Source: Candidatus Ozemibacter sibiricus (lineage in GTDB: Bacteria > Muiribacteriota > Ozemobacteria > Ozemobacterales > Ozemobacteraceae). Taken from it: DNA of 64,000 nt. The notes under the pieces were generated by a model. That model was not told the origin of the DNA. It did no database searches and saw nothing but the letters and a program-made list of their open reading frames with translations. A program made the position numbers and the translations under genes. The stretch spans positions 62,001 through 126,000 of the forward strand of contig QOQW01000016.1 in NCBI GenBank assembly GCA_003327425.1, read 5' to 3'. Below, piece after piece: positions 1 to 64,000 of this stretch; the first letter of the stretch is position 1, and each line of letters begins with the position of its first letter.

Positions 1-1
1 G

Positions 2-2020
2 ACCGGCTCCCGCATCAACCATTCTGGCGCCGGCGCCGTTCAGGCGGACCGGCTCTGGAATACCCCGGCCACGTCCCTGATCGGCCGAGTGCTGGCCTAT
101 CTCGTCGCCGGTCATCACGCCGGACTCCCGGACTGGTACGGCGGCTGCGATGCGCTCCCCCAACGTCTCCGTGACGAAGCCACGATCTTCGAAGAAATCT
201 CCGCTGTCGTTGCCCCATTTCTCGAGAACCTCCCTCGGCGACTTTCTTTCCCGGCCTCAGCCATGGCTTGTCGGGGTGCCGAGGCCATCGCCTTTCATAG
301 CTGGGTCCGCATGCTGTTCTCCTGCCTGGTCGATGCCGATTTCCTCGATACCGAAGGGTTCATGAATCCCGCTCAGCGGGCTCTCCGCCATAACTTGTCC
401 GATTTGAAATCCCTGAAGCGTTCATTCGATGCGGCGTTGTCCGATTTCTTGGCACGGCTCTCCGCGCGGCCCGAAAGCGAGGGCGTTTCCCCGATCAACC
501 GGGTGCGGGCCGCCATTCTCGAGGCGTGTCGACGAGCGGCCAGGCGCCCCCCGGGCTTTTTTCGGCTGGCGGTACCGACGGGTGGCGGCAAAACATTGTC
601 TGGAACAGCCTTCGCCCTCGACCATGCCGTGTACCATGGCTTGCGGCGCATCATCTACGTGATTCCCTACACCAGCATCATCGAGCAGACCGCGCAGGTC
701 TTGCGCGGGTTCTTGGGCGAAGCCAATGTGGTCGAACACCATTCGAACGTCCTTCTCGAGGGGCATCCGGTCCGTCCTGAACTGGCGCTGGCCGCCGAAA
801 ACTGGGATGCTCCCGTCATCGTCACCACCAATGTCCAGTTCTTCGAGTCGCTGTATGCCGCCAGCCCCTCGCGATGCCGGAAATTGCACAATCTGGTCCG
901 CAGCGTCATCATCCTCGATGAGGCCCAGTTGCTGCCGCCGCGTTGGTTGGTGCCTTGCGTCGAGGCATTGAATCGGCTCGTCAAGGACTATCACGCCACC
1001 GTCGTCTTCTCGACCGCGACCCAGCCCCCTCTGCCCGGCCTGGAGAGCCAAACTCAGGCCATCATCGAAGACGAATCGACCTTGTACGAAAACCTCCGTC
1101 GTGCCGACATCCAGTTTCCTGCGTCGCTCGAACCCTTACCCGATTGGCAGCCGCTGGTAGACCGCTTGCAGCAGCACCCCCAGGTTCTCTGCATCGTCAA
1201 CCGCCGCCGCGACTGCTATGAACTGTACCAGCAACTTTCTCAGATCCACCCCGAAGGGACGATTCATCTCTCGGCGCTCATGTGTGGCGCCCATCGCTCG
1301 CAGGTCATCGCGCAGATTCGCGCCGCCCTGGCCGAAGGGCGCCCGGTGCGAGTCATCAGCACGCAACTGGTCGAGGCGGGGGTCGATCTCGACTTTCCGG
1401 TGGTCTATCGCGCTCTGGCTGGGCTCGATTCCATTCAGCAGGCGGCCGGACGATGCAATCGCGAAGGGCGCCTGCCGGGCCGCGGCCAGGTCCGGGTATT
1501 CGTCCCGCCCACGGCCTCGCCGCCCGGCCTCTTGCGGAAAGGCGAAGATGCGACCCGTGAGCTGCTGAGCGATCCCGCGTTCTCTCCTGATGATCCTCAG
1601 ATCATGACGCGCTTCTTCGCCCGGTGGTACGATCGCGCCAACGACCTGGGCCAGTCGTGGTGGCATGAGCATTTGGTCAAGAACGTCAACGATCGCCAGG
1701 TGCCGGGCGCCGTGCAATTTCGCGCCGCGGCAAGGGAATTCCGCCTCATCGATCAAGATACCGTTCCGATCATTGTGCAATACGATGGCAGCCATGGTCT
1801 CCTCGAGCGCCTCCGCTATGGCGGGCCCTCGCGAGAATGCCTCAGGGCCTTGCAACGCTACGTGGTCAATGTCCATCCCCAGACCGCACGCCAGCTCCAA
1901 GAACAAGGGTTGGTCGGCGAAGCGATCCGTGGTATGCTGATGCAAGTCGATTCGACCCTCTACGACTCGAATATCGGTTTGAATATCTGGCGCCAGCCTA
2001 CCAAGCAGATGATCTGGTAA
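2..2020 (+). CDS. cas3: CRISPR-associated helicase/nuclease Cas3, type I-C (5' end outside window)
   Basis: Cas3 is recruited by target-bound Cascade and unwinds and degrades the invader DNA. The frame is open from base 2, and the first codons carry NHSGAGA, the HD-nuclease HxxxAGA-type motif, followed by AGHHAGLPD. The GTG at 89 is therefore not the start and the N-terminus lies upstream of the window. Helicase motifs follow in order: Walker A VPTGGGKT (about base 570), DEAQ box ILDEAQLLPP (about 910), motif III FSTATQPP, and motif VI QQAAGRCNREG (about 1435). The C-terminal part continues to the TAA at 2018-2020. Cas5 follows 37 bases downstream on the same strand, so this is the first visible gene of the cas operon. 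Confidence 0.97.
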   Translation, partial: TGSRINHSGAGAVQADRLWNTPATSLIGRVLAYLVAGHHAGLPDWYGGCDALPQRLRDEATIFEEISAVVAPFLENLPRRLSFPASAMACRGAEAIAFHSWVRMLFSCLVDADFLDTEGFMNPAQRALRHNLSDLKSLKRSFDAALSDFLARLSARPESEGVSPINRVRAAILEACRRAARRPPGFFRLAVPTGGGKTLSGTAFALDHAVYHGLRRIIYVIPYTSIIEQTAQVLRGFLGEANVVEHHSNVLLEGHPVRPELALAAENWDAPVIVTTNVQFFESLYAASPSRCRKLHNLVRSVIILDEAQLLPPRWLVPCVEALNRLVKDYHATVVFSTATQPPLPGLESQTQAIIEDESTLYENLRRADIQFPASLEPLPDWQPLVDRLQQHPQVLCIVNRRRDCYELYQQLSQIHPEGTIHLSALMCGAHRSQVIAQIRAALAEGRPVRVISTQLVEAGVDLDFPVVYRALAGLDSIQQAAGRCNREGRLPGRGQVRVFVPPTASPPGLLRKGEDATRELLSDPAFSPDDPQIMTRFFARWYDRANDLGQSWWHEHLVKNVNDRQVPGAVQFRAAAREFRLIDQDTVPIIVQYDGSHGLLERLRYGGPSRECLRALQRYVVNVHPQTARQLQEQGLVGEAIRGMLMQVDSTLYDSNIGLNIWRQPTKQMIW

Positions 2021-2057
2021 TCTGAATCGCATCCAGTTCCAAATGGGGGAAAGTGAG

Positions 2058-2774
2058 ATGAAAGGCTTTTGTCTGGAGGTCAGTGGCCCCTTCGCCTGTT
2101 TTACCCGCCCCGAAATGAAGGTCGAGCGGGTCAGCTATGATGTCATCACGCCCTCGGCGGCGCGGGCCATTTTCGATGCCATTCTCTGGAAACCGGCTAT
2201 CCGCTGGGTGATCACCCGCATCGAAGTGCTGGCGCCCATTCAGTGGATTTCCGTGCGCCGGAACGAGGTGGCCAAGACAGCGATCCCGCGGTCGACGGGC
2301 ATCTTCATCGAAGACGACCGGCAGCAACGAGCCGCCTTGCTGTTGCGCGATGTCCGCTATCGGTTGCATGGCCGGTTCGAGGTCCTCCCGGCTGATCGGC
2401 GCCCGAAGGCCTGCAACCCTGTTCCAGACTCGCTCATCGAGCCTGAGGAACAAAAGGCCGAACCTGACCTGCCGTCGCTTCCGCTGGCCCAGGTCGAAGC
2501 GAAATACGCGGCCATGTTCGAGCGGCGGGCCCGTCTCGGCAAGCATTTCCACCAACCCTACCTCGGGTGTCGCGAATTCGCCGCTGATGTTCGATTGGTC
2601 GATGCCAGCACCAGGCAACCCCCGCCGGTCGATGATTCCCGCGAATTGGGATGGATGCTCTATGACCTCGATTTTTCCGACCCGGCCGATCCTCGGCCCA
2701 TGTTCTATCGACCGAGCATGAAGTCGGGTGTCATTGAGGTCCCCCATCCTGAAAGCCCGGAGATTCGGCGATGA
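2058..2774 (+). CDS. cas5c: Cas5c (Cas5d) crRNA-processing Cascade subunit, type I-C
   Basis: In type I-C, Cas5 replaces Cas6: it cuts the CRISPR transcript in the repeat and stays bound to the 5' handle. The protein has the family N-terminus GFCLEVSGPFACFTRPE, then MKVERVSYDVITPSAARAI, and the usual length near 240 residues. An in-frame ATG at 2043 would add five residues. ATG 2058 is preferred because GGGGGA (2045-2050) sits 7 bases before it and the translated start then matches the family. The stop overlaps the cas8c start as ATGA (2771-2774), which indicates translational coupling. Confidence 0.95.
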   Translation: MKGFCLEVSGPFACFTRPEMKVERVSYDVITPSAARAIFDAILWKPAIRWVITRIEVLAPIQWISVRRNEVAKTAIPRSTGIFIEDDRQQRAALLLRDVRYRLHGRFEVLPADRRPKACNPVPDSLIEPEEQKAEPDLPSLPLAQVEAKYAAMFERRARLGKHFHQPYLGCREFAADVRLVDASTRQPPPVDDSRELGWMLYDLDFSDPADPRPMFYRPSMKSGVIEVPHPESPEIRR

Positions 2775-4525
2775 TCCTGCAAGCACTGAATGATCTCTAT
2801 CACCGGCTTGGCGACAAGGTTCCCTCATTTGGGTGGGGCCGGCAGGCCATTCCTTTTCTGGCCGTCATCGATCGGCAGGGTCGGTTCGTTCGGTTCGAAG
2901 ATACCCGCGAGGGCAGGCAGGCAAAGGTTTTCTGTGTACCCATTTTGGGTGAGAAGAAGGGTAGCGCCATCAAAGCAAACCTTTGTTGGGAAAACATCGA
3001 ATACATGTTCGGAATTCTTTCAGAAGAAAGCGAGAGGAAAGGCGACGTAAAGAAGAAGCTCGCCGCAAAACATGCCGAATTTTGCCGCAAATTGGGTCTG
3101 CTGCCGGGTAGTGACCCGGCGGTGGTCGCGCTGCGGCAGTTCGCGACGCTCTCGCAGGAATCCCTGGTCAGGCGAGACCCGCTTTGGCCAGAAATTTTCT
3201 CGCAAAATCGGCAAAATCCCTGGATTCTCCTCGCCCTGGAAGGGGAAGGGCCGGTGACTGCGATTCCTGCCGTACAAAAAGCGATCGACGCCATCCGCCC
3301 TGCGTCCTCCCGCCGCGGGGTGTGTTTGGTGACTGGAAACGAAGATGAGATCATGCAATTGGAACCCCCCATCAAGGGAGTTCGGGGCAGCCAGGCCACG
3401 GGTGGAAGTCTTGTGGCGGTCAATAACGAAGTGAAGAACGGGGTCAATCAGGGGCAGACTCCCGCCTTCGCGTCCTATCTCAAGCAGCAGGCCTGCAATT
3501 CACCGATCGGCCGGCGCGCGGGATTCGCCTACACCACTGCTCTGAACTACCTCCTGGCCAAGGATTCACCTCACCACCTCCAGGTCGGTGACGCCACCGC
3601 CGTATTCTGGAGCGAGCAACCCACGCCCCTCGAGACCGATTTCCCTTGGTTTTTTCAGGCGCCCCCCAGAGATGATCCCGGCCGGCAGATCGAGGCGATC
3701 CGGCAATTGCATGAGAGCGTTGTGCGGGGGGGATATGCTCCCTCGGATGTCGAAACCCGCTTTTTCGTGCTCGGTCTGGCGCCCAATGCTGCCCGCCTGG
3801 CCGTTCGCTTCTGGACGTGCACCACCGTCCTCGAGATGGCCAAGAACATCGACCAGCATTTTCAAGATCTGGCCATCGTTCATGGGCCGCATGACTCTGG
3901 CAATCTCGGCCTGTTCCGGCTGCTCTGCTCGGTGGCGCCGCAGGATGATTCAAGAAACATTCCGCCCCATCTTGGCGGCGAGGTCATGCGGGCCATTTTG
4001 CAGGGGACGCCGTACCCGATCACCTTGTTGCAGGCGGCCGTACGCCGGATTCGCGCCGAGCGCAGCGTGACCTATCCGCGGGCGGCCTTGATCAAGGCCT
4101 GTCTGAACCGTCTGACCCGTTGGGATACCCATCGCAAGGAGGATGAACTGACTGTGAGTCTCGATCTTGGACAGACGAATGTAGGCTACCGGTTGGGCCG
4201 GTTGTTCGCGGTTCTCGAAAAGATTCAGAGCGAAGCGAATCCAGGCCTCAATACCACGATTCGCGATCGTTTCTATGGCGCAGCTTCCGGGTCGCCGGGG
4301 TCGGTCTTCCCGACGTTGATACGATTGTCGCGGCACCACCTGGCCAAGCTGTCGACCGGTTTGCGCACGGTGCGGGAACGTCTCATCCAGGAGATCATGG
4401 GGGCCTTGCCTTCCCAGGGCTTCCCCACCCATCTCGATCTGGGTGATCAGGGCCGCTTCGCCATCGGCTACTATCATCAAATGCAAGCCTTGTATACCAA
4501 AAATGAACCTTCGAACAAGGAGTGA
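2771..4525 (+). CDS. cas8c: Cas8c (Csd1) large Cascade subunit, type I-C
   Basis: Large subunit of the type I-C effector, expected to recognise the PAM and help load Cas3. The 584-residue protein shows Csd1-type features: an N-terminal VPSFGWG region, VCLVTG and SFNxPAF-like text (here GQTPAFASY), RAGFAYTTALNYLL, and a C-terminal YYHQMQALY. The start ATG overlaps the cas5 stop by four bases (ATGA). The stop TGA at 4523-4525 lies inside the ribosome-binding region of cas7. The internal Shine-Dalgarno of many type I-C cas8 genes for a small Cas11 product may also exist here, but I could not pick a convincing one by eye. Confidence 0.93.
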   Translation: MILQALNDLYHRLGDKVPSFGWGRQAIPFLAVIDRQGRFVRFEDTREGRQAKVFCVPILGEKKGSAIKANLCWENIEYMFGILSEESERKGDVKKKLAAKHAEFCRKLGLLPGSDPAVVALRQFATLSQESLVRRDPLWPEIFSQNRQNPWILLALEGEGPVTAIPAVQKAIDAIRPASSRRGVCLVTGNEDEIMQLEPPIKGVRGSQATGGSLVAVNNEVKNGVNQGQTPAFASYLKQQACNSPIGRRAGFAYTTALNYLLAKDSPHHLQVGDATAVFWSEQPTPLETDFPWFFQAPPRDDPGRQIEAIRQLHESVVRGGYAPSDVETRFFVLGLAPNAARLAVRFWTCTTVLEMAKNIDQHFQDLAIVHGPHDSGNLGLFRLLCSVAPQDDSRNIPPHLGGEVMRAILQGTPYPITLLQAAVRRIRAERSVTYPRAALIKACLNRLTRWDTHRKEDELTVSLDLGQTNVGYRLGRLFAVLEKIQSEANPGLNTTIRDRFYGAASGSPGSVFPTLIRLSRHHLAKLSTGLRTVRERLIQEIMGALPSQGFPTHLDLGDQGRFAIGYYHQMQALYTKNEPSNKE

Positions 4526-4531
4526 ATGACC

Positions 4532-5638
4532 ATGAGTGACCCCATCAAAGAACGATATGATTTCGTACTGGTGTTCGATGTCCAGGATGGCAATCCCAAC
4601 GGCGATCCCGATGCGGGCAACCTGCCGCGTCTCGATCCCGAAACCGGTCGAGGCCTGGTCACTGATGTCTGTCTCAAGCGCAAAGTGCGCAATTTTGTCC
4701 AGTTGGTCAAAGAGGGCAAAACGCCGTTCGCCATTTATGTGAAGGAAAAAGCGGTCCTCGGCAAAGCGCATGTCGAGGCGTTCAAAGCGCTGAATATCGT
4801 TACGGGCCAAGCTTCGAAGAAGCCCATCCCCGCCAATCTTGTGGAAAGCCTGGATGGGATTGACTGGCCAGAAGGGTTGAGTGTCGTCGAAGGCGATGAC
4901 GGGACCGATCTCGTGGTTGAAGCCGATGCCGACAAGAAACTGGTCAAAGAATGGCTCAAAGAGGTCGATTGTCCGAAACCGTTGAAAGAGCTGATCAAAA
5001 AAGCCCTGGATGAAGCCAAACCCCGCAAACCTACCGCCGCCGAGACCGAGCGTGGCCGGACAAAGATGTGCCAGGACTTCTACGACATCCGGACCTTCGG
5101 CGCCGTCATGTCGCTCAAATCGGCGCCGAATTGCGGGCAGGTGCGCGGGCCCGTGCAGATGACCTTCGCACGGTCGGTCGATCCCGTGATCGTGCAAGAG
5201 CATTCGATCACGCGCATGGCGGTGGCCACCGAGGCCGAAGCCGAAAAACAGTCCGGCGACAACCGCACGATGGGCCGCAAGAATACCATCCCCTATGGTC
5301 TCTACGTGGCCCATGGCTTTGTGTCTCCCCATCTGGCCGCGCAGACCGGGTTTTCGCAAGACGACCTCAAACTGCTGTGGGAGGCCCTCCTCAACATGTT
5401 CGAGCATGATCGCTCGGCGGCTCGTGGGTTGATGGCGACTCGCAAACTGGTGATTTTCAAGCACGATACGGCCCTGGGCGATGCCCCGGCCCATCGCTTG
5501 TTCGAACGCGTGAAGATCGAGAAAAAAGTCGCCGAGCGGCCCGCGCGGTCATTCGACGATTATCGCATCCTGATCGATGGGCAGGAATCCCCGTCCTCTC
5601 AGATTCGCCTCGATCTGTCCGCGAAGATGCCCGCCTGA
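4532..5638 (+). CDS. cas7c: Cas7c (Csd2) Cascade backbone subunit with an internal insertion
   Basis: Backbone subunit that coats the crRNA spacer. Recognisable family blocks are [22 protein letters not shown] near the N-terminus, [70 protein letters not shown] and [13 protein letters not shown]. At 368 residues it is longer than the usual ~290. The excess lies between [11 protein letters not shown] and TKMCQDFYD (about residues 95-170), a charged, Lys/Glu/Asp-rich stretch. AAGGAG at 4517-4522 is 9 bases from ATG 4532 and 3 from ATG 4526, so 4532 is preferred. Confidence 0.95.
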
Positions 5639-5699
5639 TGGCCCCGGCTATTGGCTTTGCTGTTCGGCCTGGGTTCTGCCGGGCGCCGCCAGATGCACC

Positions 5700-6398
5700 A
5701 TGAGGTATTCTGAAGAAGATCTCTTGCCGATTTCGGCTTTGCAACACCTGGTCTTCTGTGAACGCCAATGGGCGCTCATCCATCTCGAAGGATCCTGGGC
5801 AGAAAACCGCCTGACGGCCGCCGGGCGGGTCATGCACGAACGCGTTCACAGCGGAGAGGCGGAGACCCGCCGCGAGGTGCGGGTGACCCGTGGCTTGGCC
5901 TTGCGGTCATTGACCTGGGGGCTGATCGGCAAAGCCGATGTGGTCGAGTTCCACCGGGTCGAAGAAGGGGAATTCCAGCCTGGAGAGGCGGCCCGTCTGC
6001 CCCGGCATGCTGGCTGGTGGATCCCCGTCCCGGTGGAATACAAGGTCGGCAAGCCCAAGCTCGAGCGGTGCGACGAGGTGCAGTTGTGCGCCCAAGCGCT
6101 TTGTCTCGAGGAGATGCTGGGGGTGAAGGTACCGCGGGGAGAATTGTACTATGGCAAGACCTGTCAGCGTCACGAGGTGTTGATCTCGGAAGACCTGCGA
6201 CGAGAAACCGCCGAAGCGATCGCTCGTCTGCGTGACCTCACCGAAGGAAAAAAACAGCCTCGGGGACGATTCGATCAGAAATGCGAGGCGTGTTCGCTCA
6301 GGGACCTCTGCCAACCTCGGTTGGCGGTTCGAGGACGATCGGTGGCCTCGTATGTGGAGGCTTTGTTCGATCCTCGTCAGGAGGGAGGAACGGCGTGA
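5700..6398 (+). CDS. cas4: Cas4 RecB-like exonuclease of CRISPR adaptation
   Basis: Cas4 trims prespacers and defines PAM and orientation during spacer capture with Cas1-Cas2. The 232-residue protein starts MRYSEEDLLPISALQHLVFC, with the first iron-sulfur Cys in LVFCERQW. It continues with GLIGKADVVEF (metal Asp), PVEYKVGKPK (ExK nuclease motif) and QLCAQALCLEEML, and ends with the Cys cluster KCEACSLRDLC. The frame is open upstream into cas7, but ATG 5700 gives the family N-terminus; no strong ribosome site is visible before it. The stop overlaps the cas1 GTG by four bases (GTGA). Confidence 0.95.
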   Translation: MRYSEEDLLPISALQHLVFCERQWALIHLEGSWAENRLTAAGRVMHERVHSGEAETRREVRVTRGLALRSLTWGLIGKADVVEFHRVEEGEFQPGEAARLPRHAGWWIPVPVEYKVGKPKLERCDEVQLCAQALCLEEMLGVKVPRGELYYGKTCQRHEVLISEDLRRETAEAIARLRDLTEGKKQPRGRFDQKCEACSLRDLCQPRLAVRGRSVASYVEALFDPRQEGGTA

Positions 6399-7426
6399 AG
6401 CGGCTGCTCAACACGCTCTACGTCACCACGCCGAAATCGTACCTTCATCACGAAGGGGAGGCGGTGGTAGTTCGGGTCAACAAACAGATTCGGGCGAGGA
6501 TCCCTTTGCTGACCCTGCAATCGATCGTGTGCTTCGAACAGGTGGCCTGTAGCCCGCCGCTTTTGGGCTTGTGTGGGCGGCGAAAGGTGCAGGTCGCTTT
6601 TTTCGACCGGCGTGGCCGTTTTCTGGCACGTGTCCAGGGGCCGGTGAGCGGCAATGTCCTGTTGCGGCGGGAGCAATATCGGCGGGCCGATGATCTGGTT
6701 CTGGCGACCGACATGGCCAGGGTCATGGTTGGCGCGAAGATTGCCAACTGCCGTGCAGTGCTGCAGCGGGCTATTCGCGATCGACCCCAGCAGGCCAGCC
6801 CGCGTCTGGGGCAAGCGGTCGATCAGCTGGGCGATTGCCTGAAGCGGTTGCGAGAAGCGGCCACTGATCTCGGAGCTGTGCGTGGGATCGAAGGGGAGGC
6901 CGCTCGCCACTATTTTCAGGTCTTCGATGAGCTGATCCTGGTCGATAAGGACGCCTTCCGTTTTCAGGAGCGGAACCGACGCCCCCCGATGGATCGGATG
7001 AATGCCATCCTGTCGTTTCTGTACACCCTCCTGGCACATGATGTCACCTCGGCGTTGGAAGGCGTCGGTCTCGATCCAGCGGTGGGGTTCCTTCATCGTG
7101 ATCGCCCAGGTCGGATGGGCCTGGCCCTCGACATGATGGAGGAGTTTCGCCCGTTTCTCGCCGATCGGATGGCGCTGTCCCTGGTGAACCTGCAGCAGGT
7201 GAGAGCCAAGGGATTTCGGGTGACTGAGACAGGAGCCGTGCGGATGGACGATGACACCCGAAAAGCCTTATTGGTGGCCTATCAGAAGCGGAAACAGGAA
7301 CTCATCCATCATCCTTTCCTTGATGAAAAAGTGGAGATCGGTTTGCTTCCGCATGTTCAGGCGATGTTGTTGAGTCGCTTTTTGCGTGGTGAGGCGGATG
7401 GGTATCCGCCGTTCGTGTGGAAATGA
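6395..7426 (+). CDS. cas1: Cas1 CRISPR integrase
   Basis: Cas1 with Cas2 inserts new spacers at the leader end. It has 343 residues, starting from GTG as KRLLNTLYVTTP, the typical type I-C opening. GGAGG at 6384-6388 is 6 bases before this GTG, which overlaps the cas4 stop (GTGA). Active-site residues are visible: Glu in GIEGEAARHYF, His in GFLHRDRPGR and Asp in LALDMMEEFRPF. The longer open frame from 6281 lies inside cas4 and is not used. Confidence 0.97.
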   Translation: MKRLLNTLYVTTPKSYLHHEGEAVVVRVNKQIRARIPLLTLQSIVCFEQVACSPPLLGLCGRRKVQVAFFDRRGRFLARVQGPVSGNVLLRREQYRRADDLVLATDMARVMVGAKIANCRAVLQRAIRDRPQQASPRLGQAVDQLGDCLKRLREAATDLGAVRGIEGEAARHYFQVFDELILVDKDAFRFQERNRRPPMDRMNAILSFLYTLLAHDVTSALEGVGLDPAVGFLHRDRPGRMGLALDMMEEFRPFLADRMALSLVNLQQVRAKGFRVTETGAVRMDDDTRKALLVAYQKRKQELIHHPFLDEKVEIGLLPHVQAMLLSRFLRGEADGYPPFVWK

Positions 7427-7447
7427 GGTTGGCCGAGGAGAATAGCC

Positions 7448-7738
7448 ATGATGGTGCTGGTCACCTATGATGTCAATACCGAAACTGCCGCCGGACGGCG
7501 CCGCTTGCGAAATGTCGCCAGGGCCTGTCAGGATTTTGGGCAACGCGTTCAGAAATCGGTGTTCGAATGTCTGGTCGACCCGGGGCAGTGGGTGGCCTTG
7601 GAGGATCGATTGCGAAAGACGATCGATCCTGAGGTTGATAGTTTGCGATTCTATTTCCTTGGCAGCAAATGGCATGGGAAAGTGGAGCATGTGGGAGCCC
7701 GACCGGCGTTCGATCTCGAGGGACCGATGGTCCTCTAG
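7448..7738 (+). CDS. cas2: Cas2 adaptation subunit
   Basis: Small 96-residue partner of Cas1, forming the bridge dimer of the integration complex. The N-terminus MMVLVTYDVNT carries the conserved Asp of the ferredoxin-like fold, followed by GRRRLRNVARAC, GQRVQKSVFECLVD and a C-terminal LRFYFLG strand. The ribosome site GAGGAG (7435-7440) lies 7 bases before ATG 7448. The next ATG at 7451 could also serve. It is the last cas gene, 22 bases after cas1 and directly before the leader. Confidence 0.96.
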   Translation: MMVLVTYDVNTETAAGRRRLRNVARACQDFGQRVQKSVFECLVDPGQWVALEDRLRKTIDPEVDSLRFYFLGSKWHGKVEHVGARPAFDLEGPMVL

Positions 7739-7936
7739 ATGGGAACTTCTGGGGAGCCAATCACTGTCCGCGAACCGGTGGCTCTCAAGAATTTCTCAGA
7801 GGGCTTCGCGATGCTGTTCTGTGGCGGCTTTAAGCAGGTTTTCCCGCGCAGAGCGAAGGATCGTTCGCTGGGTTGGTCGGGGGTTCGCGGATTACCCTAT
7901 CCAAGCCCTCATCTGATCTAGATCATAAAATTTGCG
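7739..7936 (+). promoter_or_regulatory. CRISPR leader
   Basis: The 198-base non-coding stretch between cas2 and the first repeat is the expected position of the leader: it sits at the 5' end of the array relative to the ATTGAAAC repeat ends. Its last ~25 bases are AT-rich (ATAAAATTTG at 7924-7933) against a GC-rich background and follow a perfect 12-base palindrome. I could not identify a convincing promoter hexamer pair. Confidence 0.8.
7914..7925. repeat. Perfect 12-bp palindrome at the leader-repeat boundary
   Basis: TGATCTAGATCA reads the same on both strands and ends 11 bases before the first CRISPR repeat. It could be a leader anchor or protein-binding site for spacer integration or array expression. 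This role is inferred from position only. Confidence 0.5.
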
Positions 7937-10037
7937 GTCGCCCCCCGCGCGGGGGGCGTGGATTGAAACAAGCAGCCTGTACTGCTATCGATCGCGGCAA
8001 GGCGTCGCCCCCCGCGCGGGGGGCGTGGATTGAAACATCCTGGCCGGGTCGGACGCTGCATCCAGTGCTGGTCGCCCCCCGCGCGGGGGGCGTGGATTGA
8101 AACCGGCGTGGCACGCCCAGACAGCAGATCGGCGCAGGTCGCCCCCCGCGCGGGGGGCGTGGATTGAAACCCTGGCCCTCGAGCGGTTGAAATTCCAGAA
8201 GAACGTCGCCCCCCGCGCGGGGGGCGTGGATTGAAACCAAGCCGTCTGCATCGTGACGCCGATGACGCCGCGTCGCCCCCCGCGCGGGGGGCGTGGATTG
8301 AAACGGCGCAGGCGTCGTCGATGCGGCAGCCATCGCGGCGTCGCCCCCCGCGCGGGGGGCGTGGATTGAAACGCGATGGGGGACGCGCGATACTATGCGC
8401 GGGCTCGTCGCCCCCCGCGCGGGGGGCGTGGATTGAAACACGGACTGCGTGGTCTACGTCCCGGAGGCCGGGGTCGCCCCCCGCGCGGGGGGCGTGGATT
8501 GAAACTGAAGGTCTTGCACTTCGGTCTGAATCCGGATTACGTCGCCCCCCGCGCGGGGGGCGTGGATTGAAACGTAACGGTGATCGAGGCTCGCGGCTAC
8601 TCTGAGTCGCCCCCCGCGCGGGGGGCGTGGATTGAAACCGGCAGTGGAAGTGCGTGCGAGTCGTGCGGCGAGAGTCGCCCCCCGCGCGGGGGGCGTGGAT
8701 TGAAACGTTGTAATACCTCAATCTAAAGTCGGCCTTCCCCAGTCGCCCCCCGCGCGGGGGGCGTGGATTGAAACTGGACGGGGCTGCCGGAGGTAACGTT
8801 GGTGTAGCCGTCGCCCCCCGCGCGGGGGGCGTGGATTGAAACGCGAGCCCCGCCGCCGCTCAGGAGTGGATCGACGAGTCGCCCCCCGCGCGGGGGGCGT
8901 GGATTGAAACGATTTTCTTTTCGGGGGCCGGTGGCGGCGGTAGGTCGCCCCCCGCGCGGGGGGCGTGGATTGAAACTGGCCCGAGGACATCAAGCCTTTG
9001 CGGGGTCAGCGTCGCCCCCCGCGCGGGGGGCGTGGATTGAAACTGATGAGGCTCTAAAGGGAGCATGACCATGGCACGTCGCCCCCCGCGCGGGGGGCGT
9101 GGATTGAAACCCTGGAATGAGCCAGGACACTGCACCCAGGATATGTCGCCCCCCGCGCGGGGGGCGTGGATTGAAACGTAAAGACCCCAGCGCCTGACAC
9201 ATTCATCGGGTCGCCCCCCGCGCGGGGGGCGTGGATTGAAACGGAGCGGGAGTGGGAGGTTGCCCGCTCGGCAGAGTCGCCCCCCGCGCGGGGGGCGTGG
9301 ATTGAAACCGACGACTGGCAGCAAATGTCCGCTTGATTGCGTCGCCCCCCGCGCGGGGGGCGTGGATTGAAACCCGCCGACGGTCGACGCGGAGCCCTCC
9401 TGGACGTCGCCCCCCGCGCGGGGGGCGTGGATTGAAACAGCCAAACCCCAATCATCTGTTTGAGGTCCGTCGTCGCCCCCCGCGCGGGGGGCGTGGATTG
9501 AAACTTCGCCCCGCGCAGCAGGGTCCAGCGGTAGATGCGTCGCCCCCCGCGCGGGGGGCGTGGATTGAAACCGGCCTTGGCCACGGCCACGGGCCGATGA
9601 CGGACGTCGCCCCCCGCGCGGGGGGCGTGGATTGAAACCCGCCGGCAGCGGCGATCAAAAGCTTGCTCGCGTCGCCCCCCGCGCGGGGGGCGTGGATTGA
9701 AACGCGTCGTCATCGCCACGAGCGACCCTGTGCCCATGTCGCCCCCCGCGCGGGGGGCGTGGATTGAAACTGTCGGCCCCCGGCGGCGACATCGAGGCCA
9801 TCAGGTCGCCCCCCGCGCGGGGGGCGTGGATTGAAACGCGGAATGGGCCTGCGGGATCCCGGAGGGGGCCGTCGCCCCCCGCGCGGGGGGCGTGGATTGA
9901 AACCAGCCGCCCATGGACGGCCCTGTGAGGGTCCGCGTCGCCCCCCGCGCGGGGGGCGTGGATTGAAACCTCGGGCTTGGCGGCCTTCGGTTCCTCCTTC
10001 GGGGGTCGCCCCCCGCGCGGGGGGCGTGGATTGAAAC
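7937..10037 (+). CRISPR. Type I-C CRISPR array, 32 repeats and 31 spacers
   Basis: The repeat is 33 bases, starts GTCGCCCCCCGCGC, contains the self-complementary core CCCCCCGCGCGGGGGG and ends CGTGGATTGAAAC. I read 32 copies (first 7937-7969, last 10005-10037) and saw no substitution in any. Spacers are 32-35 bases, mean about 33.7, all different by eye. Orientation is set by the leader next to cas2 and by the ATTGAAAC 3' end that provides the crRNA 5' handle cut by Cas5c. The first spacer (7970-8003) should be the newest. Long open frames across the array, giving repeats such as APRAGGD, are artefacts of the repeat period. Confidence 0.99.
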
Positions 10038-10072
10038 TTCCCAACACTGCTCCAGGTGTGCTGGAACCCCTT

Positions 10073-10096
10073 GTAACGGGAGCGGGGGGTGGAAAC
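10073..10096 (+). repeat. Possible decayed terminal CRISPR repeat
   Basis: After repeat 32 and a further 35 bases (spacer length), a 24-base stretch begins GT and ends GGGGGGTGGAAAC, resembling the repeat end GGGGGGCGTGGATTGAAAC with internal losses. It would make 10038-10072 a 32nd, unusable spacer. The match is partial and could be chance in GC-rich sequence. Confidence 0.35.
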
Positions 10097-10126
10097 AAAA
10101 AAAGCCCCCCGGCTGGGCCGGGGGGT
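10097..10126 (-). terminator. Rho-independent terminator of the minus-strand propeller gene
   Basis: A perfect 9-bp stem (CCCCCCGGC 10105-10113 with GCCGGGGGG 10117-10125) and loop TGG lie 14 bases past the stop of the minus-strand gene. On the minus strand the stem is followed by seven T (A7 at 10097-10103). It separates this gene from the oppositely transcribed CRISPR array. Confidence 0.85.
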
Positions 10127-10139
10127 GAGAGACGTGAAG

Positions 10140-12053
10140 CTATTTTCCTGAGGGCTCTTTCCCTTTCCCATCAGGGGCGGGCGCGGGGGATTTGGGCAGC
10201 TTGGGCGTGGCGGTGGCCGATGGGGTCTGGTTCGGCAGGCCACGCAGCTCGGAAGGGGTCATGAAGGGGAGGCTTTCGATTTCTTCGATCTGTTCCTGAG
10301 TCAATCGATCGAAATCGGCGGGAACCTGAAGGTTGAATTCCTTGCGAGCATCCTCCAGCGTGATCGCTGGAATGAAGATCAAAGGATCGTTGTGCATGAA
10401 CTCCAGGAACTGCTGGAGCGAGCCTGGGTTGGCATAGGCGCCCAGCATGGGCGCGAGCCGATGCCAGTCGGCAGGCAGCAACTGGGAGGCGTGGCCGACC
10501 CAGATCCGTTTGGGCGTTCCACCGATGCCCTGATCGCCGCCCATGATGTCGTTGACCGCGGCGAGCCCGGCGACCACTTCCGAAGAATCGGCAGGCGGGG
10601 GAGTGATCTGGGACCGCAACAGGTAGGCCCAGCGTTTGCCCCCGGCATATTTCCTTTCGCGGACGATGGCCGAGGCGAACAGGTCGGCGGTGACGATCGC
10701 CATGTCGATGCGGAACAAACCGACGCCCTCGATGGCGATCCACAGGCAATTCTTGCGATCGAAGCACATCGACCGGATGGGATGGGTCTGGACATACTGA
10801 TTCAGCCACTCTTGAAAATCATCCGGATTCAGGGTGCGCACATCGGCCAGTTCATCGGCGGTCAGCAGCCCGGTGGCACCGGGAGGGACCACGGCATCCC
10901 GCTCCTGTTCGATCAGATCCTGGATGATGGCTTTGACCCGTCGCCCGAGATTGAACGCCTGAAACGCGTGCGAGGCGCGCGACGCCGGAAGGATATTCCC
11001 CATCTGGGTGGCGAAGTAGACGCCCCCGTTCTCATCGGCCGTTACCGTGGTGGTCCAGGAGGCGTTGAGCGCTTCGCCTTTGGCCGTTTCGACATCGAAG
11101 GCGAAGCATCCTTGATCGCTGCCGACGATCAGGCGCTCTTTGGCCTCGCCGGTATCCTCCAGGACCTTCAGGGTTGCCTCCAGGAGTTTTTCGACGGCGC
11201 GCCCGGCATGTTCTTCGGTTCCCTTCCCTGACATCGCCAACGAAGACTGCGCAAACTCGGGGTCGACCGCCGGGCGGAGATGCACCTTCGACAACATGCC
11301 CTGAACGATGGCGATGCGGCGGTCCAAGGGGAGCAACCCGGAGCCGGTCTGGCCGATGACCATGTGGTTGACCCAGGCGTCGAATGGCTCGGATACGACT
11401 TCCACCCCATACAAGGTCGTTCCCTGCTTGTATTGCAGGCCCCGGTCGGTCCCGATCCAGGGGCGTTTCTGTCCGTCCACGGCCAAGGCGGTGATCTGAT
11501 TGCTGACCAGGCCATCGGCATCCAGGAATTTGGTCAGGCCTGGGTCGAAAAGACCTTTGGTGGTGCCGACCCACAGACCAGACGGTGGCGTCAGCGCCAA
11601 CGACAAAACGATGGTCTCGGCCAGGTCTTTGCTGCGTTGAAGGGTCGCGCTGCCGGAATGGAGCCGCACCTGGAACAAGCCATTGTTGGCCGCGATATGG
11701 AGGGTCTGCCCATCCGGAGCCAGGGTCAGCGCGTTGACCGGCCCCAGGCGAGCGATGTCCTCAGAGGTTAAGAGATGGCGGAAAGACCCGGCCTGGGAGT
11801 CGATCTGCAGGATTCCCTGGTCGTAGGTTCCCGCGACCACCCCGCTTTTCCCGTCCGAAATCACGCATCGTACCTGATGGGTCGGGAAGCCGTTGATTTT
11901 CCCATAGTATCTGGTATGGGGCGTCCACTCGCGCATGCGGAAAGTGGTCTTCTCTTCCCCTGCCAGGGGTCGGGGCAGTCCGCCCAGCAAGCCGATCAAG
12001 CCAAAGACGATCAATGTGCGTTCGAGCAGATGCCATCTTTTCCAGCCACGCAT
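10140..12053 (-). CDS. Exported propeller-repeat protein (Reg_prop-like), function unknown
   Basis: The 637-residue product starts with a signal peptide (basic MRGWKRWH, then LIVFGLIGLLGG and a Pro/Ala cleavage region). The body contains spaced blade-like motifs of the two-component regulator propeller type: GVVAGTYDQGIL, IAANNGLFQV, LWVGTTKGLF, PWIGTDRGLQY and LWIAIEGVGLF. No kinase, receiver or DNA-binding domain follows, so it is probably a periplasmic or surface protein. The C-terminal ~130 residues are Pro/Lys-rich. AGGAGG lies 9 bases before ATG 12053; ATG 12059, two codons earlier, is only 3 bases away. A second protein of this kind is at 50539-52845. Confidence 0.7.
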   Translation of the reverse strand: MRGWKRWHLLERTLIVFGLIGLLGGLPRPLAGEEKTTFRMREWTPHTRYYGKINGFPTHQVRCVISDGKSGVVAGTYDQGILQIDSQAGSFRHLLTSEDIARLGPVNALTLAPDGQTLHIAANNGLFQVRLHSGSATLQRSKDLAETIVLSLALTPPSGLWVGTTKGLFDPGLTKFLDADGLVSNQITALAVDGQKRPWIGTDRGLQYKQGTTLYGVEVVSEPFDAWVNHMVIGQTGSGLLPLDRRIAIVQGMLSKVHLRPAVDPEFAQSSLAMSGKGTEEHAGRAVEKLLEATLKVLEDTGEAKERLIVGSDQGCFAFDVETAKGEALNASWTTTVTADENGGVYFATQMGNILPASRASHAFQAFNLGRRVKAIIQDLIEQERDAVVPPGATGLLTADELADVRTLNPDDFQEWLNQYVQTHPIRSMCFDRKNCLWIAIEGVGLFRIDMAIVTADLFASAIVRERKYAGGKRWAYLLRSQITPPPADSSEVVAGLAAVNDIMGGDQGIGGTPKRIWVGHASQLLPADWHRLAPMLGAYANPGSLQQFLEFMHNDPLIFIPAITLEDARKEFNLQVPADFDRLTQEQIEEIESLPFMTPSELRGLPNQTPSATATPKLPKSPAPAPDGKGKEPSGK

Positions 12054-12791
12054 GGACATTTCCCTCCTGATCCAGAATGCTCAGAATATTCCCAGAAGCC
12101 TTCGTCCCCCGAAGCCTGCTGCCTTGGTTCGGAAATGCCTCCTGCGATGCCCCAGCGAGGATCGTCGATGCGGGTGACACCGAACGGGTATCGCCCTGCG
12201 TTCAGAACGCGACCTTGCTTGCCTTTCGCTTGCATTTCAGGCCGTCCCAGCGCCGATGCTCGCAGAGGAACCGAGCCACGGAATGGCAGGAACTTCGGGG
12301 TGCCGAGGCCCTGGATTCTGATCTATCACTGGAGCCTGTCCTGGTCAAATCCTGGGTGGAAGCCACCGTGGATACGCTGTGCAGGTGGCAGCGGTCGCGC
12401 CGTTCCGGTGGGCCATGCCGCTTGAAAAGGAGTTTTCTCCTCGGTCCTTCGGCAAGGCGGATCTCGAAAAGCGATGGGAGCGCCATGCCGAAAGGCACGG
12501 GGGCTGCTTCGTTCAGGAAGGCTGGTGGCCTGGCCTGGTCAAACGAAGGGTGCGAACCGGCTGTGGCGCGAAGCGGCGGACCGGGCGATCGGCAAGAACG
12601 TGTTGGGGGACGCGGGCGGGAGCCGGCGCCTTGTCAGCCGACTTGTGCAGGCCTGACTGAGTCAGCTCGTCTGAAGAGCCCAGCCTGGCGATGAGCAAAG
12701 CGAGAGCAACAAGATGTGGCAGCCATCCAAGTGTCGTGGTTTCGTCAAAGCAGTTCCCATCTAGCCTTGAGTGGGTGCTCTGAGCGGGTAG
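12054..12791. other. 738-base intergenic region between two minus-strand genes
   Basis: No open frame here has a ribosome site or a recognisable protein. It holds the upstream region of the propeller gene and the first copy of a ~320-bp repeat (12390-12710) shared with 14192-14511. The last 80 bases include the 3' flank of the ATPase gene. No T-tract terminator is obvious. Confidence 0.6.
12390..12710. repeat. Intergenic direct repeat, copy A (~321 bp)
   Basis: Begins AGCGGTCGCGCCGTTCCGGTG and ends CGATGAGCAAAGCGAGAGCAAC. It aligns along its whole length, with small indels and roughly four in five bases identical by eye, to 14192-14511 in the same orientation. Highly conserved blocks include TGGTGGCCTGGCCTGGTCAA, CGAAGGGTGCGAACCGGCT, GCGATCGGCAAGAACGTG and GGGGGACGCGGGCGGGAGCC. 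Indels shift reading frames, so it is probably not protein-coding. It lies downstream of the ATPase gene and copy B lies upstream. Confidence 0.85.
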
Positions 12792-14063
12792 TCAACCACC
12801 GAATGGCATGAAGAGCCAGGGGAAGGGAATGGCCCAGATGCCCGCTTCGCCAAGCGGTTCCAGCTTCTGCCCGCGGTAGACCACAAGACCCCCACGCCAT
12901 TCCTTCCCCAGAACTCTGGCCACTTCGCGCATGACCCGCGCATCAGCCCGGCCCGGTCGCTGGGTCAGTTTGGCCTCGATGCCCACGAAGCCATGCGGAG
13001 TCTGGATCAACATATCGATCTCGGCGCCGGCGTGAGTACGATAGAAGAACAGCTCAGCATTTTCCCCGGCCGTGCGGACCCACTTGTACACTTCGGCCAC
13101 CACCAGCGATTCGAACATTTCCCCGGTGAGTTCGCCGAAGTTGCCGGTCAGGCTGCGGCAGAGCCCGATGTCGAGCCAATGCAGCTTGGGGGTCTTGACC
13201 GCGGAACTGGTGAGGTTGCGATGGAACGGGGGCAGCAGGATGGCCTGGTAGGAAAGCCGGAGGTATTCCAGATACCGACGGGCGGTATCGACGCTGATGC
13301 CGGCATCCCGGGCCAGCTGGGAATAGCTCAGCAGGCACCCGGTGCGCAAGGCCGCCAACCGTTGGAACTGGCGAAACGGCTGGAGATCGTTGATGCGAGC
13401 CAGATCGGCCAGGTCGCGCTGGAGGTAGGTGTATTCGTAATCCTGCAACCATTTGCGCCGCTCCTCCGGGGGAATGGCCGGCAACGCAGGCATCCCTCCC
13501 CACAGGGACAGGTGGCGGAACGCCCGTTGCAGGTCGTCGAAGGCCGCTCCGATCAACCTCGAAGGCCGCTCGGCACAGACGTCGGTGCCCTTGGGGGTCG
13601 CCAAGAGCGTATGCAGGAAGGGCGGTGCGGGAGGGGGACCCTGTGCGGGCGAAACCAGCTCGGCAAACAGCAGCGGCCAGAGTTCGAACAGGACCACTCG
13701 ACCGGCCAGGGACTCCCGAATCTGTTTCAGCAACAGGATCTGACTGGAGCCGGTGAGCACGCTGAAGGAGACTTCCTTGGCATCGAAGGCGTATTTGATC
13801 TTTTCGAAGATGCCTGGCTCTTTCTGGGCTTCGTCGAACAGAGCGTTGCCGATGTCCCGGCCCCAAGCGAACGATGATACATCCTGCACCTGATCGCGAA
13901 TTTCGGGCGCATCGAGATTGAGATACGTCATTCGGGGCCAGGTGGCACGGATCAGGGTGGTTTTCCCGGTCTGCCTGGCCCCGGTCAGCAAAAGGAGCCG
14001 GCGACCTTTCCGGGCTGCCAGAAAACCACGTAAGTATCGATGAAAATACATTTCGCTTGTCAT
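12792..14063 (-). CDS. AAA+ family ATPase with DUF4143/PD-(D/E)XK-like C-terminus
   Basis: The 423-residue protein opens with an AAA domain: P-loop GARQTGKTTLIRAT (about residues 28-41), Walker B-like IGNALFDEAQ and the sensor region FSVLTGSSQILLL. A winged-helix-like middle (SYSQLARDAGISVDTARRYLEYL) follows, then the DUF4143 C-terminus RTHAGAEIDMLI...GIEAKL, a restriction-nuclease-like D-ExK pattern. The family is widespread and its function is unresolved. No ribosome site precedes ATG 14063, though a good promoter lies just upstream. The gene sits alone between two copies of a non-coding repeat, and its AT-rich upstream region contrasts with the surroundings, so a horizontally moved or duplicated cassette is possible. 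Confidence 0.88.
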   Translation of the reverse strand: MTSEMYFHRYLRGFLAARKGRRLLLLTGARQTGKTTLIRATWPRMTYLNLDAPEIRDQVQDVSSFAWGRDIGNALFDEAQKEPGIFEKIKYAFDAKEVSFSVLTGSSQILLLKQIRESLAGRVVLFELWPLLFAELVSPAQGPPPAPPFLHTLLATPKGTDVCAERPSRLIGAAFDDLQRAFRHLSLWGGMPALPAIPPEERRKWLQDYEYTYLQRDLADLARINDLQPFRQFQRLAALRTGCLLSYSQLARDAGISVDTARRYLEYLRLSYQAILLPPFHRNLTSSAVKTPKLHWLDIGLCRSLTGNFGELTGEMFESLVVAEVYKWVRTAGENAELFFYRTHAGAEIDMLIQTPHGFVGIEAKLTQRPGRADARVMREVARVLGKEWRGGLVVYRGQKLEPLGEAGIWAIPFPWLFMPFGG

Positions 14064-14085
14064 CGTAAAATTTCAATCTATTTTT

Positions 14086-14114
14086 ATGGTATTTTCATCG
14101 GTTTTCCTTGTCAA
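14086..14114 (-). promoter_or_regulatory. Predicted sigma-70-type promoter of the ATPase gene
   Basis: On the minus strand TTGACA (14114-14109), a 17-base spacer and TACCAT (14091-14086) lie within a locally AT-rich stretch. Transcription would begin around 14079, giving a leader of only about 16 bases without a Shine-Dalgarno site. Confidence 0.55.
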
Positions 14115-14191
14115 GGTCACCGAAAGGGGTGAAAAAATCTTGCTCCGCCGGCGACAAGCCCGTCCATTGGTGTGAGCGGAACTCAGGGACC

Positions 14192-14511
14192 AGCGGTCGC
14201 GGCGTTCCGGTGAGCCATGCCGCTTGACAAGGGGGGTTCTCCTCGGTCCCTCGGCAGGGCAGGAATCGGCCAGCGATGGGAACGTCATGCCGACAGGTAT
14301 GGCGGCTGCTTCATCCGGGGGGGCTGGTGGCCTGGCCTGGTCAACCGAAGGGTGCGAACCGGCTGGCGCGGCGCGGCGGACCAGGCGATCGGCAAGAACG
14401 TGCCGGGGGACGCGGGCGGGAGCCGGCACCTTGTCAGCCGGCTTGTGCCGGGCCGGCCAGGTCTGCTAGTCTGAGTGGCCCCAACCCGGCGACGAGCAAA
14501 GCGAGAACAAC
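14192..14511. repeat. Intergenic direct repeat, copy B (~320 bp)
   Basis: Second copy of the 12390-12710 repeat in the same orientation, starting AGCGGTCGCGGCGTTCCGGTG and ending CGACGAGCAAAGCGAGAACAAC. Similarity stops sharply at both ends. It lies 78 bases upstream of the ATPase promoter. No obvious terminal inverted repeats or target-site duplication were seen. Confidence 0.85.
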
Positions 14512-14756
14512 TTCTGTCCATCGGTCACGCCACGCATGCGACCAGTCTCAGCCCCACTGGCGAGTGTCCCCGTTGCCGCGTCGGCTGGCCCGAACGGCCC
14601 GCTGACCGTCATCGGAACCGCGGGGAAGAAAGCGAATCGGCCAGTCGGCGCGGTGGTGGGTGGTGGTGGCGCGGCTGGGGGGGCGCGGTCGGCCAGACCA
14701 CCCCGCGTCGAGCACGTGCGGGGTGATCGTATGAGGCGCGGCTCAAAGGAGATCGC

Positions 14757-15710
14757 GTGAGCCGGGAACGTGACGTGGGGCCGTCCGCTGCCGCCGCTTC
14801 GCCGGTGGTTCCTGCCGCTGGCGATGGCGGGGCGAGCCGCTCCGGCGACCGCCTGGCGTTGTGGGCCTTGATCGGAACGCAGTTGATCACGGGCAGCACC
14901 TATCTGGTGGCCAAGATCGGCCTGGCCGAATTCGATCCCTTCGCCCTGGGGGCCCTGCGGTTCACGCTGACGGCGGTGGTCTTTCTCGTGCTGCTGGGCG
15001 TGACCGGTCGCCTGCGGCCTCCGCTGGCCGGGGACTGGCCTCTGCTCCTGCGCCTGGCGGCCTGGTGCATTCCGCTCAACCAGGGCCTGTTCCTGTATGG
15101 CATCCGGGAGACCTACGCGGCGCACGGCGCGCTGTTGTATGCCACGTCTCCGATGATCGTCCTGGTGATGGCCGCGCTGCTGGGCCGGGAGCCGGCGACG
15201 CCAACCAGAGTGGCCGGGGTCGCCTTGGGGTTCGGCGGCGTGGTGCTCGTGCTGCTGCAGAAAGGGTTCGCCTTCTCGTGGAGCAGCTTGCGGGGCGATC
15301 TCGTCGTGTTCGCCGCGGTTTTGATCTGGGGCTGGTACACCCTCGACAACAAAGCCGCCCTGGCCCGGTACGATGCCCTCTATCTGACCGGCATGGCCAT
15401 GATCTTGGGTGCGATCCAGTTCCTGCCCATCGGTCTGTTCGCGTTGCGGGCGCAGGATTGGGCGGTCGTCACCTGGCGCGGGTGGGCGGCCGTCGCCTAC
15501 CTGTCGCTGCTGACCTCGGTCGTGGCCTACCTCGTCTGGTCGTGGGCCCTGTCTCGCCTGGCGTCGGTGCAGGTGGCGATCGTGTCGAACCTCCAGCCGG
15601 CCGTGGCCGCGACGGTCGGCTGGCTGGTGCTCGGCGAGCCGGTGACTGGCGCCTTCGTGGCAGGTACGCTCCTGGTCGCGCTGGGCGTCTATCTCACGCA
15701 ACGAGGGTGA
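14757..15710 (+). CDS. DMT-superfamily (EamA-type) metabolite exporter
   Basis: The 317-residue inner-membrane protein has about ten hydrophobic spans in two EamA-like halves. The first half includes ALIGTQLITGSTYLVAKIG and ALRFTLTAVVFLVLLGV, and ends YATSPMIVLVMAALLGREP. The second has VFAAVLIWGWYTLDNK and ends VSNLQPAVAATVGWLVLGEP. The closing xxPxxxxxxxxxLGEP pattern of each half is characteristic. It starts with GTG, preceded by AAAGGAG 5 bases upstream. Substrate is unknown (amino acids or drugs are typical for the family). It appears monocistronic. Confidence 0.9.
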   Translation: MSRERDVGPSAAAASPVVPAAGDGGASRSGDRLALWALIGTQLITGSTYLVAKIGLAEFDPFALGALRFTLTAVVFLVLLGVTGRLRPPLAGDWPLLLRLAAWCIPLNQGLFLYGIRETYAAHGALLYATSPMIVLVMAALLGREPATPTRVAGVALGFGGVVLVLLQKGFAFSWSSLRGDLVVFAAVLIWGWYTLDNKAALARYDALYLTGMAMILGAIQFLPIGLFALRAQDWAVVTWRGWAAVAYLSLLTSVVAYLVWSWALSRLASVQVAIVSNLQPAVAATVGWLVLGEPVTGAFVAGTLLVALGVYLTQRG

Positions 15711-15776
15711 TCAGCGCTGGAAGCTCGGTATGAGCGGTGGATGACGGATCGTCCGGCTCTCGCACGAAGAGTTCGC

Positions 15777-15800
15777 CCGCCCTGGGAGCAGCCAGGGCGG
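15777..15800 (+). terminator. Hairpin after the DMT gene, possible terminator
   Basis: CCGCCCTGG (15777-15785) pairs perfectly with CCAGGGCGG (15792-15800) around a 6-base loop. No T-run follows, so it may be a mere hairpin or a factor-dependent site. Confidence 0.35.
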
Positions 15801-15940
15801 CGCGCCTCTACGATGCAGGGGCGTGGCGGCTTGTTCACCATGGTGGCATCGGGTAGAATGGTGCCGATCGGGGCCGGCGCTTCCCCTGCGGGGCCGGCGA
15901 AGAGGACTCGCGCCGAGGCATGGCCCCAGGATGAGCGACG

Positions 15941-16945
15941 ATGAGCAGCACCCTGTTCTTCCATTTCCTGCCGAAGCAGAAGCCGGTCATCCTGCCGACC
16001 TTCGAGAGCGTCCTCGAGGCGATCAAAGGCAACGGCTTCGTCTGGCTCGATTTCAACGGGCCCACGGCCGAGCTGCTGCAGCCGCTGGTCGATCAGCTGG
16101 GCGTGCATCCCCTGGTCATCGAAGACTGCCTGGGCGAGAACCAGATCCCCAAGCTCGACGTCTACCAGGGCAACAGTTTCGTCTTGTTCAACAGCTATGG
16201 CTACGATGGGAAGGTGCTGACCATCGAAGAGATCGATTTCATCATCTCCCCCAAGTTCCTCGTCACCGTGCACGGGCGGGTCGAACAGAAGAGCGAGTTC
16301 TTCACCAGGCTGCCCGAGCGCATCGAGCGGGCACTCGCCACGGTCACCAAGGGGACCGATTTCCTGATGCACGCCATCATGGATTACGTGGTCGACCAGA
16401 AGTTCGTGGTGATCGAGAAGCTGGAAGACGAGCTGGAGGCGGTCGAACGGCAGATCCATGATGCGCCGGCGAAGTTCAAGCCCCAGGAGCTGATGCGGCT
16501 GCGCGGCCACATGCTGGCGCTGCGCAAGAGCCTGTTCCATGAGCGCGAGGTGGTCAGCAAGCTCTGCCGCAAAGATGCGCCCTGCATCACCGACAAGAGC
16601 GTCTATTACTTCCGCGACATCTATGACCATCTGACCAAGTTCTTCGAATTCGTCGAAATCAATCGGGAAATGGTCAGCAACCTGTTCGAGCTCTACCTGT
16701 CGGCGCGCAACAACCATCTGACCGAGATCTCCCTGCAGATGAACGAGGTGATGAAGCGCCTGACCCTGATCACCACCATCTTCATGCCGCTCACCCTGCT
16801 GTCGGGCATCGGCGGGATGTCGGAATATTCGGCCATCACAGGGGGAACCGAGAACTGGGTCATTTCGTACTCGGCCTTCATGATCGCGATGGTCGTGCTG
16901 GGATGGCTGAATTACAAGCTGTTGAAATGGAAGAAGTGGGTGTGA
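15941..16945 (+). CDS. CorA-like divalent cation channel with GMS in place of GMN
   Basis: The 334-residue protein has a long soluble N-terminal domain (WLDFNGPTAELLQPLVDQLG, HPLVIEDCLGENQIPKLDVY, the usual CorA alpha/beta fold), a stalk helix and two C-terminal spans, ending in basic KWKKWV. The signature at the end of the first span is LLSGIGGMSEYS: residues 292-294 read G-M-S, where the CorA family normally has Gly-Met-Asn at the selectivity filter. Mg2+, Co2+ or Zn2+ are possible substrates. The start ATG has only a weak upstream CCAGGA. The Smr gene overlaps its 3' end. Confidence 0.85.
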   Translation: MSSTLFFHFLPKQKPVILPTFESVLEAIKGNGFVWLDFNGPTAELLQPLVDQLGVHPLVIEDCLGENQIPKLDVYQGNSFVLFNSYGYDGKVLTIEEIDFIISPKFLVTVHGRVEQKSEFFTRLPERIERALATVTKGTDFLMHAIMDYVVDQKFVVIEKLEDELEAVERQIHDAPAKFKPQELMRLRGHMLALRKSLFHEREVVSKLCRKDAPCITDKSVYYFRDIYDHLTKFFEFVEINREMVSNLFELYLSARNNHLTEISLQMNEVMKRLTLITTIFMPLTLLSGIGGMSEYSAITGGTENWVISYSAFMIAMVVLGWLNYKLLKWKKWV

Positions 16946-17229
16946 CCGAACCAGAAGAACCGGTGGTCATCCCCATCGATGGGGTGCTCGATCTGCACAT
17001 GTTCCGGCCGGGCGAGGTGAAGGATCTGGTGCCGGAATATCTCGACGCCTGCCAACGCCGGGGGTTGCGGCATGTCCGCATCATCCACGGCAAAGGGCTC
17101 GGTCGCCTGCGCCGCACCGTGCACGCCCTGCTGGAACGGCTGCCGGCCGTCGAATCCTTCGCGCTGGCCGATCAGGAAGCCGGGGGATGGGGGGCGACCC
17201 TGGTGGTTCTGCGGCCGCGCTCGGCATGA
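16927..17229 (+). CDS. Smr-domain protein
   Basis: About 100 residues forming a stand-alone Smr (MutS2 C-terminal-like) domain: VLDLHMFRPGEVKDLVPEYL contains the DLH motif, and VRIIHGKGLGRLRRTVHALL the HGKG motif. It ends GGWGATLVVL. Such domains bind or nick nucleic acid, often RNA. The start is ambiguous: ATG 16927 overlaps corA by 19 bases, while GTG 16942 is in frame and overlaps the corA stop as GTGA. The stop overlaps the next ATG as ATGA (17226-17229), so corA, this gene and the next look translationally coupled. Confidence 0.85.
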   Translation: MEEVGVTEPEEPVVIPIDGVLDLHMFRPGEVKDLVPEYLDACQRRGLRHVRIIHGKGLGRLRRTVHALLERLPAVESFALADQEAGGWGATLVVLRPRSA

Positions 17230-18128
17230 GCTGGTGGCCCCGCGCTGAGCGGGCGGCGATGCGCGGTGGGTCGGGCATGGCGCAAGGCCAGGGCCGGGGC
17301 CAGGAACCGCGCCATCGCCAGCTGCATGAACGCCTGGCCGGAACCCTGGTTGGAACCCTGGCCGGGTGGCAGTGGCTGGGCGGAGTGTGGCTTGCTCTCG
17401 CTTGCCTGCTCGGCGGAGCGGGGGCACCTCTCGCGGCCGCCCCGGGCGAGAGGCCGTCGCCTGGGCGATCGGTTCATTCGGCGACGGCGCCGATGCCCTT
17501 GCGCCTGCGTCCCATGGCCTACCTGCAGCAGGAACGGTCGAGGCTGACGGAGGCGATCCAGGCGGCGGTGACGGGCCGTCCCGCTCCGAGCGGTTCGGAA
17601 TTCTCGATCGTCGAACGGCATTCCATGCAAGACGGATGGGTGTTTATCAAAGGCGGATCCTTCGGGATGTGCAGCGACGATATCGTGTTTTTCGCGTTGT
17701 ACCATCCGGGGCGGCGCCGGCTGCACCTGCTGCTGGCGGAGTGCACCGGCACCGTGGAAGGCGGGCGATTCCTGATCGGACCCCAGGGGGATTGGGTGGT
17801 GGTGGGCCGCGAATGCCTGGGGCGCGAGCCGCCCCGGCGCTACCACCTGCTCCATGGACGGCCAGAGCGGGACCGTTGCTTCGATCGGGCCTTGCAGGCC
17901 GCCTTCGCTTCCTTGCCCGCCCGGGCCGGCCGCGCTCTGGGCGAGCACTACGATCGGGAATTCGCCCTCGATGCCGCCGGTCGTCTCCAGGTGATGGTCA
18001 CCGTGAGCGACCGGTCCGATTCCGACTGGCGGCAGACCTACCTTCTGACGGTGGAAGAGCATCAGGGAGAGTGGCGCGTCTCGATCAGCCCGCCAGAGGC
18101 TTCGACCACCCCCGCGAGGGCTCATTGA
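17226..18128 (+). CDS. Exported protein of unknown function
   Basis: The 300-residue product has a long N-terminus (Arg-rich, ~40 residues) before a hydrophobic segment (TLVGTLAGWQWLGGVWLALACLL) and an Ala/Pro cleavage-like region. The rest is soluble, with no family recognised. Visible blocks are FSIVERHSMQDGWVFIKGG, DIVFFALYHPGRRRLHLLLAE and a C-terminal WRQTYLLTVEEHQGEWRVSIS. ATG 17226 overlaps the Smr stop (ATGA), which selects this start over upstream codons. It may be periplasmic or membrane-anchored. Confidence 0.65.
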   Translation: MSWWPRAERAAMRGGSGMAQGQGRGQEPRHRQLHERLAGTLVGTLAGWQWLGGVWLALACLLGGAGAPLAAAPGERPSPGRSVHSATAPMPLRLRPMAYLQQERSRLTEAIQAAVTGRPAPSGSEFSIVERHSMQDGWVFIKGGSFGMCSDDIVFFALYHPGRRRLHLLLAECTGTVEGGRFLIGPQGDWVVVGRECLGREPPRRYHLLHGRPERDRCFDRALQAAFASLPARAGRALGEHYDREFALDAAGRLQVMVTVSDRSDSDWRQTYLLTVEEHQGEWRVSISPPEASTTPARAH

Positions 18129-18188
18129 GGGGGCTTCGGGTTCTCCGCGCGGTCCCCTCGCCTGGGGCCAGCCGGGGGGCGAAAGCCA

Positions 18189-18217
18189 TTGACAAACCCT
18201 TGCCCGGAGAATATCTA
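18189..18217 (+). promoter_or_regulatory. Candidate promoter before the small Cys/His protein
   Basis: TTGACA (18189-18194), 17 bases, then TATCTA (18212-18217). The -35 box is perfect and the -10 box matches three of six. The ATG at 18227 is only 10 bases past the -10 box, so the message would be nearly leaderless. Confidence 0.45.
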
Positions 18218-18226
18218 TTGGCTTGC

Positions 18227-18592
18227 ATGACACGCGTGCGCGAGAGACGAGTCCCCCGAAGGGTCCTGCCCCCGCCGTGGCCGGCCAGCCGAGCGGTGGT
18301 CTGGCTGGTGTTGCTGGCGCTCGTCTGGCCGTTGGTGCCGCACGGGCATCACGACGATGCCCACCCGCGAGCGACGGCAGGTTCGGTCGGCCTGACCGAG
18401 CGGGTCATCCACGAAGATTGCCCGCAGTGTCAGGTCCTGCATTGCCCGGTCACGGTCAGTCTCCCTCTGCTGTTCACCACCCGCCTGGAGGCGGCCCCCA
18501 CCCGCGACGGCGCTTTGTCAGGCGAGTGGATCGCGGCCAGTGAGCCGCCCCTTCCCCTCTACAGTCGGCCTCCTCCCTTTGCCGTGGCCTGA
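18227..18592 (+). CDS. Small exported Cys/His-containing protein (DUF2946-like)
   Basis: 121 residues: an Arg-rich start, one hydrophobic segment (VVWLVLLALVWPLVPHGHHDD) and the motif HEDCPQCQVLHCPV, followed by a Pro-rich tail. Small proteins of this sort, with a transmembrane segment, an HGHH cluster and a CxxC-type motif, often lie beside metal transport genes. This one directly precedes the zinc locus. No Shine-Dalgarno is evident; the ATG is chosen for the signal-like N-terminus and the promoter upstream. The same frame runs open much further back, out of phase with the preceding gene, and that extension is not used. Confidence 0.6.
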   Translation: MTRVRERRVPRRVLPPPWPASRAVVWLVLLALVWPLVPHGHHDDAHPRATAGSVGLTERVIHEDCPQCQVLHCPVTVSLPLLFTTRLEAAPTRDGALSGEWIAASEPPLPLYSRPPPFAVA

Positions 18593-18617
18593 GGCCCACG
18601 GCCATCGGCGTTTCGCG

Positions 18618-18653
18618 CCCGTTCGAGCGCTGCGGCGTTCTCGGCCGAACGGG
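18618..18653 (+). terminator. Hairpin 26 bases after the small Cys/His gene
   Basis: CCCGTTCG (18618-18625) pairs perfectly with CGAACGGG (18646-18653), with further partial pairing inside the loop. No T-tract follows, so termination is only suggested by position. Confidence 0.35.
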
Positions 18654-18863
18654 TGCGGCCAGGGCGTCGCCCCGCTCGCCTCCGGGCCATTCGATGGGGG
18701 AAAAAGTTCAAGGCCGGGGCGAGCCCGCCGAGCCGGTTGAATCTCCCGCCTGTTTTGCTTCCAGGGCGTTTCCTGGTTGGAATCGCACCGCCGGGGTCAG
18801 GGTCTTCCCGGGAGGCCGTGAGCCGCAAAGGCCATCATCAGGTGCTTTTGCCGCCCTGACGTA

Positions 18864-18889
18864 TCTGTGAACTCAATCTGTGAACTTGA
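18864..18889 (+). promoter_or_regulatory. Tandem 13-bp repeat just before the operon ribosome site
   Basis: TCTGTGAACTCAA is followed at once by TCTGTGAACTTGA (11 of 13 bases identical), ending 5 bases before GGAGGA. It is AT-richer than its surroundings and could be an operator for a metal-responsive regulator or act in the mRNA leader. It does not resemble the usual palindromic Zur box. Confidence 0.5.
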
Positions 18890-18905
18890 TTTCTGGAGGA
18901 GTTTC

Positions 18906-20177
18906 ATGAATCCCTTGGTTTCCAAATTGGGGGTTGCCCCAATCCTTCTCCTGCTGTCCGTGGGGATCGCCATGATGGCGTCCCCCCCTCACCTCCTGCT
19001 CGCAGCCGAGGCGGGAGCCGCCTCGCCTCAGTCAGAAGTCGCCGCCTTGCGCGAAGAGGTTGCCCGGTTGACGGCCCTGGTGGCCAGCCTGTCGACACGG
19101 CTCGCCCGCCTGGAAGAAGAAAACACCGCCCGCCAGGCCCAAATCGACGCTCGCCTGGCCGAGGCGCGGGCCGTGGCCGCGCCGGCCGGAGGGGGCGTCA
19201 TTCAGAACCAGAATCCCGACATCAGCGTCGTCGGGGTGGCGGTGGGCAAAGCGTCCACCGACCGTCGCGATCCCGACCGGAATGCCATCCGGCTGGAAGG
19301 GTCGGAGCTGGTGCTGACCAAGAACGTCTCGCCCTACGCGCGGGCCAACCTGACCCTGGGCTACCACGGCGAGGAAGGTCATGTCGAAGAGGGCTACGCC
19401 GATTTCTCCCATGTGCTGCCCGGCCGTTGGGAAGCGCGGGTCGGGCGGTTCCTGATGCCGATCGGGACGCTCAATCAGATCCATTCGCATGACTGGCCGA
19501 TGGCGGCGCGCCCCTTGCCGCTCGAGTTCTTCCTGGGCGGGGAACATGGGGCGACCGACGAGGGGCTGTCGCTCAGCACCCCGCTCGATCTGCGTTCCAA
19601 GACCTACGCCCGCTGGCAGGCCGAAGTGCTGCGCGGCGGCTCGACCATCCTCTTCAACGATGGCCAGACACGGGTGCTGGGCGGACGGCTGTCGGGCAAC
19701 ACCCCCCTCAACGATCGCGACGACCTGAACTGGGGGATGAACTGGCACCGCGGGGCCTGGAACCGAGCGGGCGATCTCGATTCCACCGTCTATGGGGGCG
19801 ATCTGATGTGGCGCCGGCGGCTGTCGCAGTTCGATCGGCTGACCTTCTGGGGAGAATGGCTCTGGAATACGCGCGAAGCCCTGGGGCGCTCGCCTTTGAC
19901 GGCCAAAGGCTATTACCTGACCGGCATGTACAAGTTCCGCAAGGATCGCGACTGGCATATCGGGGTCGAGTACGATTGCACCGAGCGCCCGGGCGATGCG
20001 CGGTTCAATGCCGTGGCCCGCTCGGCCTTCGCCGGCTATTGGCTCACCGAGAACGATCGACTGCAGTTGCAGTTCCGGCAGGTGCGCGATCCCTTCCGGG
20101 GGGCGTCGTACAACGAAGTGCTGCTGCAGGTGATCTGGGGCATGGGGCCGCACAAGCCCCATCTGGCGAATTTCTGA
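18906..20177 (+). CDS. Porin-like outer-membrane protein of the metal-uptake operon
   Basis: The 423-residue protein has a signal peptide (VAPILLLLSVGIAMMA ... LLLAAEA), then a coiled-coil segment with heptad Leu/Val (about residues 40-85), like the periplasmic stalk of some trimeric porins. A long beta-rich body of alternating strands follows (YARANLTLGYHGEEGHVEEGYADF, WEARVGRFLMPIG), ending ...PHLANF with a C-terminal aromatic residue as in outer-membrane barrels. GGAGGA lies before ATG 18906; the frame extends to GTG 18867, which falls inside the tandem repeat. It probably admits metal across the outer membrane. The next gene begins 12 bases later. Confidence 0.75.
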   Translation: MNPLVSKLGVAPILLLLSVGIAMMASPPHLLLAAEAGAASPQSEVAALREEVARLTALVASLSTRLARLEEENTARQAQIDARLAEARAVAAPAGGGVIQNQNPDISVVGVAVGKASTDRRDPDRNAIRLEGSELVLTKNVSPYARANLTLGYHGEEGHVEEGYADFSHVLPGRWEARVGRFLMPIGTLNQIHSHDWPMAARPLPLEFFLGGEHGATDEGLSLSTPLDLRSKTYARWQAEVLRGGSTILFNDGQTRVLGGRLSGNTPLNDRDDLNWGMNWHRGAWNRAGDLDSTVYGGDLMWRRRLSQFDRLTFWGEWLWNTREALGRSPLTAKGYYLTGMYKFRKDRDWHIGVEYDCTERPGDARFNAVARSAFAGYWLTENDRLQLQFRQVRDPFRGASYNEVLLQVIWGMGPHKPHLANF

Positions 20178-20189
20178 GGAGGCCGTGGC

Positions 20190-21209
20190 ATGGAACGACG
20201 CATTTTCGCCATCCGCGAACACATGGTGGTAGCCGGTCGCCCGGAGGCAGGCGGTGCCAGCGTCGGCGCTGCTGGGAATATGAATATGCCGTGGCCGGGC
20301 CTGGCCAGGTGGCTGGCCGCGGTCGCCCTTCTGGCGATGGTCGGGGCGAGTCTGAGCGGCTGCTCGCGCCAATCGGTGACCGATTTCACGCCCTATCCGG
20401 CGATGCAGGCGCCGGTGCAACTGGTGCTGGCGCTGGGGCCGGCCAGTTTCACGGTCGATGGCCAGCCGGTGCAGGTCGACCGCGTGAAGGTCTACGTCAA
20501 AGCCGTTCGACTGGCGGTGACCGGCGGCACGGCGCGGACATCGCGGCGGGCTGCGCTGGTGGCCCACGCCACCGAGGATGGCCATGACCACCACGGCCAC
20601 GGTACCGGCGATGAGTCGGCCGAGACCGCGGCCTTCCCTGACGATCCGAACCGGCTGCCCGCCGATGATCGTCCGCTGGTGCCTGAGGTCGTGGCAGTCG
20701 AGAAGGTGTGCGATCTGGCGACCCCGACCATCGTGGCCGAAATGGCGGTGCGAGCCGGCGTGGCGCCGATCTGGGAGCTGCACCTGAGTCCGGGCGATCT
20801 GCAGGCGTTGGAGCCCCTGAGCTTGTTGGCCGAGGGCACCATCGGCTCGGGAGCCCAGGTGGTCCCCTGGCGCCTGGAACTGGACCACGAGCAGCATCTG
20901 ACCTTCCCGACCGGGTCGGCCCTGCCGGCCGGCGCAGGGCCGCGCCACCGCTTGCGATTGCTGCCGGCCCACTGGTTCGAGGGAATCGGCCTGTGGCAGA
21001 TGGCGCAATCAGGACCAGTCACCATCGATCACCGGCAGTCCGCCGTGCAGGCTCGCTGCGCGGCCAATGTCCGCCAGGCGGTGGAGATGACCAGCGAGTC
21101 GCGGACGGCCGCCCTGGATGGCCATGACCATGCGCATGATCACGACCACGATCAGGCGCATGAAGATGGCGAGGAACACGATCATGAGCACGATCACGAC
21201 CATGAATGA
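20190..21209 (+). CDS. His-rich lipoprotein, probable metal binder
   Basis: The 339-residue protein has an unusually long N-region (~50 residues) before a hydrophobic segment ending in the lipobox LSGC (Cys at about residue 55). Two His/Asp-rich metal-binding stretches are visible: EDGHDHHGHG in the middle and a C-terminal tail of DHxHDHD repeats ending EHDHDHE. The remainder is beta-rich (VQLVLALGPASFTVDGQPV). GAGGAGG lies 7 bases before the ATG. Its stop overlaps potential starts of the znuA-like gene. It probably buffers or passes zinc to the ABC transporter. Confidence 0.78.
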   Translation: MERRIFAIREHMVVAGRPEAGGASVGAAGNMNMPWPGLARWLAAVALLAMVGASLSGCSRQSVTDFTPYPAMQAPVQLVLALGPASFTVDGQPVQVDRVKVYVKAVRLAVTGGTARTSRRAALVAHATEDGHDHHGHGTGDESAETAAFPDDPNRLPADDRPLVPEVVAVEKVCDLATPTIVAEMAVRAGVAPIWELHLSPGDLQALEPLSLLAEGTIGSGAQVVPWRLELDHEQHLTFPTGSALPAGAGPRHRLRLLPAHWFEGIGLWQMAQSGPVTIDHRQSAVQARCAANVRQAVEMTSESRTAALDGHDHAHDHDHDQAHEDGEEHDHEHDHDHE

Positions 21210-21228
21210 CGCCAAGGATGAGCTTCCT

Positions 21229-22281
21229 ATGACGACACGCATCTCTATGACCACGCCCGTCGGCCAGCGCGGTGGCCGACCACCCGCGGTCCCCGACCAG
21301 TGCGGGAAGGCCGCAGGACTGGCCCGCGGTCACTCCCCTGAGCGGTCGCCCGGGCCGGCTCGCCTCTTCCTCGAAGGCCGGCTGGCGGTCTGGATGATGG
21401 CTCTGCTGCTGGCGCTGGGGCCGGTGGGGCCCGGCTGGGCCGGGCTGCCCGTGGTGACCACCACCACCGACCTGCTGGCCATCGTGCAGGCCATCGGCGG
21501 CGATCGCGTCGACGCCGTCTCGATCGGACGCGGGCACGAAGATCCGCATTTCGTCGAACCGCGCCCCAGCTTCCTGACCACGCTGGGGCGGGCCCAGCTG
21601 CTCTTCCTCATCGGCCTCGATCTCGAGATCTGGCTGCGCCCGCTGCTCGACGGGGCGCGCAACCTGACGATCAAACCCGGCGGCCGCGGCTATGTCGATT
21701 GTTCCCAGGTCATCCCGGTGAAAGAGATTCCCACGGTGCGGGTCGACCCCTCGATGGGCGATGTGCATCCGTTGGGGAATCCGCATTATTGGCTCGATCC
21801 GGCCAATGCCCTGCGGCTGGCCGAGTTGATCGCCCGCAAGCTGAGCGAAGCCGATCCGGCCGGCGCCGCGACCTTCGCGGCCAATCTCGCCGCGTTCCGG
21901 CGCGATCTCGAAGCCAGGATTCCCGGGTGGAAGGCGCGCCTGGCGAAGGTGCCCAACCGCAAGATCGCCTGCTTCCACAGCAGCTGGATCTATTTCACCG
22001 ATGCCTTCGGCCTCGAGATCGTCGGGTATGTCGAGCCGCGGCCGGGCATCCCGCCGACCGGCCGGGAGATCGCGGCGCTGGTCGCGGCGATGCAGGCCGC
22101 CGGCGCCAAGGTGATTCTGCGCGAGCGCTACCACCCCGACCGCTTCGCCGATCTGGTGGCGGGGAAGGTCGGCGGCAAGGTGCTGGTGCTGCCGGCCTCG
22201 GTCGGAGCCGAACCGGCGATCAAGACCTATCCCGACCTTATCGAGACCCTGGTGGCGCGCCTGGAGAGCGCCTTGCAATGA
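21229..22281 (+). CDS. znuA: Zinc/manganese ABC transporter substrate-binding protein (ZnuA/TroA family)
   Basis: The product is about 350 residues. After a ~45-residue N-region and a signal peptide (VWMMALLLALGPVGPGWAG), the mature part has cluster A-I features: VVTTTTDLLAIVQAIGGD, metal His in GHEDPHFVEPRPS, HPLGNPHYWLDP, His in CFHSSWIYF and ERYHPDRFADLV near the end. The His-rich loop usual in ZnuA is absent, whereas the preceding lipoprotein is His-rich. The start is uncertain: ATG 21229 follows AAGGATGAG, while ATG 21202 overlaps the lipoprotein stop. Zn is inferred from context; Mn cannot be excluded. Confidence 0.85.
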   Translation: MTTRISMTTPVGQRGGRPPAVPDQCGKAAGLARGHSPERSPGPARLFLEGRLAVWMMALLLALGPVGPGWAGLPVVTTTTDLLAIVQAIGGDRVDAVSIGRGHEDPHFVEPRPSFLTTLGRAQLLFLIGLDLEIWLRPLLDGARNLTIKPGGRGYVDCSQVIPVKEIPTVRVDPSMGDVHPLGNPHYWLDPANALRLAELIARKLSEADPAGAATFAANLAAFRRDLEARIPGWKARLAKVPNRKIACFHSSWIYFTDAFGLEIVGYVEPRPGIPPTGREIAALVAAMQAAGAKVILRERYHPDRFADLVAGKVGGKVLVLPASVGAEPAIKTYPDLIETLVARLESALQ

Positions 22282-22426
22282 TCTTCGCCGGCTCGCCGGC
22301 TCGTCGGGGCGAATCCGAGAGATATTCGGGCCGGTGGGCCAGCCGGGTCGGCCGTTGTCGGCGACCTGCCTGCCGGTCGGCGGGCGATGGGCGCCTCGGG
22401 GCAACGGAGCTGGGAAGGAGATGGCC

Positions 22427-23341
22427 ATGAATGGCGTATGGGCCTCGGCCCAGGGCATGACGGTGGGGTATCCGGGGCGGCCGGTCGTCGAGGGGGTGAC
22501 CTTCGATCTGCCGCTCGGCTCGGCGCTTGGTCTGGTGGGGCCCAACGGATCGGGCAAGACGACCCTGCTGCGCACCTTGCTGGGGCTGCTGCCGCCTCTG
22601 GCTGGACGTCTCGATCGGCCAGGGGCCCGGCCCGGCGGCGTCGGGTACGTCCCGCAGCAGGGGGCGATCGATGAATTGTTCCCCTTCACGGTACGCGATA
22701 TCGTCGAGATGGGTCTGGCCGCGCGCCACTCGGCATGGTGGGGCCCCGCGGCCGCCTGGCGCGCCGAGGCGCAGGCCGCCCTGGCCGCGGTCGGCCTGGC
22801 CGACCAGGCCGGCCGGCTCTTTCGCGAACTGTCGGGCGGCATGAAGCAGCGGGCGCTGGTGGCCCGCGCTCTGGCTGGGCGGCCCGATCTGCTGGTGCTC
22901 GATGAGCCCACGCGTGGTCTCGACCTGGGCCAGACCGCCACGCTGTTGCGGTTGCTCGACCAGTTGCGCCGGGACCGCGGGCTGACCACCATCATGGTCT
23001 CCCACGTGCTCAGCGACGTGCTGGAGCATACCGACCAGCTCCTGCTCCTGCACGAAGGCCGGGTGGCGTTCCAGGGCCCGACCCGCGGCCTGACCGAGCG
23101 CGATCTGCAGCGCATCTACGGTCCTGACGTGGCTTTCCCGGCTCTGGCGGGCGCCACGCGCTCGCCTGGCCTGGCGAATGGCGCGGTGGCCGCGGCCGCG
23201 CCGGGGTCGGCACCCTCGTCGGGGCTTTCGCGCGGCGAGCCGGGGAAGGAGCCGGCGGCGACCGCGAGCGACGGCGCCGCCCCGTCATCGACGGGGCCGG
23301 CCGCGCCGGAGCCTGGCCGGCGGGAAGCGCCAGGAGGTTGA
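22427..23341 (+). CDS. znuC: Zinc/manganese ABC transporter ATPase (ZnuC-like)
   Basis: The 304-residue ATPase has Walker A GPNGSGKTTLLRT, Q-loop VPQQGAIDELFPF, signature LSGGMKQRALVAR, Walker B LLVLDEPTRGLD and an H-loop in TIMVSHVL. After the ABC domain there is a ~60-residue low-complexity tail rich in Ala, Pro, Gly and Ser, unlike usual ZnuC. GGAAGGAG ends immediately before ATG 22421, so ATG 22427 (6 bases away) is the better start. 145 bases separate it from znuA, and znuB starts 4 bases after its stop. Confidence 0.92.
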   Translation: MNGVWASAQGMTVGYPGRPVVEGVTFDLPLGSALGLVGPNGSGKTTLLRTLLGLLPPLAGRLDRPGARPGGVGYVPQQGAIDELFPFTVRDIVEMGLAARHSAWWGPAAAWRAEAQAALAAVGLADQAGRLFRELSGGMKQRALVARALAGRPDLLVLDEPTRGLDLGQTATLLRLLDQLRRDRGLTTIMVSHVLSDVLEHTDQLLLLHEGRVAFQGPTRGLTERDLQRIYGPDVAFPALAGATRSPGLANGAVAAAAPGSAPSSGLSRGEPGKEPAATASDGAAPSSTGPAAPEPGRREAPGG

Positions 23342-23345
23342 GGCG

Positions 23346-24179
23346 ATGCCGGGCGATTGGCTCGATTTGCTGTCGTTCTTCCATGATGCCTTGCTGGTGG
23401 CCATGGTGGCCGGCTTCCTGCTGGGGGCGATGGGGGTCTTTCTGCACCTGCGGCGCAGCCTGTTTCTCGGGGCCGCCCTGCCGCAGGTGGCTGGGCTGGG
23501 GTTCATTCTGGCGATGGCGGTCCATCTGCCGGCCTGGCTGGGAGCCCTGGTCGTGGTCGCCGGGTTCGTCGGGCTCCTGACCTGGCGCGGAGCGGGAGAA
23601 GCCGGCGGGTTCACCGCCGAAGCCGCCATCGGTCTGGGGTTCGTCGCAGCCATGGCCGGGTCGGTGCTGGTCACCGCCCTGACCGGCACCGAAACCCATG
23701 GCCTGGAGCTGCTGCTGAAAGGAAGCGTCCTGACCTCGACCTGTCAGGATCTGCACCGACTGGTAGGCTTCGGCCTGCCGTGGCTCCTGGTGCTGCTGCT
23801 GATGCGCCGCCGGCTGGTGCTGATCTCGCTCGACCCGGAAATGGCGCGGGCCATGGGGATTCCGGTGCGCCCGTTCGAGGTGGCGCTGTTCTTCGGGGCC
23901 AGCGTGGCGATCATCCTGACCCTGCAGGCGGCGGGGGCGATGGCCTGCTTCGGGCTGCTGCTGCTGCCCGGGCTGGGGGCCCTGGCGGTGGCGAGCACCG
24001 TGCGCGGAGTCTTCGTCTGGGCCGCTGGGCTGGGCATGATCGGGGCCGTCGGCGGCGTGGCCGCCGCCCTGGCCTGGGATCTCCCGGCCGGTCCGGCCAT
24101 GGTGGTGGCCTCGTTGGCATTGACGGTGATCTGTCGCTGGCTGGGTCGGGGACGCTTCGTCCCTCATCCCGTGAGCTGA
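23346..24179 (+). CDS. znuB: Zinc/manganese ABC transporter permease (ZnuB-like)
   Basis: 277 residues with about eight hydrophobic spans of the ABC-3 permease family. Family-like stretches include FLLGAMGVFLHLRRSLFLGAALPQVAG near the start, GLELLLKGSVLTST, MARAMGIPVRPFEVALFF, and LQAAGAMACFGLLLLPG towards the end. AGGAGG lies 8 bases before ATG 23346. The frame is open back to 23178, but that part lies within znuC. It completes the ABC system; no terminator with a T-run is evident downstream. Confidence 0.92.
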   Translation: MPGDWLDLLSFFHDALLVAMVAGFLLGAMGVFLHLRRSLFLGAALPQVAGLGFILAMAVHLPAWLGALVVVAGFVGLLTWRGAGEAGGFTAEAAIGLGFVAAMAGSVLVTALTGTETHGLELLLKGSVLTSTCQDLHRLVGFGLPWLLVLLLMRRRLVLISLDPEMARAMGIPVRPFEVALFFGASVAIILTLQAAGAMACFGLLLLPGLGALAVASTVRGVFVWAAGLGMIGAVGGVAAALAWDLPAGPAMVVASLALTVICRWLGRGRFVPHPVS

Positions 24180-24351
24180 ATCAGCAGCGGCGAACGGCCG
24201 GGGCGCGCCGACCAGGGGCCCCGCCCCCTTCCTCCAATCAGGGCTGCCGGTCCTGGCCCCCGGTTCCAGTCGGCGCCACGCGCCGCGTGCCGGCGGCGGG
24301 CGGGGAGAGTCCTGGCCATCTTCGTTGGAGCGGCGTGCGTGGGTCCCGGCG

Positions 24352-26883
24352 TCAGCGCAGGAAGGGGCCGGCCTCGCCGATCCGGCCCGGGCCGTTGCGG
24401 ATCCAGATGCCCGCCGAATTGCCGGCGACCCGGAAGGTCAGCGACGAGGCCGTGCTGGCCACTTCCTGGGTCAGGCCGGTGATGGCATCGACATAGAGGC
24501 CGCTCGGCAGGCGGTCGACGGTGATCTCCTGATCGATGACGGCGGCGAGGCCGACCACAGCCAGGTCGCGCCAGTTCTGCCAGTTGCGCACGAAGCTCAT
24601 GCCGCTGCCCCACGCGCGGCCGTTCTCGAGCGTGCCGGCCTGCAGGGCGGGCACGCGGGCACGGATCTGATTGAGCCGCTGGATGTGCAACCAGAGCGGG
24701 TGCGCTTTGGTGACGGGCAGGGCGGCGTTCTCGAGATGGCTTCCGAAATAGGCGTGGCCCGTCTGGCTGAGCAGATGAGTCGGCAGGAAGGGCACCATGG
24801 GCGCTCCGGCCATGAACCCGATCTCTTCTCCTTGTTGCAGGCACGGAATGCCGCGGGTCGTCCACAGCAGCGTGTAGGCCAGCGCCGCCTGCCACAGCTC
24901 GCCGGCGAAGCGGAAGCGCGGATCGAGCCCGGGCCCGGTGCGCGCCCCATGGAAGGCGGTCAGCAGGAAGGTCGGATCGCCGTAGACCCAATCCCGGCGG
25001 AAGAACGCGTCGAGGCCATCGTAGGTGCCGTTGACCACCGAGGTGGCGAAGGCCCGCGTCAGCGGCCCATCGGTCACGGCCAGGCCCGAGAACGGCCCGG
25101 CATCAGGCTGGCGCGGGTCGGTGCCGGTGCGCGAATACCACCAGGGGGTCAGTTCGGAAGGCAGGCGGTCGCTGGCCAGCAGCCCGAAGCCCGAGCCGCG
25201 AGCTTCGACATCGGCCAGCACGTAGAGCTGGGGCTTCTTTTCGCGCCAGTGGTCGACCATCGTGCGCAGTTCGTCGCGGTCGACATGACCGGCCAGATCG
25301 ATGCGCACCCCGTCGATGCCGAGATCGATCAGGCGGAACACGGCCCGGTTCAGGTAGCGTTTGACCGTCCAGTTCTCGGTGGCCAGGTCGAGGGCATCGC
25401 GGCCCAGATGCTTGCGCTGGAGGGCGAAGGTGGATGTGGCATCGGCGGCGGTCGACCAGCCGTGGCGATGGTACCACTCGGCCGGCAGGGTCGCTTCGTC
25501 GGTGTCGAAGAATCGGTCGGGGCGATAGCCGACGAGAGGCAGGCGCGTTCCGGTGCGCGGGTCGATCAGGGGGCCGGCCCCCCACGGATCGCGGTGCAGG
25601 AAATCCTGGAACCATTCGGGCGCCTTGGGATTGTCATTGTCTTCGCGGAACGGGTGCCGGTAGTTGCCCCAGTGGAAGATGTACGGCGGCGGAACGACCA
25701 TGTTCGCCCCGCGATAGAATTTGTGGGGCAGGCGGTCGACCCAGACCTGGCCTCGGATGCCGTAGTTCGAGGTGTGATTGACCACGATCGTCTGGATCAC
25801 CTTGAGCCCGCGGTGGTGCGCTTCCCGGAGCAGATCGACGTAGCGGGCGCCGGGCGATTCGAGACGGGGGTCGACGGTCAGCCAGTCGTAGCCAGCCAGC
25901 CCGTCGTAGTCGCAGGCGCCGCGGTTCTCGATCACCGGCGACAGGCAAAGGGCGGTGAAGCCGAGATCCTGGATGTAGTCGAGCCGGCTGATCAGGCCCG
26001 CGAAATCGCCGCGCCAGTGCGGATCGCCCGAGGCGATGCGTTCCCGGCAAAAGAAATCGTTGCTCGGGTCGCCGTTGAAGAAGCGCGAGACCAGCACGTG
26101 GTAGATGGTCTCGCGGCGCAGATCGCCGACGAAAGCGACCTCGCCGGTGATGGTGACGCGTACGACATCCTGGGCGGAGTTGCCGGAATCATCGGTCACG
26201 GTCAGCGTGACGTCGTAGATGCCCGGCTCGTCATACCGCCGGGTCGGAGTGGGACCGATCAGGCCGTTGCTCCAGACGTAGCTGGCGATGGTGCCGTCGG
26301 GGTCGTACGACAGGGTGCCGTTGAACTGGACGAGGGTGCCCGGGCCGGCAGTGATGTCGGCACCAGCATTGGCGACGGGGGGAAGGTTGCCGCCGGCCTG
26401 GTCGAAGGCCCAGGTCAGGGTGCGGTCGTCGAATGTGATCCGCCACGCGCCGGCGGCGGGAATCTCGACCGCGAGATTGCCGCCGCGCAGGACGGCGGTG
26501 CCGCCGAAGGCCGGGCTGCGGCCGCTGACGAAGGGCGAGCCCCACCAGACCGACCAGGTGCCGTTGGCGACGAACCGGAATTCGTGGCGGCCGGCAGCGA
26601 GATGGACGAAGGTCTCCCAGCGGGTGCCGACCGGGTTTTTCATCTGGCCGGCGGCCGAGGTCAGGTTCCAGTCGCCACCCAGGCCGGCGACTTTGATCGA
26701 GCGGTAGATCGAGGTGCCGACCGGCACCGGATGCGGAACGGGCGGGGTAGGCGGCGGCAGCCCTTCCGGGGCCGTGGCCAGGCGAGCGGCCCAGATCGGC
26801 GCCCCGCGGCCACCGACCAGCCAGAGGCCGGCTGCCATCACCATCAACAGGAGCCATACGGGCCAGGCCTGTTTCATACGCAT
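24352..26883 (-). CDS. Exported GH13 (alpha-amylase fold) protein with PKD domain and degenerate catalytic site
   Basis: The 843-residue protein has a signal peptide (residues 1-~30), a carbohydrate-binding-like beta domain (~55-160), a PKD domain (PPVANAGADITAGPG to VTLTVTDDSGNSAQDVV, ~168-245) and a GH13 barrel (ETIYHVLVSRFFNGD onward). Region II GIDGVRIDLAGHV keeps the nucleophile Asp529 and Arg527. Region I reads VIQTIVVNH (Asp replaced by Thr365) and region III LYVLADVEA (Asp558 where Glu is usual). Region IV reads TAFHGARTG (His645 kept, Asp replaced by Gly646). Starch hydrolysis is therefore doubtful; glycan binding or altered chemistry is possible. The gene is monocistronic. Confidence 0.85.
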   Translation of the reverse strand: MRMKQAWPVWLLLMVMAAGLWLVGGRGAPIWAARLATAPEGLPPPTPPVPHPVPVGTSIYRSIKVAGLGGDWNLTSAAGQMKNPVGTRWETFVHLAAGRHEFRFVANGTWSVWWGSPFVSGRSPAFGGTAVLRGGNLAVEIPAAGAWRITFDDRTLTWAFDQAGGNLPPVANAGADITAGPGTLVQFNGTLSYDPDGTIASYVWSNGLIGPTPTRRYDEPGIYDVTLTVTDDSGNSAQDVVRVTITGEVAFVGDLRRETIYHVLVSRFFNGDPSNDFFCRERIASGDPHWRGDFAGLISRLDYIQDLGFTALCLSPVIENRGACDYDGLAGYDWLTVDPRLESPGARYVDLLREAHHRGLKVIQTIVVNHTSNYGIRGQVWVDRLPHKFYRGANMVVPPPYIFHWGNYRHPFREDNDNPKAPEWFQDFLHRDPWGAGPLIDPRTGTRLPLVGYRPDRFFDTDEATLPAEWYHRHGWSTAADATSTFALQRKHLGRDALDLATENWTVKRYLNRAVFRLIDLGIDGVRIDLAGHVDRDELRTMVDHWREKKPQLYVLADVEARGSGFGLLASDRLPSELTPWWYSRTGTDPRQPDAGPFSGLAVTDGPLTRAFATSVVNGTYDGLDAFFRRDWVYGDPTFLLTAFHGARTGPGLDPRFRFAGELWQAALAYTLLWTTRGIPCLQQGEEIGFMAGAPMVPFLPTHLLSQTGHAYFGSHLENAALPVTKAHPLWLHIQRLNQIRARVPALQAGTLENGRAWGSGMSFVRNWQNWRDLAVVGLAAVIDQEITVDRLPSGLYVDAITGLTQEVASTASSLTFRVAGNSAGIWIRNGPGRIGEAGPFLR

Positions 26884-27097
26884 CCCTCACGCCCTGAGGT
26901 TCCGCTCCTGGGAGCGGCCGGTCGTCCGAGCGCTTCATCGACAGAAATGTCGCTTTGCCGAATCATCCTGGCCCATCACCTCCGGCTTGATTGGCCCCGG
27001 CCGATCTCGCTCCTTGGTTCGGGTCTTTCCGCCAGGGTACCGATGGTGGGGAGGCGGCAGCCGGCGGCACCGGATGGGGTGAGGGCCGAAGGAATGG

Positions 27098-27106
27098 TGG
27101 TATAAT
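27098..27106 (+). promoter_or_regulatory. Extended -10 promoter of the small membrane protein gene
   Basis: TGG followed by a perfect TATAAT (27101-27106) forms an extended -10 element; no good -35 is visible. Initiation around 27113 would leave a ~37-base leader with GGAGG before ATG 27150. Confidence 0.6.
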
Positions 27107-27149
27107 GGAAAAGGGATGCGGGTCGGAGCCGCTCGCCACGGAGGATGCC

Positions 27150-27539
27150 ATGCGTTTGCCCCGCATGATTTTTTGGACGGTTGTCTACACGCTCGGCATG
27201 GGATGCGTGCTGTTGGTCTTCTTGGGAATGGATTATTTCTTCTCTGAAGGGAAAGGCCTGATCAAAGAGACATTCGAACGCCAAGAAGCCGATTCCGACG
27301 GCGACCTCAAAACCGTCAGGTACCTGCGCCTCGACGATGGGCGTGAAATCAAAGTCAGCTACCCCTTTTGGAGGGTATGCAAGCCTGGCGACCGTTTCGA
27401 GAAAGAGAAATATTCCTTCACCTTCAAGGTCAACGAATACGCGCTCAATGAGTTGTGGGAATTCCTGCCGTTTCTGGTGGTGGCCAGCGTGATCTTCGGG
27501 GTCATTTTCGGGGTCAAGACCGGTTGGCAGGGCGGGTGA
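27150..27539 (+). CDS. Small membrane protein of unknown function
   Basis: 129 residues with an N-terminal span (MIFWTVVYTLGMGCVLLVFLG), an exposed middle of ~70 residues (LDDGREIKVSYPFWRVCKPGDRF, beta-rich with one Cys), and a second span near the C-terminus (FLPFLVVASVIFGVIFGV). CGGAGG before ATG 27150 sets the start. No family is recognised. It is convergent with the Rieske gene 12 bases downstream. Confidence 0.72.
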   Translation: MRLPRMIFWTVVYTLGMGCVLLVFLGMDYFFSEGKGLIKETFERQEADSDGDLKTVRYLRLDDGREIKVSYPFWRVCKPGDRFEKEKYSFTFKVNEYALNELWEFLPFLVVASVIFGVIFGVKTGWQGG

Positions 27540-27551
27540 CGGGCGCGCGCG

Positions 27552-27905
27552 TCAATCGTCGGCCAGAGGCGGCGGTGGTGGCGGTGGCCCCTCCGGCAGA
27601 TCGACCAGAATGGCGCCGTTTTCTTCTCGCACCTGAAAGACCCGCATCGGCGGCATGCCGAGAAACCCCATATCTTTGAGGATCACGCCGGTGCGAAGAT
27701 CGACCGTCACGGAATGCCAGGGACAGGAAATGGTGTGGCCCTCGACCAGCCCGCCTCCCATGGTTTGTTCCTGGTGGGGGCATTTGTCTTCGAGGGCGAA
27801 GACGCCTTCGGCGGTGCGCACGAGCAGCACGCGCCAGCCATGATGGCGCAACGCCAGGGTGCCGTTCAACGGCAGGTGATCAGAGCGGGTGATGGTGTAC
27901 CACAT
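27552..27905 (-). CDS. Rieske [2Fe-2S] domain protein
   Basis: A 117-residue stand-alone Rieske ferredoxin. The cluster ligands are visible in KCPHQEQTMGGG (CxH) and SCPWHSVTVDLRTG (CxxH), with the flanking beta strands typical of ring-hydroxylase or nitrite-reductase-small-subunit ferredoxins. GGAGG lies 8 bases before ATG 27905, so the longer frame (to 27947) is unlikely. The C-terminus has a run of Pro (EGPPPPPPPLADD). No partner oxygenase is adjacent, so its redox partner is unknown. Confidence 0.9.
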   Translation of the reverse strand: MWYTITRSDHLPLNGTLALRHHGWRVLLVRTAEGVFALEDKCPHQEQTMGGGLVEGHTISCPWHSVTVDLRTGVILKDMGFLGMPPMRVFQVREENGAILVDLPEGPPPPPPPLADD

Positions 27906-28121
27906 GGGTGCTGCCTCCATGATACCGCGCCTTGGCTCGAACGCCAACCCGTACGAGTCGGAGCGAGAACACGCCGAGCTCGGCCCTTTTCACTGGCCTT
28001 CGGCGAACGCTCACGAACGAATGAACGGCAGACGGCAAGGGCGTCGTCGGCGTCGGTGAGCCTGTTGCGGCTTGGACCCGGTTCGGGGGCGTGGTGGGCG
28101 AATTCCGGGGCAGGCATCTCG

Positions 28122-28138
28122 TCGACTTGACAAGTCGA
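28122..28138. promoter_or_regulatory. Palindrome overlapping a TTGACA box, candidate operator
   Basis: TCGACTTGACAAGTCGA is a perfect 7+3+7 inverted repeat that contains TTGACA. A second weaker inverted repeat, GGGGT...ACCCC (28141-28160), follows. Together they lie 79-95 bases before the small exported protein gene and suggest a regulated promoter. Confidence 0.5.
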
Positions 28139-28216
28139 GCGGGGTACCGGAACATACCCCACAAGCCGGTGTGTGCCGGCATCGAAACTGGCATTGCCAA
28201 ACAGGAGACATCGACC

Positions 28217-28654
28217 ATGACCCGCCTGCTCTGCCTGGCCCTGGTGGCCCTGACCATGCTGGGACCCTCCGCGCTGTCCGCCCAGCAGATCGCCGACGAG
28301 GAGACGATGAAGGCTCTCGAAGCCATGATCGACAAGGCCCTCGACGCCTACAACAAACAGGATTGGAAAGCCTTCTACGCCGACTTCGCTCCGGCGATGG
28401 CGGCCATCTGCACCGAACAGGCCTTCCAGACCATGTACATCGGCATGTATATGAATCAATTCGGCCAGTACAAGTCGCGCGAATTGATCAAGGAAAAGAC
28501 GGTGGTTCCCGCCAACCCCGCCGATGCGCCCGTGGGGCTTCTGCAGTACAAGGCGGTCTTCGAGAAGAATGCCCAGGTCGAGATCGCGGTCAACATCACC
28601 CGCGATGGCAATGCCTGGAAGCTGATGCAGATCCAGTTCAACGACGCCCATTAA
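28217..28654 (+). CDS. Exported NTF2-like small protein
   Basis: 145 residues: a signal peptide (TRLLCLALVALTMLGPSALSAQQ), then a helix and cone-like fold suggested by MIDKALDAYNKQDWKAFYADFAPAMA and a C-terminal strand set (VEIAVNITRDGNAWKLMQIQF). This arrangement matches NTF2/SnoaL-like or DUF3887-type domains, which often bind small ligands. CAGGAG lies 10 bases before ATG 28217; an upstream ATG at 28091 lacks a site. It is monocistronic, with a regulated-looking upstream region and a downstream terminator. Confidence 0.75.
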   Translation: MTRLLCLALVALTMLGPSALSAQQIADEETMKALEAMIDKALDAYNKQDWKAFYADFAPAMAAICTEQAFQTMYIGMYMNQFGQYKSRELIKEKTVVPANPADAPVGLLQYKAVFEKNAQVEIAVNITRDGNAWKLMQIQFNDAH

Positions 28655-28675
28655 GATCTTCCCGCGCCGCAGTCG

Positions 28676-28713
28676 CCGCCCGTCCGTGGTTCGGCCGGGC
28701 GGTTTCGCTATTT
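28676..28713 (+). terminator. Terminator between convergent genes
   Basis: CCGCCCG (28676-28682) pairs with CGGGCGG (28696-28702), followed by TTTCGCTATTT. It fits termination of the plus-strand exported protein gene at the junction with the minus-strand glycosyltransferase gene. Confidence 0.6.
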
Positions 28714-29969
28714 CAGGCAGTCCGATGGTCCGCCGAACGACAGGTGTTCTCGGCGCCCGGCGAAGCCGCCACTCGGCGGGCGAGGCTGGCCAGGCTGAGC
28801 AGCAGGATCAACGGGGTGATCGGCAGACCGATCGTTGAGGCGAGGCCGCGCCCTAGGAACGGCAGACTCCAGAGCAGCCACCATTGGATCGTTTCGCCGC
28901 GTCGCCAGCCGGTCTGCCCGCGTTCCTGCCACATCCAGCCAAGCACGAGAGCCAGCACGGGCAGATCGTAGTCGAACCCGTGCGGAGTGGCCAGCAACGC
29001 GCCGAGGGCGAGGGCGGCGGCGCGCACAGGTGCGGAGGCGCGGCCAGAACTCCAGAACCAGATGATGGTCAGAACCACTCCCAGCGTGATCACCCCTTGC
29101 GCCAGGCCGGCGGCTTCCGGGCCGAAGCCGAGCAGGCGCAGACCGGCGAAGGGGGTGATCATCTGCGGCCACCGGGGGGAATCGCCCTGTAGCGAACGGA
29201 GCGGCAGGGGAAGAATGGCGAAGAAGGCCTGCCAGGTGTCGAGGCCGAAAGCGGCGAAGCTGACGGACACCAGGACGGCCACCGTCGCTCCGAACCCGGC
29301 GAGAGCGCTCCAGAAGCGGCCCGCCACGAGGGCGACGGGAACGAGCAGCCCCAGATGGGGTTTGCAGGTGGCCAGGCCCAGCAGAGCGCCCGCCAGAAAA
29401 GCGCGGCGTGGGAGGAGATAAAGGCCCGAACCCAGGAACAGGGCGGTCCAGAAGCCGGTCTGCCCGTAGGCCAGGTTCGCCATGATTCCAGGAAAGCCCA
29501 GGGCGACCCAGAGCGTCAACGGATGAGGGGCGATCGCCCGCGTCAGCAGAACGAGATAGCCCGCCAGCGAACCCAGCGACCAGGCGAAGATGGCCACGAC
29601 GTAGGGCAGGCAGGCCAGGGGAGCGATCAGCAGCAGCGTGAACGGCGGATAGTACCAGGGATTGGGGAAGTCCAGGGCGGACACCCCCAGCACCTGCCGG
29701 AAGGTGGCGAACAGAGCGAGCGGATCGTAGGCCAGCGCCGCCTGACCAGCCCTGGCCAGCAGGGCGGCGGCATAGAAGGTCAGGAAATCATGGCCCGGCG
29801 GATGGCCCCAGGGGTCGAGTCCCTCGCGAATGGCCAACGTCTGATACAGGAAGACCGAAAGATAGACCAGGCCGAGACCGGCGCCGACCGCGCGGATCCG
29901 CCAGGGCCAGAGGCTCGGCGCCGCGGCGAGCGGCGGAGGCGGAGGCGTGGGCGAGGGCGCGGAAGCCAC
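28713..29969 (-). CDS. Membrane glycosyltransferase, GT87/DUF2029-like
   Basis: The 418-residue protein has roughly ten or more hydrophobic spans. Family-like landmarks are PGHDFLTFYAAALLARAG after the first span (acidic catalytic loop DF), NPWYYPPF, LAYGQTGFWTALFLGSG and ATCKPHLGLLVPVAL. GT87 enzymes use polyprenyl-phosphate sugars at the outer face of the membrane. The start is GTG, 3 bases after the stop of the preceding TPR gene and without its own ribosome site, so translation is probably coupled. The Pro/Ala-rich N-terminus is unusual. Substrate is unknown. Confidence 0.8.
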   Translation of the reverse strand: MASAPSPTPPPPPLAAAPSLWPWRIRAVGAGLGLVYLSVFLYQTLAIREGLDPWGHPPGHDFLTFYAAALLARAGQAALAYDPLALFATFRQVLGVSALDFPNPWYYPPFTLLLIAPLACLPYVVAIFAWSLGSLAGYLVLLTRAIAPHPLTLWVALGFPGIMANLAYGQTGFWTALFLGSGLYLLPRRAFLAGALLGLATCKPHLGLLVPVALVAGRFWSALAGFGATVAVLVSVSFAAFGLDTWQAFFAILPLPLRSLQGDSPRWPQMITPFAGLRLLGFGPEAAGLAQGVITLGVVLTIIWFWSSGRASAPVRAAALALGALLATPHGFDYDLPVLALVLGWMWQERGQTGWRRGETIQWWLLWSLPFLGRGLASTIGLPITPLILLLSLASLARRVAASPGAENTCRSADHRTA

Positions 29970-29972
29970 GGG

Positions 29973-32015
29973 TCAGAAAAACCGCAGGCTGGCGCCCGCG
30001 CTGATGGTCTGCAGGCGATAGTCGACCTCGGCGGCCTTCCAGAGAGGTTCTTTCGACTGGCGCAAGTATTTGGCGGTGACTTCATGCACGCCCAGATCGA
30101 GGAAGAGATCGAGATTCTGCGCTTTCTGCCGGATGCTCAGGCGTCCGCCCTGGCGATAGGTGTCGAACCCGTGCAAGGGGGCGAACAAGCCCTCCGAGTC
30201 GACATACAGGATGCGCTGGCCGAACAGCGCGGTCAGGGCGATCGTGGCGTTGTGGTCATGGTACTCGACGGTGGTGCGGAGGCCGGCTGGGGTGCGGGTT
30301 TCAGCGCGTCCGGCCTCGGCGCCTTGCAGGAACGAGGCATCCAGGCCCAGGGTCGAGGACCAATGGGGATGATGGTGGAAGATCAATGCCAGCGAACTCT
30401 GGATGGCGTTGAGGTCGGGGAAGTTGGCCGAATCGAGTTCGGCCGACCAGTGGAACCGTTCCCGGGCGACCCGCGAATACTTCCCGCCGAACACCCAGCC
30501 GTTGTCGGTGAGCCAGTCATTGTTCTGGAAGACCATCAGATGGACCTGGGCCTGCCCGGTCTCGGCGAGGCGGCGCCGCAACCGCAGGCCCAGCAGGTTC
30601 TCGGCGAAATCGAAGGCCCCGGTCGAGGCATGGGTATTGGTGCGGGTGAAGGCGAACGTGCTGTTGGCCTTCTCGCTGTCGTGCGTGACCATGACGGTGT
30701 GCAGGTCGCGAGGATCCTTGTAGTCGCCGTAGTCGAGGCGGGTCAGGCGATAGGACGCTTCCCAGGTGCGGTAGTTGCCGTAGGCCTGCCAGCCTTCGAT
30801 CACTTCCGGGCAATGGGGGAAGCGGGCCATGAGGTCGGCGAAATGCCGCTGGGCAGCCGCCGGGCGATGCGCTCTGGCCAGGGCGTGTCCGAGCTTGACC
30901 TGCATCGCCACGTGGTTGGGGTGGCGGCGGTAGAGGGCGATGGCCGGCAGGTACTGCTGGCGCTCTTCATAGTAGGAGGCGCGCAGCTCGTCCAGATCGG
31001 CATCGGGAGTGCCCCAGCGGCCGGCCAGCTGGTCGAGCTGTCGTTTGCCGGTCTCGGGGTCGGCGCCCAGCAGGTTCGCTTTGGCCAGCCGGAACCGGTT
31101 GGCCTCGATGTCGCGCTTCGCTCTGATCTCGCGCTGGTAGTGACGGACCAGCTCGCTCAGCACGCCAGCCGCCTTGGCTCGCTCGCCTCGGGCACGGTGC
31201 AGATCGGCCCACAGCCATTCGACATCAGGGCCGGGAAAGCGGGCCCGCAGGGTGGTCAGCACCTTCTCGGCCTCGTCGAACTGTCGGGCGAGGATCAGAC
31301 ATTCGGCCGCCCATTGCAGGGCGAACTGGGGCTGGCTGGAATGCCGGGCGGCTTTGAGATAGACGTCGGCGGCCGAGCGGTAGCTCCTGGCCATCTTGTG
31401 CAGCCAGGCCGCCCGGATCAACTGCCCTTCGTCGGGGTTGGCAGGTAAGCTGAGCAGGAAGGTGCGAGCCGCTTCTTCCCATTGCCAGGACGATTCGTGC
31501 AAGACCGCCAGCTTGCGGTAGAGGTCGCGGCGGGCGGCAGGATCCTCGACGCGCAGCAGTTGCTCGCGCAGTTCCTGGATCTCGTCCTGCTCGACGGCAT
31601 ACAGGGCGCGTTGCAGCGAGGGGTTGTCGGGGAAGGCCGCCTTGGCCCGTCGCAGGAAAGGGGCGGCCTCGGCCGAGCGGTTCAGCTTCCAGAGGCAGAG
31701 GCCGGCGCCGAGGGCGGCGGCCGGGTCGCTCTCGGCGGACGGTCGGAACACGGCGAGGGCCTTTTCGTATTTTCCCTGGTTCAGCAGCACGTTTCCAGAA
31801 TAGAGCGCGGTGGTAGGGTCGGAGCCCAGCGTCTCGAGGTCGTTGGGGCCCGCCATGGCGGCGGGGCCATGGAGCAGGCCGGCGATGAGGATCAACAGCC
31901 CGATCGCCTCGACGCAGGTCGCGCAACGCAGCCGCTGTCGCCGGGACGCGGTGGTCCGCCTTCCGAGGCGGGAGGCGAGAGGAGCTTCGCAGACGGTGTG
32001 AGGGTGTGGGTGCAC
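29973..32015 (-). CDS. TPR protein with C-terminal outer-membrane beta-barrel-like domain
   Basis: 680 residues: an Arg-rich start, a hydrophobic signal-like segment (AIGLLILIAGLLHG), then TPR-like helical pairs over residues ~60-400 (ALYSGNVLLNQGKYEKALAVF is a clear TPR). The last ~270 residues are beta-rich with alternating aromatic strands, ending SAGASLRFF with the terminal Phe typical of outer-membrane barrels. Periplasmic TPR plus barrel resembles polysaccharide-export proteins such as PgaA. The coupled glycosyltransferase fits a role in surface glycan export, which is inference. GTG 32015 has no ribosome site; a later start is possible. Confidence 0.72.
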   Translation of the reverse strand: MHPHPHTVCEAPLASRLGRRTTASRRQRLRCATCVEAIGLLILIAGLLHGPAAMAGPNDLETLGSDPTTALYSGNVLLNQGKYEKALAVFRPSAESDPAAALGAGLCLWKLNRSAEAAPFLRRAKAAFPDNPSLQRALYAVEQDEIQELREQLLRVEDPAARRDLYRKLAVLHESSWQWEEAARTFLLSLPANPDEGQLIRAAWLHKMARSYRSAADVYLKAARHSSQPQFALQWAAECLILARQFDEAEKVLTTLRARFPGPDVEWLWADLHRARGERAKAAGVLSELVRHYQREIRAKRDIEANRFRLAKANLLGADPETGKRQLDQLAGRWGTPDADLDELRASYYEERQQYLPAIALYRRHPNHVAMQVKLGHALARAHRPAAAQRHFADLMARFPHCPEVIEGWQAYGNYRTWEASYRLTRLDYGDYKDPRDLHTVMVTHDSEKANSTFAFTRTNTHASTGAFDFAENLLGLRLRRRLAETGQAQVHLMVFQNNDWLTDNGWVFGGKYSRVARERFHWSAELDSANFPDLNAIQSSLALIFHHHPHWSSTLGLDASFLQGAEAGRAETRTPAGLRTTVEYHDHNATIALTALFGQRILYVDSEGLFAPLHGFDTYRQGGRLSIRQKAQNLDLFLDLGVHEVTAKYLRQSKEPLWKAAEVDYRLQTISAGASLRFF

Positions 32016-32810
32016 GTCAGGAATCGTGGCGGGTCAGAACCAGCGTGGCGGATTGAAGGCTGTCATGGGTCCTCCATCAGGAGGTCGAGGGTTTCCCATC
32101 TTAACTATCGGGAGGGGATTGAGGACTCAGAAGGGTCCTCATGGGGCCGAACTCAAACCCGAATCTTTGATCGACAACGAGACCGTTTGGGCCAAGAAAC
32201 CGGGCAGGCAGTCTGGCTGGCAACCGAGCAGGCGCCTCCTCCGACCGAACCTGTCGCGGCGGGCAGCGTGCGAAAAGGGGTCCAGACGCTGTGTCGCCGG
32301 GCGGTTTTCGATGGGAAAAAGCGGTTCATCAGTCAGGGGGGGCGGGTTGGCGGCGGTGACAAAGGCATGGTTTGCCGCCCGAGAGGGTGTGGCCGGCCGG
32401 CTTTGATTCCGCCGAGCTGAGAGGTGGGGCTCCGTGGCTGGGGCCAGGGCCGGTTCGTCTGGCACTCTGTCCGCCAGACCTCGCCGAGCATCACGCCAGG
32501 GGCACCAGGTAGGGGCAGGGCATACCCTTCCCGTCAGTGCGGCGAAGTTTTATACAGCCTCGGGTACACAGGCTGGGCGCCCGCCAGCCCTTTGCTCAGG
32601 GCCGTTTTGCCCTGCCTTCCGGTTCGCCCCAGGCGCCGAGTGCAGGAGAAATAGACCCGCGTCTGCGCAAGAAGTGCTGATAAGTTCGAAGAAATTGCGT
32701 TTTCCCTCTTGCCTGAAAAAGTTTTTGTCCTTAGAATGGAGAAAGTATCGAGTAACCCCGATTGGGGTACGGCGCATTCGGTCCCTGGACGCAGCAAGGA
32801 GCATAAGAGT
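32016..32810. other. 795-base divergent intergenic region
   Basis: Lies between the divergent TPR and carboxypeptidase genes. Open frames here have no ribosome sites and no recognisable protein. The plus-strand promoter at 32709-32737 is the only clear element; I found no repeat shared with the rest of the window and no RNA gene. Confidence 0.55.
32709..32737 (+). promoter_or_regulatory. Promoter of the M14 carboxypeptidase gene
   Basis: TTGCCT (32709-32714), 17 bases including A/T runs, then TAGAAT (32732-32737, five of six to consensus). Initiation near 32744 leaves a ~67-base leader ending in AAGGAG. Confidence 0.65.
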
Positions 32811-34271
32811 ATGAGTCGTCGTCCCACCCCCTTCTTCTTTTGGCTGTTCGCCGTTCTTCTCGCGTTGGCTGGTTCTCCGGTTTTTGCCGCCAAGACGTTG
32901 GTGCGCCTGGAGGGCCTGACCCCGGCGCAGATGCAAGAGTACCACCGCCAGGGGTACGATATCGCCCGTTACGGCAAGGATTTCCTCGAGGTCGTGCTCG
33001 AGGTGGCTGAAGTGCGGGCGTTCACCAAAAGAGGGCTGCGCGTGACCCCGGTCATCCCTGATCTCGACCGCTACATCGCCGAGGTTCGCGCCGCCGAGAC
33101 AGCCGAGGCCAAATATTACACGTATCAGACCATGTACGAGACCATGCAGACCTGGGTCGAAAAATATCCCAAGATCTGCCGGCTCGAGTCGATCGGCAAG
33201 ACCTTCGAGAATCGCGACATCTGGGCCCTGAAGATCAGCGACCACCCGCAGGTCGATGAGAAAGAGCCCGCCGTGCTCATCATGGGGGCCCATCACGCCC
33301 GTGAATGGATCTCGACCGAGGTGCCAATGGCTACGGCCAAAGCCCTTCTTGAAGGGTACGGTCAGGACGAACGCCTGACCCGCCTGGTCAACGAGCGCGA
33401 GATCTGGTTCGTTCCCATGGTCAACCCTGATGGCATGACCTACAGCCAGACCGTGAACCGGTACTGGCGCAAGAATCGTCGCAAGAATGCCGACGGCAGC
33501 TTCGGGGTCGACCCCAATCGCAACTACGGTTATAAATGGGGGGTGGCGGGGGCGAGCACCTCGCCCAGCGCCGATACCTATCAGGGGCCCAGCCCCTTCA
33601 GCGAGCTGGAAACCCAGGCCATTCGCGACCTGGCCGCGCGCGAGAAATTCTCCGCCGATATCTCCTTCCACAGCTATTCCGAATTGATCCTCTACCCCTG
33701 GAGCTGGACCAACAAAGAGAAATGCGAGCACGATGCCATCTTCGCCAAATTCGGCAAGGAGATGGCCGCCTTCAACCGCTATACCTCGCAGCAGAGCTCC
33801 GACCTCTATCCGTCGGGTGGCGATACCGACGACTACCTCTACGCCACCCACAAGTCGCTGTCCTTCACCTTCGAGCTGGCCACCACGTTCATTCCGACGC
33901 CTGACAAGATCGCCCCGATCTGCGCCCAGAACGTCCCGGCCGTTCTTCATCTGATCGAGAAGGCTGGCACCTATGGCTTGGTGACCCCCGTCGGGGAAGA
34001 CCTCATCGCCGATCTCGACACCCCCTCGGCCGTGGCCGCCCTGGTCGATCTGACCCCGTTCGCCAGCCAGAACGACGTGGCCGCCCGGCTGCGCCGGCTC
34101 GAGGTCGAGCTGGCTCGCCGGCTGGTGGCTGATCAGGCCGCCGGGCGCACCGCCACCGCGGAGGCCCTGGCCCAGCTCCCCTCCGATCATCCGATGCGGC
34201 GAGCGATCGAGCGCGATGCCGCCCAGATGCTGGCATTCGCCACGGTGCATCGCGACACCGCCCGGCCGTAA
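32811..34271 (+). CDS. Secreted M14 zinc carboxypeptidase
   Basis: The 486-residue protein has a signal peptide (FFFWLFAVLLALAGSPVFA), a ~75-residue propeptide-like region and a carboxypeptidase A/T-type catalytic domain from about residue 100. Zinc ligands are His162 and Glu165 in GAHHAREW and His287 in ISFHSYSEL. Substrate Arg is in DPNRNYG (237) and the catalytic Glu355 in FTFELAT. Other family text is MVNPDGMTYSQ and RYWRKNRR. A helical C-terminal extension of ~100 residues follows. AAGGAG is 9 bases before ATG 32811, while the longer frame from 32709 would start within the promoter. It degrades peptides outside the cytoplasm. Confidence 0.94.
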   Translation: MSRRPTPFFFWLFAVLLALAGSPVFAAKTLVRLEGLTPAQMQEYHRQGYDIARYGKDFLEVVLEVAEVRAFTKRGLRVTPVIPDLDRYIAEVRAAETAEAKYYTYQTMYETMQTWVEKYPKICRLESIGKTFENRDIWALKISDHPQVDEKEPAVLIMGAHHAREWISTEVPMATAKALLEGYGQDERLTRLVNEREIWFVPMVNPDGMTYSQTVNRYWRKNRRKNADGSFGVDPNRNYGYKWGVAGASTSPSADTYQGPSPFSELETQAIRDLAAREKFSADISFHSYSELILYPWSWTNKEKCEHDAIFAKFGKEMAAFNRYTSQQSSDLYPSGGDTDDYLYATHKSLSFTFELATTFIPTPDKIAPICAQNVPAVLHLIEKAGTYGLVTPVGEDLIADLDTPSAVAALVDLTPFASQNDVAARLRRLEVELARRLVADQAAGRTATAEALAQLPSDHPMRRAIERDAAQMLAFATVHRDTARP

Positions 34272-34331
34272 GCTCGCGGTTCTTCCCTCCGGCCAGGTTC
34301 GGCCGGGGTGACCAGCCGTCAAGAATTTCCC

Positions 34332-34357
34332 AAGCTCGGCCCTTCGGGGCCGAGCTT
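34332..34357 (+). terminator. UUCG-capped hairpin after the carboxypeptidase gene
   Basis: AAGCTCGGCCC pairs perfectly with GGGCCGAGCTT around TTCG (C-UUCG-G, a very stable tetraloop). It lies 61 bases after the stop. Few T follow, so it may terminate weakly or protect the 3' end. Confidence 0.6.
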
Positions 34358-34437
34358 CGTGTTGGTGAGGGGGGCAGCCGCTCGACCAGTCTCGAAGCGC
34401 AGATGTCGAGAGCAGGGCCCAGGGGGGTGAGGCGATT

Positions 34438-34446
34438 TGGTAGAAT
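34438..34446 (+). promoter_or_regulatory. Extended -10 promoter before the phospholipase C-like gene
   Basis: TGG followed by TAGAAT (34441-34446). No -35 match is visible. Initiation near 34453 gives a short leader containing AAAGGGGG before ATG 34479. Confidence 0.5.
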
Positions 34447-34478
34447 AGTACTACCTTCTGCTCAAAGGGGGATGAACC

Positions 34479-35873
34479 ATGCCACGCTTGCTCTTGAACC
34501 GCCACCACGGATTCGCCGTTCACCAGCGACCGGCCGGAAAGACAGCGACCAGCGTGCTGGTCCAGACTTCCGCCCAAGGCCTGGTTCTGTTTCTGTTGAG
34601 CACCTTGCTCTGGGCCCTGGCCCTGGCTCGCCCCCTCCCCGCCTGGGACCAACACCACACCTTCACTGGTCTGGTGGTCGAGGCCCTGCAAACCGACCTT
34701 CCCCTCCTGCGGCAGCCGGTGAAACCCATGCCGCTGTCGGCCTTCCTCAAACGGCACGCTCCCGGCTTGAAAACCTTGCTGGCCGATTTCTACACCTGGA
34801 AAAAGCAGGTGTACTCCTATCCGCAATGGTTGCTGACGCCTGAATCGGAAGCCTGGCTGTATTCCTCCGAAGCGGCGGGAAAGTTGACGGAAGCGCGGTT
34901 CAAAGAGTTGCTGGGCGTGCGATCGACCGCCTTCGGGAGCGTCGATGTCCCTTCCTCTTCCTATCCGACCTTCGCGCCTGCCGCCCGTTCCTTCGGGGCG
35001 TGGGTGCGCTATTTTTCGGATGAACCCGACTGGGGAATGGACCAGGGATTATTCGGCAAGGGCGATCCACGGTATACCGAGATCCCCTATGGCGATATCG
35101 ACAAGCTCTCTTCGCAAGCGCCCTTCCACATGTATTTCGGCAATGAGAATGCGATCACCTACGCCGCGCGGCCGTCCCTCAAGCAGAGCATGACGCTGCT
35201 GCGCTTCTCCCTGTTCCAGCGATTGGCCGCCTTCGCCCTGGCCCGGCACGAATGGTTCTGGGGCGCGCGCTTCCTGGGCTGCGCCCTGCACTACCTGCAA
35301 GATGTGGCCATGCCCTATCATGCCAGCGCGCTGCCCTACGCCACCGTTTTCACCTATCTCAAATATGCCGTGGTCAAAGACAAGCAGAAGTTCCTGGCCG
35401 ATAACATGCAACTCCTGTCCAATCGCCATTTCGCCTACGAGGCCTTCGCCTATCGCTTCCTGACCCTGGCGAAGGAGCGCATCGAGCGGATCCTGCCCGA
35501 GTTCGACGCCATCATCGGCCGCGCCAGGAACGCGGCGCTGGGTTCCTCGGCCGAGCCGGCCTCCGATGAGCAGTTCCTGGTCAGCATTTTCAAACGGGTG
35601 GCGAAGGCGGCATACAAGCACGCCCGCCCCGTCGACAAGGTGATCGGCAAGACCTTCGAGCCCCGGCTGGTCAAAGATCCGACCTTCGATCCCGCTTCCA
35701 ACGAAGAATTCAAGGTCGAGACCTGGCTCACCGAGGCCTTGCTCGATGATTGGGTCGCCGGGAAGCGGTTTCCGCAGAAAGCCCTGTTCGATGAATTCCG
35801 GCCCGACCTCATCCGGACGCTCGAAGCCAGCACCATCCTGCTGACTCGCCTGCTCGCCCCGGTCAAATGGTGA
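34479..35873 (+). CDS. Exported zinc-dependent phospholipase C-like protein
   Basis: 464 residues. A long signal region (hydrophobic LVLFLLSTLLWALALA, residues ~35-50) ends ARPLPA before Trp56, so the mature protein would begin WDQHHTF. Zinc-dependent phospholipases C also begin with Trp, whose amino group binds zinc. The second hallmark is ALHYLQDVAMPYHAS (about residues 269-283), the HxxxD...H cluster shared by PLC and S1/P1 nucleases. The length exceeds the ~250-residue bacterial PLC core, with a helical C-terminal extension. The start follows AAAGGGGG. Phospholipid or nucleotide substrate is undecided. Confidence 0.72.
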   Translation: MPRLLLNRHHGFAVHQRPAGKTATSVLVQTSAQGLVLFLLSTLLWALALARPLPAWDQHHTFTGLVVEALQTDLPLLRQPVKPMPLSAFLKRHAPGLKTLLADFYTWKKQVYSYPQWLLTPESEAWLYSSEAAGKLTEARFKELLGVRSTAFGSVDVPSSSYPTFAPAARSFGAWVRYFSDEPDWGMDQGLFGKGDPRYTEIPYGDIDKLSSQAPFHMYFGNENAITYAARPSLKQSMTLLRFSLFQRLAAFALARHEWFWGARFLGCALHYLQDVAMPYHASALPYATVFTYLKYAVVKDKQKFLADNMQLLSNRHFAYEAFAYRFLTLAKERIERILPEFDAIIGRARNAALGSSAEPASDEQFLVSIFKRVAKAAYKHARPVDKVIGKTFEPRLVKDPTFDPASNEEFKVETWLTEALLDDWVAGKRFPQKALFDEFRPDLIRTLEASTILLTRLLAPVKW

Positions 35874-35907
35874 TGGCGAGCCGCTGGTAAGCCGCTGTTG
35901 TTGAACC

Positions 35908-35950
35908 GCGGCGGCGCCGACCAGGCCGGTCGGCGCCGCCGCTTCTTCCT
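35908..35950. terminator. Strong terminator between convergent genes
   Basis: A perfect 15-bp stem (35908-35922 with 35928-35942, core GGCGCCGACC) and 5-base loop AGGCC are followed by TTCTTCCTC on the plus strand. It fits termination of the phospholipase C-like gene and may also stop the minus-strand cyclase transcript. Confidence 0.8.
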
Positions 35951-35976
35951 CAGAAGCTGGCTGGCCGCCGAGGGGG

Positions 35977-38900
35977 TCAGGCCAGAAGGTCGGGGGCGTT
36001 CAACCGGTAGGCGGTGACGGAGCGGGTCTTGCCCTTGATGGGCGGCAGCTCGAGCGGCACCAGCCGGTCGGCGAGGGCACGGTCGGGCGAGGTTCTGAGC
36101 AGCTCGTAGGTGCGGGCCTCCAGCACGACGCCGCCGCTGGCCCCCTGACTGTCGGGCAGGACGCCGCCGCCGGCGGACAGGCGCAGCGCCAGATCGCCGA
36201 GGCGCGAAGCCAGGTTGACGGTGTCGCCGATGACCGTGTATTCGAGGCGCACGTCGGGCGTGCCCATGATGCCGGCCAGCACCGGGCCGGTAACGACGCC
36301 CACGCCCAACGGGAGGTCGAGATCGCCCCGGATCCGAGCCATGGCTGCGCGCATGGTGGTGGCCGCCCGGGCCGCCGCGGCCGCCGCGGCCGCCGGGCCT
36401 CCCAGCCGGTCGGGATGGAAGACCGCCAGGATCTTGTCCCCGATGAACTTGTCGATGTCGCCGCCCGCTTCGCGGATGAGGCGGGCCATCGTTTCGAGGA
36501 AGCGATTGAGGCGGGGCACCAGGGTGACCGGATCTTCCGTCGCCAGCAGGTGCTTGAAGCCGGCCAGGCCGGCGAAGAGCACGGTGACTTCGAGGTGCTC
36601 GCCGGCGAGCGCGCGGCGGCCCCGCTCGTCGTCCGCCGCCGCCACGCGCACGGATTCCGAGACGAATCGGCTCAGCAGCCGGCCTTGTTCGACGCCGCTC
36701 GCGACGCGATTGAAGGCCTCGGCCAGCCGACCGAACTCGCCGCCGCGATCGACGGGCAGGCGGGCGGTGAAATCCTGCGCCAGGATGCGCGCGGCGGCGC
36801 CGGCCAGAGCCAGCACCGGCTCGAGGAACCGGCGGGCGATCCGCATGGCCAGCAGCAGGGTGAGCAGGAGCACGGCAGCCAGTCCCAGGCGGCGATGGAT
36901 GGCCCCCCCCTCGAGGCTGGCGCGGCGCTGGCCGATGGGCAGCTCGCCGATCAGGACGCGATCGTGGCGGTTGGCCCCGCGGTGCGCCAGGGTCAGCTTC
37001 GCGTCCTGTGCCTGGCCTTCCTCCCAGAAGGCCGGAAATCCGGACGATTCGGCCAGGTGACCGAGGGTCGACCAGGGCAGCGGGGTCATCGCGGGGTCCA
37101 TGTCATAACTGGGAGGGAAATCGGCATCGCCATCGTTACGGGGCATCCAGAAGGGCGGGCGATGCCACAGGCCAGGCGCTCGGGGTTCGAGCATGCCGAC
37201 CAGTCGGCAGGGCGCCGCCGGGGCGGCCAGGGTTTCGGCCCAGCCGGCCAGATGCTGGAAATCGGCGAATTCGCTGTTCAATCGCGCCTGGACTCCGTAC
37301 CGCGGGGTGCCGCGCTCCCAGAGGTTGAATCGCAGGAATTCATCCTGGCGCATGCCCGAAGCGAACGAGGAGACGGCGCGCGGCGCATGGAGCATGGCGG
37401 CCAGCACGTTGGGCGACATGATGCTGCTCAGGAAATCGCGGAACTCGTCGATGCCCACCGACATCAGCAGGTCGGAGCGGTCGTTCGTCGACAGGTTCGG
37501 ATTCAAGGTGCGCAATGACAGCCGGTGCATGGTGCTGAAAAATTTCACCAACGGCTCGGCCTGCCCGCGAGCGCGGTGGTAGACGAGATTCAGCCGGCCC
37601 GGGCCGATCACGAAGGCCTGGCTGAGCGGGAGGCCGCGTCGCATGTTCTGGCGATCGAGAGCGAACAAGACGGTGTCGAACGTCCGCTGGTCTTCGCGAT
37701 TGGAAGCCTGCTCGAGGCGGTGGAGCACCTGGCGCAGGTCGGGGTGGCGGAAGATGCGTTCCATGCCGGAAATCAGCCAGGCCAGGTAGAGGTCGCGCGT
37801 CTCGCTGATCGCCTTCATGGTGCGCTGCAGGCGTCCGACCTGATCGGTTTCCAGGCGGAGGCGGGCTTCGGCGAACGATCGCTCCATGAACAGGCTGCCC
37901 AGGGCCAGCACGGGCAGGATGGCGCTGACGAACACGACCGGCAGGCGGGTGGTCAGCGAACGGGCGAAGGTGCCCTTGCCCAGCATCAGCGCGGTGGTCA
38001 GCGCGACGCCGGTGCCGATCCAGAGCAGGGCGGCGACGGCCACTCCCCAGGACGGGATGATGGCCGGGCCTTCGGCAAGGCCGGTGGTTGGCCGGGCGAG
38101 CCAGACCTCATATTCCCGGTCGAGCACGATCCGGCCTCTGATCACACCGAACCCGGGGACGGCGAACGGCTCGCCCAGGCGGTGATCGGCCGCGCCCAGA
38201 GCCTGGCTCAGGGCGGGGTAGCGCAGGAACGTGGGATGGACGAGGTGTTCGAGGGCATCCCCGTCGAGGGGGCGGATCGCGGCCGTGATGCCCAGTCCGT
38301 CGAGATTGCGGAGGGCCGCCTTCAGCGCGAAATCGGCCGAGAGGTCGTCGGGGTGGATGAAGAGAAGCACGCCGCCGAAGGTGTGGGCGAACGAATGGAG
38401 CCGCGTGGCGGTGGGAAAATACCTGGGATGATTCTCGGGCAGTCCGGTCAGGGGCTGCGACTGCACGAGCGGGGCGACCAGGGCCAGGCGGGGCCGCCCA
38501 CCCAGACGAGGGATGGTGGTCAGCGCCTGGATGGCGCTGCGCATCAAGGCGACGAAGGATTTGAGGCCCAGCTGGGTTTCGAGAAAGACGACCTGGCTTT
38601 TGGGCAGGTGTGGCGTGACATGCCAGAGGCCGGCCATGCAGAGGATGTAGAGGTCGAGGGGGTTGACCGGGTCCAGATCGATGACGGCTCCCCCCGAGGC
38701 GACGAGGGTGAAGCCTTCGCTGGCCAGCCGGTCATCGCGGAAGAACGGAGCATGCCGGAACAGGAACCAGGAGGTGCGTGGCAGCAGGCTCTGCAGGTCG
38801 CGCATCTTGCGCGGCAGGCGTTCGAGCAGATCGGACGCGAGGGCCGCGCCGGTCGCTTCGCCACGGATGAGGTCGTGCAGCAGGCGGTTGATCAGGAGGG

Positions 38901-41900
38901 AGCCCTGCACCTGGGCATCGATCGAGCGCTCGAACAAGGCCAGGTCGTCCTGGAGCCGGTGCGCCAAGGTGGCCTGCTGGCGCGCGGCGGCCCAGCGGTC
39001 GAAGAGATGCCACAGGCCATAGCCCAGCACAAGAGGGAACAACCACAGCCCCAAACCGGCCGCCAGAACGAAGCGGGAAGGGGCGCGAGGGGTGGCCTGG
39101 TCAGCGGCGGCCGGCGCAGGGGCGGAGGCGGAGCGGGGGCCGGCGGCCGGGCGGGGGGGCATCGGATCGGCGAGCGTGGGGCCGGGGGGCGCGGTTGGGG
39201 AGGGCGTCGGGCCAGGGGCTGGCGAGGCAGGAGCCCCCAGAGGGGCGGAGGTGGCTGGGGTGGGGCCGCCAGCCGAGGAAGAGGAGCTGGCCGGCGCCCG
39301 GCCGCCTTCTCCCGGCGGGGCGGGGGGCGGGGTGGACGGCGATGAGGCGGGCGGGACGCTGGTCGGCGGGTCGGTGGGGCCGTCGGCCAGTTCCCAGACC
39401 TCGCCAACCGAAGGGTCGGTCAGGGGCAGGAAGGTGAAGCCCGGCCCGGCCTGCGCGCGCACGGCCGGCGAGCAGACCACCTTCAGGGCGCGCCCGCCCT
39501 TGGAGGCGGCTTCCAGGTCGGCGGCATGCTTGAACGGTTCTCCCAGCACGGTGAAATCGAGGCGATGCTGGCGATCGCCGGTGACGCCGGTGACGACCGG
39601 CCCGACCTCGATGCCGATGCCGATCTGGTAGGTGAACTCGCCGGCCGCCTGCCGCTCGCGGTTGAAGGCCTGGTGCGCGGCCATCATGGCGCGGGCGGCG
39701 CTCAGGGCGCGATCGACCATGGAGGCGCCGCTGTCGGAGGGGAAGAAGACCGCCTGGATGGCATCGCCGATGAAGCGGTCGATCACCCCGCCGTGCTGGC
39801 GCAGGATGGTGGTCATGATCTGCAGGTGGCGATTGATGAGCGCGAACATGCGATCGGGAGGGTACGTCTCGGACAGCGTGGTGAAGCTGCGCACATCGCT
39901 CACCAGCAGCACCAGCTCGCGGGCGGTCGGGCGGGCCGCCTGCTCCAGATCGCCGTGCGCCACCACTTCGAGCACCTGGGGGGCGACGAAGCGGCTCATG
40001 GCCTGTCGTTCCTGCAGCCATCGCGCCATGCGGTCGAGGGTGCGGCCGGTGGTGCCCAGCTCGTCGTCGCGGGGCTCGGCGATGCGGACCTCGAGGTCGA
40101 ACCGCTCGGCGGCCACCACCTGCAAGCCGTCGATCATGCGGACGATCGGACGGGCCAGCCAGCGTTCGAGGCCGACGCCGCCCAGCAGCACCAGGCCCAG
40201 GATCGCCAGCAGGGCGAGGCCGCTGCGCCTGGCTTCCTGGGCGAGTTCCTCGCGCAAGGGCCGCAGCGAGGCGGTGGCGCCCAGCAGAATGCCGGGCAGG
40301 CGGCGGCTGGGGAAGGCGATCAAGAGACGATCTTCGAGCCGGTCGACGACGGTGCCGGTCCGCAGCTGGCGGGCGATCTGGCCCAGGGTGGCGTCGCGCG
40401 GCGGGCCGGCGATGGCCTGCCACCCTTCGTGGCGGCGGCGGAACGCGAAGAAGCGGGCCCCGCGGTCGTCGGGCTCGGCGGCGTTCTGGCGGTCGATGGC
40501 TTCGCGCAGGTACTGGTCGAGCTGGGTGTCCATGTTCCAGAGGATGAAGATGGCCCATCGCGGCTGGCCCTCCAGCTCGATCAGATTGAAATAGCGCAGG
40601 GTGTGGCGTTCGCCCAGGGAGATGGCGGCCACGACGTCGGGCACCGGCAGCAGATCCTGGTTCGTTGAGAACAGGCCCAGGCCCCCGATGGCGGCGGCGG
40701 TCGACAGCTTGCGCGGACCGATCGCCGGCGGCGTCGAGGGGGCGGTCGAGGGGGCGGTCGAGGTGGTGGTCGTCGTGGCGAACGTGCGCAGCACCTCGTT
40801 GGCGATGGCGTGATGGAAGCCCGTCAGGGTCCTGGTCTGGTTGGGGCCCAGCCGGTGGTGGGGCGGAAAGGCCGCATAGCAGCGGTGCTGGTCGACCAGC
40901 AGGATGCCGATGACATCCATGTCGGCGTCGCGGCAGCGGCGGAGGAGGTCGTCGGCCTGGCGCTGTCCGGTGGCATCGCCCTGGGAGGCGGGCAGGGTTT
41001 CTACCTCCTTGAGCCGGGCGAGCAGCTCGGGAGAATGGGCCAGCGTACGGCAGAGCGTCTGGTAGCGCAGGGTCAGCCGGGAACTGCCGGTCTCGAGGTC
41101 GAGGAGGCGCCGTTCCAGGCGTCGCGTCAATTGGAATTCCCGATTGCTGGTCAGATGGAGGCTGAATTGCTCCCCGGTGGCGATGATCAAGGCCATCGGG
41201 GTGGCGGCGAGGCCGACGAACCACCACTGCAATTCCTGGCGGACGCCGAGGGCGGGCCACGAACGGCCCAGGCCGCGGCGCAGGAGGAGGAAGCCCCAGG
41301 CCAGACCCAGGCACGCGCCATAGAGGCGGGCCAGGCGGGTGGTCCAGAGCGGGCGTTCGGCCGGGGCCGGCCCGACCAGGACTGGCAGATGCGCCATCCA
41401 GATCGAGGGGACGCCGGCCAGGCCCCACCAGCCGTCGGCCTCGACCACCTCGATGGTGGCTTCGGCGGGCAGGCGGGTGCGGCCGACCTGCCGGTCGGGC
41501 GGGGGGGGGCGCTCGACCATGCGCCGCGCCAGCCCGCGAAGGAGGCGGCGCGCCGCCGGGCGGCGCAGCGCCGGATGCAGGACCGGGCGGGCGATGGCGG
41601 GGCGCGGGCCGGGGAGCGGGAGGAAGGCCGGCCAGATGGCTTCCCCGGCCCGCACTCGCTTCCAGGTATGCAATGTGGCGAGCAGCGGCAGGCGGATCTC
41701 ATCCTGGCGAACCGGCACGGCCAGCAGGAAGGCGCCATGGGGGCGCCCGCCGCGCCGCAGCAGGTTCCACACCACCAACTGCTGGCGGCCCTGCAGGATC
41801 GCATAGAACGCTCGCCCCCGCCAGGGCAGGGTGAACAGGTCGGGCACGCAGCCTTCCCCGAAGGTCGAACGCAACCGGGCCTCCCAGGTTGGCGTGAGGA

Positions 41901-42411
41901 GTTGATTGGGCAAGCCGTTCCATTCGCGCCCCACTTCTTCCAGGACGCGGGCGAGAATGAAGCGCAGGTTGGTGGAGAATCCTCGCCCGCTCATCAACAC
42001 CGCCGGCCGGGCCAGAGTGGGGTCGGGGAAGGAGGCGGCCCAGAGGGTCGCCCCGCGGCCGCCAGGCAGATAGGTGCGGGCAGCGGCTCGGCGCAGCGCG
42101 CGCTCGTTGCGGGCAGGCGTCGGGGCCGCCTCGCCGAGGGCGGCGCGCCATTCTTCCTGGAGCTGGCGTCCGGCCAGCTCGACCCAGGTCGGGTAGGCCG
42201 CTCGTTCTTGGAGGTGGTGAGCCAGCCGGGTCGCCCGGTCGGCCCACTCCCGCTTCTGCTCCTCGCGCTGCAAGGTGCGCAGGCCATCGGCCTCGATCTG
42301 CAGCACCAGCCAGGGCAGCACCGACAGCAGCAGGGGCAGCAGCCAGGCCGCCACCCGCCCGTCTTTTGCAGAGCCTGTCCTCTCCGTCACCGTGCCACCC
42401 TCGCGACGCAT
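35977..42411 (-). CDS. Giant two-module membrane nucleotide cyclase with complementary half-active sites
   Basis: 2144 residues in one frame, built as two like modules. Module 1 has predicted spans at ~22-37, 363-378, 396-412 and 731-748, a HAMP-like segment (~750-805) and class III cyclase domain 1 (~830-985). A Pro/Ala/Ser linker (~1011-1110) precedes module 2, with spans ~1113-1133, 1453-1475, 1490-1508 and 1842-1857, HAMP (~1859-1910) and cyclase domain 2 (~1938-2135). Domain 1 has both metal Asp (839 in VSDVRSF, 883 in FIGDAI), but the Asn/Arg positions read Lys961/Asp965. Domain 2 has Gly1948 for the first metal Asp but keeps Asp1992, Lys1988, Thr2059, Asn2066 and Arg2070. One composite site could form; Lys/Thr suggests ATP. 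GTG at 42390, after GAGGG, is an alternative start. Confidence 0.9.
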   Translation of the reverse strand: MRREGGTVTERTGSAKDGRVAAWLLPLLLSVLPWLVLQIEADGLRTLQREEQKREWADRATRLAHHLQERAAYPTWVELAGRQLQEEWRAALGEAAPTPARNERALRRAAARTYLPGGRGATLWAASFPDPTLARPAVLMSGRGFSTNLRFILARVLEEVGREWNGLPNQLLTPTWEARLRSTFGEGCVPDLFTLPWRGRAFYAILQGRQQLVVWNLLRRGGRPHGAFLLAVPVRQDEIRLPLLATLHTWKRVRAGEAIWPAFLPLPGPRPAIARPVLHPALRRPAARRLLRGLARRMVERPPPPDRQVGRTRLPAEATIEVVEADGWWGLAGVPSIWMAHLPVLVGPAPAERPLWTTRLARLYGACLGLAWGFLLLRRGLGRSWPALGVRQELQWWFVGLAATPMALIIATGEQFSLHLTSNREFQLTRRLERRLLDLETGSSRLTLRYQTLCRTLAHSPELLARLKEVETLPASQGDATGQRQADDLLRRCRDADMDVIGILLVDQHRCYAAFPPHHRLGPNQTRTLTGFHHAIANEVLRTFATTTTTSTAPSTAPSTPPAIGPRKLSTAAAIGGLGLFSTNQDLLPVPDVVAAISLGERHTLRYFNLIELEGQPRWAIFILWNMDTQLDQYLREAIDRQNAAEPDDRGARFFAFRRRHEGWQAIAGPPRDATLGQIARQLRTGTVVDRLEDRLLIAFPSRRLPGILLGATASLRPLREELAQEARRSGLALLAILGLVLLGGVGLERWLARPIVRMIDGLQVVAAERFDLEVRIAEPRDDELGTTGRTLDRMARWLQERQAMSRFVAPQVLEVVAHGDLEQAARPTARELVLLVSDVRSFTTLSETYPPDRMFALINRHLQIMTTILRQHGGVIDRFIGDAIQAVFFPSDSGASMVDRALSAARAMMAAHQAFNRERQAAGEFTYQIGIGIEVGPVVTGVTGDRQHRLDFTVLGEPFKHAADLEAASKGGRALKVVCSPAVRAQAGPGFTFLPLTDPSVGEVWELADGPTDPPTSVPPASSPSTPPPAPPGEGGRAPASSSSSAGGPTPATSAPLGAPASPAPGPTPSPTAPPGPTLADPMPPRPAAGPRSASAPAPAAADQATPRAPSRFVLAAGLGLWLFPLVLGYGLWHLFDRWAAARQQATLAHRLQDDLALFERSIDAQVQGSLLINRLLHDLIRGEATGAALASDLLERLPRKMRDLQSLLPRTSWFLFRHAPFFRDDRLASEGFTLVASGGAVIDLDPVNPLDLYILCMAGLWHVTPHLPKSQVVFLETQLGLKSFVALMRSAIQALTTIPRLGGRPRLALVAPLVQSQPLTGLPENHPRYFPTATRLHSFAHTFGGVLLFIHPDDLSADFALKAALRNLDGLGITAAIRPLDGDALEHLVHPTFLRYPALSQALGAADHRLGEPFAVPGFGVIRGRIVLDREYEVWLARPTTGLAEGPAIIPSWGVAVAALLWIGTGVALTTALMLGKGTFARSLTTRLPVVFVSAILPVLALGSLFMERSFAEARLRLETDQVGRLQRTMKAISETRDLYLAWLISGMERIFRHPDLRQVLHRLEQASNREDQRTFDTVLFALDRQNMRRGLPLSQAFVIGPGRLNLVYHRARGQAEPLVKFFSTMHRLSLRTLNPNLSTNDRSDLLMSVGIDEFRDFLSSIMSPNVLAAMLHAPRAVSSFASGMRQDEFLRFNLWERGTPRYGVQARLNSEFADFQHLAGWAETLAAPAAPCRLVGMLEPRAPGLWHRPPFWMPRNDGDADFPPSYDMDPAMTPLPWSTLGHLAESSGFPAFWEEGQAQDAKLTLAHRGANRHDRVLIGELPIGQRRASLEGGAIHRRLGLAAVLLLTLLLAMRIARRFLEPVLALAGAAARILAQDFTARLPVDRGGEFGRLAEAFNRVASGVEQGRLLSRFVSESVRVAAADDERGRRALAGEHLEVTVLFAGLAGFKHLLATEDPVTLVPRLNRFLETMARLIREAGGDIDKFIGDKILAVFHPDRLGGPAAAAAAAARAATTMRAAMARIRGDLDLPLGVGVVTGPVLAGIMGTPDVRLEYTVIGDTVNLASRLGDLALRLSAGGGVLPDSQGASGGVVLEARTYELLRTSPDRALADRLVPLELPPIKGKTRSVTAYRLNAPDLLA

Positions 42412-42521
42412 GATACACCGGACCGCGTCCGCTCACAAACGTCCCCAAAACGCTGATCTCGGCCGGCTTCCCTGGTTTCGCCACGAGGGTATCGGGGTTG
42501 GACTGGCCCTGCGGCTGCTCC

Positions 42522-42550
42522 GCCCGCCGACCGGCGCGCGGTCGGCGGGC
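42522..42550. repeat. 11-bp hairpin in the divergent cyclase-dapL intergenic region
   Basis: GCCCGCCGACC (42522-42532) pairs perfectly with GGTCGGCGGGC (42540-42550) around a 7-base loop. It lies between divergent genes, where terminators are not needed, so it could be an operator or part of the cyclase upstream region. The remaining sequence of 42412-42787 shows only the dapL promoter. Confidence 0.45.
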
Positions 42551-42711
42551 CATGACCAAAGATTCAGAGGTCGGTGGTTCGTTGGCGGGATTCTGGCGAG
42601 CTGGCGAGATGCTCCCTCTGCGCTGTGGCTGCGCTTCCGAGGGGGAGTTGGCTCTGACGAACCCAGGGGGAGGGGGCGGCGGAGGAATCCCAACCGAAGA
42701 GCGAAGGTGCC

Positions 42712-42740
42712 TTGCAATTCATAGAGGGGGACGGTACCAT
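42712..42740 (+). promoter_or_regulatory. Predicted promoter of dapL
   Basis: TTGCAA (42712-42717), 17 bases, then TACCAT (42735-42740), each four of six to consensus. AAAGGAG follows at 42776-42782, 5 bases before ATG 42788. Confidence 0.5.
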
Positions 42741-42787
42741 GGCGCCCGATGCTTGGGCTCAGCCCTCTCTGCTGAAAGGAGTCTGCC

Positions 42788-44014
42788 ATGCTGCCGCGCA
42801 ACCCTCATCTGGCCCGTTTGAAATCGCGCTACCTGTTCGCCGAGATCGCCCGGCGCCGGCGCGAGTTCGCCGCTGCCCATCCCGAGGTGCGGGTCATCAG
42901 TCTCGGCATCGGTGACACCACCGAGCCTCTGGTCGAGCCGATCGTCGCCGCCGTGCGCGACCGGGCGATCGCCATGGGCACCCGCGAAGGGTACACCGGG
43001 TATGGCGATGAGCAGGGCATGACCGCCTTGCGGCAGAAGATCGCCGAGGTGATCTACGGGGGAGCGGTCACGCCCGATGAGGTGTTCGTCTCCGATGGTT
43101 GCAAATGCGATATCGGCCGTCTGCAACTGATGTTCGGCCCGGGGGCCCACCTCGCCGTCCAGGATCCTTCCTACCCCGCCTATGTCGACAGTGCGGTGCT
43201 GACTGGCATGACCGGCGACCTGATCGAGTCGCGGGGCCAGTTCGCAGGCATCACTTACCTGCCCTGCCATGCCGACAACGGCTTCTTCCCCGTGCTGGAA
43301 GCCATTCCCGGACGCAGCGTCGTCTATTTCTGCTCGCCGAACAACCCGACCGGCGCGGTGGCGACGCGCGACCAGCTGACGCAGCTGGTCGCCGCCGTAC
43401 GCGAGCGCCGCGGCGTGCTGGTCTTCGATGCCGCCTACAGCGCGTTCATCCATGACGACGGGCTGCCCCGCAGCATCTACGAGATTCCCGGCGCCCGGGA
43501 GGTCGCCATCGAGACCGGCTCCTTCTCGAAACCCGCCGGTTTCACCGGCGTCCGGCTGGGCTGGACGGTGGTGCCCCGCGATCTGCGCTACGAAGATGGC
43601 ACGCGCCTCCACGACGATTTCAACCGCATCGTCACCACCATCTTCAATGGCGCCTCGGTGTTCGCGCAGGCGGCCGGGCTGGCCGCGCTCAGCCCGGAAG
43701 GCCTGGCCGCCACGCGGCGACAGATCGAATACTACATGGGCAACGCCCGCCTCATTCGCGAGACGCTCGAGCAGGCCGGGTTCCGGGTGTTCGGCGGCGT
43801 GAATGCGCCCTACCTGTGGGCGCGGATTCCCGGCAAGAGCAGTTGGGAAGCCTTCGACGAGCTGCTGCACCGGGCGCAGGTCGTGGCCACGCCCGGGGCC
43901 GGCTTCGGCCCGGCCGGCGAAGGCTACCTGCGCTTCAGCGCCTTCGCCCACCGCGAAGACGTCGAAGAGGCGGTCGGCCGCCTCCGTCGGGTCTACGCCT
44001 CATCGCGTTCCTGA
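42788..44014 (+). CDS. dapL: LL-diaminopimelate aminotransferase
   Basis: DapL converts tetrahydrodipicolinate directly to LL-diaminopimelate with glutamate, a shortcut in lysine and peptidoglycan synthesis. The 408-residue protein matches the family throughout: NPHLARLKSRYLFAEIARR, ISLGIGDTTEPL, YTGYGDEQGMTALR, FVSDGCKCDIGRLQ, QDPSYPAYVD, FCSPNNPTGAVA, the PLP-lysine motif SFSKPAGFTGVRLGW and a C-terminal YLRFSAFAHREDVEEA. The ribosome site AAAGGAG is 5 bases upstream. The gene is monocistronic, with no other lysine-pathway gene beside it. Confidence 0.96.
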   Translation: MLPRNPHLARLKSRYLFAEIARRRREFAAAHPEVRVISLGIGDTTEPLVEPIVAAVRDRAIAMGTREGYTGYGDEQGMTALRQKIAEVIYGGAVTPDEVFVSDGCKCDIGRLQLMFGPGAHLAVQDPSYPAYVDSAVLTGMTGDLIESRGQFAGITYLPCHADNGFFPVLEAIPGRSVVYFCSPNNPTGAVATRDQLTQLVAAVRERRGVLVFDAAYSAFIHDDGLPRSIYEIPGAREVAIETGSFSKPAGFTGVRLGWTVVPRDLRYEDGTRLHDDFNRIVTTIFNGASVFAQAAGLAALSPEGLAATRRQIEYYMGNARLIRETLEQAGFRVFGGVNAPYLWARIPGKSSWEAFDELLHRAQVVATPGAGFGPAGEGYLRFSAFAHREDVEEAVGRLRRVYASSRS

Positions 44015-44322
44015 GCGTTTCGGTCTGAGCGGCCGGCGACGCCGACCCGGCCCATCCGGTCGGGGCTTTGCCCGAAGCTCTGAAGAGAGGCGTCTGGGCC
44101 CAGGCCGGCCGCGAGAGGGATGGCGAGCGGGGGGCCTGGGGCCTGAGGCCCAAAACACCACCAGGGGCCGCCGGCCTCTGGCCCCCCAACCGCTCGGTGT
44201 CTCGGCCGGCCGCCACCGGGCCGACCAGGGGGCACCAAGCGGCTGGTCAGCGGCAGGGCCGGGCTGGTCAGCGGCAGAGCCGCGCTGCAACCACGAGTGG
44301 CTCAGCGCTGATCAGAAAGGGC
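44015..44322. other. 308-base convergent intergenic region with inverted and tandem repeats
   Basis: Contains an imperfect long hairpin (44125-44195: GAGCGGGGGGCC pairs with GGCCCCCCAACCGCTC) and a 21-bp unit beginning GGCTGGTCAGCGGCAG repeated in tandem (44241-44261 and 44262-44282, one mismatch). A 10-base direct repeat GGCTCAGCGC occurs at 44299 and 44320, the latter running into the ankyrin gene end. No protein is likely here. Confidence 0.6.
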
Positions 44323-45243
44323 TCAGCGCGAGGTGGCGGGGCGGCGGGCCGGGCGGGCGGGCGCGGCGGAGCCAGGACCGCCGTGCAGCGTGTCGAACTT
44401 CATCTTCGCCTTGAGGAGCTTGGCGATCTCGGGCTCTTCCGCTTCGGTGGCCCAGTCGTAGGGGGTCTTGCCTTCTTTGTCCTTGAGGTTGGGGTCGGCG
44501 CCTTTGGCCAGCAGGTAGACGACCGCTTCCTGTTCGCCGGCGGCGGCGGCCGCGTGCAACGGCGTCACGCCATCTTCATCCTGGGCGTTGACCTCGGCGC
44601 CTTTGGCGATCAAGGCTTTGTAGATCTCGACGCGGGGCACCTCGTCCTCGTCTTCCCCTTCCTCCTCGGCGGAAGCGGGGGAGGCCGCTCCCGCCGCGGC
44701 GGTGCCGGTGGCGGGCGCCGCTTCTTCCTCCTCGTCGGGGCCGACGTCGCCGGCCGCGTAGTGGAGGGCGGTCATGCCCGTCTTGTCCTTCCCGCGGGGA
44801 TCGGCTCCCTTGGCCAGCAGCAGGTTGACCAGATCGAGACTGCCGACGGCCGCGGCGATCTCGAGCGCCGCCGCACCGTCGTTGTCGCGCCGCTTGACAT
44901 CGGCCCCCTTGGCGAGCAGGAGCTTGACGAGGTCGATGTCTTCGTTGCCGACGGCCAGCAGCAAGGGGGTGGTGCCGTCATTCGAGGCGGCGTTGGGGTC
45001 GGCCTGGCGCGACAGCAGGAAGGCGGTCATCGTGGCCAGACCTTCCCCCACCGCGATGTGGAGCGGGGTTTCGCCATCCTTGGTCGTTTTCAGGTTGATC
45101 AGGGAAGGATCCTTGTCGAGCAGGGCGGTGACCTTGGCCAGGTTGTCGGCCTTGACCGCGGCGTGGATGGGGGCGGCCAGGGCGGCTCCCGTGCCGGTTA
45201 GGGCCAGCAGCAGAACCACGAACAGACGAACCGATGTGCGCAT
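44323..45243 (-). CDS. Exported ankyrin-repeat protein
   Basis: 306 residues: a signal peptide (VRLFVVLLLALTGTGAALA) and about seven ankyrin repeats, with consensus text such as DGETPLHIAVGEGLATMTAFLL, DLVNLLLAKGADPRGKDK and DGVTPLHAAAAAGEQEAVVYLL. Between two repeats is a ~35-residue acidic/Ala-rich insertion (DEEEEAAPAT ... EEEGEDEDEV). The C-terminus is Ala/Pro/Arg-rich. GAGGAG lies 7 bases before ATG 45243; the frame extends to 45357 without a site. It is a periplasmic protein-interaction scaffold by inference. Confidence 0.85.
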   Translation of the reverse strand: MRTSVRLFVVLLLALTGTGAALAAPIHAAVKADNLAKVTALLDKDPSLINLKTTKDGETPLHIAVGEGLATMTAFLLSRQADPNAASNDGTTPLLLAVGNEDIDLVKLLLAKGADVKRRDNDGAAALEIAAAVGSLDLVNLLLAKGADPRGKDKTGMTALHYAAGDVGPDEEEEAAPATGTAAAGAASPASAEEEGEDEDEVPRVEIYKALIAKGAEVNAQDEDGVTPLHAAAAAGEQEAVVYLLAKGADPNLKDKEGKTPYDWATEAEEPEIAKLLKAKMKFDTLHGGPGSAAPARPARRPATSR

Positions 45244-45378
45244 GTTTTCGCTCCTCGTCGTTGACGGTCCTCTTTCTTTGTACCAGAATCCGGCCCGAAT
45301 GACAAACCCCGCACCCCAAGCGAGGTTTTCTGCCGGTGATCGGCGCGACTTCCGCACCGACAGGCGAGGCCGGAGGGG

Positions 45379-47427
45379 TCAGGGGGTGTCGTCCTCGTCG
45401 GGCGCCGTGCCGATGCGGGGAAGGTAGACCCCGGTGAGGGTCAACCGACCGCGCCGGGCCCCTGAACGAGTCTTGCTGATGCCTCCGGCGAAATCGGTCA
45501 CCTCGTCGAAACGAGGGGGCACCACCTCGCGGCCGTCCCGATCGACGAATCCCCATTTGGTGCCGCGCCGCACGGCCGCCCGCCCTTCGGAGAAATCGCG
45601 GGCCTGGTCGTAGTGCATGGGCACCACCAGCCGGCCGGTCCCATCGACGAACCCGGTGCCCTGGCCGTTCGAGACCCAGCAGCGATCCTCGCGCACCAGG
45701 CCGACCGCGGTCCAGGTGGCGGGGTGCAGTTCCCGGCCGTCCGGGGCGTACATGCTCCACAGGTCGCCCTCGAGCAGCAACAGGCTGCCGCTGGCGAACG
45801 TTCGCACGGCCCGGAAGGCTGGTCGCAGCACGAACCGGCCCTGGGCGTCGACGAACCCGAAGCGCCCATTGACCTCGACCTGGCGCAGGCCGCCCGGCAG
45901 CGGCGGGTCGTTCCCGATCGGCAGATCGATCGCGAGTCGGCGCCCCTGCGGGTCGATGAACACGACCTCGCCGCGCACGGTGACCGCTGCCCGGCCGTCC
46001 CGGAACGGGCCCGCCCAGTCGAAGACCGGCGGAATGACCAGTTGCCCGGTGGCATCGACGTAGCCCCAGCGCCCTTCTTCGTCGCGGACGGCGGCCAGCC
46101 CGTCGCTGAGCGGCTCCACGGCGAGATAGCGCGGTTCGGTCACCCGGCCGCTGGCCGGGTGATAGAAGCCCCATCGGCGGTCCTTCTGCAGGAGGAACAG
46201 ATCGGGATCATCGATCACGATGCGGTCATACTGGCACGGGAGCAGGACCTTGCCAGCGCCGTCCACCAGGCCTTCCCGGCCGTCGGCCTGGCTCAGCAGC
46301 AGGTTGTCCTGGAGCGGGGCGAGGAAATCGAAGGTCGGGGCCAGGATCTCGCCGCGGCCGGTCTGATAGAGCCCCGCCTTGCTCTGCCGGCAGACGATGA
46401 AGGTGTCGCCGCCGGGCAGGCATTCCATCTGGTCATAGGTCGGAGAGGCCAGCAGCCGTCCCGCCCGGTCGATCAGGAAGCAGACGCCGTCGGCTTCGAC
46501 CACCGCCTGACCGTTCTGGAAGGCATGGGCCTGGGTGAAGCGGGGGGGGACCACCTCGCGCCCGTCCCGGTCGATGTAGCCCCAGCGGCCTTGCCGGCGC
46601 ACCGCCGCTCGCCCTTCCTGGAAGGGGGTGGCCTCTTCGTAGGGGCCGGGAATGACCAGCACCCCCCGGGGATCGAGGTACCCCATGCCTTCGGGGCGGG
46701 TGACCAGGGCTCGTTCCTCGCTCATCTCGTCGATCGCCGTGAACCGCGGCCCCGGCAGCAGGGTCCCCGTCGACGCGACCAGCACCCACTCCTCGCCGTC
46801 GCGCACGGGGAACACGCCCGGGGCGAAGCCGTTCGTCCAATCGGCCAGGGGATCGATGCGGTCGGCGTCCCCATCGGTGCCGTCGAGGTCGCCCAGGACT
46901 GGATCGAGCCCTTCGTTCGGGGGCTGCCAGATCGCATCGAACCGGGGGGGGACCACCAGGCGCGCGGCGGTGTCGATGAAGCCCCACCGTCCGTTCACGC
47001 GCACCGGCGCGAACCCGTGCCGGAACCTCGCCACCCGTTCCCAGAGCGGGTAGACCTGGTAGTCGCCGTGTTCGTCGAGCCGTCCCCAGGGGCCGGTGGC
47101 GGTGCCGGTGTGGAAGCCGTAGCGATCGCCGACCCGCACCGGTCGGAACAACGCTTCCGCCGGGAGGGGCGGGCTGCTCGGTTCTGCCGCCCCCAGCCAA
47201 GGGCGGTCAGGGGCCGCGACTTGCTCGGCGACCGCACCCGCGGGATCATCCGTGCGGGCCATTTCCGCGCATACCATGGGGAAGGCGGCCAGGAGCATGA
47301 GCGTGATCATGGCAGCCATGGGCGCTACCGGCCGAACCCGCGGTGTCAGCATCATTCCTCTGAAGGGTGGCAGCAGCAGGCGGGCCAGGCATCCTGTCCA
47401 GGTTGTGCTTGAAACGAACGAATGCAT
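45379..47427 (-). CDS. Exported WG-repeat protein
   Basis: 682 residues: an N-terminal hydrophobic segment (MAAMITLMLLAAFPMVCAE), then more than a dozen WG (KWG) repeats, each near RWGFID.xGR.VVPPRFD. Examples are NGRWGFIDTAARLVVPPRFDAI, QGRWGYIDRDGREVVPPRFTQ and KWGFVDRDGREVVPPRFDEV near the C-terminus. WG repeats form beta-solenoid-like or propeller surfaces of unknown function. ATG 47427 lies 5 bases after the lipid kinase stop (TAG), which suggests coupling. Later ATGs at 47355 and 47319 would give a shorter signal peptide. It is the last gene of the tmk-like/synthase/kinase operon. Confidence 0.85.
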   Translation of the reverse strand: MHSFVSSTTWTGCLARLLLPPFRGMMLTPRVRPVAPMAAMITLMLLAAFPMVCAEMARTDDPAGAVAEQVAAPDRPWLGAAEPSSPPLPAEALFRPVRVGDRYGFHTGTATGPWGRLDEHGDYQVYPLWERVARFRHGFAPVRVNGRWGFIDTAARLVVPPRFDAIWQPPNEGLDPVLGDLDGTDGDADRIDPLADWTNGFAPGVFPVRDGEEWVLVASTGTLLPGPRFTAIDEMSEERALVTRPEGMGYLDPRGVLVIPGPYEEATPFQEGRAAVRRQGRWGYIDRDGREVVPPRFTQAHAFQNGQAVVEADGVCFLIDRAGRLLASPTYDQMECLPGGDTFIVCRQSKAGLYQTGRGEILAPTFDFLAPLQDNLLLSQADGREGLVDGAGKVLLPCQYDRIVIDDPDLFLLQKDRRWGFYHPASGRVTEPRYLAVEPLSDGLAAVRDEEGRWGYVDATGQLVIPPVFDWAGPFRDGRAAVTVRGEVVFIDPQGRRLAIDLPIGNDPPLPGGLRQVEVNGRFGFVDAQGRFVLRPAFRAVRTFASGSLLLLEGDLWSMYAPDGRELHPATWTAVGLVREDRCWVSNGQGTGFVDGTGRLVVPMHYDQARDFSEGRAAVRRGTKWGFVDRDGREVVPPRFDEVTDFAGGISKTRSGARRGRLTLTGVYLPRIGTAPDEDDTP

Positions 47428-47432
47428 AGTTC

Positions 47433-48380
47433 CTATCCGAGAATGGAAACGGTGGCGGGGAGCACGCGCCAGCGGGCCGCCGTGACGTCGAGCAGTTCGC
47501 CATCGTAATCGATGGGCAGAGGCTGTTCGAACCGCGCGGCGACCTCGTCGACTTCGACGCAGTGCACCTCGGGATGCCCGCGCAGACCCTGCTTCTCGAA
47601 GGCATCGATCAACTGCAGCAGGCGCCAGACCGACACCTTGCGGCAGAGGGCGAGATCGAGCCGGCCGTCATACGGGGTGCGCGGGGTCAGGAACGTGAAC
47701 GAGCCCGCGACGAACCGTTGTTTCAGCAGGCTCATGCCGGTGAACTCGCCTTCCCAGCGGTGGGGGCCGGCCTCGACCTGCGCCCGGAAGCCCCGATAGG
47801 TGAGCACCTCCTGGGCCGAGGCCAGCAGCAGAGCCCCGGTGTACCAGTACCGGTACAGCCAGTTGGCCAGCGAACGCTGACGGGTCAAGCGGTGGTTGGC
47901 GGCCGGAATGGTGCCGACATGCGAGGCTTGCAGCAGATGATGGACGACGGCTTCGCCGCTGGGCAAGGTGGCGTCGAGCCGAATCACGTCGCGTCGCCGA
48001 GCGGTCTCGAGCGCGAGGCGGCAGGGCACGCCGGCGAGTTGCGGCGCCTCGCCGATCGGCTTGTGGAAATCGTTGCTGGTGCCCAGGCCGATCGCCCCGA
48101 GATGGACCGTGCCGGGGGCCAGTCCCTGGTCCTGGGCGGCCATCAGGGCGTCGAGGACGAGCTGCAGCATGCCGTCGCCGCCCGCCGCGACCAGACAGGT
48201 GGCGCCCTGCCCGATCGCCTCGGCCACCCGGGCGGGCACGTCGGCCGCCCCCGTCGTCGTCCACAGCTTGAACGGGCGGCCGGCGGCGCGCAGGGCTTCG
48301 GCCAGCCGGGGCCAGGCGGCCGCCGCCGCCCCGCGGTTGGCCTGCGGATTCAAGAAGATGTCGAGCCGTCCCTCAGCCAC
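47433..48380 (-). CDS. Diacylglycerol/lipid kinase family protein (DagK/YegS-like)
   Basis: The 315-residue kinase has FLNPQANRGAAAAAWPRL near the N-terminus, the nucleotide motif VAAGGDGMLQLVLD (GGDG) and IGLGTSNDFHKP (family LGTGNDF). The C-terminal beta-domain ends PIDYDGELLDVTAARWRVLP. It phosphorylates a lipid hydroxyl such as diacylglycerol, a sphingoid base or ceramide. It starts with GTG, overlapping the upstream synthase stop by 8 bases. Tight coupling to an alpha-oxoamine synthase makes a sphingolipid-like substrate worth testing. Confidence 0.88.
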   Translation of the reverse strand: MAEGRLDIFLNPQANRGAAAAAWPRLAEALRAAGRPFKLWTTTGAADVPARVAEAIGQGATCLVAAGGDGMLQLVLDALMAAQDQGLAPGTVHLGAIGLGTSNDFHKPIGEAPQLAGVPCRLALETARRRDVIRLDATLPSGEAVVHHLLQASHVGTIPAANHRLTRQRSLANWLYRYWYTGALLLASAQEVLTYRGFRAQVEAGPHRWEGEFTGMSLLKQRFVAGSFTFLTPRTPYDGRLDLALCRKVSVWRLLQLIDAFEKQGLRGHPEVHCVEVDEVAARFEQPLPIDYDGELLDVTAARWRVLPATVSILG

Positions 48381-49635
48381 GCCCGATCACCCCGTATTTG
48401 CGGCCAAGCTCGATCAGCAGGCTCAGGGCGAACTCGAGATCGGCCGGGGTGTGGGTGGCCATCACCGTCAGGCGGATCCGTTCGGTGCCGGGGGCGACCG
48501 CCGGATACTCGATCAGCGACAGGAAGAGCCCCCGTTCGTAGGCCTCCTTGACGATGGCATAGACCTTTTCGCGGCTGCGCACGAAGATCGGGATGATCGG
48601 GGCATCCAGGCCGCCCAGTTCGAACCCGGCCTCGGTCAGGCGGCGGCGAACCAGGGCGGCATTCTCGTGCAGCTTCGCCACCAGCTCGGGATGCTGCTCG
48701 ATGATATCGAGGCCGGCCAGGCAGGCCGCCACCGTCATCGGCGCCACCGCGGCCGTGAACATGCCCGAGCGCGCGAAATGCCGCAGCCAGTTGATCACGA
48801 CCTTGCGGCTGGCGATGAACCCGCCGTAGCAGCCGAAGGCTTTGGAAAAGGTGCCCATCACGAAATCGACCTCGCCTTCGACCCCGCAGTATTCGAGCGA
48901 GCCGCGGCCGTGCTGGCCTACGGCCCCGGTGCCATGGGCGTCATCGACCAGCAGCAGGGCCCGGTACTTTTTGCACAGGTCGACGATCGGTCGCAAGGGC
49001 GCGATCTCGCCATCCATGCTGTAGACGCCGTCGACGGCGACCAGCTTCTGGCCCGGCTTGCCCTCGACCTCGCGCAGGCAGCGCTCGAGGTCGGCCAGAT
49101 CGGAGTGCTTGAAGACCAGGCGTTGGGCCCGGCTGTAGCGGGCGCCGTCGATCAGGCTGGCGTGGTTCAGCTCGTCGCCGATGAACCAGTCGTGCGGGCC
49201 CAGCAGCGCGGTGATCAGGCCGATGTTGGCCGCATACCCCGAGGGGAAGAGCATGGCCGCTTCGCAGTGCTTGAAGGCCGCCAGGCGGGCCTCGAACTCC
49301 TGATGCAGGGTGGTGTTCCCATTGAGCGTGCAGGGGCCGGCCATGCCGATGCCCCAGCGATCGATGGCGGCCTTGGTGCGGGCCACCACTTCGGGATGCG
49401 TGGTCAGCCCCAGGTAGTTGTTGCTGGCCATCATCACCATCTCTTTCGGTTGGCCCGTTTCGAGGGTGACCGCTTCGATGTGATTGGTGCTGGCGCTCGT
49501 GGTGGTGCGGAAGAAGAGATACAGCTTCTGCCGGCGGGCTTCTTCGATGACCTGGTGGAACAGCGCCATCTTCTCGGGCAGTGAGCGGGTCTGATCGGCG
49601 AGCAGCGCCTTGACGTCGAAATTGGCTACGTCCAT
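48373..49635 (-). CDS. PLP-dependent alpha-oxoamine synthase (KBL/AONS/SPT family)
   Basis: 420 residues. This family condenses an amino acid with an acyl-CoA and releases CO2. Members make 2-amino-3-ketobutyrate, 8-amino-7-oxononanoate (biotin), 3-ketodihydrosphingosine and others. Motifs are MMASNNYLGLTTHPEV, NGNTTLHQEFEARLAAF, DELNHASLIDGAR, VDDAHGTGAVGQHGRG and the PLP-lysine site GTFSKAFGCYGGF. The ~60-residue N-terminal extension differs from biotin BioF. ATG 49635 lies 9 bases after CGAGGT and overlaps the upstream kinase-like gene by 10 bases. No biotin gene is adjacent; the following lipid kinase hints at a sphingoid product. Confidence 0.85.
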   Translation of the reverse strand: MDVANFDVKALLADQTRSLPEKMALFHQVIEEARRQKLYLFFRTTTSASTNHIEAVTLETGQPKEMVMMASNNYLGLTTHPEVVARTKAAIDRWGIGMAGPCTLNGNTTLHQEFEARLAAFKHCEAAMLFPSGYAANIGLITALLGPHDWFIGDELNHASLIDGARYSRAQRLVFKHSDLADLERCLREVEGKPGQKLVAVDGVYSMDGEIAPLRPIVDLCKKYRALLLVDDAHGTGAVGQHGRGSLEYCGVEGEVDFVMGTFSKAFGCYGGFIASRKVVINWLRHFARSGMFTAAVAPMTVAACLAGLDIIEQHPELVAKLHENAALVRRRLTEAGFELGGLDAPIIPIFVRSREKVYAIVKEAYERGLFLSLIEYPAVAPGTERIRLTVMATHTPADLEFALSLLIELGRKYGVIGRG

Positions 49636-50312
49636 CGGGGCAATACCTCGGTTTCCAGGATGCGGATAAGATCGGCGCCGACCGCAGCCGGGGGACGATC
49701 CACCGCGACCACCGGCCAGCCCTCCCGGGCGGCCTCGTCGCGCAGGCTGGCCCGCAATCGGCTCTGGAAGGCGACGAAGGTCGCCTCGCTCGGGGGCTGG
49801 AAGCCGCACTCGTAGGGGGTGACCGTCGATTTGCGCGACCAGGCGAGGGCCGGGTCGAGATCGAGCAGGACGGTCACCACCGGTCGGGGGAAGACGGCGG
49901 CGAAGGTGCGGAGCCACTGCGGGTCGGTGCCGGTCAGCGCTTCCGTGAACGCATACTTGTACCAGTAGCCGTTGGCCAGGATCAGGTCGGGCCGGGCCTG
50001 TCGCACCAGATGGAGCGACTCGAGCAGGCCATGGAAGATGAACAGGGCGCGCGGCCCGCCGCTCAGCAGTGCGAGGTAGCGATGGACGGCCGCGGGGTCG
50101 GCGATGAACGGATGGTGATGGTACCGCGGGTTGTGCGCGATTTCCCAGACGTGCAGATGCGCGGCTCGCCGGCCGTGCGTGTTCGCCAACCACTCGGACA
50201 ACCCCCGGATATGCGTCGATTTGCCGCACCCATCGATGCCGGTCAAGCAGACCAGCGGCGGGTTGGCCGCGGGGGGGCCGTCATGCCGAGCAGGGGAAGG
50301 CGGGACGGGCAC
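49626..50312 (-). CDS. Thymidylate-kinase-like P-loop kinase
   Basis: 228 residues: P-loop CLTGIDGCGKSTHIRGL near residue 30, then a fold like dTMP kinase with PVVTVLLDLDPALAWSRK (LID/Walker region). The usual DRY..S..AY signature is replaced by ILANGYWYKYAFTEAL, so true thymidylate kinase activity is doubtful. GTG 50312 lies 8 bases after AAAGGAG; the open frame beyond it to 50660 has no support. First gene of an overlapping four-gene minus-strand operon (this gene, oxoamine synthase, lipid kinase, WG-repeat protein). Confidence 0.8.
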   Translation of the reverse strand: MPVPPSPARHDGPPAANPPLVCLTGIDGCGKSTHIRGLSEWLANTHGRRAAHLHVWEIAHNPRYHHHPFIADPAAVHRYLALLSGGPRALFIFHGLLESLHLVRQARPDLILANGYWYKYAFTEALTGTDPQWLRTFAAVFPRPVVTVLLDLDPALAWSRKSTVTPYECGFQPPSEATFVAFQSRLRASLRDEAAREGWPVVAVDRPPAAVGADLIRILETEVLPRWT

Positions 50313-50350
50313 GTGGCTGTCTCCTTTGATGGCTGGGTCCGATGGTGAGG

Positions 50351-50359
50351 AGTATACCA
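50351..50359 (-). promoter_or_regulatory. Extended -10 promoter of the kinase-like/synthase operon
   Basis: On the minus strand TGG precedes TATACT (50356-50351). Initiation near 50344 would give a leader of ~32 bases containing AAAGGAG before the GTG start. Confidence 0.5.
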
Positions 50360-50472
50360 TGGCCGGGAAGAGGCGATGGTCCACCGACTCCCTTCCTTCC
50401 TTCCTGGCGACGAAGAAGTGGCGATCTGGATACCCGCGACGGACCACGCTTGAGGCCTGTCGTCGTCGGCGA

Positions 50473-50481
50473 TGGTAGAAT
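50473..50481 (+). promoter_or_regulatory. Extended -10 promoter of the second propeller gene
   Basis: TGG followed by TAGAAT (50476-50481), the same element as at 34438. The expected leader of ~50 bases includes AAGGGAG before ATG 50539. Confidence 0.5.
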
Positions 50482-50538
50482 GTTCTCGATCGTCGGTTCG
50501 GTGGCCCGATTTCCGAACTTCGAAGGGAGCGAACGGTG

Positions 50539-52845
50539 ATGCGCTGTCGATGGTTGACCCGGTGGTGGCTGGGAGTGATCTTCTGCGGGATGCTGGCTCC
50601 CGCCTGGGGAAGGACCTGGTACACCCTGCCCCCGCCGGTGCCGAACCTGAAGCAGGTCATGACGACGCTGCTCGATGGCGGGGATATCTGGGTCGGGTAC
50701 CGTGATTACGGCCTCGTCCGCATGGATTTCTACGGGACGATCCAGAAGTCCTTTACCCCGGCCAATGGGTTGCCCGGCCCGACCGTCACAGCCATCGTGC
50801 GCGTCGGCAACGATCTGTGGGTCGGCACCGCCGATGGCCTGGCCTTCATCGACGACGGCGGCACCATCAAATCCTTCACCGCCGATCATGGGCTGCCCGA
50901 CAACGGCATCACCTGCCTGGCCACCCGCGATGGGGAACTGTTCGTCGGCACCATGCGCGGCCTGGCCCGCTATCGGGGCGGCTCCTTCGATGTCTGGACG
51001 GAAGCGCGCGGCCTGCCCACCGACCATATCACCGGCTTGTGCGATTCCCCGCTCGGCATGCTGGTGACCACGACGAAAGGCTGGGCCATCGTCCAGGGTT
51101 CGAACATCGACAGCCATACCCTGGGCACCGATGCCGACCTGCCCTGCGAATGGTTCACCTGTGCCGCCTACTACAAATATCGCCGCTTCGGCTCGACCGC
51201 CGACGACTGGGTCGTCCTCGGCACCGCCGGCGAAGGGTTGTACTTGTACAACGATCGGAAATACACATCGCTGCGCACCGCCGATCCAGGGCTGGCCGCC
51301 ACCTGGATCACCTGCCTCGCCTATGAGCCGGTCACCGAGCGGCTCTGGGTCGGCACCAAAGAGGGGCTGGCCATCAAAGATGTCAAGGACGGCCCGTGGG
51401 AGCTGGTCACTGCGGCCAACAGCGGGCTGGTGTCCGATGCGATCAATCATCTCAGTCTGATGGCGATCGATCATCCCATCAAGGACTACGAGCCCATGAA
51501 CGCCTCCGGCCAGCCCCAGCTGCGCGGCGGTTGCGGATGCGCCTGCGCCACCTGCACGCGGAACATCGCCAGCGCTTCCCCCCAGCCCTGCAAAGGGGTG
51601 TGCTATGCCCCTCTCCTCAATCCGACCTGCAAAGTGCTGCATGTGATCCAGACCTGGGCCGGCATCGCCACCGACGAAGGGGCCAATGTGTTTTTCGAGA
51701 AGAACCTCCCGCACCACGGTCAGGGCAACTTCTACACCTATCTGGCCAACATGGGCTGGAAGGTGGTGGGCCTGGGCGTCGGCGAACGGGTCTATGCGGC
51801 GGTCCATCCGCCGGGGGCCCTGACCGGCTTCCTGTTCGCCTTCGTCCCGCCGAAGGTGGAATTCGTGCCTGATTTTCCGCGCCCCCCCGCGGTGCGGTTC
51901 CCCAGCGAGGTGAATGTGCTCGTCGCCACGCATGACGGACGTCCCGCCGTCGGCGGCTACAAATTCGGGCGCGGCGGGCTCGCCATCTTGACCGGCGCCG
52001 AAAATGGCTCCTGGTCCATCTACGATGGCGATGCCGGGTTGCGCGATGCCAACGTCACCGCGCTGTATCAAGACAAGAACACGCTGCTGATCGGCACCGG
52101 CGGGCTGTCCGACGGCACGTTCGACTTCCGGACCAAGACTGGTACCATCGGTAGCAGCGGCAACCTCTATCGCTGGCGCGACGGGCAGATCGAATCGTTC
52201 CCGCGCGAGGGCCTGCCGTTCAGCACGCCGAGCTCGATGTTCCGCTCAGCGGTGACCGCCATCTGCGCCGATAACGACAAGATCTATGTCGGCACCAATG
52301 GCGACGGGGTGTACATCTTCGATGGCGTGTCCTGGACCCGGTGGGAGACCCTGAGCACCAAAGGGCTGTCCAGCGATTTCATCCAGGCCCTGGCGGTGCG
52401 CGACGGCATCCTCTACGTCGGCAGCAAAAAGGGGCTCGACTGCTTCGGGCCGGGGTTCTGCCTGCACACCGATATCACCTCGTTCGGAGCCTATTCGAAC
52501 GAAGTCGAGGCCCTGCTCTTCGACGATTCGGAAGGGGACGAGTCGAAGCTGGTGCTCTGGGTCGGCCATCGCAACGGCCTGCTGCGGATCAGCACCGAAG
52601 AGGGCGTCATGGTGCATGGCGGCAAACCCCGCGCCCAGGGCATGGGCAGCATGGCCTGGCCTTCGCGGGGCGTGCTCTCGGCGAAGGCTCTGGTCGGGTG
52701 GGCCTGGCCGGGCAATCCCAACGAAGGCGGCCCGGATGTCTGTCCCTTCGATGGGCTGCCGGGCAACCACATCTACGCCCTGGCCTACGACGATCTCAAT
52801 CTCTGGATCGCCACCGACAACGGCATCGGCCGCCTGCGGAAGTGA
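50539..52845 (+). CDS. Exported propeller-repeat protein with Cys-rich insertion
   Basis: 768 residues: a signal peptide (WWLGVIFCGMLAPAWG) followed by many Reg_prop-like blades such as IWVGYRDYGLVRMD, LWVGTADGLAFID, LFVGTMRGLARY, LWVGTKEGLAIKD, IYVGTNGDGVYIF, ILYVGSKKGLDCF and a final LWIATDNGIGRL. No kinase domain follows. Between blades, about bases 51520-51630, is a Cys-rich insertion (GGCGCACATCTRNI ... CKGVC ... CK), at least eight Cys, suited to disulfides or metal binding. GTG 50536 precedes ATG 50539; AAGGGAG is 9 bases from the ATG. It is paralogous in style to 10140-12053. Confidence 0.78.
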   Translation: MRCRWLTRWWLGVIFCGMLAPAWGRTWYTLPPPVPNLKQVMTTLLDGGDIWVGYRDYGLVRMDFYGTIQKSFTPANGLPGPTVTAIVRVGNDLWVGTADGLAFIDDGGTIKSFTADHGLPDNGITCLATRDGELFVGTMRGLARYRGGSFDVWTEARGLPTDHITGLCDSPLGMLVTTTKGWAIVQGSNIDSHTLGTDADLPCEWFTCAAYYKYRRFGSTADDWVVLGTAGEGLYLYNDRKYTSLRTADPGLAATWITCLAYEPVTERLWVGTKEGLAIKDVKDGPWELVTAANSGLVSDAINHLSLMAIDHPIKDYEPMNASGQPQLRGGCGCACATCTRNIASASPQPCKGVCYAPLLNPTCKVLHVIQTWAGIATDEGANVFFEKNLPHHGQGNFYTYLANMGWKVVGLGVGERVYAAVHPPGALTGFLFAFVPPKVEFVPDFPRPPAVRFPSEVNVLVATHDGRPAVGGYKFGRGGLAILTGAENGSWSIYDGDAGLRDANVTALYQDKNTLLIGTGGLSDGTFDFRTKTGTIGSSGNLYRWRDGQIESFPREGLPFSTPSSMFRSAVTAICADNDKIYVGTNGDGVYIFDGVSWTRWETLSTKGLSSDFIQALAVRDGILYVGSKKGLDCFGPGFCLHTDITSFGAYSNEVEALLFDDSEGDESKLVLWVGHRNGLLRISTEEGVMVHGGKPRAQGMGSMAWPSRGVLSAKALVGWAWPGNPNEGGPDVCPFDGLPGNHIYALAYDDLNLWIATDNGIGRLRK

Positions 52846-52879
52846 TCACCCCGCGGCCGTCGTTCCGCGCGGTGGGCGA

Positions 52880-53800
52880 CTACGTCATCGTAGCGGGCAG
52901 ACCGAGGCGTTGCGCGAGTTCCGCGTATCCGCCTTCCCAGGTCGGAAACAGGCCCGCCGGTGCGGGGCGCCGTCGGGTGAACGGCGTCTGCAGCAGGAAG
53001 ACCGGGATGCCGACCGCCCCGGCCACCAGATCCTTGCCCTGGTCGTTGCCGACCATCAGGCAGCGCTCGGCGGGCAGGCGCAGATGGGCGAGCAGTTCTT
53101 GGTAGAAGCGGGGCGAGTCTTTCTGGCTCGAATAGAGATCGCTGCCGGTGACATGGACGAACCAGGCAGGGGCATAGCCGATGCTGGCCAGGCGGTCACG
53201 GTTGAAGGCCGCCGGCATGACCGGACTGGTCGCCACCGCCTGCTGGAACCGGCCGCTCTGGTGGGCGGCCTGCACCAGGGCTCGCGCGACGGGAATGGGA
53301 CGCAGGAAGCGTTGGACGGCGGCGCCCACCTCCGGCATGGCCAGCAACTCCCGCGTCAGAGCGGCGATCGCGGTGGGTGAACGGCCCAACGACGCGGCCA
53401 TCAGCCGGTTGAAACATTGGTCGTTGGTGGAGGGGCCGGGGTTGCGCATCATGCGCCGCCAAGCGCGCGCCGTCACCAGCAGGGCGCGCAGCCAGGGCTC
53501 CTCGCGGGCCAGCCGTCGCAGATAGGCCCAGGCGATATGGCCCACCACCTGCAGGCTGGTCCAGATGGCCAGCGTGCCGTCCAGATCCCAGAGGATGGCG
53601 TCGGGGCGCCAGGTGGGCGGCAGATCGGCGGCCCGGCGCGGGGCGAAACCGAACTGGAGGAAACGATCAAGACGGTCAGCCGCCAGGGGAGGCGACCCCG
53701 CCGCTGGCTCGGCGGCCTGGCCGCCGGCAGCCCCTGGCGCAGCCGTCGCCGACAGGGGAGGGGGAGGCAGGGGCGGTTTCGCGAGCGATGGCGCTGTCAT
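52880..53800 (-). CDS. HAD-superfamily hydrolase
   Basis: 306 residues with a Pro/Ala-rich N-terminus (~45 residues), then HAD motif I AILWDLDGTLA (nucleophile Asp), a helical cap, motif II AVATSPV, a Lys in QKDSPRFY and motif IV CLMVGNDQGKDLVAG. This is a phosphatase/phosphoglycolate-phosphatase-like layout, substrate unknown. The start ATG overlaps the stop of the PEP-mobile-domain gene (ATGA). It is the last gene of the hemerythrin-led operon. Confidence 0.88.
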   Translation of the reverse strand: MTAPSLAKPPLPPPPLSATAAPGAAGGQAAEPAAGSPPLAADRLDRFLQFGFAPRRAADLPPTWRPDAILWDLDGTLAIWTSLQVVGHIAWAYLRRLAREEPWLRALLVTARAWRRMMRNPGPSTNDQCFNRLMAASLGRSPTAIAALTRELLAMPEVGAAVQRFLRPIPVARALVQAAHQSGRFQQAVATSPVMPAAFNRDRLASIGYAPAWFVHVTGSDLYSSQKDSPRFYQELLAHLRLPAERCLMVGNDQGKDLVAGAVGIPVFLLQTPFTRRRPAPAGLFPTWEGGYAELAQRLGLPATMT

Positions 53801-55857
53801 CGGTCCTCCGCGGCGGTGGCCGACGGGAAGAGCACCGTTCCGGTCGTGCCGTCCACTTCGAGCGGCTCGCCGTCGACGAGCCTGTCCCAGATTCCAGCGA
53901 GGCCCAGCACGGCCGGCAGCCGATACTCGCGGGCCGCGATGGCGCCGTGCGACAGCACCGATCCGGTCTCGGCCACCAGCCCGGCCGCCCGCGGAAAGAC
54001 CATCGAGAAGAACGGATCGGGCGAGCGCACCACCAGGATGTCGCCGGGCTCGACCCGCTCCAGATCGGCAATGGTGGCCAGTTTGCGAGCAGGGCCCCGG
54101 CCTTTCCCTGGCGAGGCCGCCACCCCGCGCTGGCAGACGGGCCGCCCTCGCGCTCTGAGGGGGGGCGCGCGGTCGTCGCCGGTCTGTTCGTCGGTCGACG
54201 CTCCGGACCGGAGGCAGGTGCCAGACAGACCATTCGGGCGCATCTCTCCATCGCCTGGCCTGTCCGTCGAACGGCCAGGCGATGCCGCCTCGGCTGGCGG
54301 GTGGGGCGAGACCCGCTCCTCGCGGAAGCTGGCTGTCGGGCCGCCAAGGCTTTCGCCGTGCGAGGCGATCGTCATCTCGGCCGGCGAGGCGACGACGGTG
54401 GCCCGCCCCTCTCTGGCAGGCGCCCTGGCCACGTTCTCCACCGCAGGCGGGGTGGGCGGACCTTCCCGGGCGGCTCGGTCGTGGGCTCGCTGCCGTTGGC
54501 TGATCAGCTCGTCCAGCGAGCCGTGCTGGTCGCGGCGCAGCAGGTCGCGCACTTCTCGGTCGGTCAGCCAGTAGATGTCTTCGGGGCGAGCCAGCCGGCC
54601 GCGCCGGACGAGTTCCGTTCCCAGTTTGCCGATCAAGCGGCGGGTCGGAGGAAAGACCAGTCCCGTGTAGAAATGGTGCTCTTCATCGATGATCAGGAAG
54701 GTGCGCAGCGTCTCGATCAGGAATTCGGCCAGACCTCTTGCTACCGGCCAGGGAGCGAGGGCGGTCAGCACGGAGTTCCGGGCGTGGGCTGGCTCGTCGG
54801 AACGAGTCGCTGCCGCCAACGGCCCGGTTCCGCGGGCCTCGCTGGCGACGCCACCCGTCCTCGCCTCGGCGGCGGCGGCCCGGGCCAGGGTCAGCAGACG
54901 CTCGGGGTCTTCCCCCAGGGTGGGGAAACGCAGGTCCCAGCCGGGGGCGAGGTGGCCGAATTCCCGGCAGAAGGCTTCCCAGGCCGCCCGCGCCGGAGGG
55001 GGCCACTCCTCGGGGCGAGCCGACGGCTGCGACGCGGCCAAATGGCCCAGCTCGGCCAGCCGCCGATGGAAGGCCAGGGTCGCGTTCTCGTCCAGTCCGG
55101 CGGCCAGCCGCGCCGGCAGACTGGTCGGGTCGGGCAGCTCCGCCAGCCGGGCCAGCTCGATCAGCATCAGGGCTGCCACTTCCCGGACCGCGAAGATGAC
55201 CAGGTCGGGTTCGATGTAGGCGATCATCTCGGCGCGCAGTTCATCGCCGAGCGCCAGGAGGGCGGGCCAGTCATCGACCTGGGCGATCCGCTCGGCCAGC
55301 GCGGCCACGCGGGTCTTGAAGCGGGCCAGCACCGACGGCCAGGCCCGTCGCACGTCGCCGCCGATCCGGGCGAGGAATCGGCGCACGGCCCCGCCGGCCA
55401 GGGCCAGGACCGGCGAATCGAGGCGGTCGCCCAGGCGCGTGCGCATCGTCTCGGGCGCTCGCAGGAACCGGGCCACCGCGCGCAGATTCTTCCAGAATCC
55501 CGGGCCGTCCCCCAGGCGGGGCAGCACCTCGGCCAGGAGCCCGATCTGTTCGCCGATCCCGAGTCGTACCTTGAAGCGCTGCTTGAAGTCGAAGGCATCG
55601 GCATTGGCGTAGATCCAGCCGTTCACCGAACAGGCCAGTTCGGTGCGGGCGTCGAGCGGCCGGCCCATGAACTCGGCGAATGAACGCACTCCCCGGTCGA
55701 ACACCTCCTGGATGTTGCTCCAGCCCAGGGGGCTCAACGGGAAGGGATAGCGTTCCGCCGTCAGGGCCCGCGTCCACCGGATCCCTGGCGGAAAGGCCCC
55801 GCTCGCCGCCGCGTCGGCGGCCTTCCCTTCAGGGCAGCAGGGCGGCAGCGCGCTCAT
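53797..55857 (-). CDS. PEP-utilizing-enzyme mobile-domain protein lacking an ATP-grasp domain
   Basis: 686 residues. The N-terminal part (RYPFPLSPLGWSNIQEVF onward, helical to ~residue 470) resembles the middle domain of PEP synthase/rifampicin phosphotransferase-type enzymes. The C-terminus is the phosphohistidine swivel domain: GDILVVRSPDPFFSMVFPRA, then TGSVLSHGAIAAREYRLPAV with the catalytic His, and DGTTGTVLF. The N-terminal ATP-grasp domain that would charge the His is missing. A ~120-residue low-complexity insertion separates the halves. Coupling to a nucleotidyltransferase-like gene upstream and a HAD phosphatase downstream suggests a phosphotransfer pathway. Confidence 0.75.
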   Translation of the reverse strand: MSALPPCCPEGKAADAAASGAFPPGIRWTRALTAERYPFPLSPLGWSNIQEVFDRGVRSFAEFMGRPLDARTELACSVNGWIYANADAFDFKQRFKVRLGIGEQIGLLAEVLPRLGDGPGFWKNLRAVARFLRAPETMRTRLGDRLDSPVLALAGGAVRRFLARIGGDVRRAWPSVLARFKTRVAALAERIAQVDDWPALLALGDELRAEMIAYIEPDLVIFAVREVAALMLIELARLAELPDPTSLPARLAAGLDENATLAFHRRLAELGHLAASQPSARPEEWPPPARAAWEAFCREFGHLAPGWDLRFPTLGEDPERLLTLARAAAAEARTGGVASEARGTGPLAAATRSDEPAHARNSVLTALAPWPVARGLAEFLIETLRTFLIIDEEHHFYTGLVFPPTRRLIGKLGTELVRRGRLARPEDIYWLTDREVRDLLRRDQHGSLDELISQRQRAHDRAAREGPPTPPAVENVARAPAREGRATVVASPAEMTIASHGESLGGPTASFREERVSPHPPAEAASPGRSTDRPGDGEMRPNGLSGTCLRSGASTDEQTGDDRAPPLRARGRPVCQRGVAASPGKGRGPARKLATIADLERVEPGDILVVRSPDPFFSMVFPRAAGLVAETGSVLSHGAIAAREYRLPAVLGLAGIWDRLVDGEPLEVDGTTGTVLFPSATAAEDR

Positions 55858-55861
55858 GGAA

Positions 55862-57256
55862 TCAATCGAAACTGGCCATGAACGCCATGATCTGGGCCTC
55901 GTCCTGGCCGAGGCGTTCGCGCAGCTCGTCCATGCGGCGGCGACCGCCGCGGCCGCTGGCCAGCAGCGACGCCGCCAGCTCGAGCAGCGACTTCAGCATC
56001 AACAGACCGAACACGGCCAGGCCATACTCGCGTCCCACTTCGCGCGCCGTCCGCCAGAGGTTCATCGCGAACAGCCAGGCCGGCGATCGTTCCCCCGGCC
56101 GACAGGCGTTGGTGCGGGAGAAGACCTGCCGCGGCGGCAGCAGCAGCCGGTGCCAGAAGGTCGCCCACCATTTCGCTTTGGGGATGAACCGGTTCTCGAA
56201 GGTGAAGGCCAGGTAGGCCTTCTCGATCTCCGACGACCAGGTGCTGCGGCTCTCGGCCAGCAGGTCGGCGCGCGCCGCCAGCCGCTCGGTGTCCCGCCCC
56301 ACGAAGGGATCGGCGGTCGCCCGCCATCGCTGCATCCACCGTGCGGGAATGGTCAGACCATACATCGCCTCGGCCAGTCGCAGCGGTCGCAAGACCGCGG
56401 TCGCGGTGCCGGCTTCTTCCACCATCCGTCCGAAGGTGTCCCAGTCGAAATCAGGATGGGCCCGCACCAGGTTCGCCACATCGCCCAGCTCTTTCAGGCC
56501 CGTTTTGTAATAATGGAAATGCACGCCCAGGTGATGCAGGGCGTCGAGGGGGCTGAGCGCCGCCACCGCGCGGCCGGCCACCCGCAAGGGCTGCCGCCGG
56601 GCCCAGGTGCCGTCGTAGTCGAGACGGTAGCCGGTCTTCGGGTTGACCAGGCCCCAATGCAACCCCAGCACGAACGTCAGGTCGCGCGAGACGTGGGCAG
56701 GCAGATGATAGGACCGGCGAGGATCGGGCACCGCCTGCGGGTCGTCCTCCTCTTCGCCGCCATCCAGCAGCGCCAGCGGCACCAGCTCCAGCTCGCGCAG
56801 CACCTCTCGCAACGCCGGCACATCGGCGGGCCGGAAGAGCAGGTCGAGATCGTTCATCTTCTTGTAGGCGGGGTCGGCGTAGATCGTTTCGCCGAACGCC
56901 ACGCCCTTCAAGACGATGACCGGAATGCCGCGCGCCGCCAACCGGTCGAATAGCTCGCCGGCCCGCGCCAGTCGGACGCGGGCCAGCTGCTCGACAGTCG
57001 TCCGTCGGGAGGCGATCGCCTGGCGCACCTGGGGCGGCAGGCTCTCCCAGAGCCCCAGGCGATGGGTGGTCGTCCATACGAGGGGACCTACATCGTTGTG
57101 GCGCAGCAGGCGCCGGAAGCGGCGCCACTCGATGTCGGACAGGCCCGCCGCCAATCGGCGGGCCTCCTCGGCTTCGGCTGGCATGGGCTGCGCCAGGGTC
57201 AACCGCACCAGCAACCGATCCGGGGCCGGCATCCCGGAACCAAACGCGGAGGCCAT
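55862..57256 (-). CDS. Nucleotidyltransferase-fold protein (NTP_transf_5-like)
   Basis: 464 residues. The region VIVLKGVAFGETIYADPAYKKMNDLDLLFRP carries the LKG and DxD pattern of the family, which usually occurs with peptide- or polysaccharide-related clusters. The remainder is helical, with HHLGVHFHYYKTGLKELGDVANL. The C-terminus has a hydrophobic stretch (LAVFGLLMLKSLLELAASLL), possibly membrane-associated. ATG 57256 follows the hemerythrin stop (57261) directly; GTG 57259 is an alternative. GAGG lies about 11 bases upstream. Reaction unknown. Confidence 0.8.
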   Translation of the reverse strand: MASAFGSGMPAPDRLLVRLTLAQPMPAEAEEARRLAAGLSDIEWRRFRRLLRHNDVGPLVWTTTHRLGLWESLPPQVRQAIASRRTTVEQLARVRLARAGELFDRLAARGIPVIVLKGVAFGETIYADPAYKKMNDLDLLFRPADVPALREVLRELELVPLALLDGGEEEDDPQAVPDPRRSYHLPAHVSRDLTFVLGLHWGLVNPKTGYRLDYDGTWARRQPLRVAGRAVAALSPLDALHHLGVHFHYYKTGLKELGDVANLVRAHPDFDWDTFGRMVEEAGTATAVLRPLRLAEAMYGLTIPARWMQRWRATADPFVGRDTERLAARADLLAESRSTWSSEIEKAYLAFTFENRFIPKAKWWATFWHRLLLPPRQVFSRTNACRPGERSPAWLFAMNLWRTAREVGREYGLAVFGLLMLKSLLELAASLLASGRGGRRRMDELRERLGQDEAQIMAFMASFD

Positions 57257-57260
57257 CACG

Positions 57261-57671
57261 TCATTGCACGCCTCGCTCCCGCAGGAAGGGGGCATACGCT
57301 TGATCCGATCCGAGAATGTGGGTGTTGAGCCAGTCTTTGAGAAGGTTCATCACTCGCAGGGTCAGCACCGGCTTGCCGGCCGCCAGATCCTTCGAGACGT
57401 CGGCCACTTGCTGCACCAGACCTTGATGTTCGCGGATGTGGACCGCCGCTTTGGGATACCGGTGTTCGGCAAAGAGCTTTTCCTCATGGGCGAAATGGGT
57501 CTTGGTGTAGGCGGCAAGATCGTGCAAAACCTTGCCGAGAATGTCGTTGCCTTTGCCCTCTTTCATGGCCAGGAACAATTCGTTGATCAGGCCGACCAGC
57601 CGACGATGCTGGCTATCGATCGAGGGAATTCCCGTGGCGTAGTGGTCCTTCCAGGGGAAGAAATCAGACAT
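57261..57671 (-). CDS. Bacteriohemerythrin
   Basis: A 136-residue di-iron oxygen-binding protein. Ligands are visible: His in FPWKDHYATGI, His in SIDSQHRRLVGLINELF (HxxxE pattern), HFAHEEKLFAEH, HIREHQG and the C-terminal HILGSDQAYAPF (HxxxxD). AAAGGAG lies 7 bases before ATG 57671, which excludes the longer frame. Such proteins sense or store O2 in microaerophiles, and chemotaxis genes lie directly upstream in the genome. First gene of a four-gene operon. Confidence 0.95.
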   Translation of the reverse strand: MSDFFPWKDHYATGIPSIDSQHRRLVGLINELFLAMKEGKGNDILGKVLHDLAAYTKTHFAHEEKLFAEHRYPKAAVHIREHQGLVQQVADVSKDLAAGKPVLTLRVMNLLKDWLNTHILGSDQAYAPFLRERGVQ

Positions 57672-57705
57672 GGTGGTCTCCTTTGCAAAGAGATTCGATG
57701 ACGGT

Positions 57706-57714
57706 AGTCTATCA
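57706..57714 (-). promoter_or_regulatory. Extended -10 element before hemerythrin
   Basis: On the minus strand TGA precedes TAGACT (57711-57706). It lies about 35 bases before the hemerythrin ATG. Confidence 0.4.
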
Positions 57715-57825
57715 CACCTCATCCTGCTGGGCGGCCTGCCGATCGGGGTCTATTGGCTCGCAACAGCGTCGGATCCCCTTGGTCAGAGGCCAAAGGTCGG
57801 GGGAAAAACGGCGGGCGGACGGGGT

Positions 57826-59415
57826 TCAGTGCAGGCGTTCGGCCTGCTCCTGGCGGGTGAGGCGGCTGACGTCGATGATCAGCGCGATCGAGCCATCGCC
57901 CAGGATGGTCGCCCCCGAGAACTCGGGCACGCGCCGGTACATCTTGCCCAGGGGTTTGATCACGGTCTTGTGCTCCCCGATCACCGCGTCCACCAGCAGG
58001 CCGATCCGGGCCTCGCGCGTGTGGCAGATGACCACCTGCTCGATGGCGGGGCGGTCGCCGGCCATGCCGAAGCGCTGCCGCAGCGGAATGAACGGCACCA
58101 TCTGCCCGCGCACCTCGACCAGGTTCTTGCCGGTGAAGGTATCATGGTCGGTCTGCCGCAATTGGATGCACTCCTCCACGACCGAGAGCGGTAGGATGAA
58201 CGATTGCCCCGCGAGCGTCACCAGCAGGCCGTCGATGATGGCCAGAGTGAGGGGCAGCGTGATGTCGACCTGGGTGCCCTGGCCGGGCACGCTGGCGATG
58301 TCGAGGGTGCCGCGCAGATCCTCGATGGTCTTCTTGACCACATCCATGCCCACCCCTCGTCCAGAGACGTTGGTCACCTGCGTCGCCGTCGAAAACCCTG
58401 GCAGGAAGATCAGGCTGAAGATCTCTTTGTCGGAGAGTTCGGTGCCAGGCGGCACCAGCTTGCGCTCGATCGCCTTGGCCAGAATCGCCTCCCGCCGCAG
58501 GCCGCCCCCGTCGTCGCGCACGTGGATGACCACATGACCGCCGACGTGTTCCGCCGACAGATGGATCGTGCCCTTGCGCGGCTTGCCGGCGGCCTCTCGC
58601 ACCGCGGGCGGTTCGATGCCGTGGTCGGCGCTGTTGCGGATCAGGTGCATCAACGGCTCGTCGAGCTTGTCGATCACCGTCTTGTCGATCTCGGTCTCGC
58701 CCCCGGCCGTGGTCAGCTCGATCTCCTTGCCCAGCCCCACTGCCAGATCATGGACGAGCCGCTTGAACTTGCTGAAGGTGGCCTCGATGGGCAGCATCCG
58801 GATGCTCAACGCATTGTCGCGCAGGCCGTTGGTCAGGCGGCTGACCTCCTCCGAGATGGCGTTGAGGTTGAAGGCCTGCAGCACCTCGGCCAGGCGGTCC
58901 GGGCTGGTCTCGCGCAAGGTCGCGGTCGCCTGGGCGAGCCGTTCCTGCACCGTGACCAGCTCGCCGATCAGATTGACCAGCTTGTCGAGCTTGAGCGAGC
59001 TGACCCGGATGCTGGTGACCGCCTCGCTTTTAACCCGCCGTTCGGCCGCCTCCTTCTGTCGGCGTTGTTCCCGCAGGGCATCGTCGACTTGATCACGGCT
59101 GAGGAGTCCTTGCTCGACGAGCCGCTCGCCGATCGGCTTCTGCTTGGCCAGTTCCTGGTTCAACGCCTCGGGCGAGACCGCCCCCCGCTCTACCAGGATC
59201 TGCCCGAGCAACTGGACCCCGCCCCCTGTTCCTTCCTCCTTGGCTGGCTCGGCGACCTCCTCGATGGTCGCCTGCCCATCGCCCACCAGTGACGCCAAAA
59301 GGTCGCGCACCTGGGCCGGATCGGCGGTGGTGCGCAGGAGCAGTTCCAGACTGCTGGCCTCTCCGGAGGTGCCGCCGGTGGATGGGGGGGTGAGCGATCT
59401 TGCACTCTCGGTCAT
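57826..59415 (-). CDS. cheA: Chemotaxis kinase CheA, kinase half (no Hpt domain), with MshEN-like motifs
   Basis: 529 residues. After a ~60-residue N-terminus come two adjacent ~24-residue motifs, LLGQILVERGAVSPEALNQ and PIGERLVEQGLLSRDQVDD, like those of MshEN/GspE N-terminal domains. Then follow the P3 dimerisation helix (LKLDKLVNLIGELVTVQERL), the P4 ATPase (N-box LMHLIRNSADHGIE, G-boxes VRDDGGGL, GRGVGMDVVKK and GQGTQVDI) and the P5 CheW-like domain. There is no phosphorylatable His; that is supplied by the separate upstream protein. The gene starts 13 bases after that stop, with a weak AAGGGC site. Last gene of the chemotaxis operon. Confidence 0.93.
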   Translation of the reverse strand: MTESARSLTPPSTGGTSGEASSLELLLRTTADPAQVRDLLASLVGDGQATIEEVAEPAKEEGTGGGVQLLGQILVERGAVSPEALNQELAKQKPIGERLVEQGLLSRDQVDDALREQRRQKEAAERRVKSEAVTSIRVSSLKLDKLVNLIGELVTVQERLAQATATLRETSPDRLAEVLQAFNLNAISEEVSRLTNGLRDNALSIRMLPIEATFSKFKRLVHDLAVGLGKEIELTTAGGETEIDKTVIDKLDEPLMHLIRNSADHGIEPPAVREAAGKPRKGTIHLSAEHVGGHVVIHVRDDGGGLRREAILAKAIERKLVPPGTELSDKEIFSLIFLPGFSTATQVTNVSGRGVGMDVVKKTIEDLRGTLDIASVPGQGTQVDITLPLTLAIIDGLLVTLAGQSFILPLSVVEECIQLRQTDHDTFTGKNLVEVRGQMVPFIPLRQRFGMAGDRPAIEQVVICHTREARIGLLVDAVIGEHKTVIKPLGKMYRRVPEFSGATILGDGSIALIIDVSRLTRQEQAERLH

Positions 59416-59428
59416 GCTTGCCCTTGCC

Positions 59429-60403
59429 TCAGGCCGTCATGGACTCCTTGGCCCTCATTGCGTCCGTGCGGTCGGAACTCGCCGTCTCGCGCACCAAGCG
59501 GATCTGTCCCAGGGCCCGCAAGCGTTCTACCACCTGCTCGGGCGTGAGTCCCAGGGGCGTGCGGCCGGCCGCCAACCGCACGATGATCCGGAAGGTGTGG
59601 AGCGCGGCGGGCGGCCTGTCTGAGGCGGCGGCCAGCATCGCGGGCCGGACCCGCTTCCAGGCCTCTTTGATGGCCAGCGGCCGCTCGAGCGCGGCCAGGA
59701 TCTCGGCCGGATCGGGATCGGCGGGCTGGGGGGCCAGGGCATCGGTCATGATCCGGGCCGCTTCGCGGGCGGCCTCGCGGGCCACCACCCGCGCTTCGGC
59801 GGGAAGATCTAGACCGGCCCGGGCCAGGGATTCGGCATCCTGGCGGATGTCGCCCAGAAATTCGGCCAGGCTGTCCAGTCCGAGCTGGCGGGCCAGTTCC
59901 AGGATTTCCCCCAGGGCGGCCACCGCCTGGGGCAGCCGGCCTTCTGCGGTCAGCTGCCCGGGCAGAAGAGCGACCAGTTCTTCCAACCGACGCCGCTGCT
60001 TTTCCTGCGGGTTGGCTCGCGCCTCGCCGGTCTGGGCCCGGCGGAGGTTCTCCAGAATGTCCTGGGTCCAGGCCGGATCGGCGGGGGCCCCCCCGAAATG
60101 GGCGTCGATCATGGCCAGCATCTGATCGCGGGCCAGCAACGACAGGTTGACCAACGACGGGGTCACCACGGTTCGCCCTTGTCGGATGGCGTCGAATTCA
60201 GTTTCCAGGCGGTGGGCGAACTGGGAGACATCGTCCAGGCCGACCATGCCGGCCGACCCCTTGATCGTGTGCATGACCCGGAACAAGCGGTCGACCTCGG
60301 CCATTTCCTCAGGGTGCTCGCCCAGCCGCAGCAGGGCTTCCTCGAGTTCGGCCAGGTATTCCATCGCTCCTTCCCGGAACAATTCCTTCAAATCATCGCT
60401 CAT
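59429..60403 (-). CDS. CheA phosphotransfer half: Hpt-domain protein
   Basis: 324 residues. The N-terminal Hpt domain contains RVMHTIKGSAGMVGLDDV with phospho-accepting His45. A helical middle and Arg/Ala-rich segments follow. The end, TFRIIVRLAAGRTPLGLTPEQVVERLRALG, resembles the small alpha/beta domains that sit between Hpt and P3 in long CheA proteins. GAGGAG lies 8 bases before ATG 60403, excluding the longer frame. Together with the next gene it makes up a full CheA, so CheA is split into two co-transcribed proteins. Confidence 0.88.
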   Translation of the reverse strand: MSDDLKELFREGAMEYLAELEEALLRLGEHPEEMAEVDRLFRVMHTIKGSAGMVGLDDVSQFAHRLETEFDAIRQGRTVVTPSLVNLSLLARDQMLAMIDAHFGGAPADPAWTQDILENLRRAQTGEARANPQEKQRRRLEELVALLPGQLTAEGRLPQAVAALGEILELARQLGLDSLAEFLGDIRQDAESLARAGLDLPAEARVVAREAAREAARIMTDALAPQPADPDPAEILAALERPLAIKEAWKRVRPAMLAAASDRPPAALHTFRIIVRLAAGRTPLGLTPEQVVERLRALGQIRLVRETASSDRTDAMRAKESMTA

Positions 60404-60426
60404 GGCTTCTCTCCTCGCCCTGGCAG

Positions 60427-61020
60427 TCATTCGTCGAACAACGTGATGTCGGTATCCTGCGCCGCCTGTGTGGCCGCCGTCTGGTGGAGCTTCTCCTCGT
60501 CGGCCATCACCGCCGTGGTGGCCGTCGACCGGATCTTCTTGACGAACACCTCGAACGTATCGGTATGGAACTGGATGACCCGCGTCCAGGAGCCGCCGGT
60601 GTCTTGTCCTTTGATGGGAATGCCCTCTAAACGCAGATATTCCAGGACGAATTCGACATTCCTGAGCCCCGGGCTCTTCTCGGTCGACACCGTGGCCAGC
60701 ACGTGTCCTCCCCCGAAGACCTTGGCCTGCAGCCGACTGCGCAGCGCGCCCAGTTTCGTCATTTCGTTGATCAGCACTTCCATGGCATTGATGCCGTAGC
60801 GCGCGCTCTCGTTGAACATCTGCAGATCGGCCTGCCCGGGCAGCAGGATGTGGTTCATCCCGCACACCTTGGTGACCGGGTCGAACAGGCAGGCCGACAC
60901 GCACGACCCCAGCAGCGTTCGCAGCACCGCCCGTTCCCGGCAGGCGAACAACTGCCCGATGTGCAGGTTGACCACCTTGGGCGGATACTGGCGGAGGCTG
61001 CGTTCAGCGATGATGGGCAT
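60427..61020 (-). CDS. cheD: Chemoreceptor glutamine deamidase CheD
   Basis: 197 residues. CheD deamidates receptor glutamines and interacts with CheC in some species. Family core: [16 protein letters not shown] with catalytic Cys40, GMNHILLPG with His57, and [14 protein letters not shown]. Also visible are KVFGGGHVL and [17 protein letters not shown] ~35-residue C-terminal tail is Thr/Ala/Asp-rich. GGAGGT is immediately before ATG 61020, which lies inside the end of cheB (17-base overlap). Confidence 0.95.
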
Positions 61021-62101
61021 GGACACCTCCGTCGTCGGGTTCGGCGCAGCGACGCAGGACCTCGCGGGCGATCTGGTCGAGAGGCAGGACGAGATCCACG
61101 CCCCCTCGCGCGATGGCTTCCCTGGGCATGCCGAAGACCACCGAACTGGCTTCATCCTGGGCGATGGTGAAGGCCCCCGCCTCCTTCAGCTCCCGCATGC
61201 CGCGCGCCCCGTCGTCCCCCATGCCGGTCATGATCACCCCGACCACGTTCCGACCCGCATATCGCGCCGCCGAGCGGAACAGCACATCGACCGAGGGCCG
61301 ATGCCGCGAGACCAGCGGGCCATCCTTGACCTCGACGTAGTAACGGGCGCCGCTCCGCTTTACCAGCAGGTGGCGATTGCCCGGCGCGATCAGGGCGTGC
61401 CCGCGCATCAGGGTGTCGCCGTCGGCGGCTTCTTTGACCGTGACCCGGCACAGGCCATCGAGGCGGGCGGCGAACGACGCCGTGAACTTCTCGGGCATGT
61501 GCTGCACGATGACCACGGCCGGACTGTCGAGCGGCAGCGCCTCCAGGAAGACGCGCAATGCCTCGGTGCCGCCGGTCGAGGCGCCCACCACCACGACCTT
61601 TTCCGTGGTGCGCACCATGGCCTGAGTGGTCGGTTTGGGCAGGATGACATCGGCCGTCCGTTTCGGTTCCACCAGCGGCCGGCGCAGGCGGGCCGGCCGC
61701 ACCTGGGCGGCGGCCTTGATGATGTCGCAGATCTGCACCTTCGCTTCTTCGAGGAAGGCCCGGGTGCCGAGCCGCGGCTTGGTGATGATCTCGACCGCGC
61801 CGTACTCGAAGGCGCGCAGCGAGGTTTCGCATTGGCCTTCCACCAGGCTCGAGCAGATGACCACTGGGATCGGGTGCTGGCTCATCAGCTTCTGCAGGAA
61901 GGTCAGCCCGTCCATGCGCGGCATCTCGATGTCGAGGACGATGACGTCGGGCACTTCCTCGGCGATCTTCTGCACCGCGATGTAGGGGTCAGGGGCCACC
62001 GCCATCACCGAGAGGGCGGGATCGCTCGCCAGCAGGTCGCTCATGGCCTGCCGCACGACGGCCGAGTCATCGACGATCAGAACCCGGATCGGTTTCTTCA
62101 T
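61004..62101 (-). CDS. cheB: Protein-glutamate methylesterase/response regulator CheB
   Basis: 365 residues: a receiver domain ([15 protein letters not shown], phospho-acceptor Asp57 in [13 protein letters not shown], Lys in ITKPR), a linker, and a CheB methylesterase domain with the triad in [10 protein letters not shown] (Ser), QHMPEKFT (His) and MTGMGDDGA (Asp). Start ATG 62101 overlaps the cheR stop (ATGA); the longer frame to 62638 lies inside cheR. Confidence 0.97.
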
Positions 62102-62991
62102 CGGGTCAGCCCGTGAGGCGGGCCCTCTCCTTCCGCAAAGGGTTTGCGATAGACAGTGGGGGCGACATTCAGCAGCGGGATGTCGAGGCCGGTCAAGGTT
62201 TCGGAATGGCCGAGGAACAGGTATCCGCCCGGGGGCAGCCGGCGGTAGAACTCCCGCAACAGCTTTTCCTGGGTGAAGCGGTCGAAATAGATGATGACGT
62301 TCCGGCAGAAGATGATCTGGAAGGTCTCCCGGACCTGGGTGCCGACTTCCATGAGATTCAGACGCTGGAAGGTGATGCGCGCCCGGATCTCGGGGGTGAA
62401 GCGCACCACGCGGCGGGCCGGATCCTTGCTGCGCATCAGGTAGCGTCGCCGCCACTCGAGAGGCACCGGGGCGATCCGTTCTTCCGGGTAGATGCCATCC
62501 CGGGCGATGGCCAGCATGCGGGCCGAGATGTCGGTGGCGAGAATGCGGAAGCGGAAGTGCGGGTGGCTCGCGGCGAATTCGCTCAGGACCATGGCCAGGG
62601 TGTAAGGTTCTTCCCCGCTGGAGCACCCGGCGCTCCATACCAGGAAGCGGTCGCCGGTGCCGCCAGTCTGATCGGCCGCCAGGGTGGGCAGCACGGTGGC
62701 GGTCAGATACTCGAAATGGTCAGGTTCTCGCAGGAACTCGGTCTTGTTGGTGGTGACCAGGTCGACCATCTCGAGGGCTTCGCGGGCCATGCCTTCCGGA
62801 CTGAACAGGTATTGGCAATATTCCTTGAACCCCGGCAGGCGAAGCTGATGCAGACGTTTGCGCAGCCGCCCTTCCAACAGGGCTTTCTTGCTGGGCGGCA
62901 GGTGGATGCCCCACCGTTGGTAGATGAATTCGCTCATCCGCCGGAACTCGGCAGGAGACATCTCGGTCAGGCCTGCGGTGGCGACGGGCAT
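62098..62991 (-). CDS. cheR: Chemoreceptor methyltransferase CheR
   Basis: 297 residues. The N-terminal helical domain ([32 protein letters not shown]) contacts the receptor. The SAM-binding domain contains [33 protein letters not shown] and [20 protein letters not shown] lies 6 bases before ATG 62991; ATG 63045 has no site, so the shorter start is used. It works with CheB on the receptor whose gene begins the operon. Confidence 0.96.
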
Positions 62992-63053
62992 GCGTTCCTC
63001 CTCGGCATGGCCTCGGCCCCGGTCAGGCGGTGGGTTCAGGTTCATCGGCCGAC

Positions 63054-63584
63054 TCAGGCGGTGGCGTTCGACTCGAGCAACTGCTTGCCGGAGGCGGTCA
63101 TGTCCTGGGCCATCAGGATCTCGTCGGATGAGAACACCTTGTCGATATCGAGGATCATCAGGAACCGGTCGCCGATCTTGCCCATGCCTTTCAGGAACTC
63201 GACCTTGAGGCGCGATCCGATCTTGGGCGGCGGTTCGATCTGGCTGGGCTCGAGTTCGATGACCTCCTGCACCGAGTCGGCCAGGGCGCCGATGATCGTC
63301 GCCTCGTTCTCGAGCTGCACTTCGACGACCACGATGCAGGTATTGACCGATTTCTCGGTCTTGCTCATGCCGAACTTCAGCCGCATGTCGACGACCGGCA
63401 CCACGCTCCCGCGCAGGTTGATCACCCCTCGCATGAACTCGGGGGTGCGCGGTACTTTGGTGATCGGCGGAAAATCCAGGATCTCCCGCACCTTGGCCAC
63501 GTCGACGGCATAGACCTCATCTTCGAGCTTGAAGGTCAGGTATTGGACCGCGGCATTGGTGGTCTTGGAATCGGTGGTTGCCAT
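63054..63584 (-). CDS. cheW: Chemotaxis coupling protein CheW
   Basis: 176 residues, forming one CheW domain: QYLTFKLEDEVYAVDVAKVREILD, ITKVPRTPEFMRGVINLRGSVVPVVDMR and a C-terminal LMILDIDKVFSSDE. GAGGAG lies 7 bases before ATG 63584. It links the adjacent MCP to CheA P5. A strong hairpin lies between its gene and mcp. Confidence 0.97.
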   Translation of the reverse strand: MATTDSKTTNAAVQYLTFKLEDEVYAVDVAKVREILDFPPITKVPRTPEFMRGVINLRGSVVPVVDMRLKFGMSKTEKSVNTCIVVVEVQLENEATIIGALADSVQEVIELEPSQIEPPPKIGSRLKVEFLKGMGKIGDRFLMILDIDKVFSSDEILMAQDMTASGKQLLESNATA

Positions 63585-63604
63585 GTTCTGCTCCTCGTGT
63601 CCAG

Positions 63605-63634
63605 GGCGAGGCCCCCGGGGGCGGGGGCCTCGCC
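63605..63634 (-). terminator. 12-bp hairpin between mcp and cheW
   Basis: GGCGAGGCCCCC (63605-63616) pairs perfectly with GGGGGCCTCGCC (63623-63634) around 6 bases. No T-tract follows on the minus strand, and the cheW ribosome site comes directly after. It may be a partial terminator or an RNA-stability element. Confidence 0.5.
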
Positions 63635-63653
63635 GTTCCGCTCAGGTCGGTGC

Positions 63654-64000
63654 TCAGTATTTCTCGAACTCGGTGTCCCGCTTGTCGGCAGCGGCAGCGG
63701 GTTCTTCCCCGAGGTCGATGGCCGCGCCGCCCGGCTTGGCCTGGACCTTCTTGGCCTTGGTCGTCACCCGCCGTGCATCGAGGGGGGCGGCGGCCGCCTT
63801 GGCCGCCTTCAGCACCGCCCCGGCCCGGTCGCCGACCGCCTGGGTCGCCGCTTGAGCCGTGCCGACCTTGAAGAACGAGATGGTCGCCCGCATCTGCTCG
63901 GCCTGCGAGGTCATCTCTTCGGCGGTCGAGGCCAGCTCTTCGGCGGCGCCGGCATTCTGCTGGATGATCTGGTCGAGCTGCTGGATCGCCTTGTTGATCT
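63654..64000 (-). CDS. Methyl-accepting chemotaxis protein, C-terminal end (5' part outside window)
   Basis: About 115 C-terminal residues. INKAIQQLDQIIQQNAGAAEEL followed by STAEEMTSQAEQM is the methylation-helix end of an MCP, then IGAxxFFxVG-like ISFFKVG. A ~70-residue flexible Ala/Lys-rich linker follows, ending EFEKY. The last five residues fit the x-[FWYH]-xx-[FWYH] pattern of CheR/CheB tether peptides. First visible gene of the operon; its sensor part lies beyond the window. Confidence 0.93.
   Translation of the reverse strand, partial: INKAIQQLDQIIQQNAGAAEELASTAEEMTSQAEQMRATISFFKVGTAQAATQAVGDRAGAVLKAAKAAAAPLDARRVTTKAKKVQAKPGGAAIDLGEEPAAAADKRDTEFEKY

Follow-up and report, generated by a model that had tools for sequence, protein, structure and literature searches.

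Can a bacterial frame that carries two incomplete cyclase domains encode one working adenylyl cyclase in a single chain, as the animal transmembrane enzymes do? The question is raised by a gene on the minus strand (35977..42411) of the window, by which we mean the whole stretch of 64,000 nucleotides that was analyzed. The catalytic sites of class III cyclases sit between two domains, one of which supplies the metal-binding residues while the other supplies an Asn and an Arg that hold the transition state. In bacteria the class III enzymes homodimerize (PMC9552081; PMC4821796), which has been called a fundamental difference from the eukaryotic enzymes (PMC4821796), and according to a 2022 review no fused dimer of this class is known from bacteria (PMC9552081). 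We propose that the window protein is very probably such an enzyme, a single-chain, pseudoheterodimeric adenylyl cyclase with class IIIb-like features, in which domains A and B are obligate partners and form one live site; its activity, product, and signals are inferred from its sequence and from the class III mechanism.

Two Sensor-Cyclase Modules in One Frame

The gene is an uninterrupted open reading frame with an ATG start, encoding 2144 amino acids with two HAMP and two Guanylate_cyc matches in Pfam; the cyclase homology domain (PF00211) is present in both halves. All features given below lie on the minus strand. Module A begins with a membrane sensor (residues 21–748; 40168..42351) containing two extracytoplasmic segments, on the evidence of hydropathy, AlphaFold2, and Foldseek. 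It is followed by a HAMP domain (residues 750–796; 40024..40164; PF00672, E 4.6e-7) and by cyclase domain A (residues 833–974; 39490..39915), the C1-like, metal-donating half, identified by PF00211 and by alignment to OaPAC, with the class pattern DRDTKD. A linker rich in Pro, Ala, and Ser, recognized by its composition (about residues 1008–1112; 39076..39390), leads to module B. This comprises a second membrane sensor with two extracytoplasmic segments (residues 1115–1860; 36832..39069; hydropathy), a HAMP domain (residues 1857–1905; 36697..36843; PF00672), and the C2-like cyclase domain B (residues 1938–2072, continuing to about 2140; 36196..36600), identified by PF00211 and by alignments to CyaB and mycobacterial cyclases, with the class pattern GKDTNR.

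Hydropathy peaks place transmembrane (TM) helices at residues 21–39, 360–378, 394–412, and 730–748 in module A, the middle two being weak, and at 1115–1133, 1457–1475, 1490–1508, and 1842–1860 in module B. Taken with the Pfam matches, the plan of each module is thus a TM helix, an extracytoplasmic segment, two TM helices, a second extracytoplasmic segment, a fourth TM helix, HAMP, and cyclase. The original prediction of two modules in a 2144-residue frame, each with a sensor, four TM helices, a HAMP domain, and a cyclase, is therefore upheld by the reading frame, Pfam, and hydropathy, while its count of two different extracytoplasmic sensors needs correction: there are two segments per module, four in all. 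The neighboring genes encode an aminotransferase, an M14 peptidase, and ankyrin and WG-repeat proteins, and offer no clue to the signal sensed.

Complementary Half Sites

Alignment with OaPAC and CyaB places the catalytic positions of both domains. Domain A keeps both metal-binding Asp residues (D839 and D883) and has Arg879, Lys961, and Asp965 at the positions of the base-recognizing Lys, the Asn, and the Arg. Domain B has Gly1948 at the position of the first metal Asp, retains the second (D1992), and keeps K1988, T2059, N2066, and R2070. The full catalytic set (two metal Asp, the base-recognizing pair, Asn, and Arg) is consequently present only in A and B combined and in neither alone. The partner of the base-recognizing Lys is Thr rather than Asp (K1988/T2059), which is the mark of class IIIb. 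Retention of Asp1992 in domain B means that part of the second metal site persists, a point against our reading.

That complementary halves can function together has been demonstrated in Rv1625c of Mycobacterium tuberculosis, where the inactive mutants D300A and R376A regain activity when combined (PMC4821796). The nine residues named in the original prediction (D839, D883, K961, D965, G1948, K1988, T2059, N2066, and R2070) all stand at the numbers given, and the alignments it proposed to class III cyclases, run here with OaPAC and CyaB, put them at the catalytic positions. We extend its list with the absence of the base-recognizing Lys from domain A (Arg879) and the presence of D1992 in domain B.

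A Family of Paired Cyclase Domains

The 5.7 Mb source genome yielded 53 PF00211 matches, and 54 cyclase domains were readable after re-extraction. Of these 54, 34 are arranged in 17 pairs, and each pair has one member of type A, with both metal Asp residues and never Asn together with Arg, and one of type B, with Lys, Thr, Asn, and Arg but lacking at least one metal Asp. Fusion within a single frame of 2,151–2,424 codons, always in the order A then B, accounts for seven pairs, and the other ten are encoded by adjacent genes (seven A then B, three B then A). Among the 20 domains without a partner, 18 have a complete catalytic set; one lone domain, C29:88426 (GKETRH), lacks both halves of it.

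Searches of relatives and of fetched stretches brought the total to 81 distinct pairs. They come from about 20 genomes within a single Candidatus Riflebacteria family; 47 are fused (in 17 genomes), 25 are split in the order A-B, and nine are split in the order B-A. Named records among these relatives are Candidatus Riflebacteria, Candidatus Ozemobacteraceae, and Candidatus Rifleibacterium amylolyticum. Every A domain has both metal Asp residues and none has both Asn and Arg (81/81 and 0/81); every B domain has the Lys-Thr-Asn-Arg set and none has both metal Asp residues (again 81/81 and 0/81). No complete pair was excluded for breaking the pattern. Duplicates were set aside, as were two loci that could not be fully read: L239, whose partner falls beyond the retrieved stretch, and L244, which is fused but has a partly aligned B domain that reads Lys, Ser, Asn, and Arg, its first metal position being unaligned.

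Because the complementary loss occurs in all 81 distinct pairs, as against complete sets in 18 of the 20 unpaired domains of the source genome, chance can be ruled out. The complementary half sites of the original prediction are thus confirmed, and the homologue search shows the window protein to be no singleton but one of many paralogues. That it had degenerated as an isolated case, or reflects an error of sequencing, was also considered and is rejected, the pattern being found in 81/81 pairs.

An alternative is that the paired domains are no longer enzymes but decayed cyclases kept as signal-transmitting scaffolds. In its favor, half of the catalytic residues are absent from each domain, and the lone domain C29:88426 has neither half of the set. 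However, if decay were random, precisely the complementary half would not have survived in 81/81 pairs, and we regard this explanation as very improbable. A second alternative, that the long frame is an artefact in which misassembly, or an open frame arising by chance in GC-rich DNA, has run two genes together, draws some support from the inclusion of metagenome assemblies among the genomes used. It is all but ruled out by the family itself, in which 17 genomes have homologous frames that run through both domains without a break and fall into two supported clades.

The vacated Asn and Arg positions of the A domains carry 46 different residue combinations, which probably reflects unconstrained decay and not a new use for the dead site, an inference from sequence alone. 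Stop and start codons overlap in many of the split pairs, 21 of 32 having a start at −1; by inference, such overlaps are consistent with coupled translation of the partners.

Pairs of this kind also occur in a second family of the phylum, which we call f3; all those seen there are split genes in the order B-A, and one locus (L275) contains three pairs in tandem. Among the matches examined in other families of the phylum, f3 alone had pairs. No complementary A/B pair was found in the 80 best loci outside the family in a scan of genome contigs that did not cover all bacteria. Two loci appeared to extend the distribution to other phyla, L097 in a record titled Methylomirabilis and L089 in an unplaced bacterium. 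This was rejected, as contig numbers and positions match their genomes to G009 and G008, respectively, of the same family as the window protein.

Relationships of the A and B Domains

In a tree of the 54 source-genome domains, the A domains form one clade (support 100/97) with the B domains adjoining, and both groups are separate from the cyclases that have a full catalytic set; a single unusual, unpaired domain branches at the base of the two. The distance matrices of A and B correlate over the 17 pairs (mirror-tree r = 0.70), a value not reached in any of 20,000 permutations (p < 0.0001), which shows that the partners have coevolved. The A and B domains of f3 group with the A and B domains of the window family, so duplication and division of labor seem to predate the divergence of the two families. 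A small number of B domains (L107, L141, and L246) fall near the A group, and a single origin of B is therefore not fully clean.

A tree built from the concatenated pairs calls for three changes in the fused state, at least two of them on well-supported branches: fusions make up two clades (of 20 and 27 rows), and the source genome's own C36 pair, with L083, has probably split again. These trees make it likely that duplication and division of labor came first, in separate neighboring genes, and that fusion came later, at least twice. The original prediction of duplication followed by division of labor is supported in that A and B each form essentially one group and their trees mirror one another.

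Structure Models and Profile Matches

Pairing of the two domains was modeled in the fused relative with the shortest inter-domain span, L213 (genome G014); the span in the window protein itself exceeds 1,200 residues. The AlphaFold2 model (1,148 residues; 47 fused sequences) has a pLDDT of 83 and a pTM of 0.60. Its best PDB matches in Foldseek are full-length AC5, AC9, and AC8, with a TM-score normalized to the query (TMq) of 0.31–0.35, whereas single-domain bacterial cyclases reach a TMq of 0.15–0.19 with a TMt of about 0.8. Since one domain of ~200 residues can give a TMq of at most about 0.17, we infer from these scores that both L213 domains superpose together on C1 and C2. A C1-C2-like arrangement of A and B is accordingly the likely prediction for this relative, deduced from TM-scores without coordinates. 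The intramolecular pairing of the animal type, as originally predicted, is thus supported on the model of a fused relative and not on the window protein itself.

A single-chain model of a relative cannot decide between pairing within and between chains, and AlphaFold2 may favor known cyclase dimers. It is conceivable that the composite site forms between two chains, in which case two copies of the fused protein would make up the working unit and have two live sites between them. In support of this, the existence of split pairs means that A and B can do without a covalent connection, and there is a solved structure of AC5 as a dimer (8sl4). Against it, the single-chain model pairs the domains within the chain, though no alternative partner was offered. 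On balance we consider the between-chain arrangement unlikely and retain one composite site within the chain as the preferred reading.

The A-profile matches C1 of AC5 and AC8, VC1, and the C1 region of soluble adenylyl cyclase (sAC), while the B-profile matches C2 of AC5 and AC8, IIC2, and the C2 region of sAC; AC9 is an exception in that both profiles prefer its C1. The closest matches of both profiles are bacterial class IIIb enzymes. The Lys/Thr pair of domain B leads us to predict ATP as the substrate and cAMP as the product. Formation of cGMP or another cyclic nucleotide instead cannot be dismissed outright: there is no product measurement, and the residue rule is not obeyed by every class III enzyme, the guanylyl cyclase Cya2, for example, being among the A-profile matches. 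We nevertheless think it very unlikely, because Lys and Thr stand at the base positions in 81/81 B domains, as is characteristic of CyaC and other bacterial adenylyl cyclases of class IIIb.

No Pfam family was found for the sensor part in 34 modules beyond one marginal match. The AlphaFold2 model of the module A sensor of the window protein (residues 19–761; pLDDT 84.5, pTM 0.74) matches dCache domains in Foldseek (E 1e-5 to 1e-3, TMt 0.3–0.46) without a sequence family match. The sensor may thus resemble the double-Cache ligand-binding fold, in which two PAS-like units lie outside the cytoplasm and are flanked by two TM helices, a tentative assignment that rests on the model.

Comparison with Known Cyclases and Receptors

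The animal transmembrane adenylyl cyclases (tmACs; ADCY1–9) likewise consist of one chain with two membrane modules and a cyclase domain after each, the metal-binding residues in the first and Lys, Asn, and Arg in the second, in the same order as in the window protein. They differ in having two bundles of six TM helices, where each module of the window protein has four, together with large extracytoplasmic segments and a HAMP domain, and in the class IIIa Asp at the base site, where B domains have the class IIIb-like Thr (81/81). The likeness is most simply read as convergent; the nearest relatives are bacterial, and an independent origin is likely, as inferred without a tree that includes animal domains.

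Closest by sequence are the bacterial class IIIb homodimers (CyaC of Spirulina/Arthrospira, CyaB of Pseudomonas aeruginosa, and OaPAC), which share the Lys/Thr/Asn/Arg signature of domain B but carry the full catalytic set in each chain, whereas the window protein splits it between two domains. Rv1625c (Cya), regarded as a tmAC progenitor, is also a membrane-anchored class III enzyme whose artificial half-mutants complement each other (PMC4821796). Unlike the window protein, it is a homodimer of complete chains with a 6-TM anchor and lacks HAMP. Complementary domains occur as well in ADCY10 (sAC), as C1 and C2 regions of one chain matched by the A- and B-profiles, and in the alpha and beta subunits of heterodimeric soluble guanylyl cyclase; in contrast to the window protein, both are soluble eukaryotic enzymes with unrelated sensors. 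Finally, dCache chemoreceptors and histidine kinases (Tlp3, TlpQ, and DctB) have a fold that the modeled module A sensor may share and, like module A, a HAMP domain after the last TM helix. The window sensors differ from them in the lack of a sequence match, in the two extracytoplasmic segments per module, and in the output domain.

A prior report on Riflebacteria cyclases was not found in the literature searched, which left out most subscription papers and preprints, so a description elsewhere is not excluded. What emerges is a single bacterial phylum showing the whole path from complete cyclases through split, presumably obligate pairs in two gene orders to single-chain fusions of at least two origins.

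Proposed Mechanism

In our model, a gene duplication and a division of labor into adjacent genes would have preceded the parting of the two Candidatus Riflebacteria families; the pairs would then have multiplied, and some would have fused in the order A then B. Domains A and B would pair head to tail to form one working site from the metals of A and Lys1988, Thr2059, Asn2066, and Arg2070 of B, the second A-B site would be dead, and each half would be inactive alone or as a homodimer. With halves inactive alone, output would therefore be governed by how the two modules are placed with respect to each other, which a pair of distinct membrane sensors would control via HAMP. Regulation of one site by sensors of two kinds is inferred without signal data. 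The original prediction of one working site, one dead site, and two sensors that could integrate two signals remains an inference from sequence and mechanism.

A bolder reading, against which we lean slightly, is that Riflebacteria independently built receptors like the animal tmACs that serve as coincidence detectors, requiring two sensors in compatible states, with fusion holding every A to its cognate B in a cell that contains some 17 paralogous pairs. What a fused dimer gains over separate monomers has been posed as an open question (PMC9552081), and it becomes testable with related split and fused enzymes in the same genome. If the proposal is correct, the living split and fused forms would replay steps behind the animal adenylyl cyclases. 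Across 12 frames, the source genome also has 14 cNMP-binding matches, which might read the signal.

Variant arrangements of paired and single cyclase domains

One pair of complementary domains, in which A retains both metal-binding Asp residues and B the Lys-Thr-Asn-Arg set, is nested within a fused clade yet is encoded by two overlapping frames (locus L043, G000:C36:97066-103841, in the Candidatus Ozemibacter sibiricus genome, and locus L083). This two-frame state is found in two species of the genus; fission of a fused gene is the probable explanation, with a frameshift as the alternative. Another family of the phylum shows a different arrangement: its locus L275 (G032:C9:190600-210500) contains three cyclase gene pairs in tandem, each in the order B-A. 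The B domains read GKKTNR (metal 1, base-recognizing Lys, metal 2, Thr, Asn, and Arg positions) and thus lack both metal Asp, because Gly and Lys occupy the metal positions.

The O. sibiricus genome also encodes an unpaired cyclase domain (locus L047, G000:C29 near 88426) in a 786-codon frame. This domain reads GKETRH, so that neither half of the catalytic site remains, and in the tree of cyclase domains from this genome it branches basally to the A+B group. It may be a pure regulator or a relic.

Neighboring, overlapping cyclase genes also occur in the Alphaproteobacteria, in Reyranella and Rhodospirillales (loci L111, L121, L122, L123, L129, and L143). Metal Asp, Asn, and Arg are complete in both partners, while the base-recognizing Lys is replaced by Asn or Ser in one partner and by Thr in the other. 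These pairs differ in kind from the A/B pairs, and could be heterodimers with altered substrate choice.

Genomic context and public records

The O. sibiricus genome contains 53 class III cyclase matches versus 12 frames with cNMP-binding domains; by these counts, its cAMP input side is unusually large for a 5.7-Mb genome.

The fused cyclase gene (35977-42411, minus strand) is convergent with a gene encoding a 464-residue protein (34479-35873, plus strand), and a GC-rich, terminator-like hairpin of 15 pairs (35908-35942) lies between them. A Pfam search with the 464-residue protein returned no match. The protein includes HYLQDVAMPYHAS, which, judged by eye, is similar to the motif at the zinc site of zinc-dependent phospholipase C and S1-P1 nucleases.

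Public records for two further cyclase loci, L097 and L148, belong to one cave series and are titled Candidatus Methylomirabilis and Borreliella garinii; both titles are likely wrong. For L097, titled Candidatus Methylomirabilis and on a contig shared with genome G009, a genome search placed the genome in the same family as O. sibiricus.
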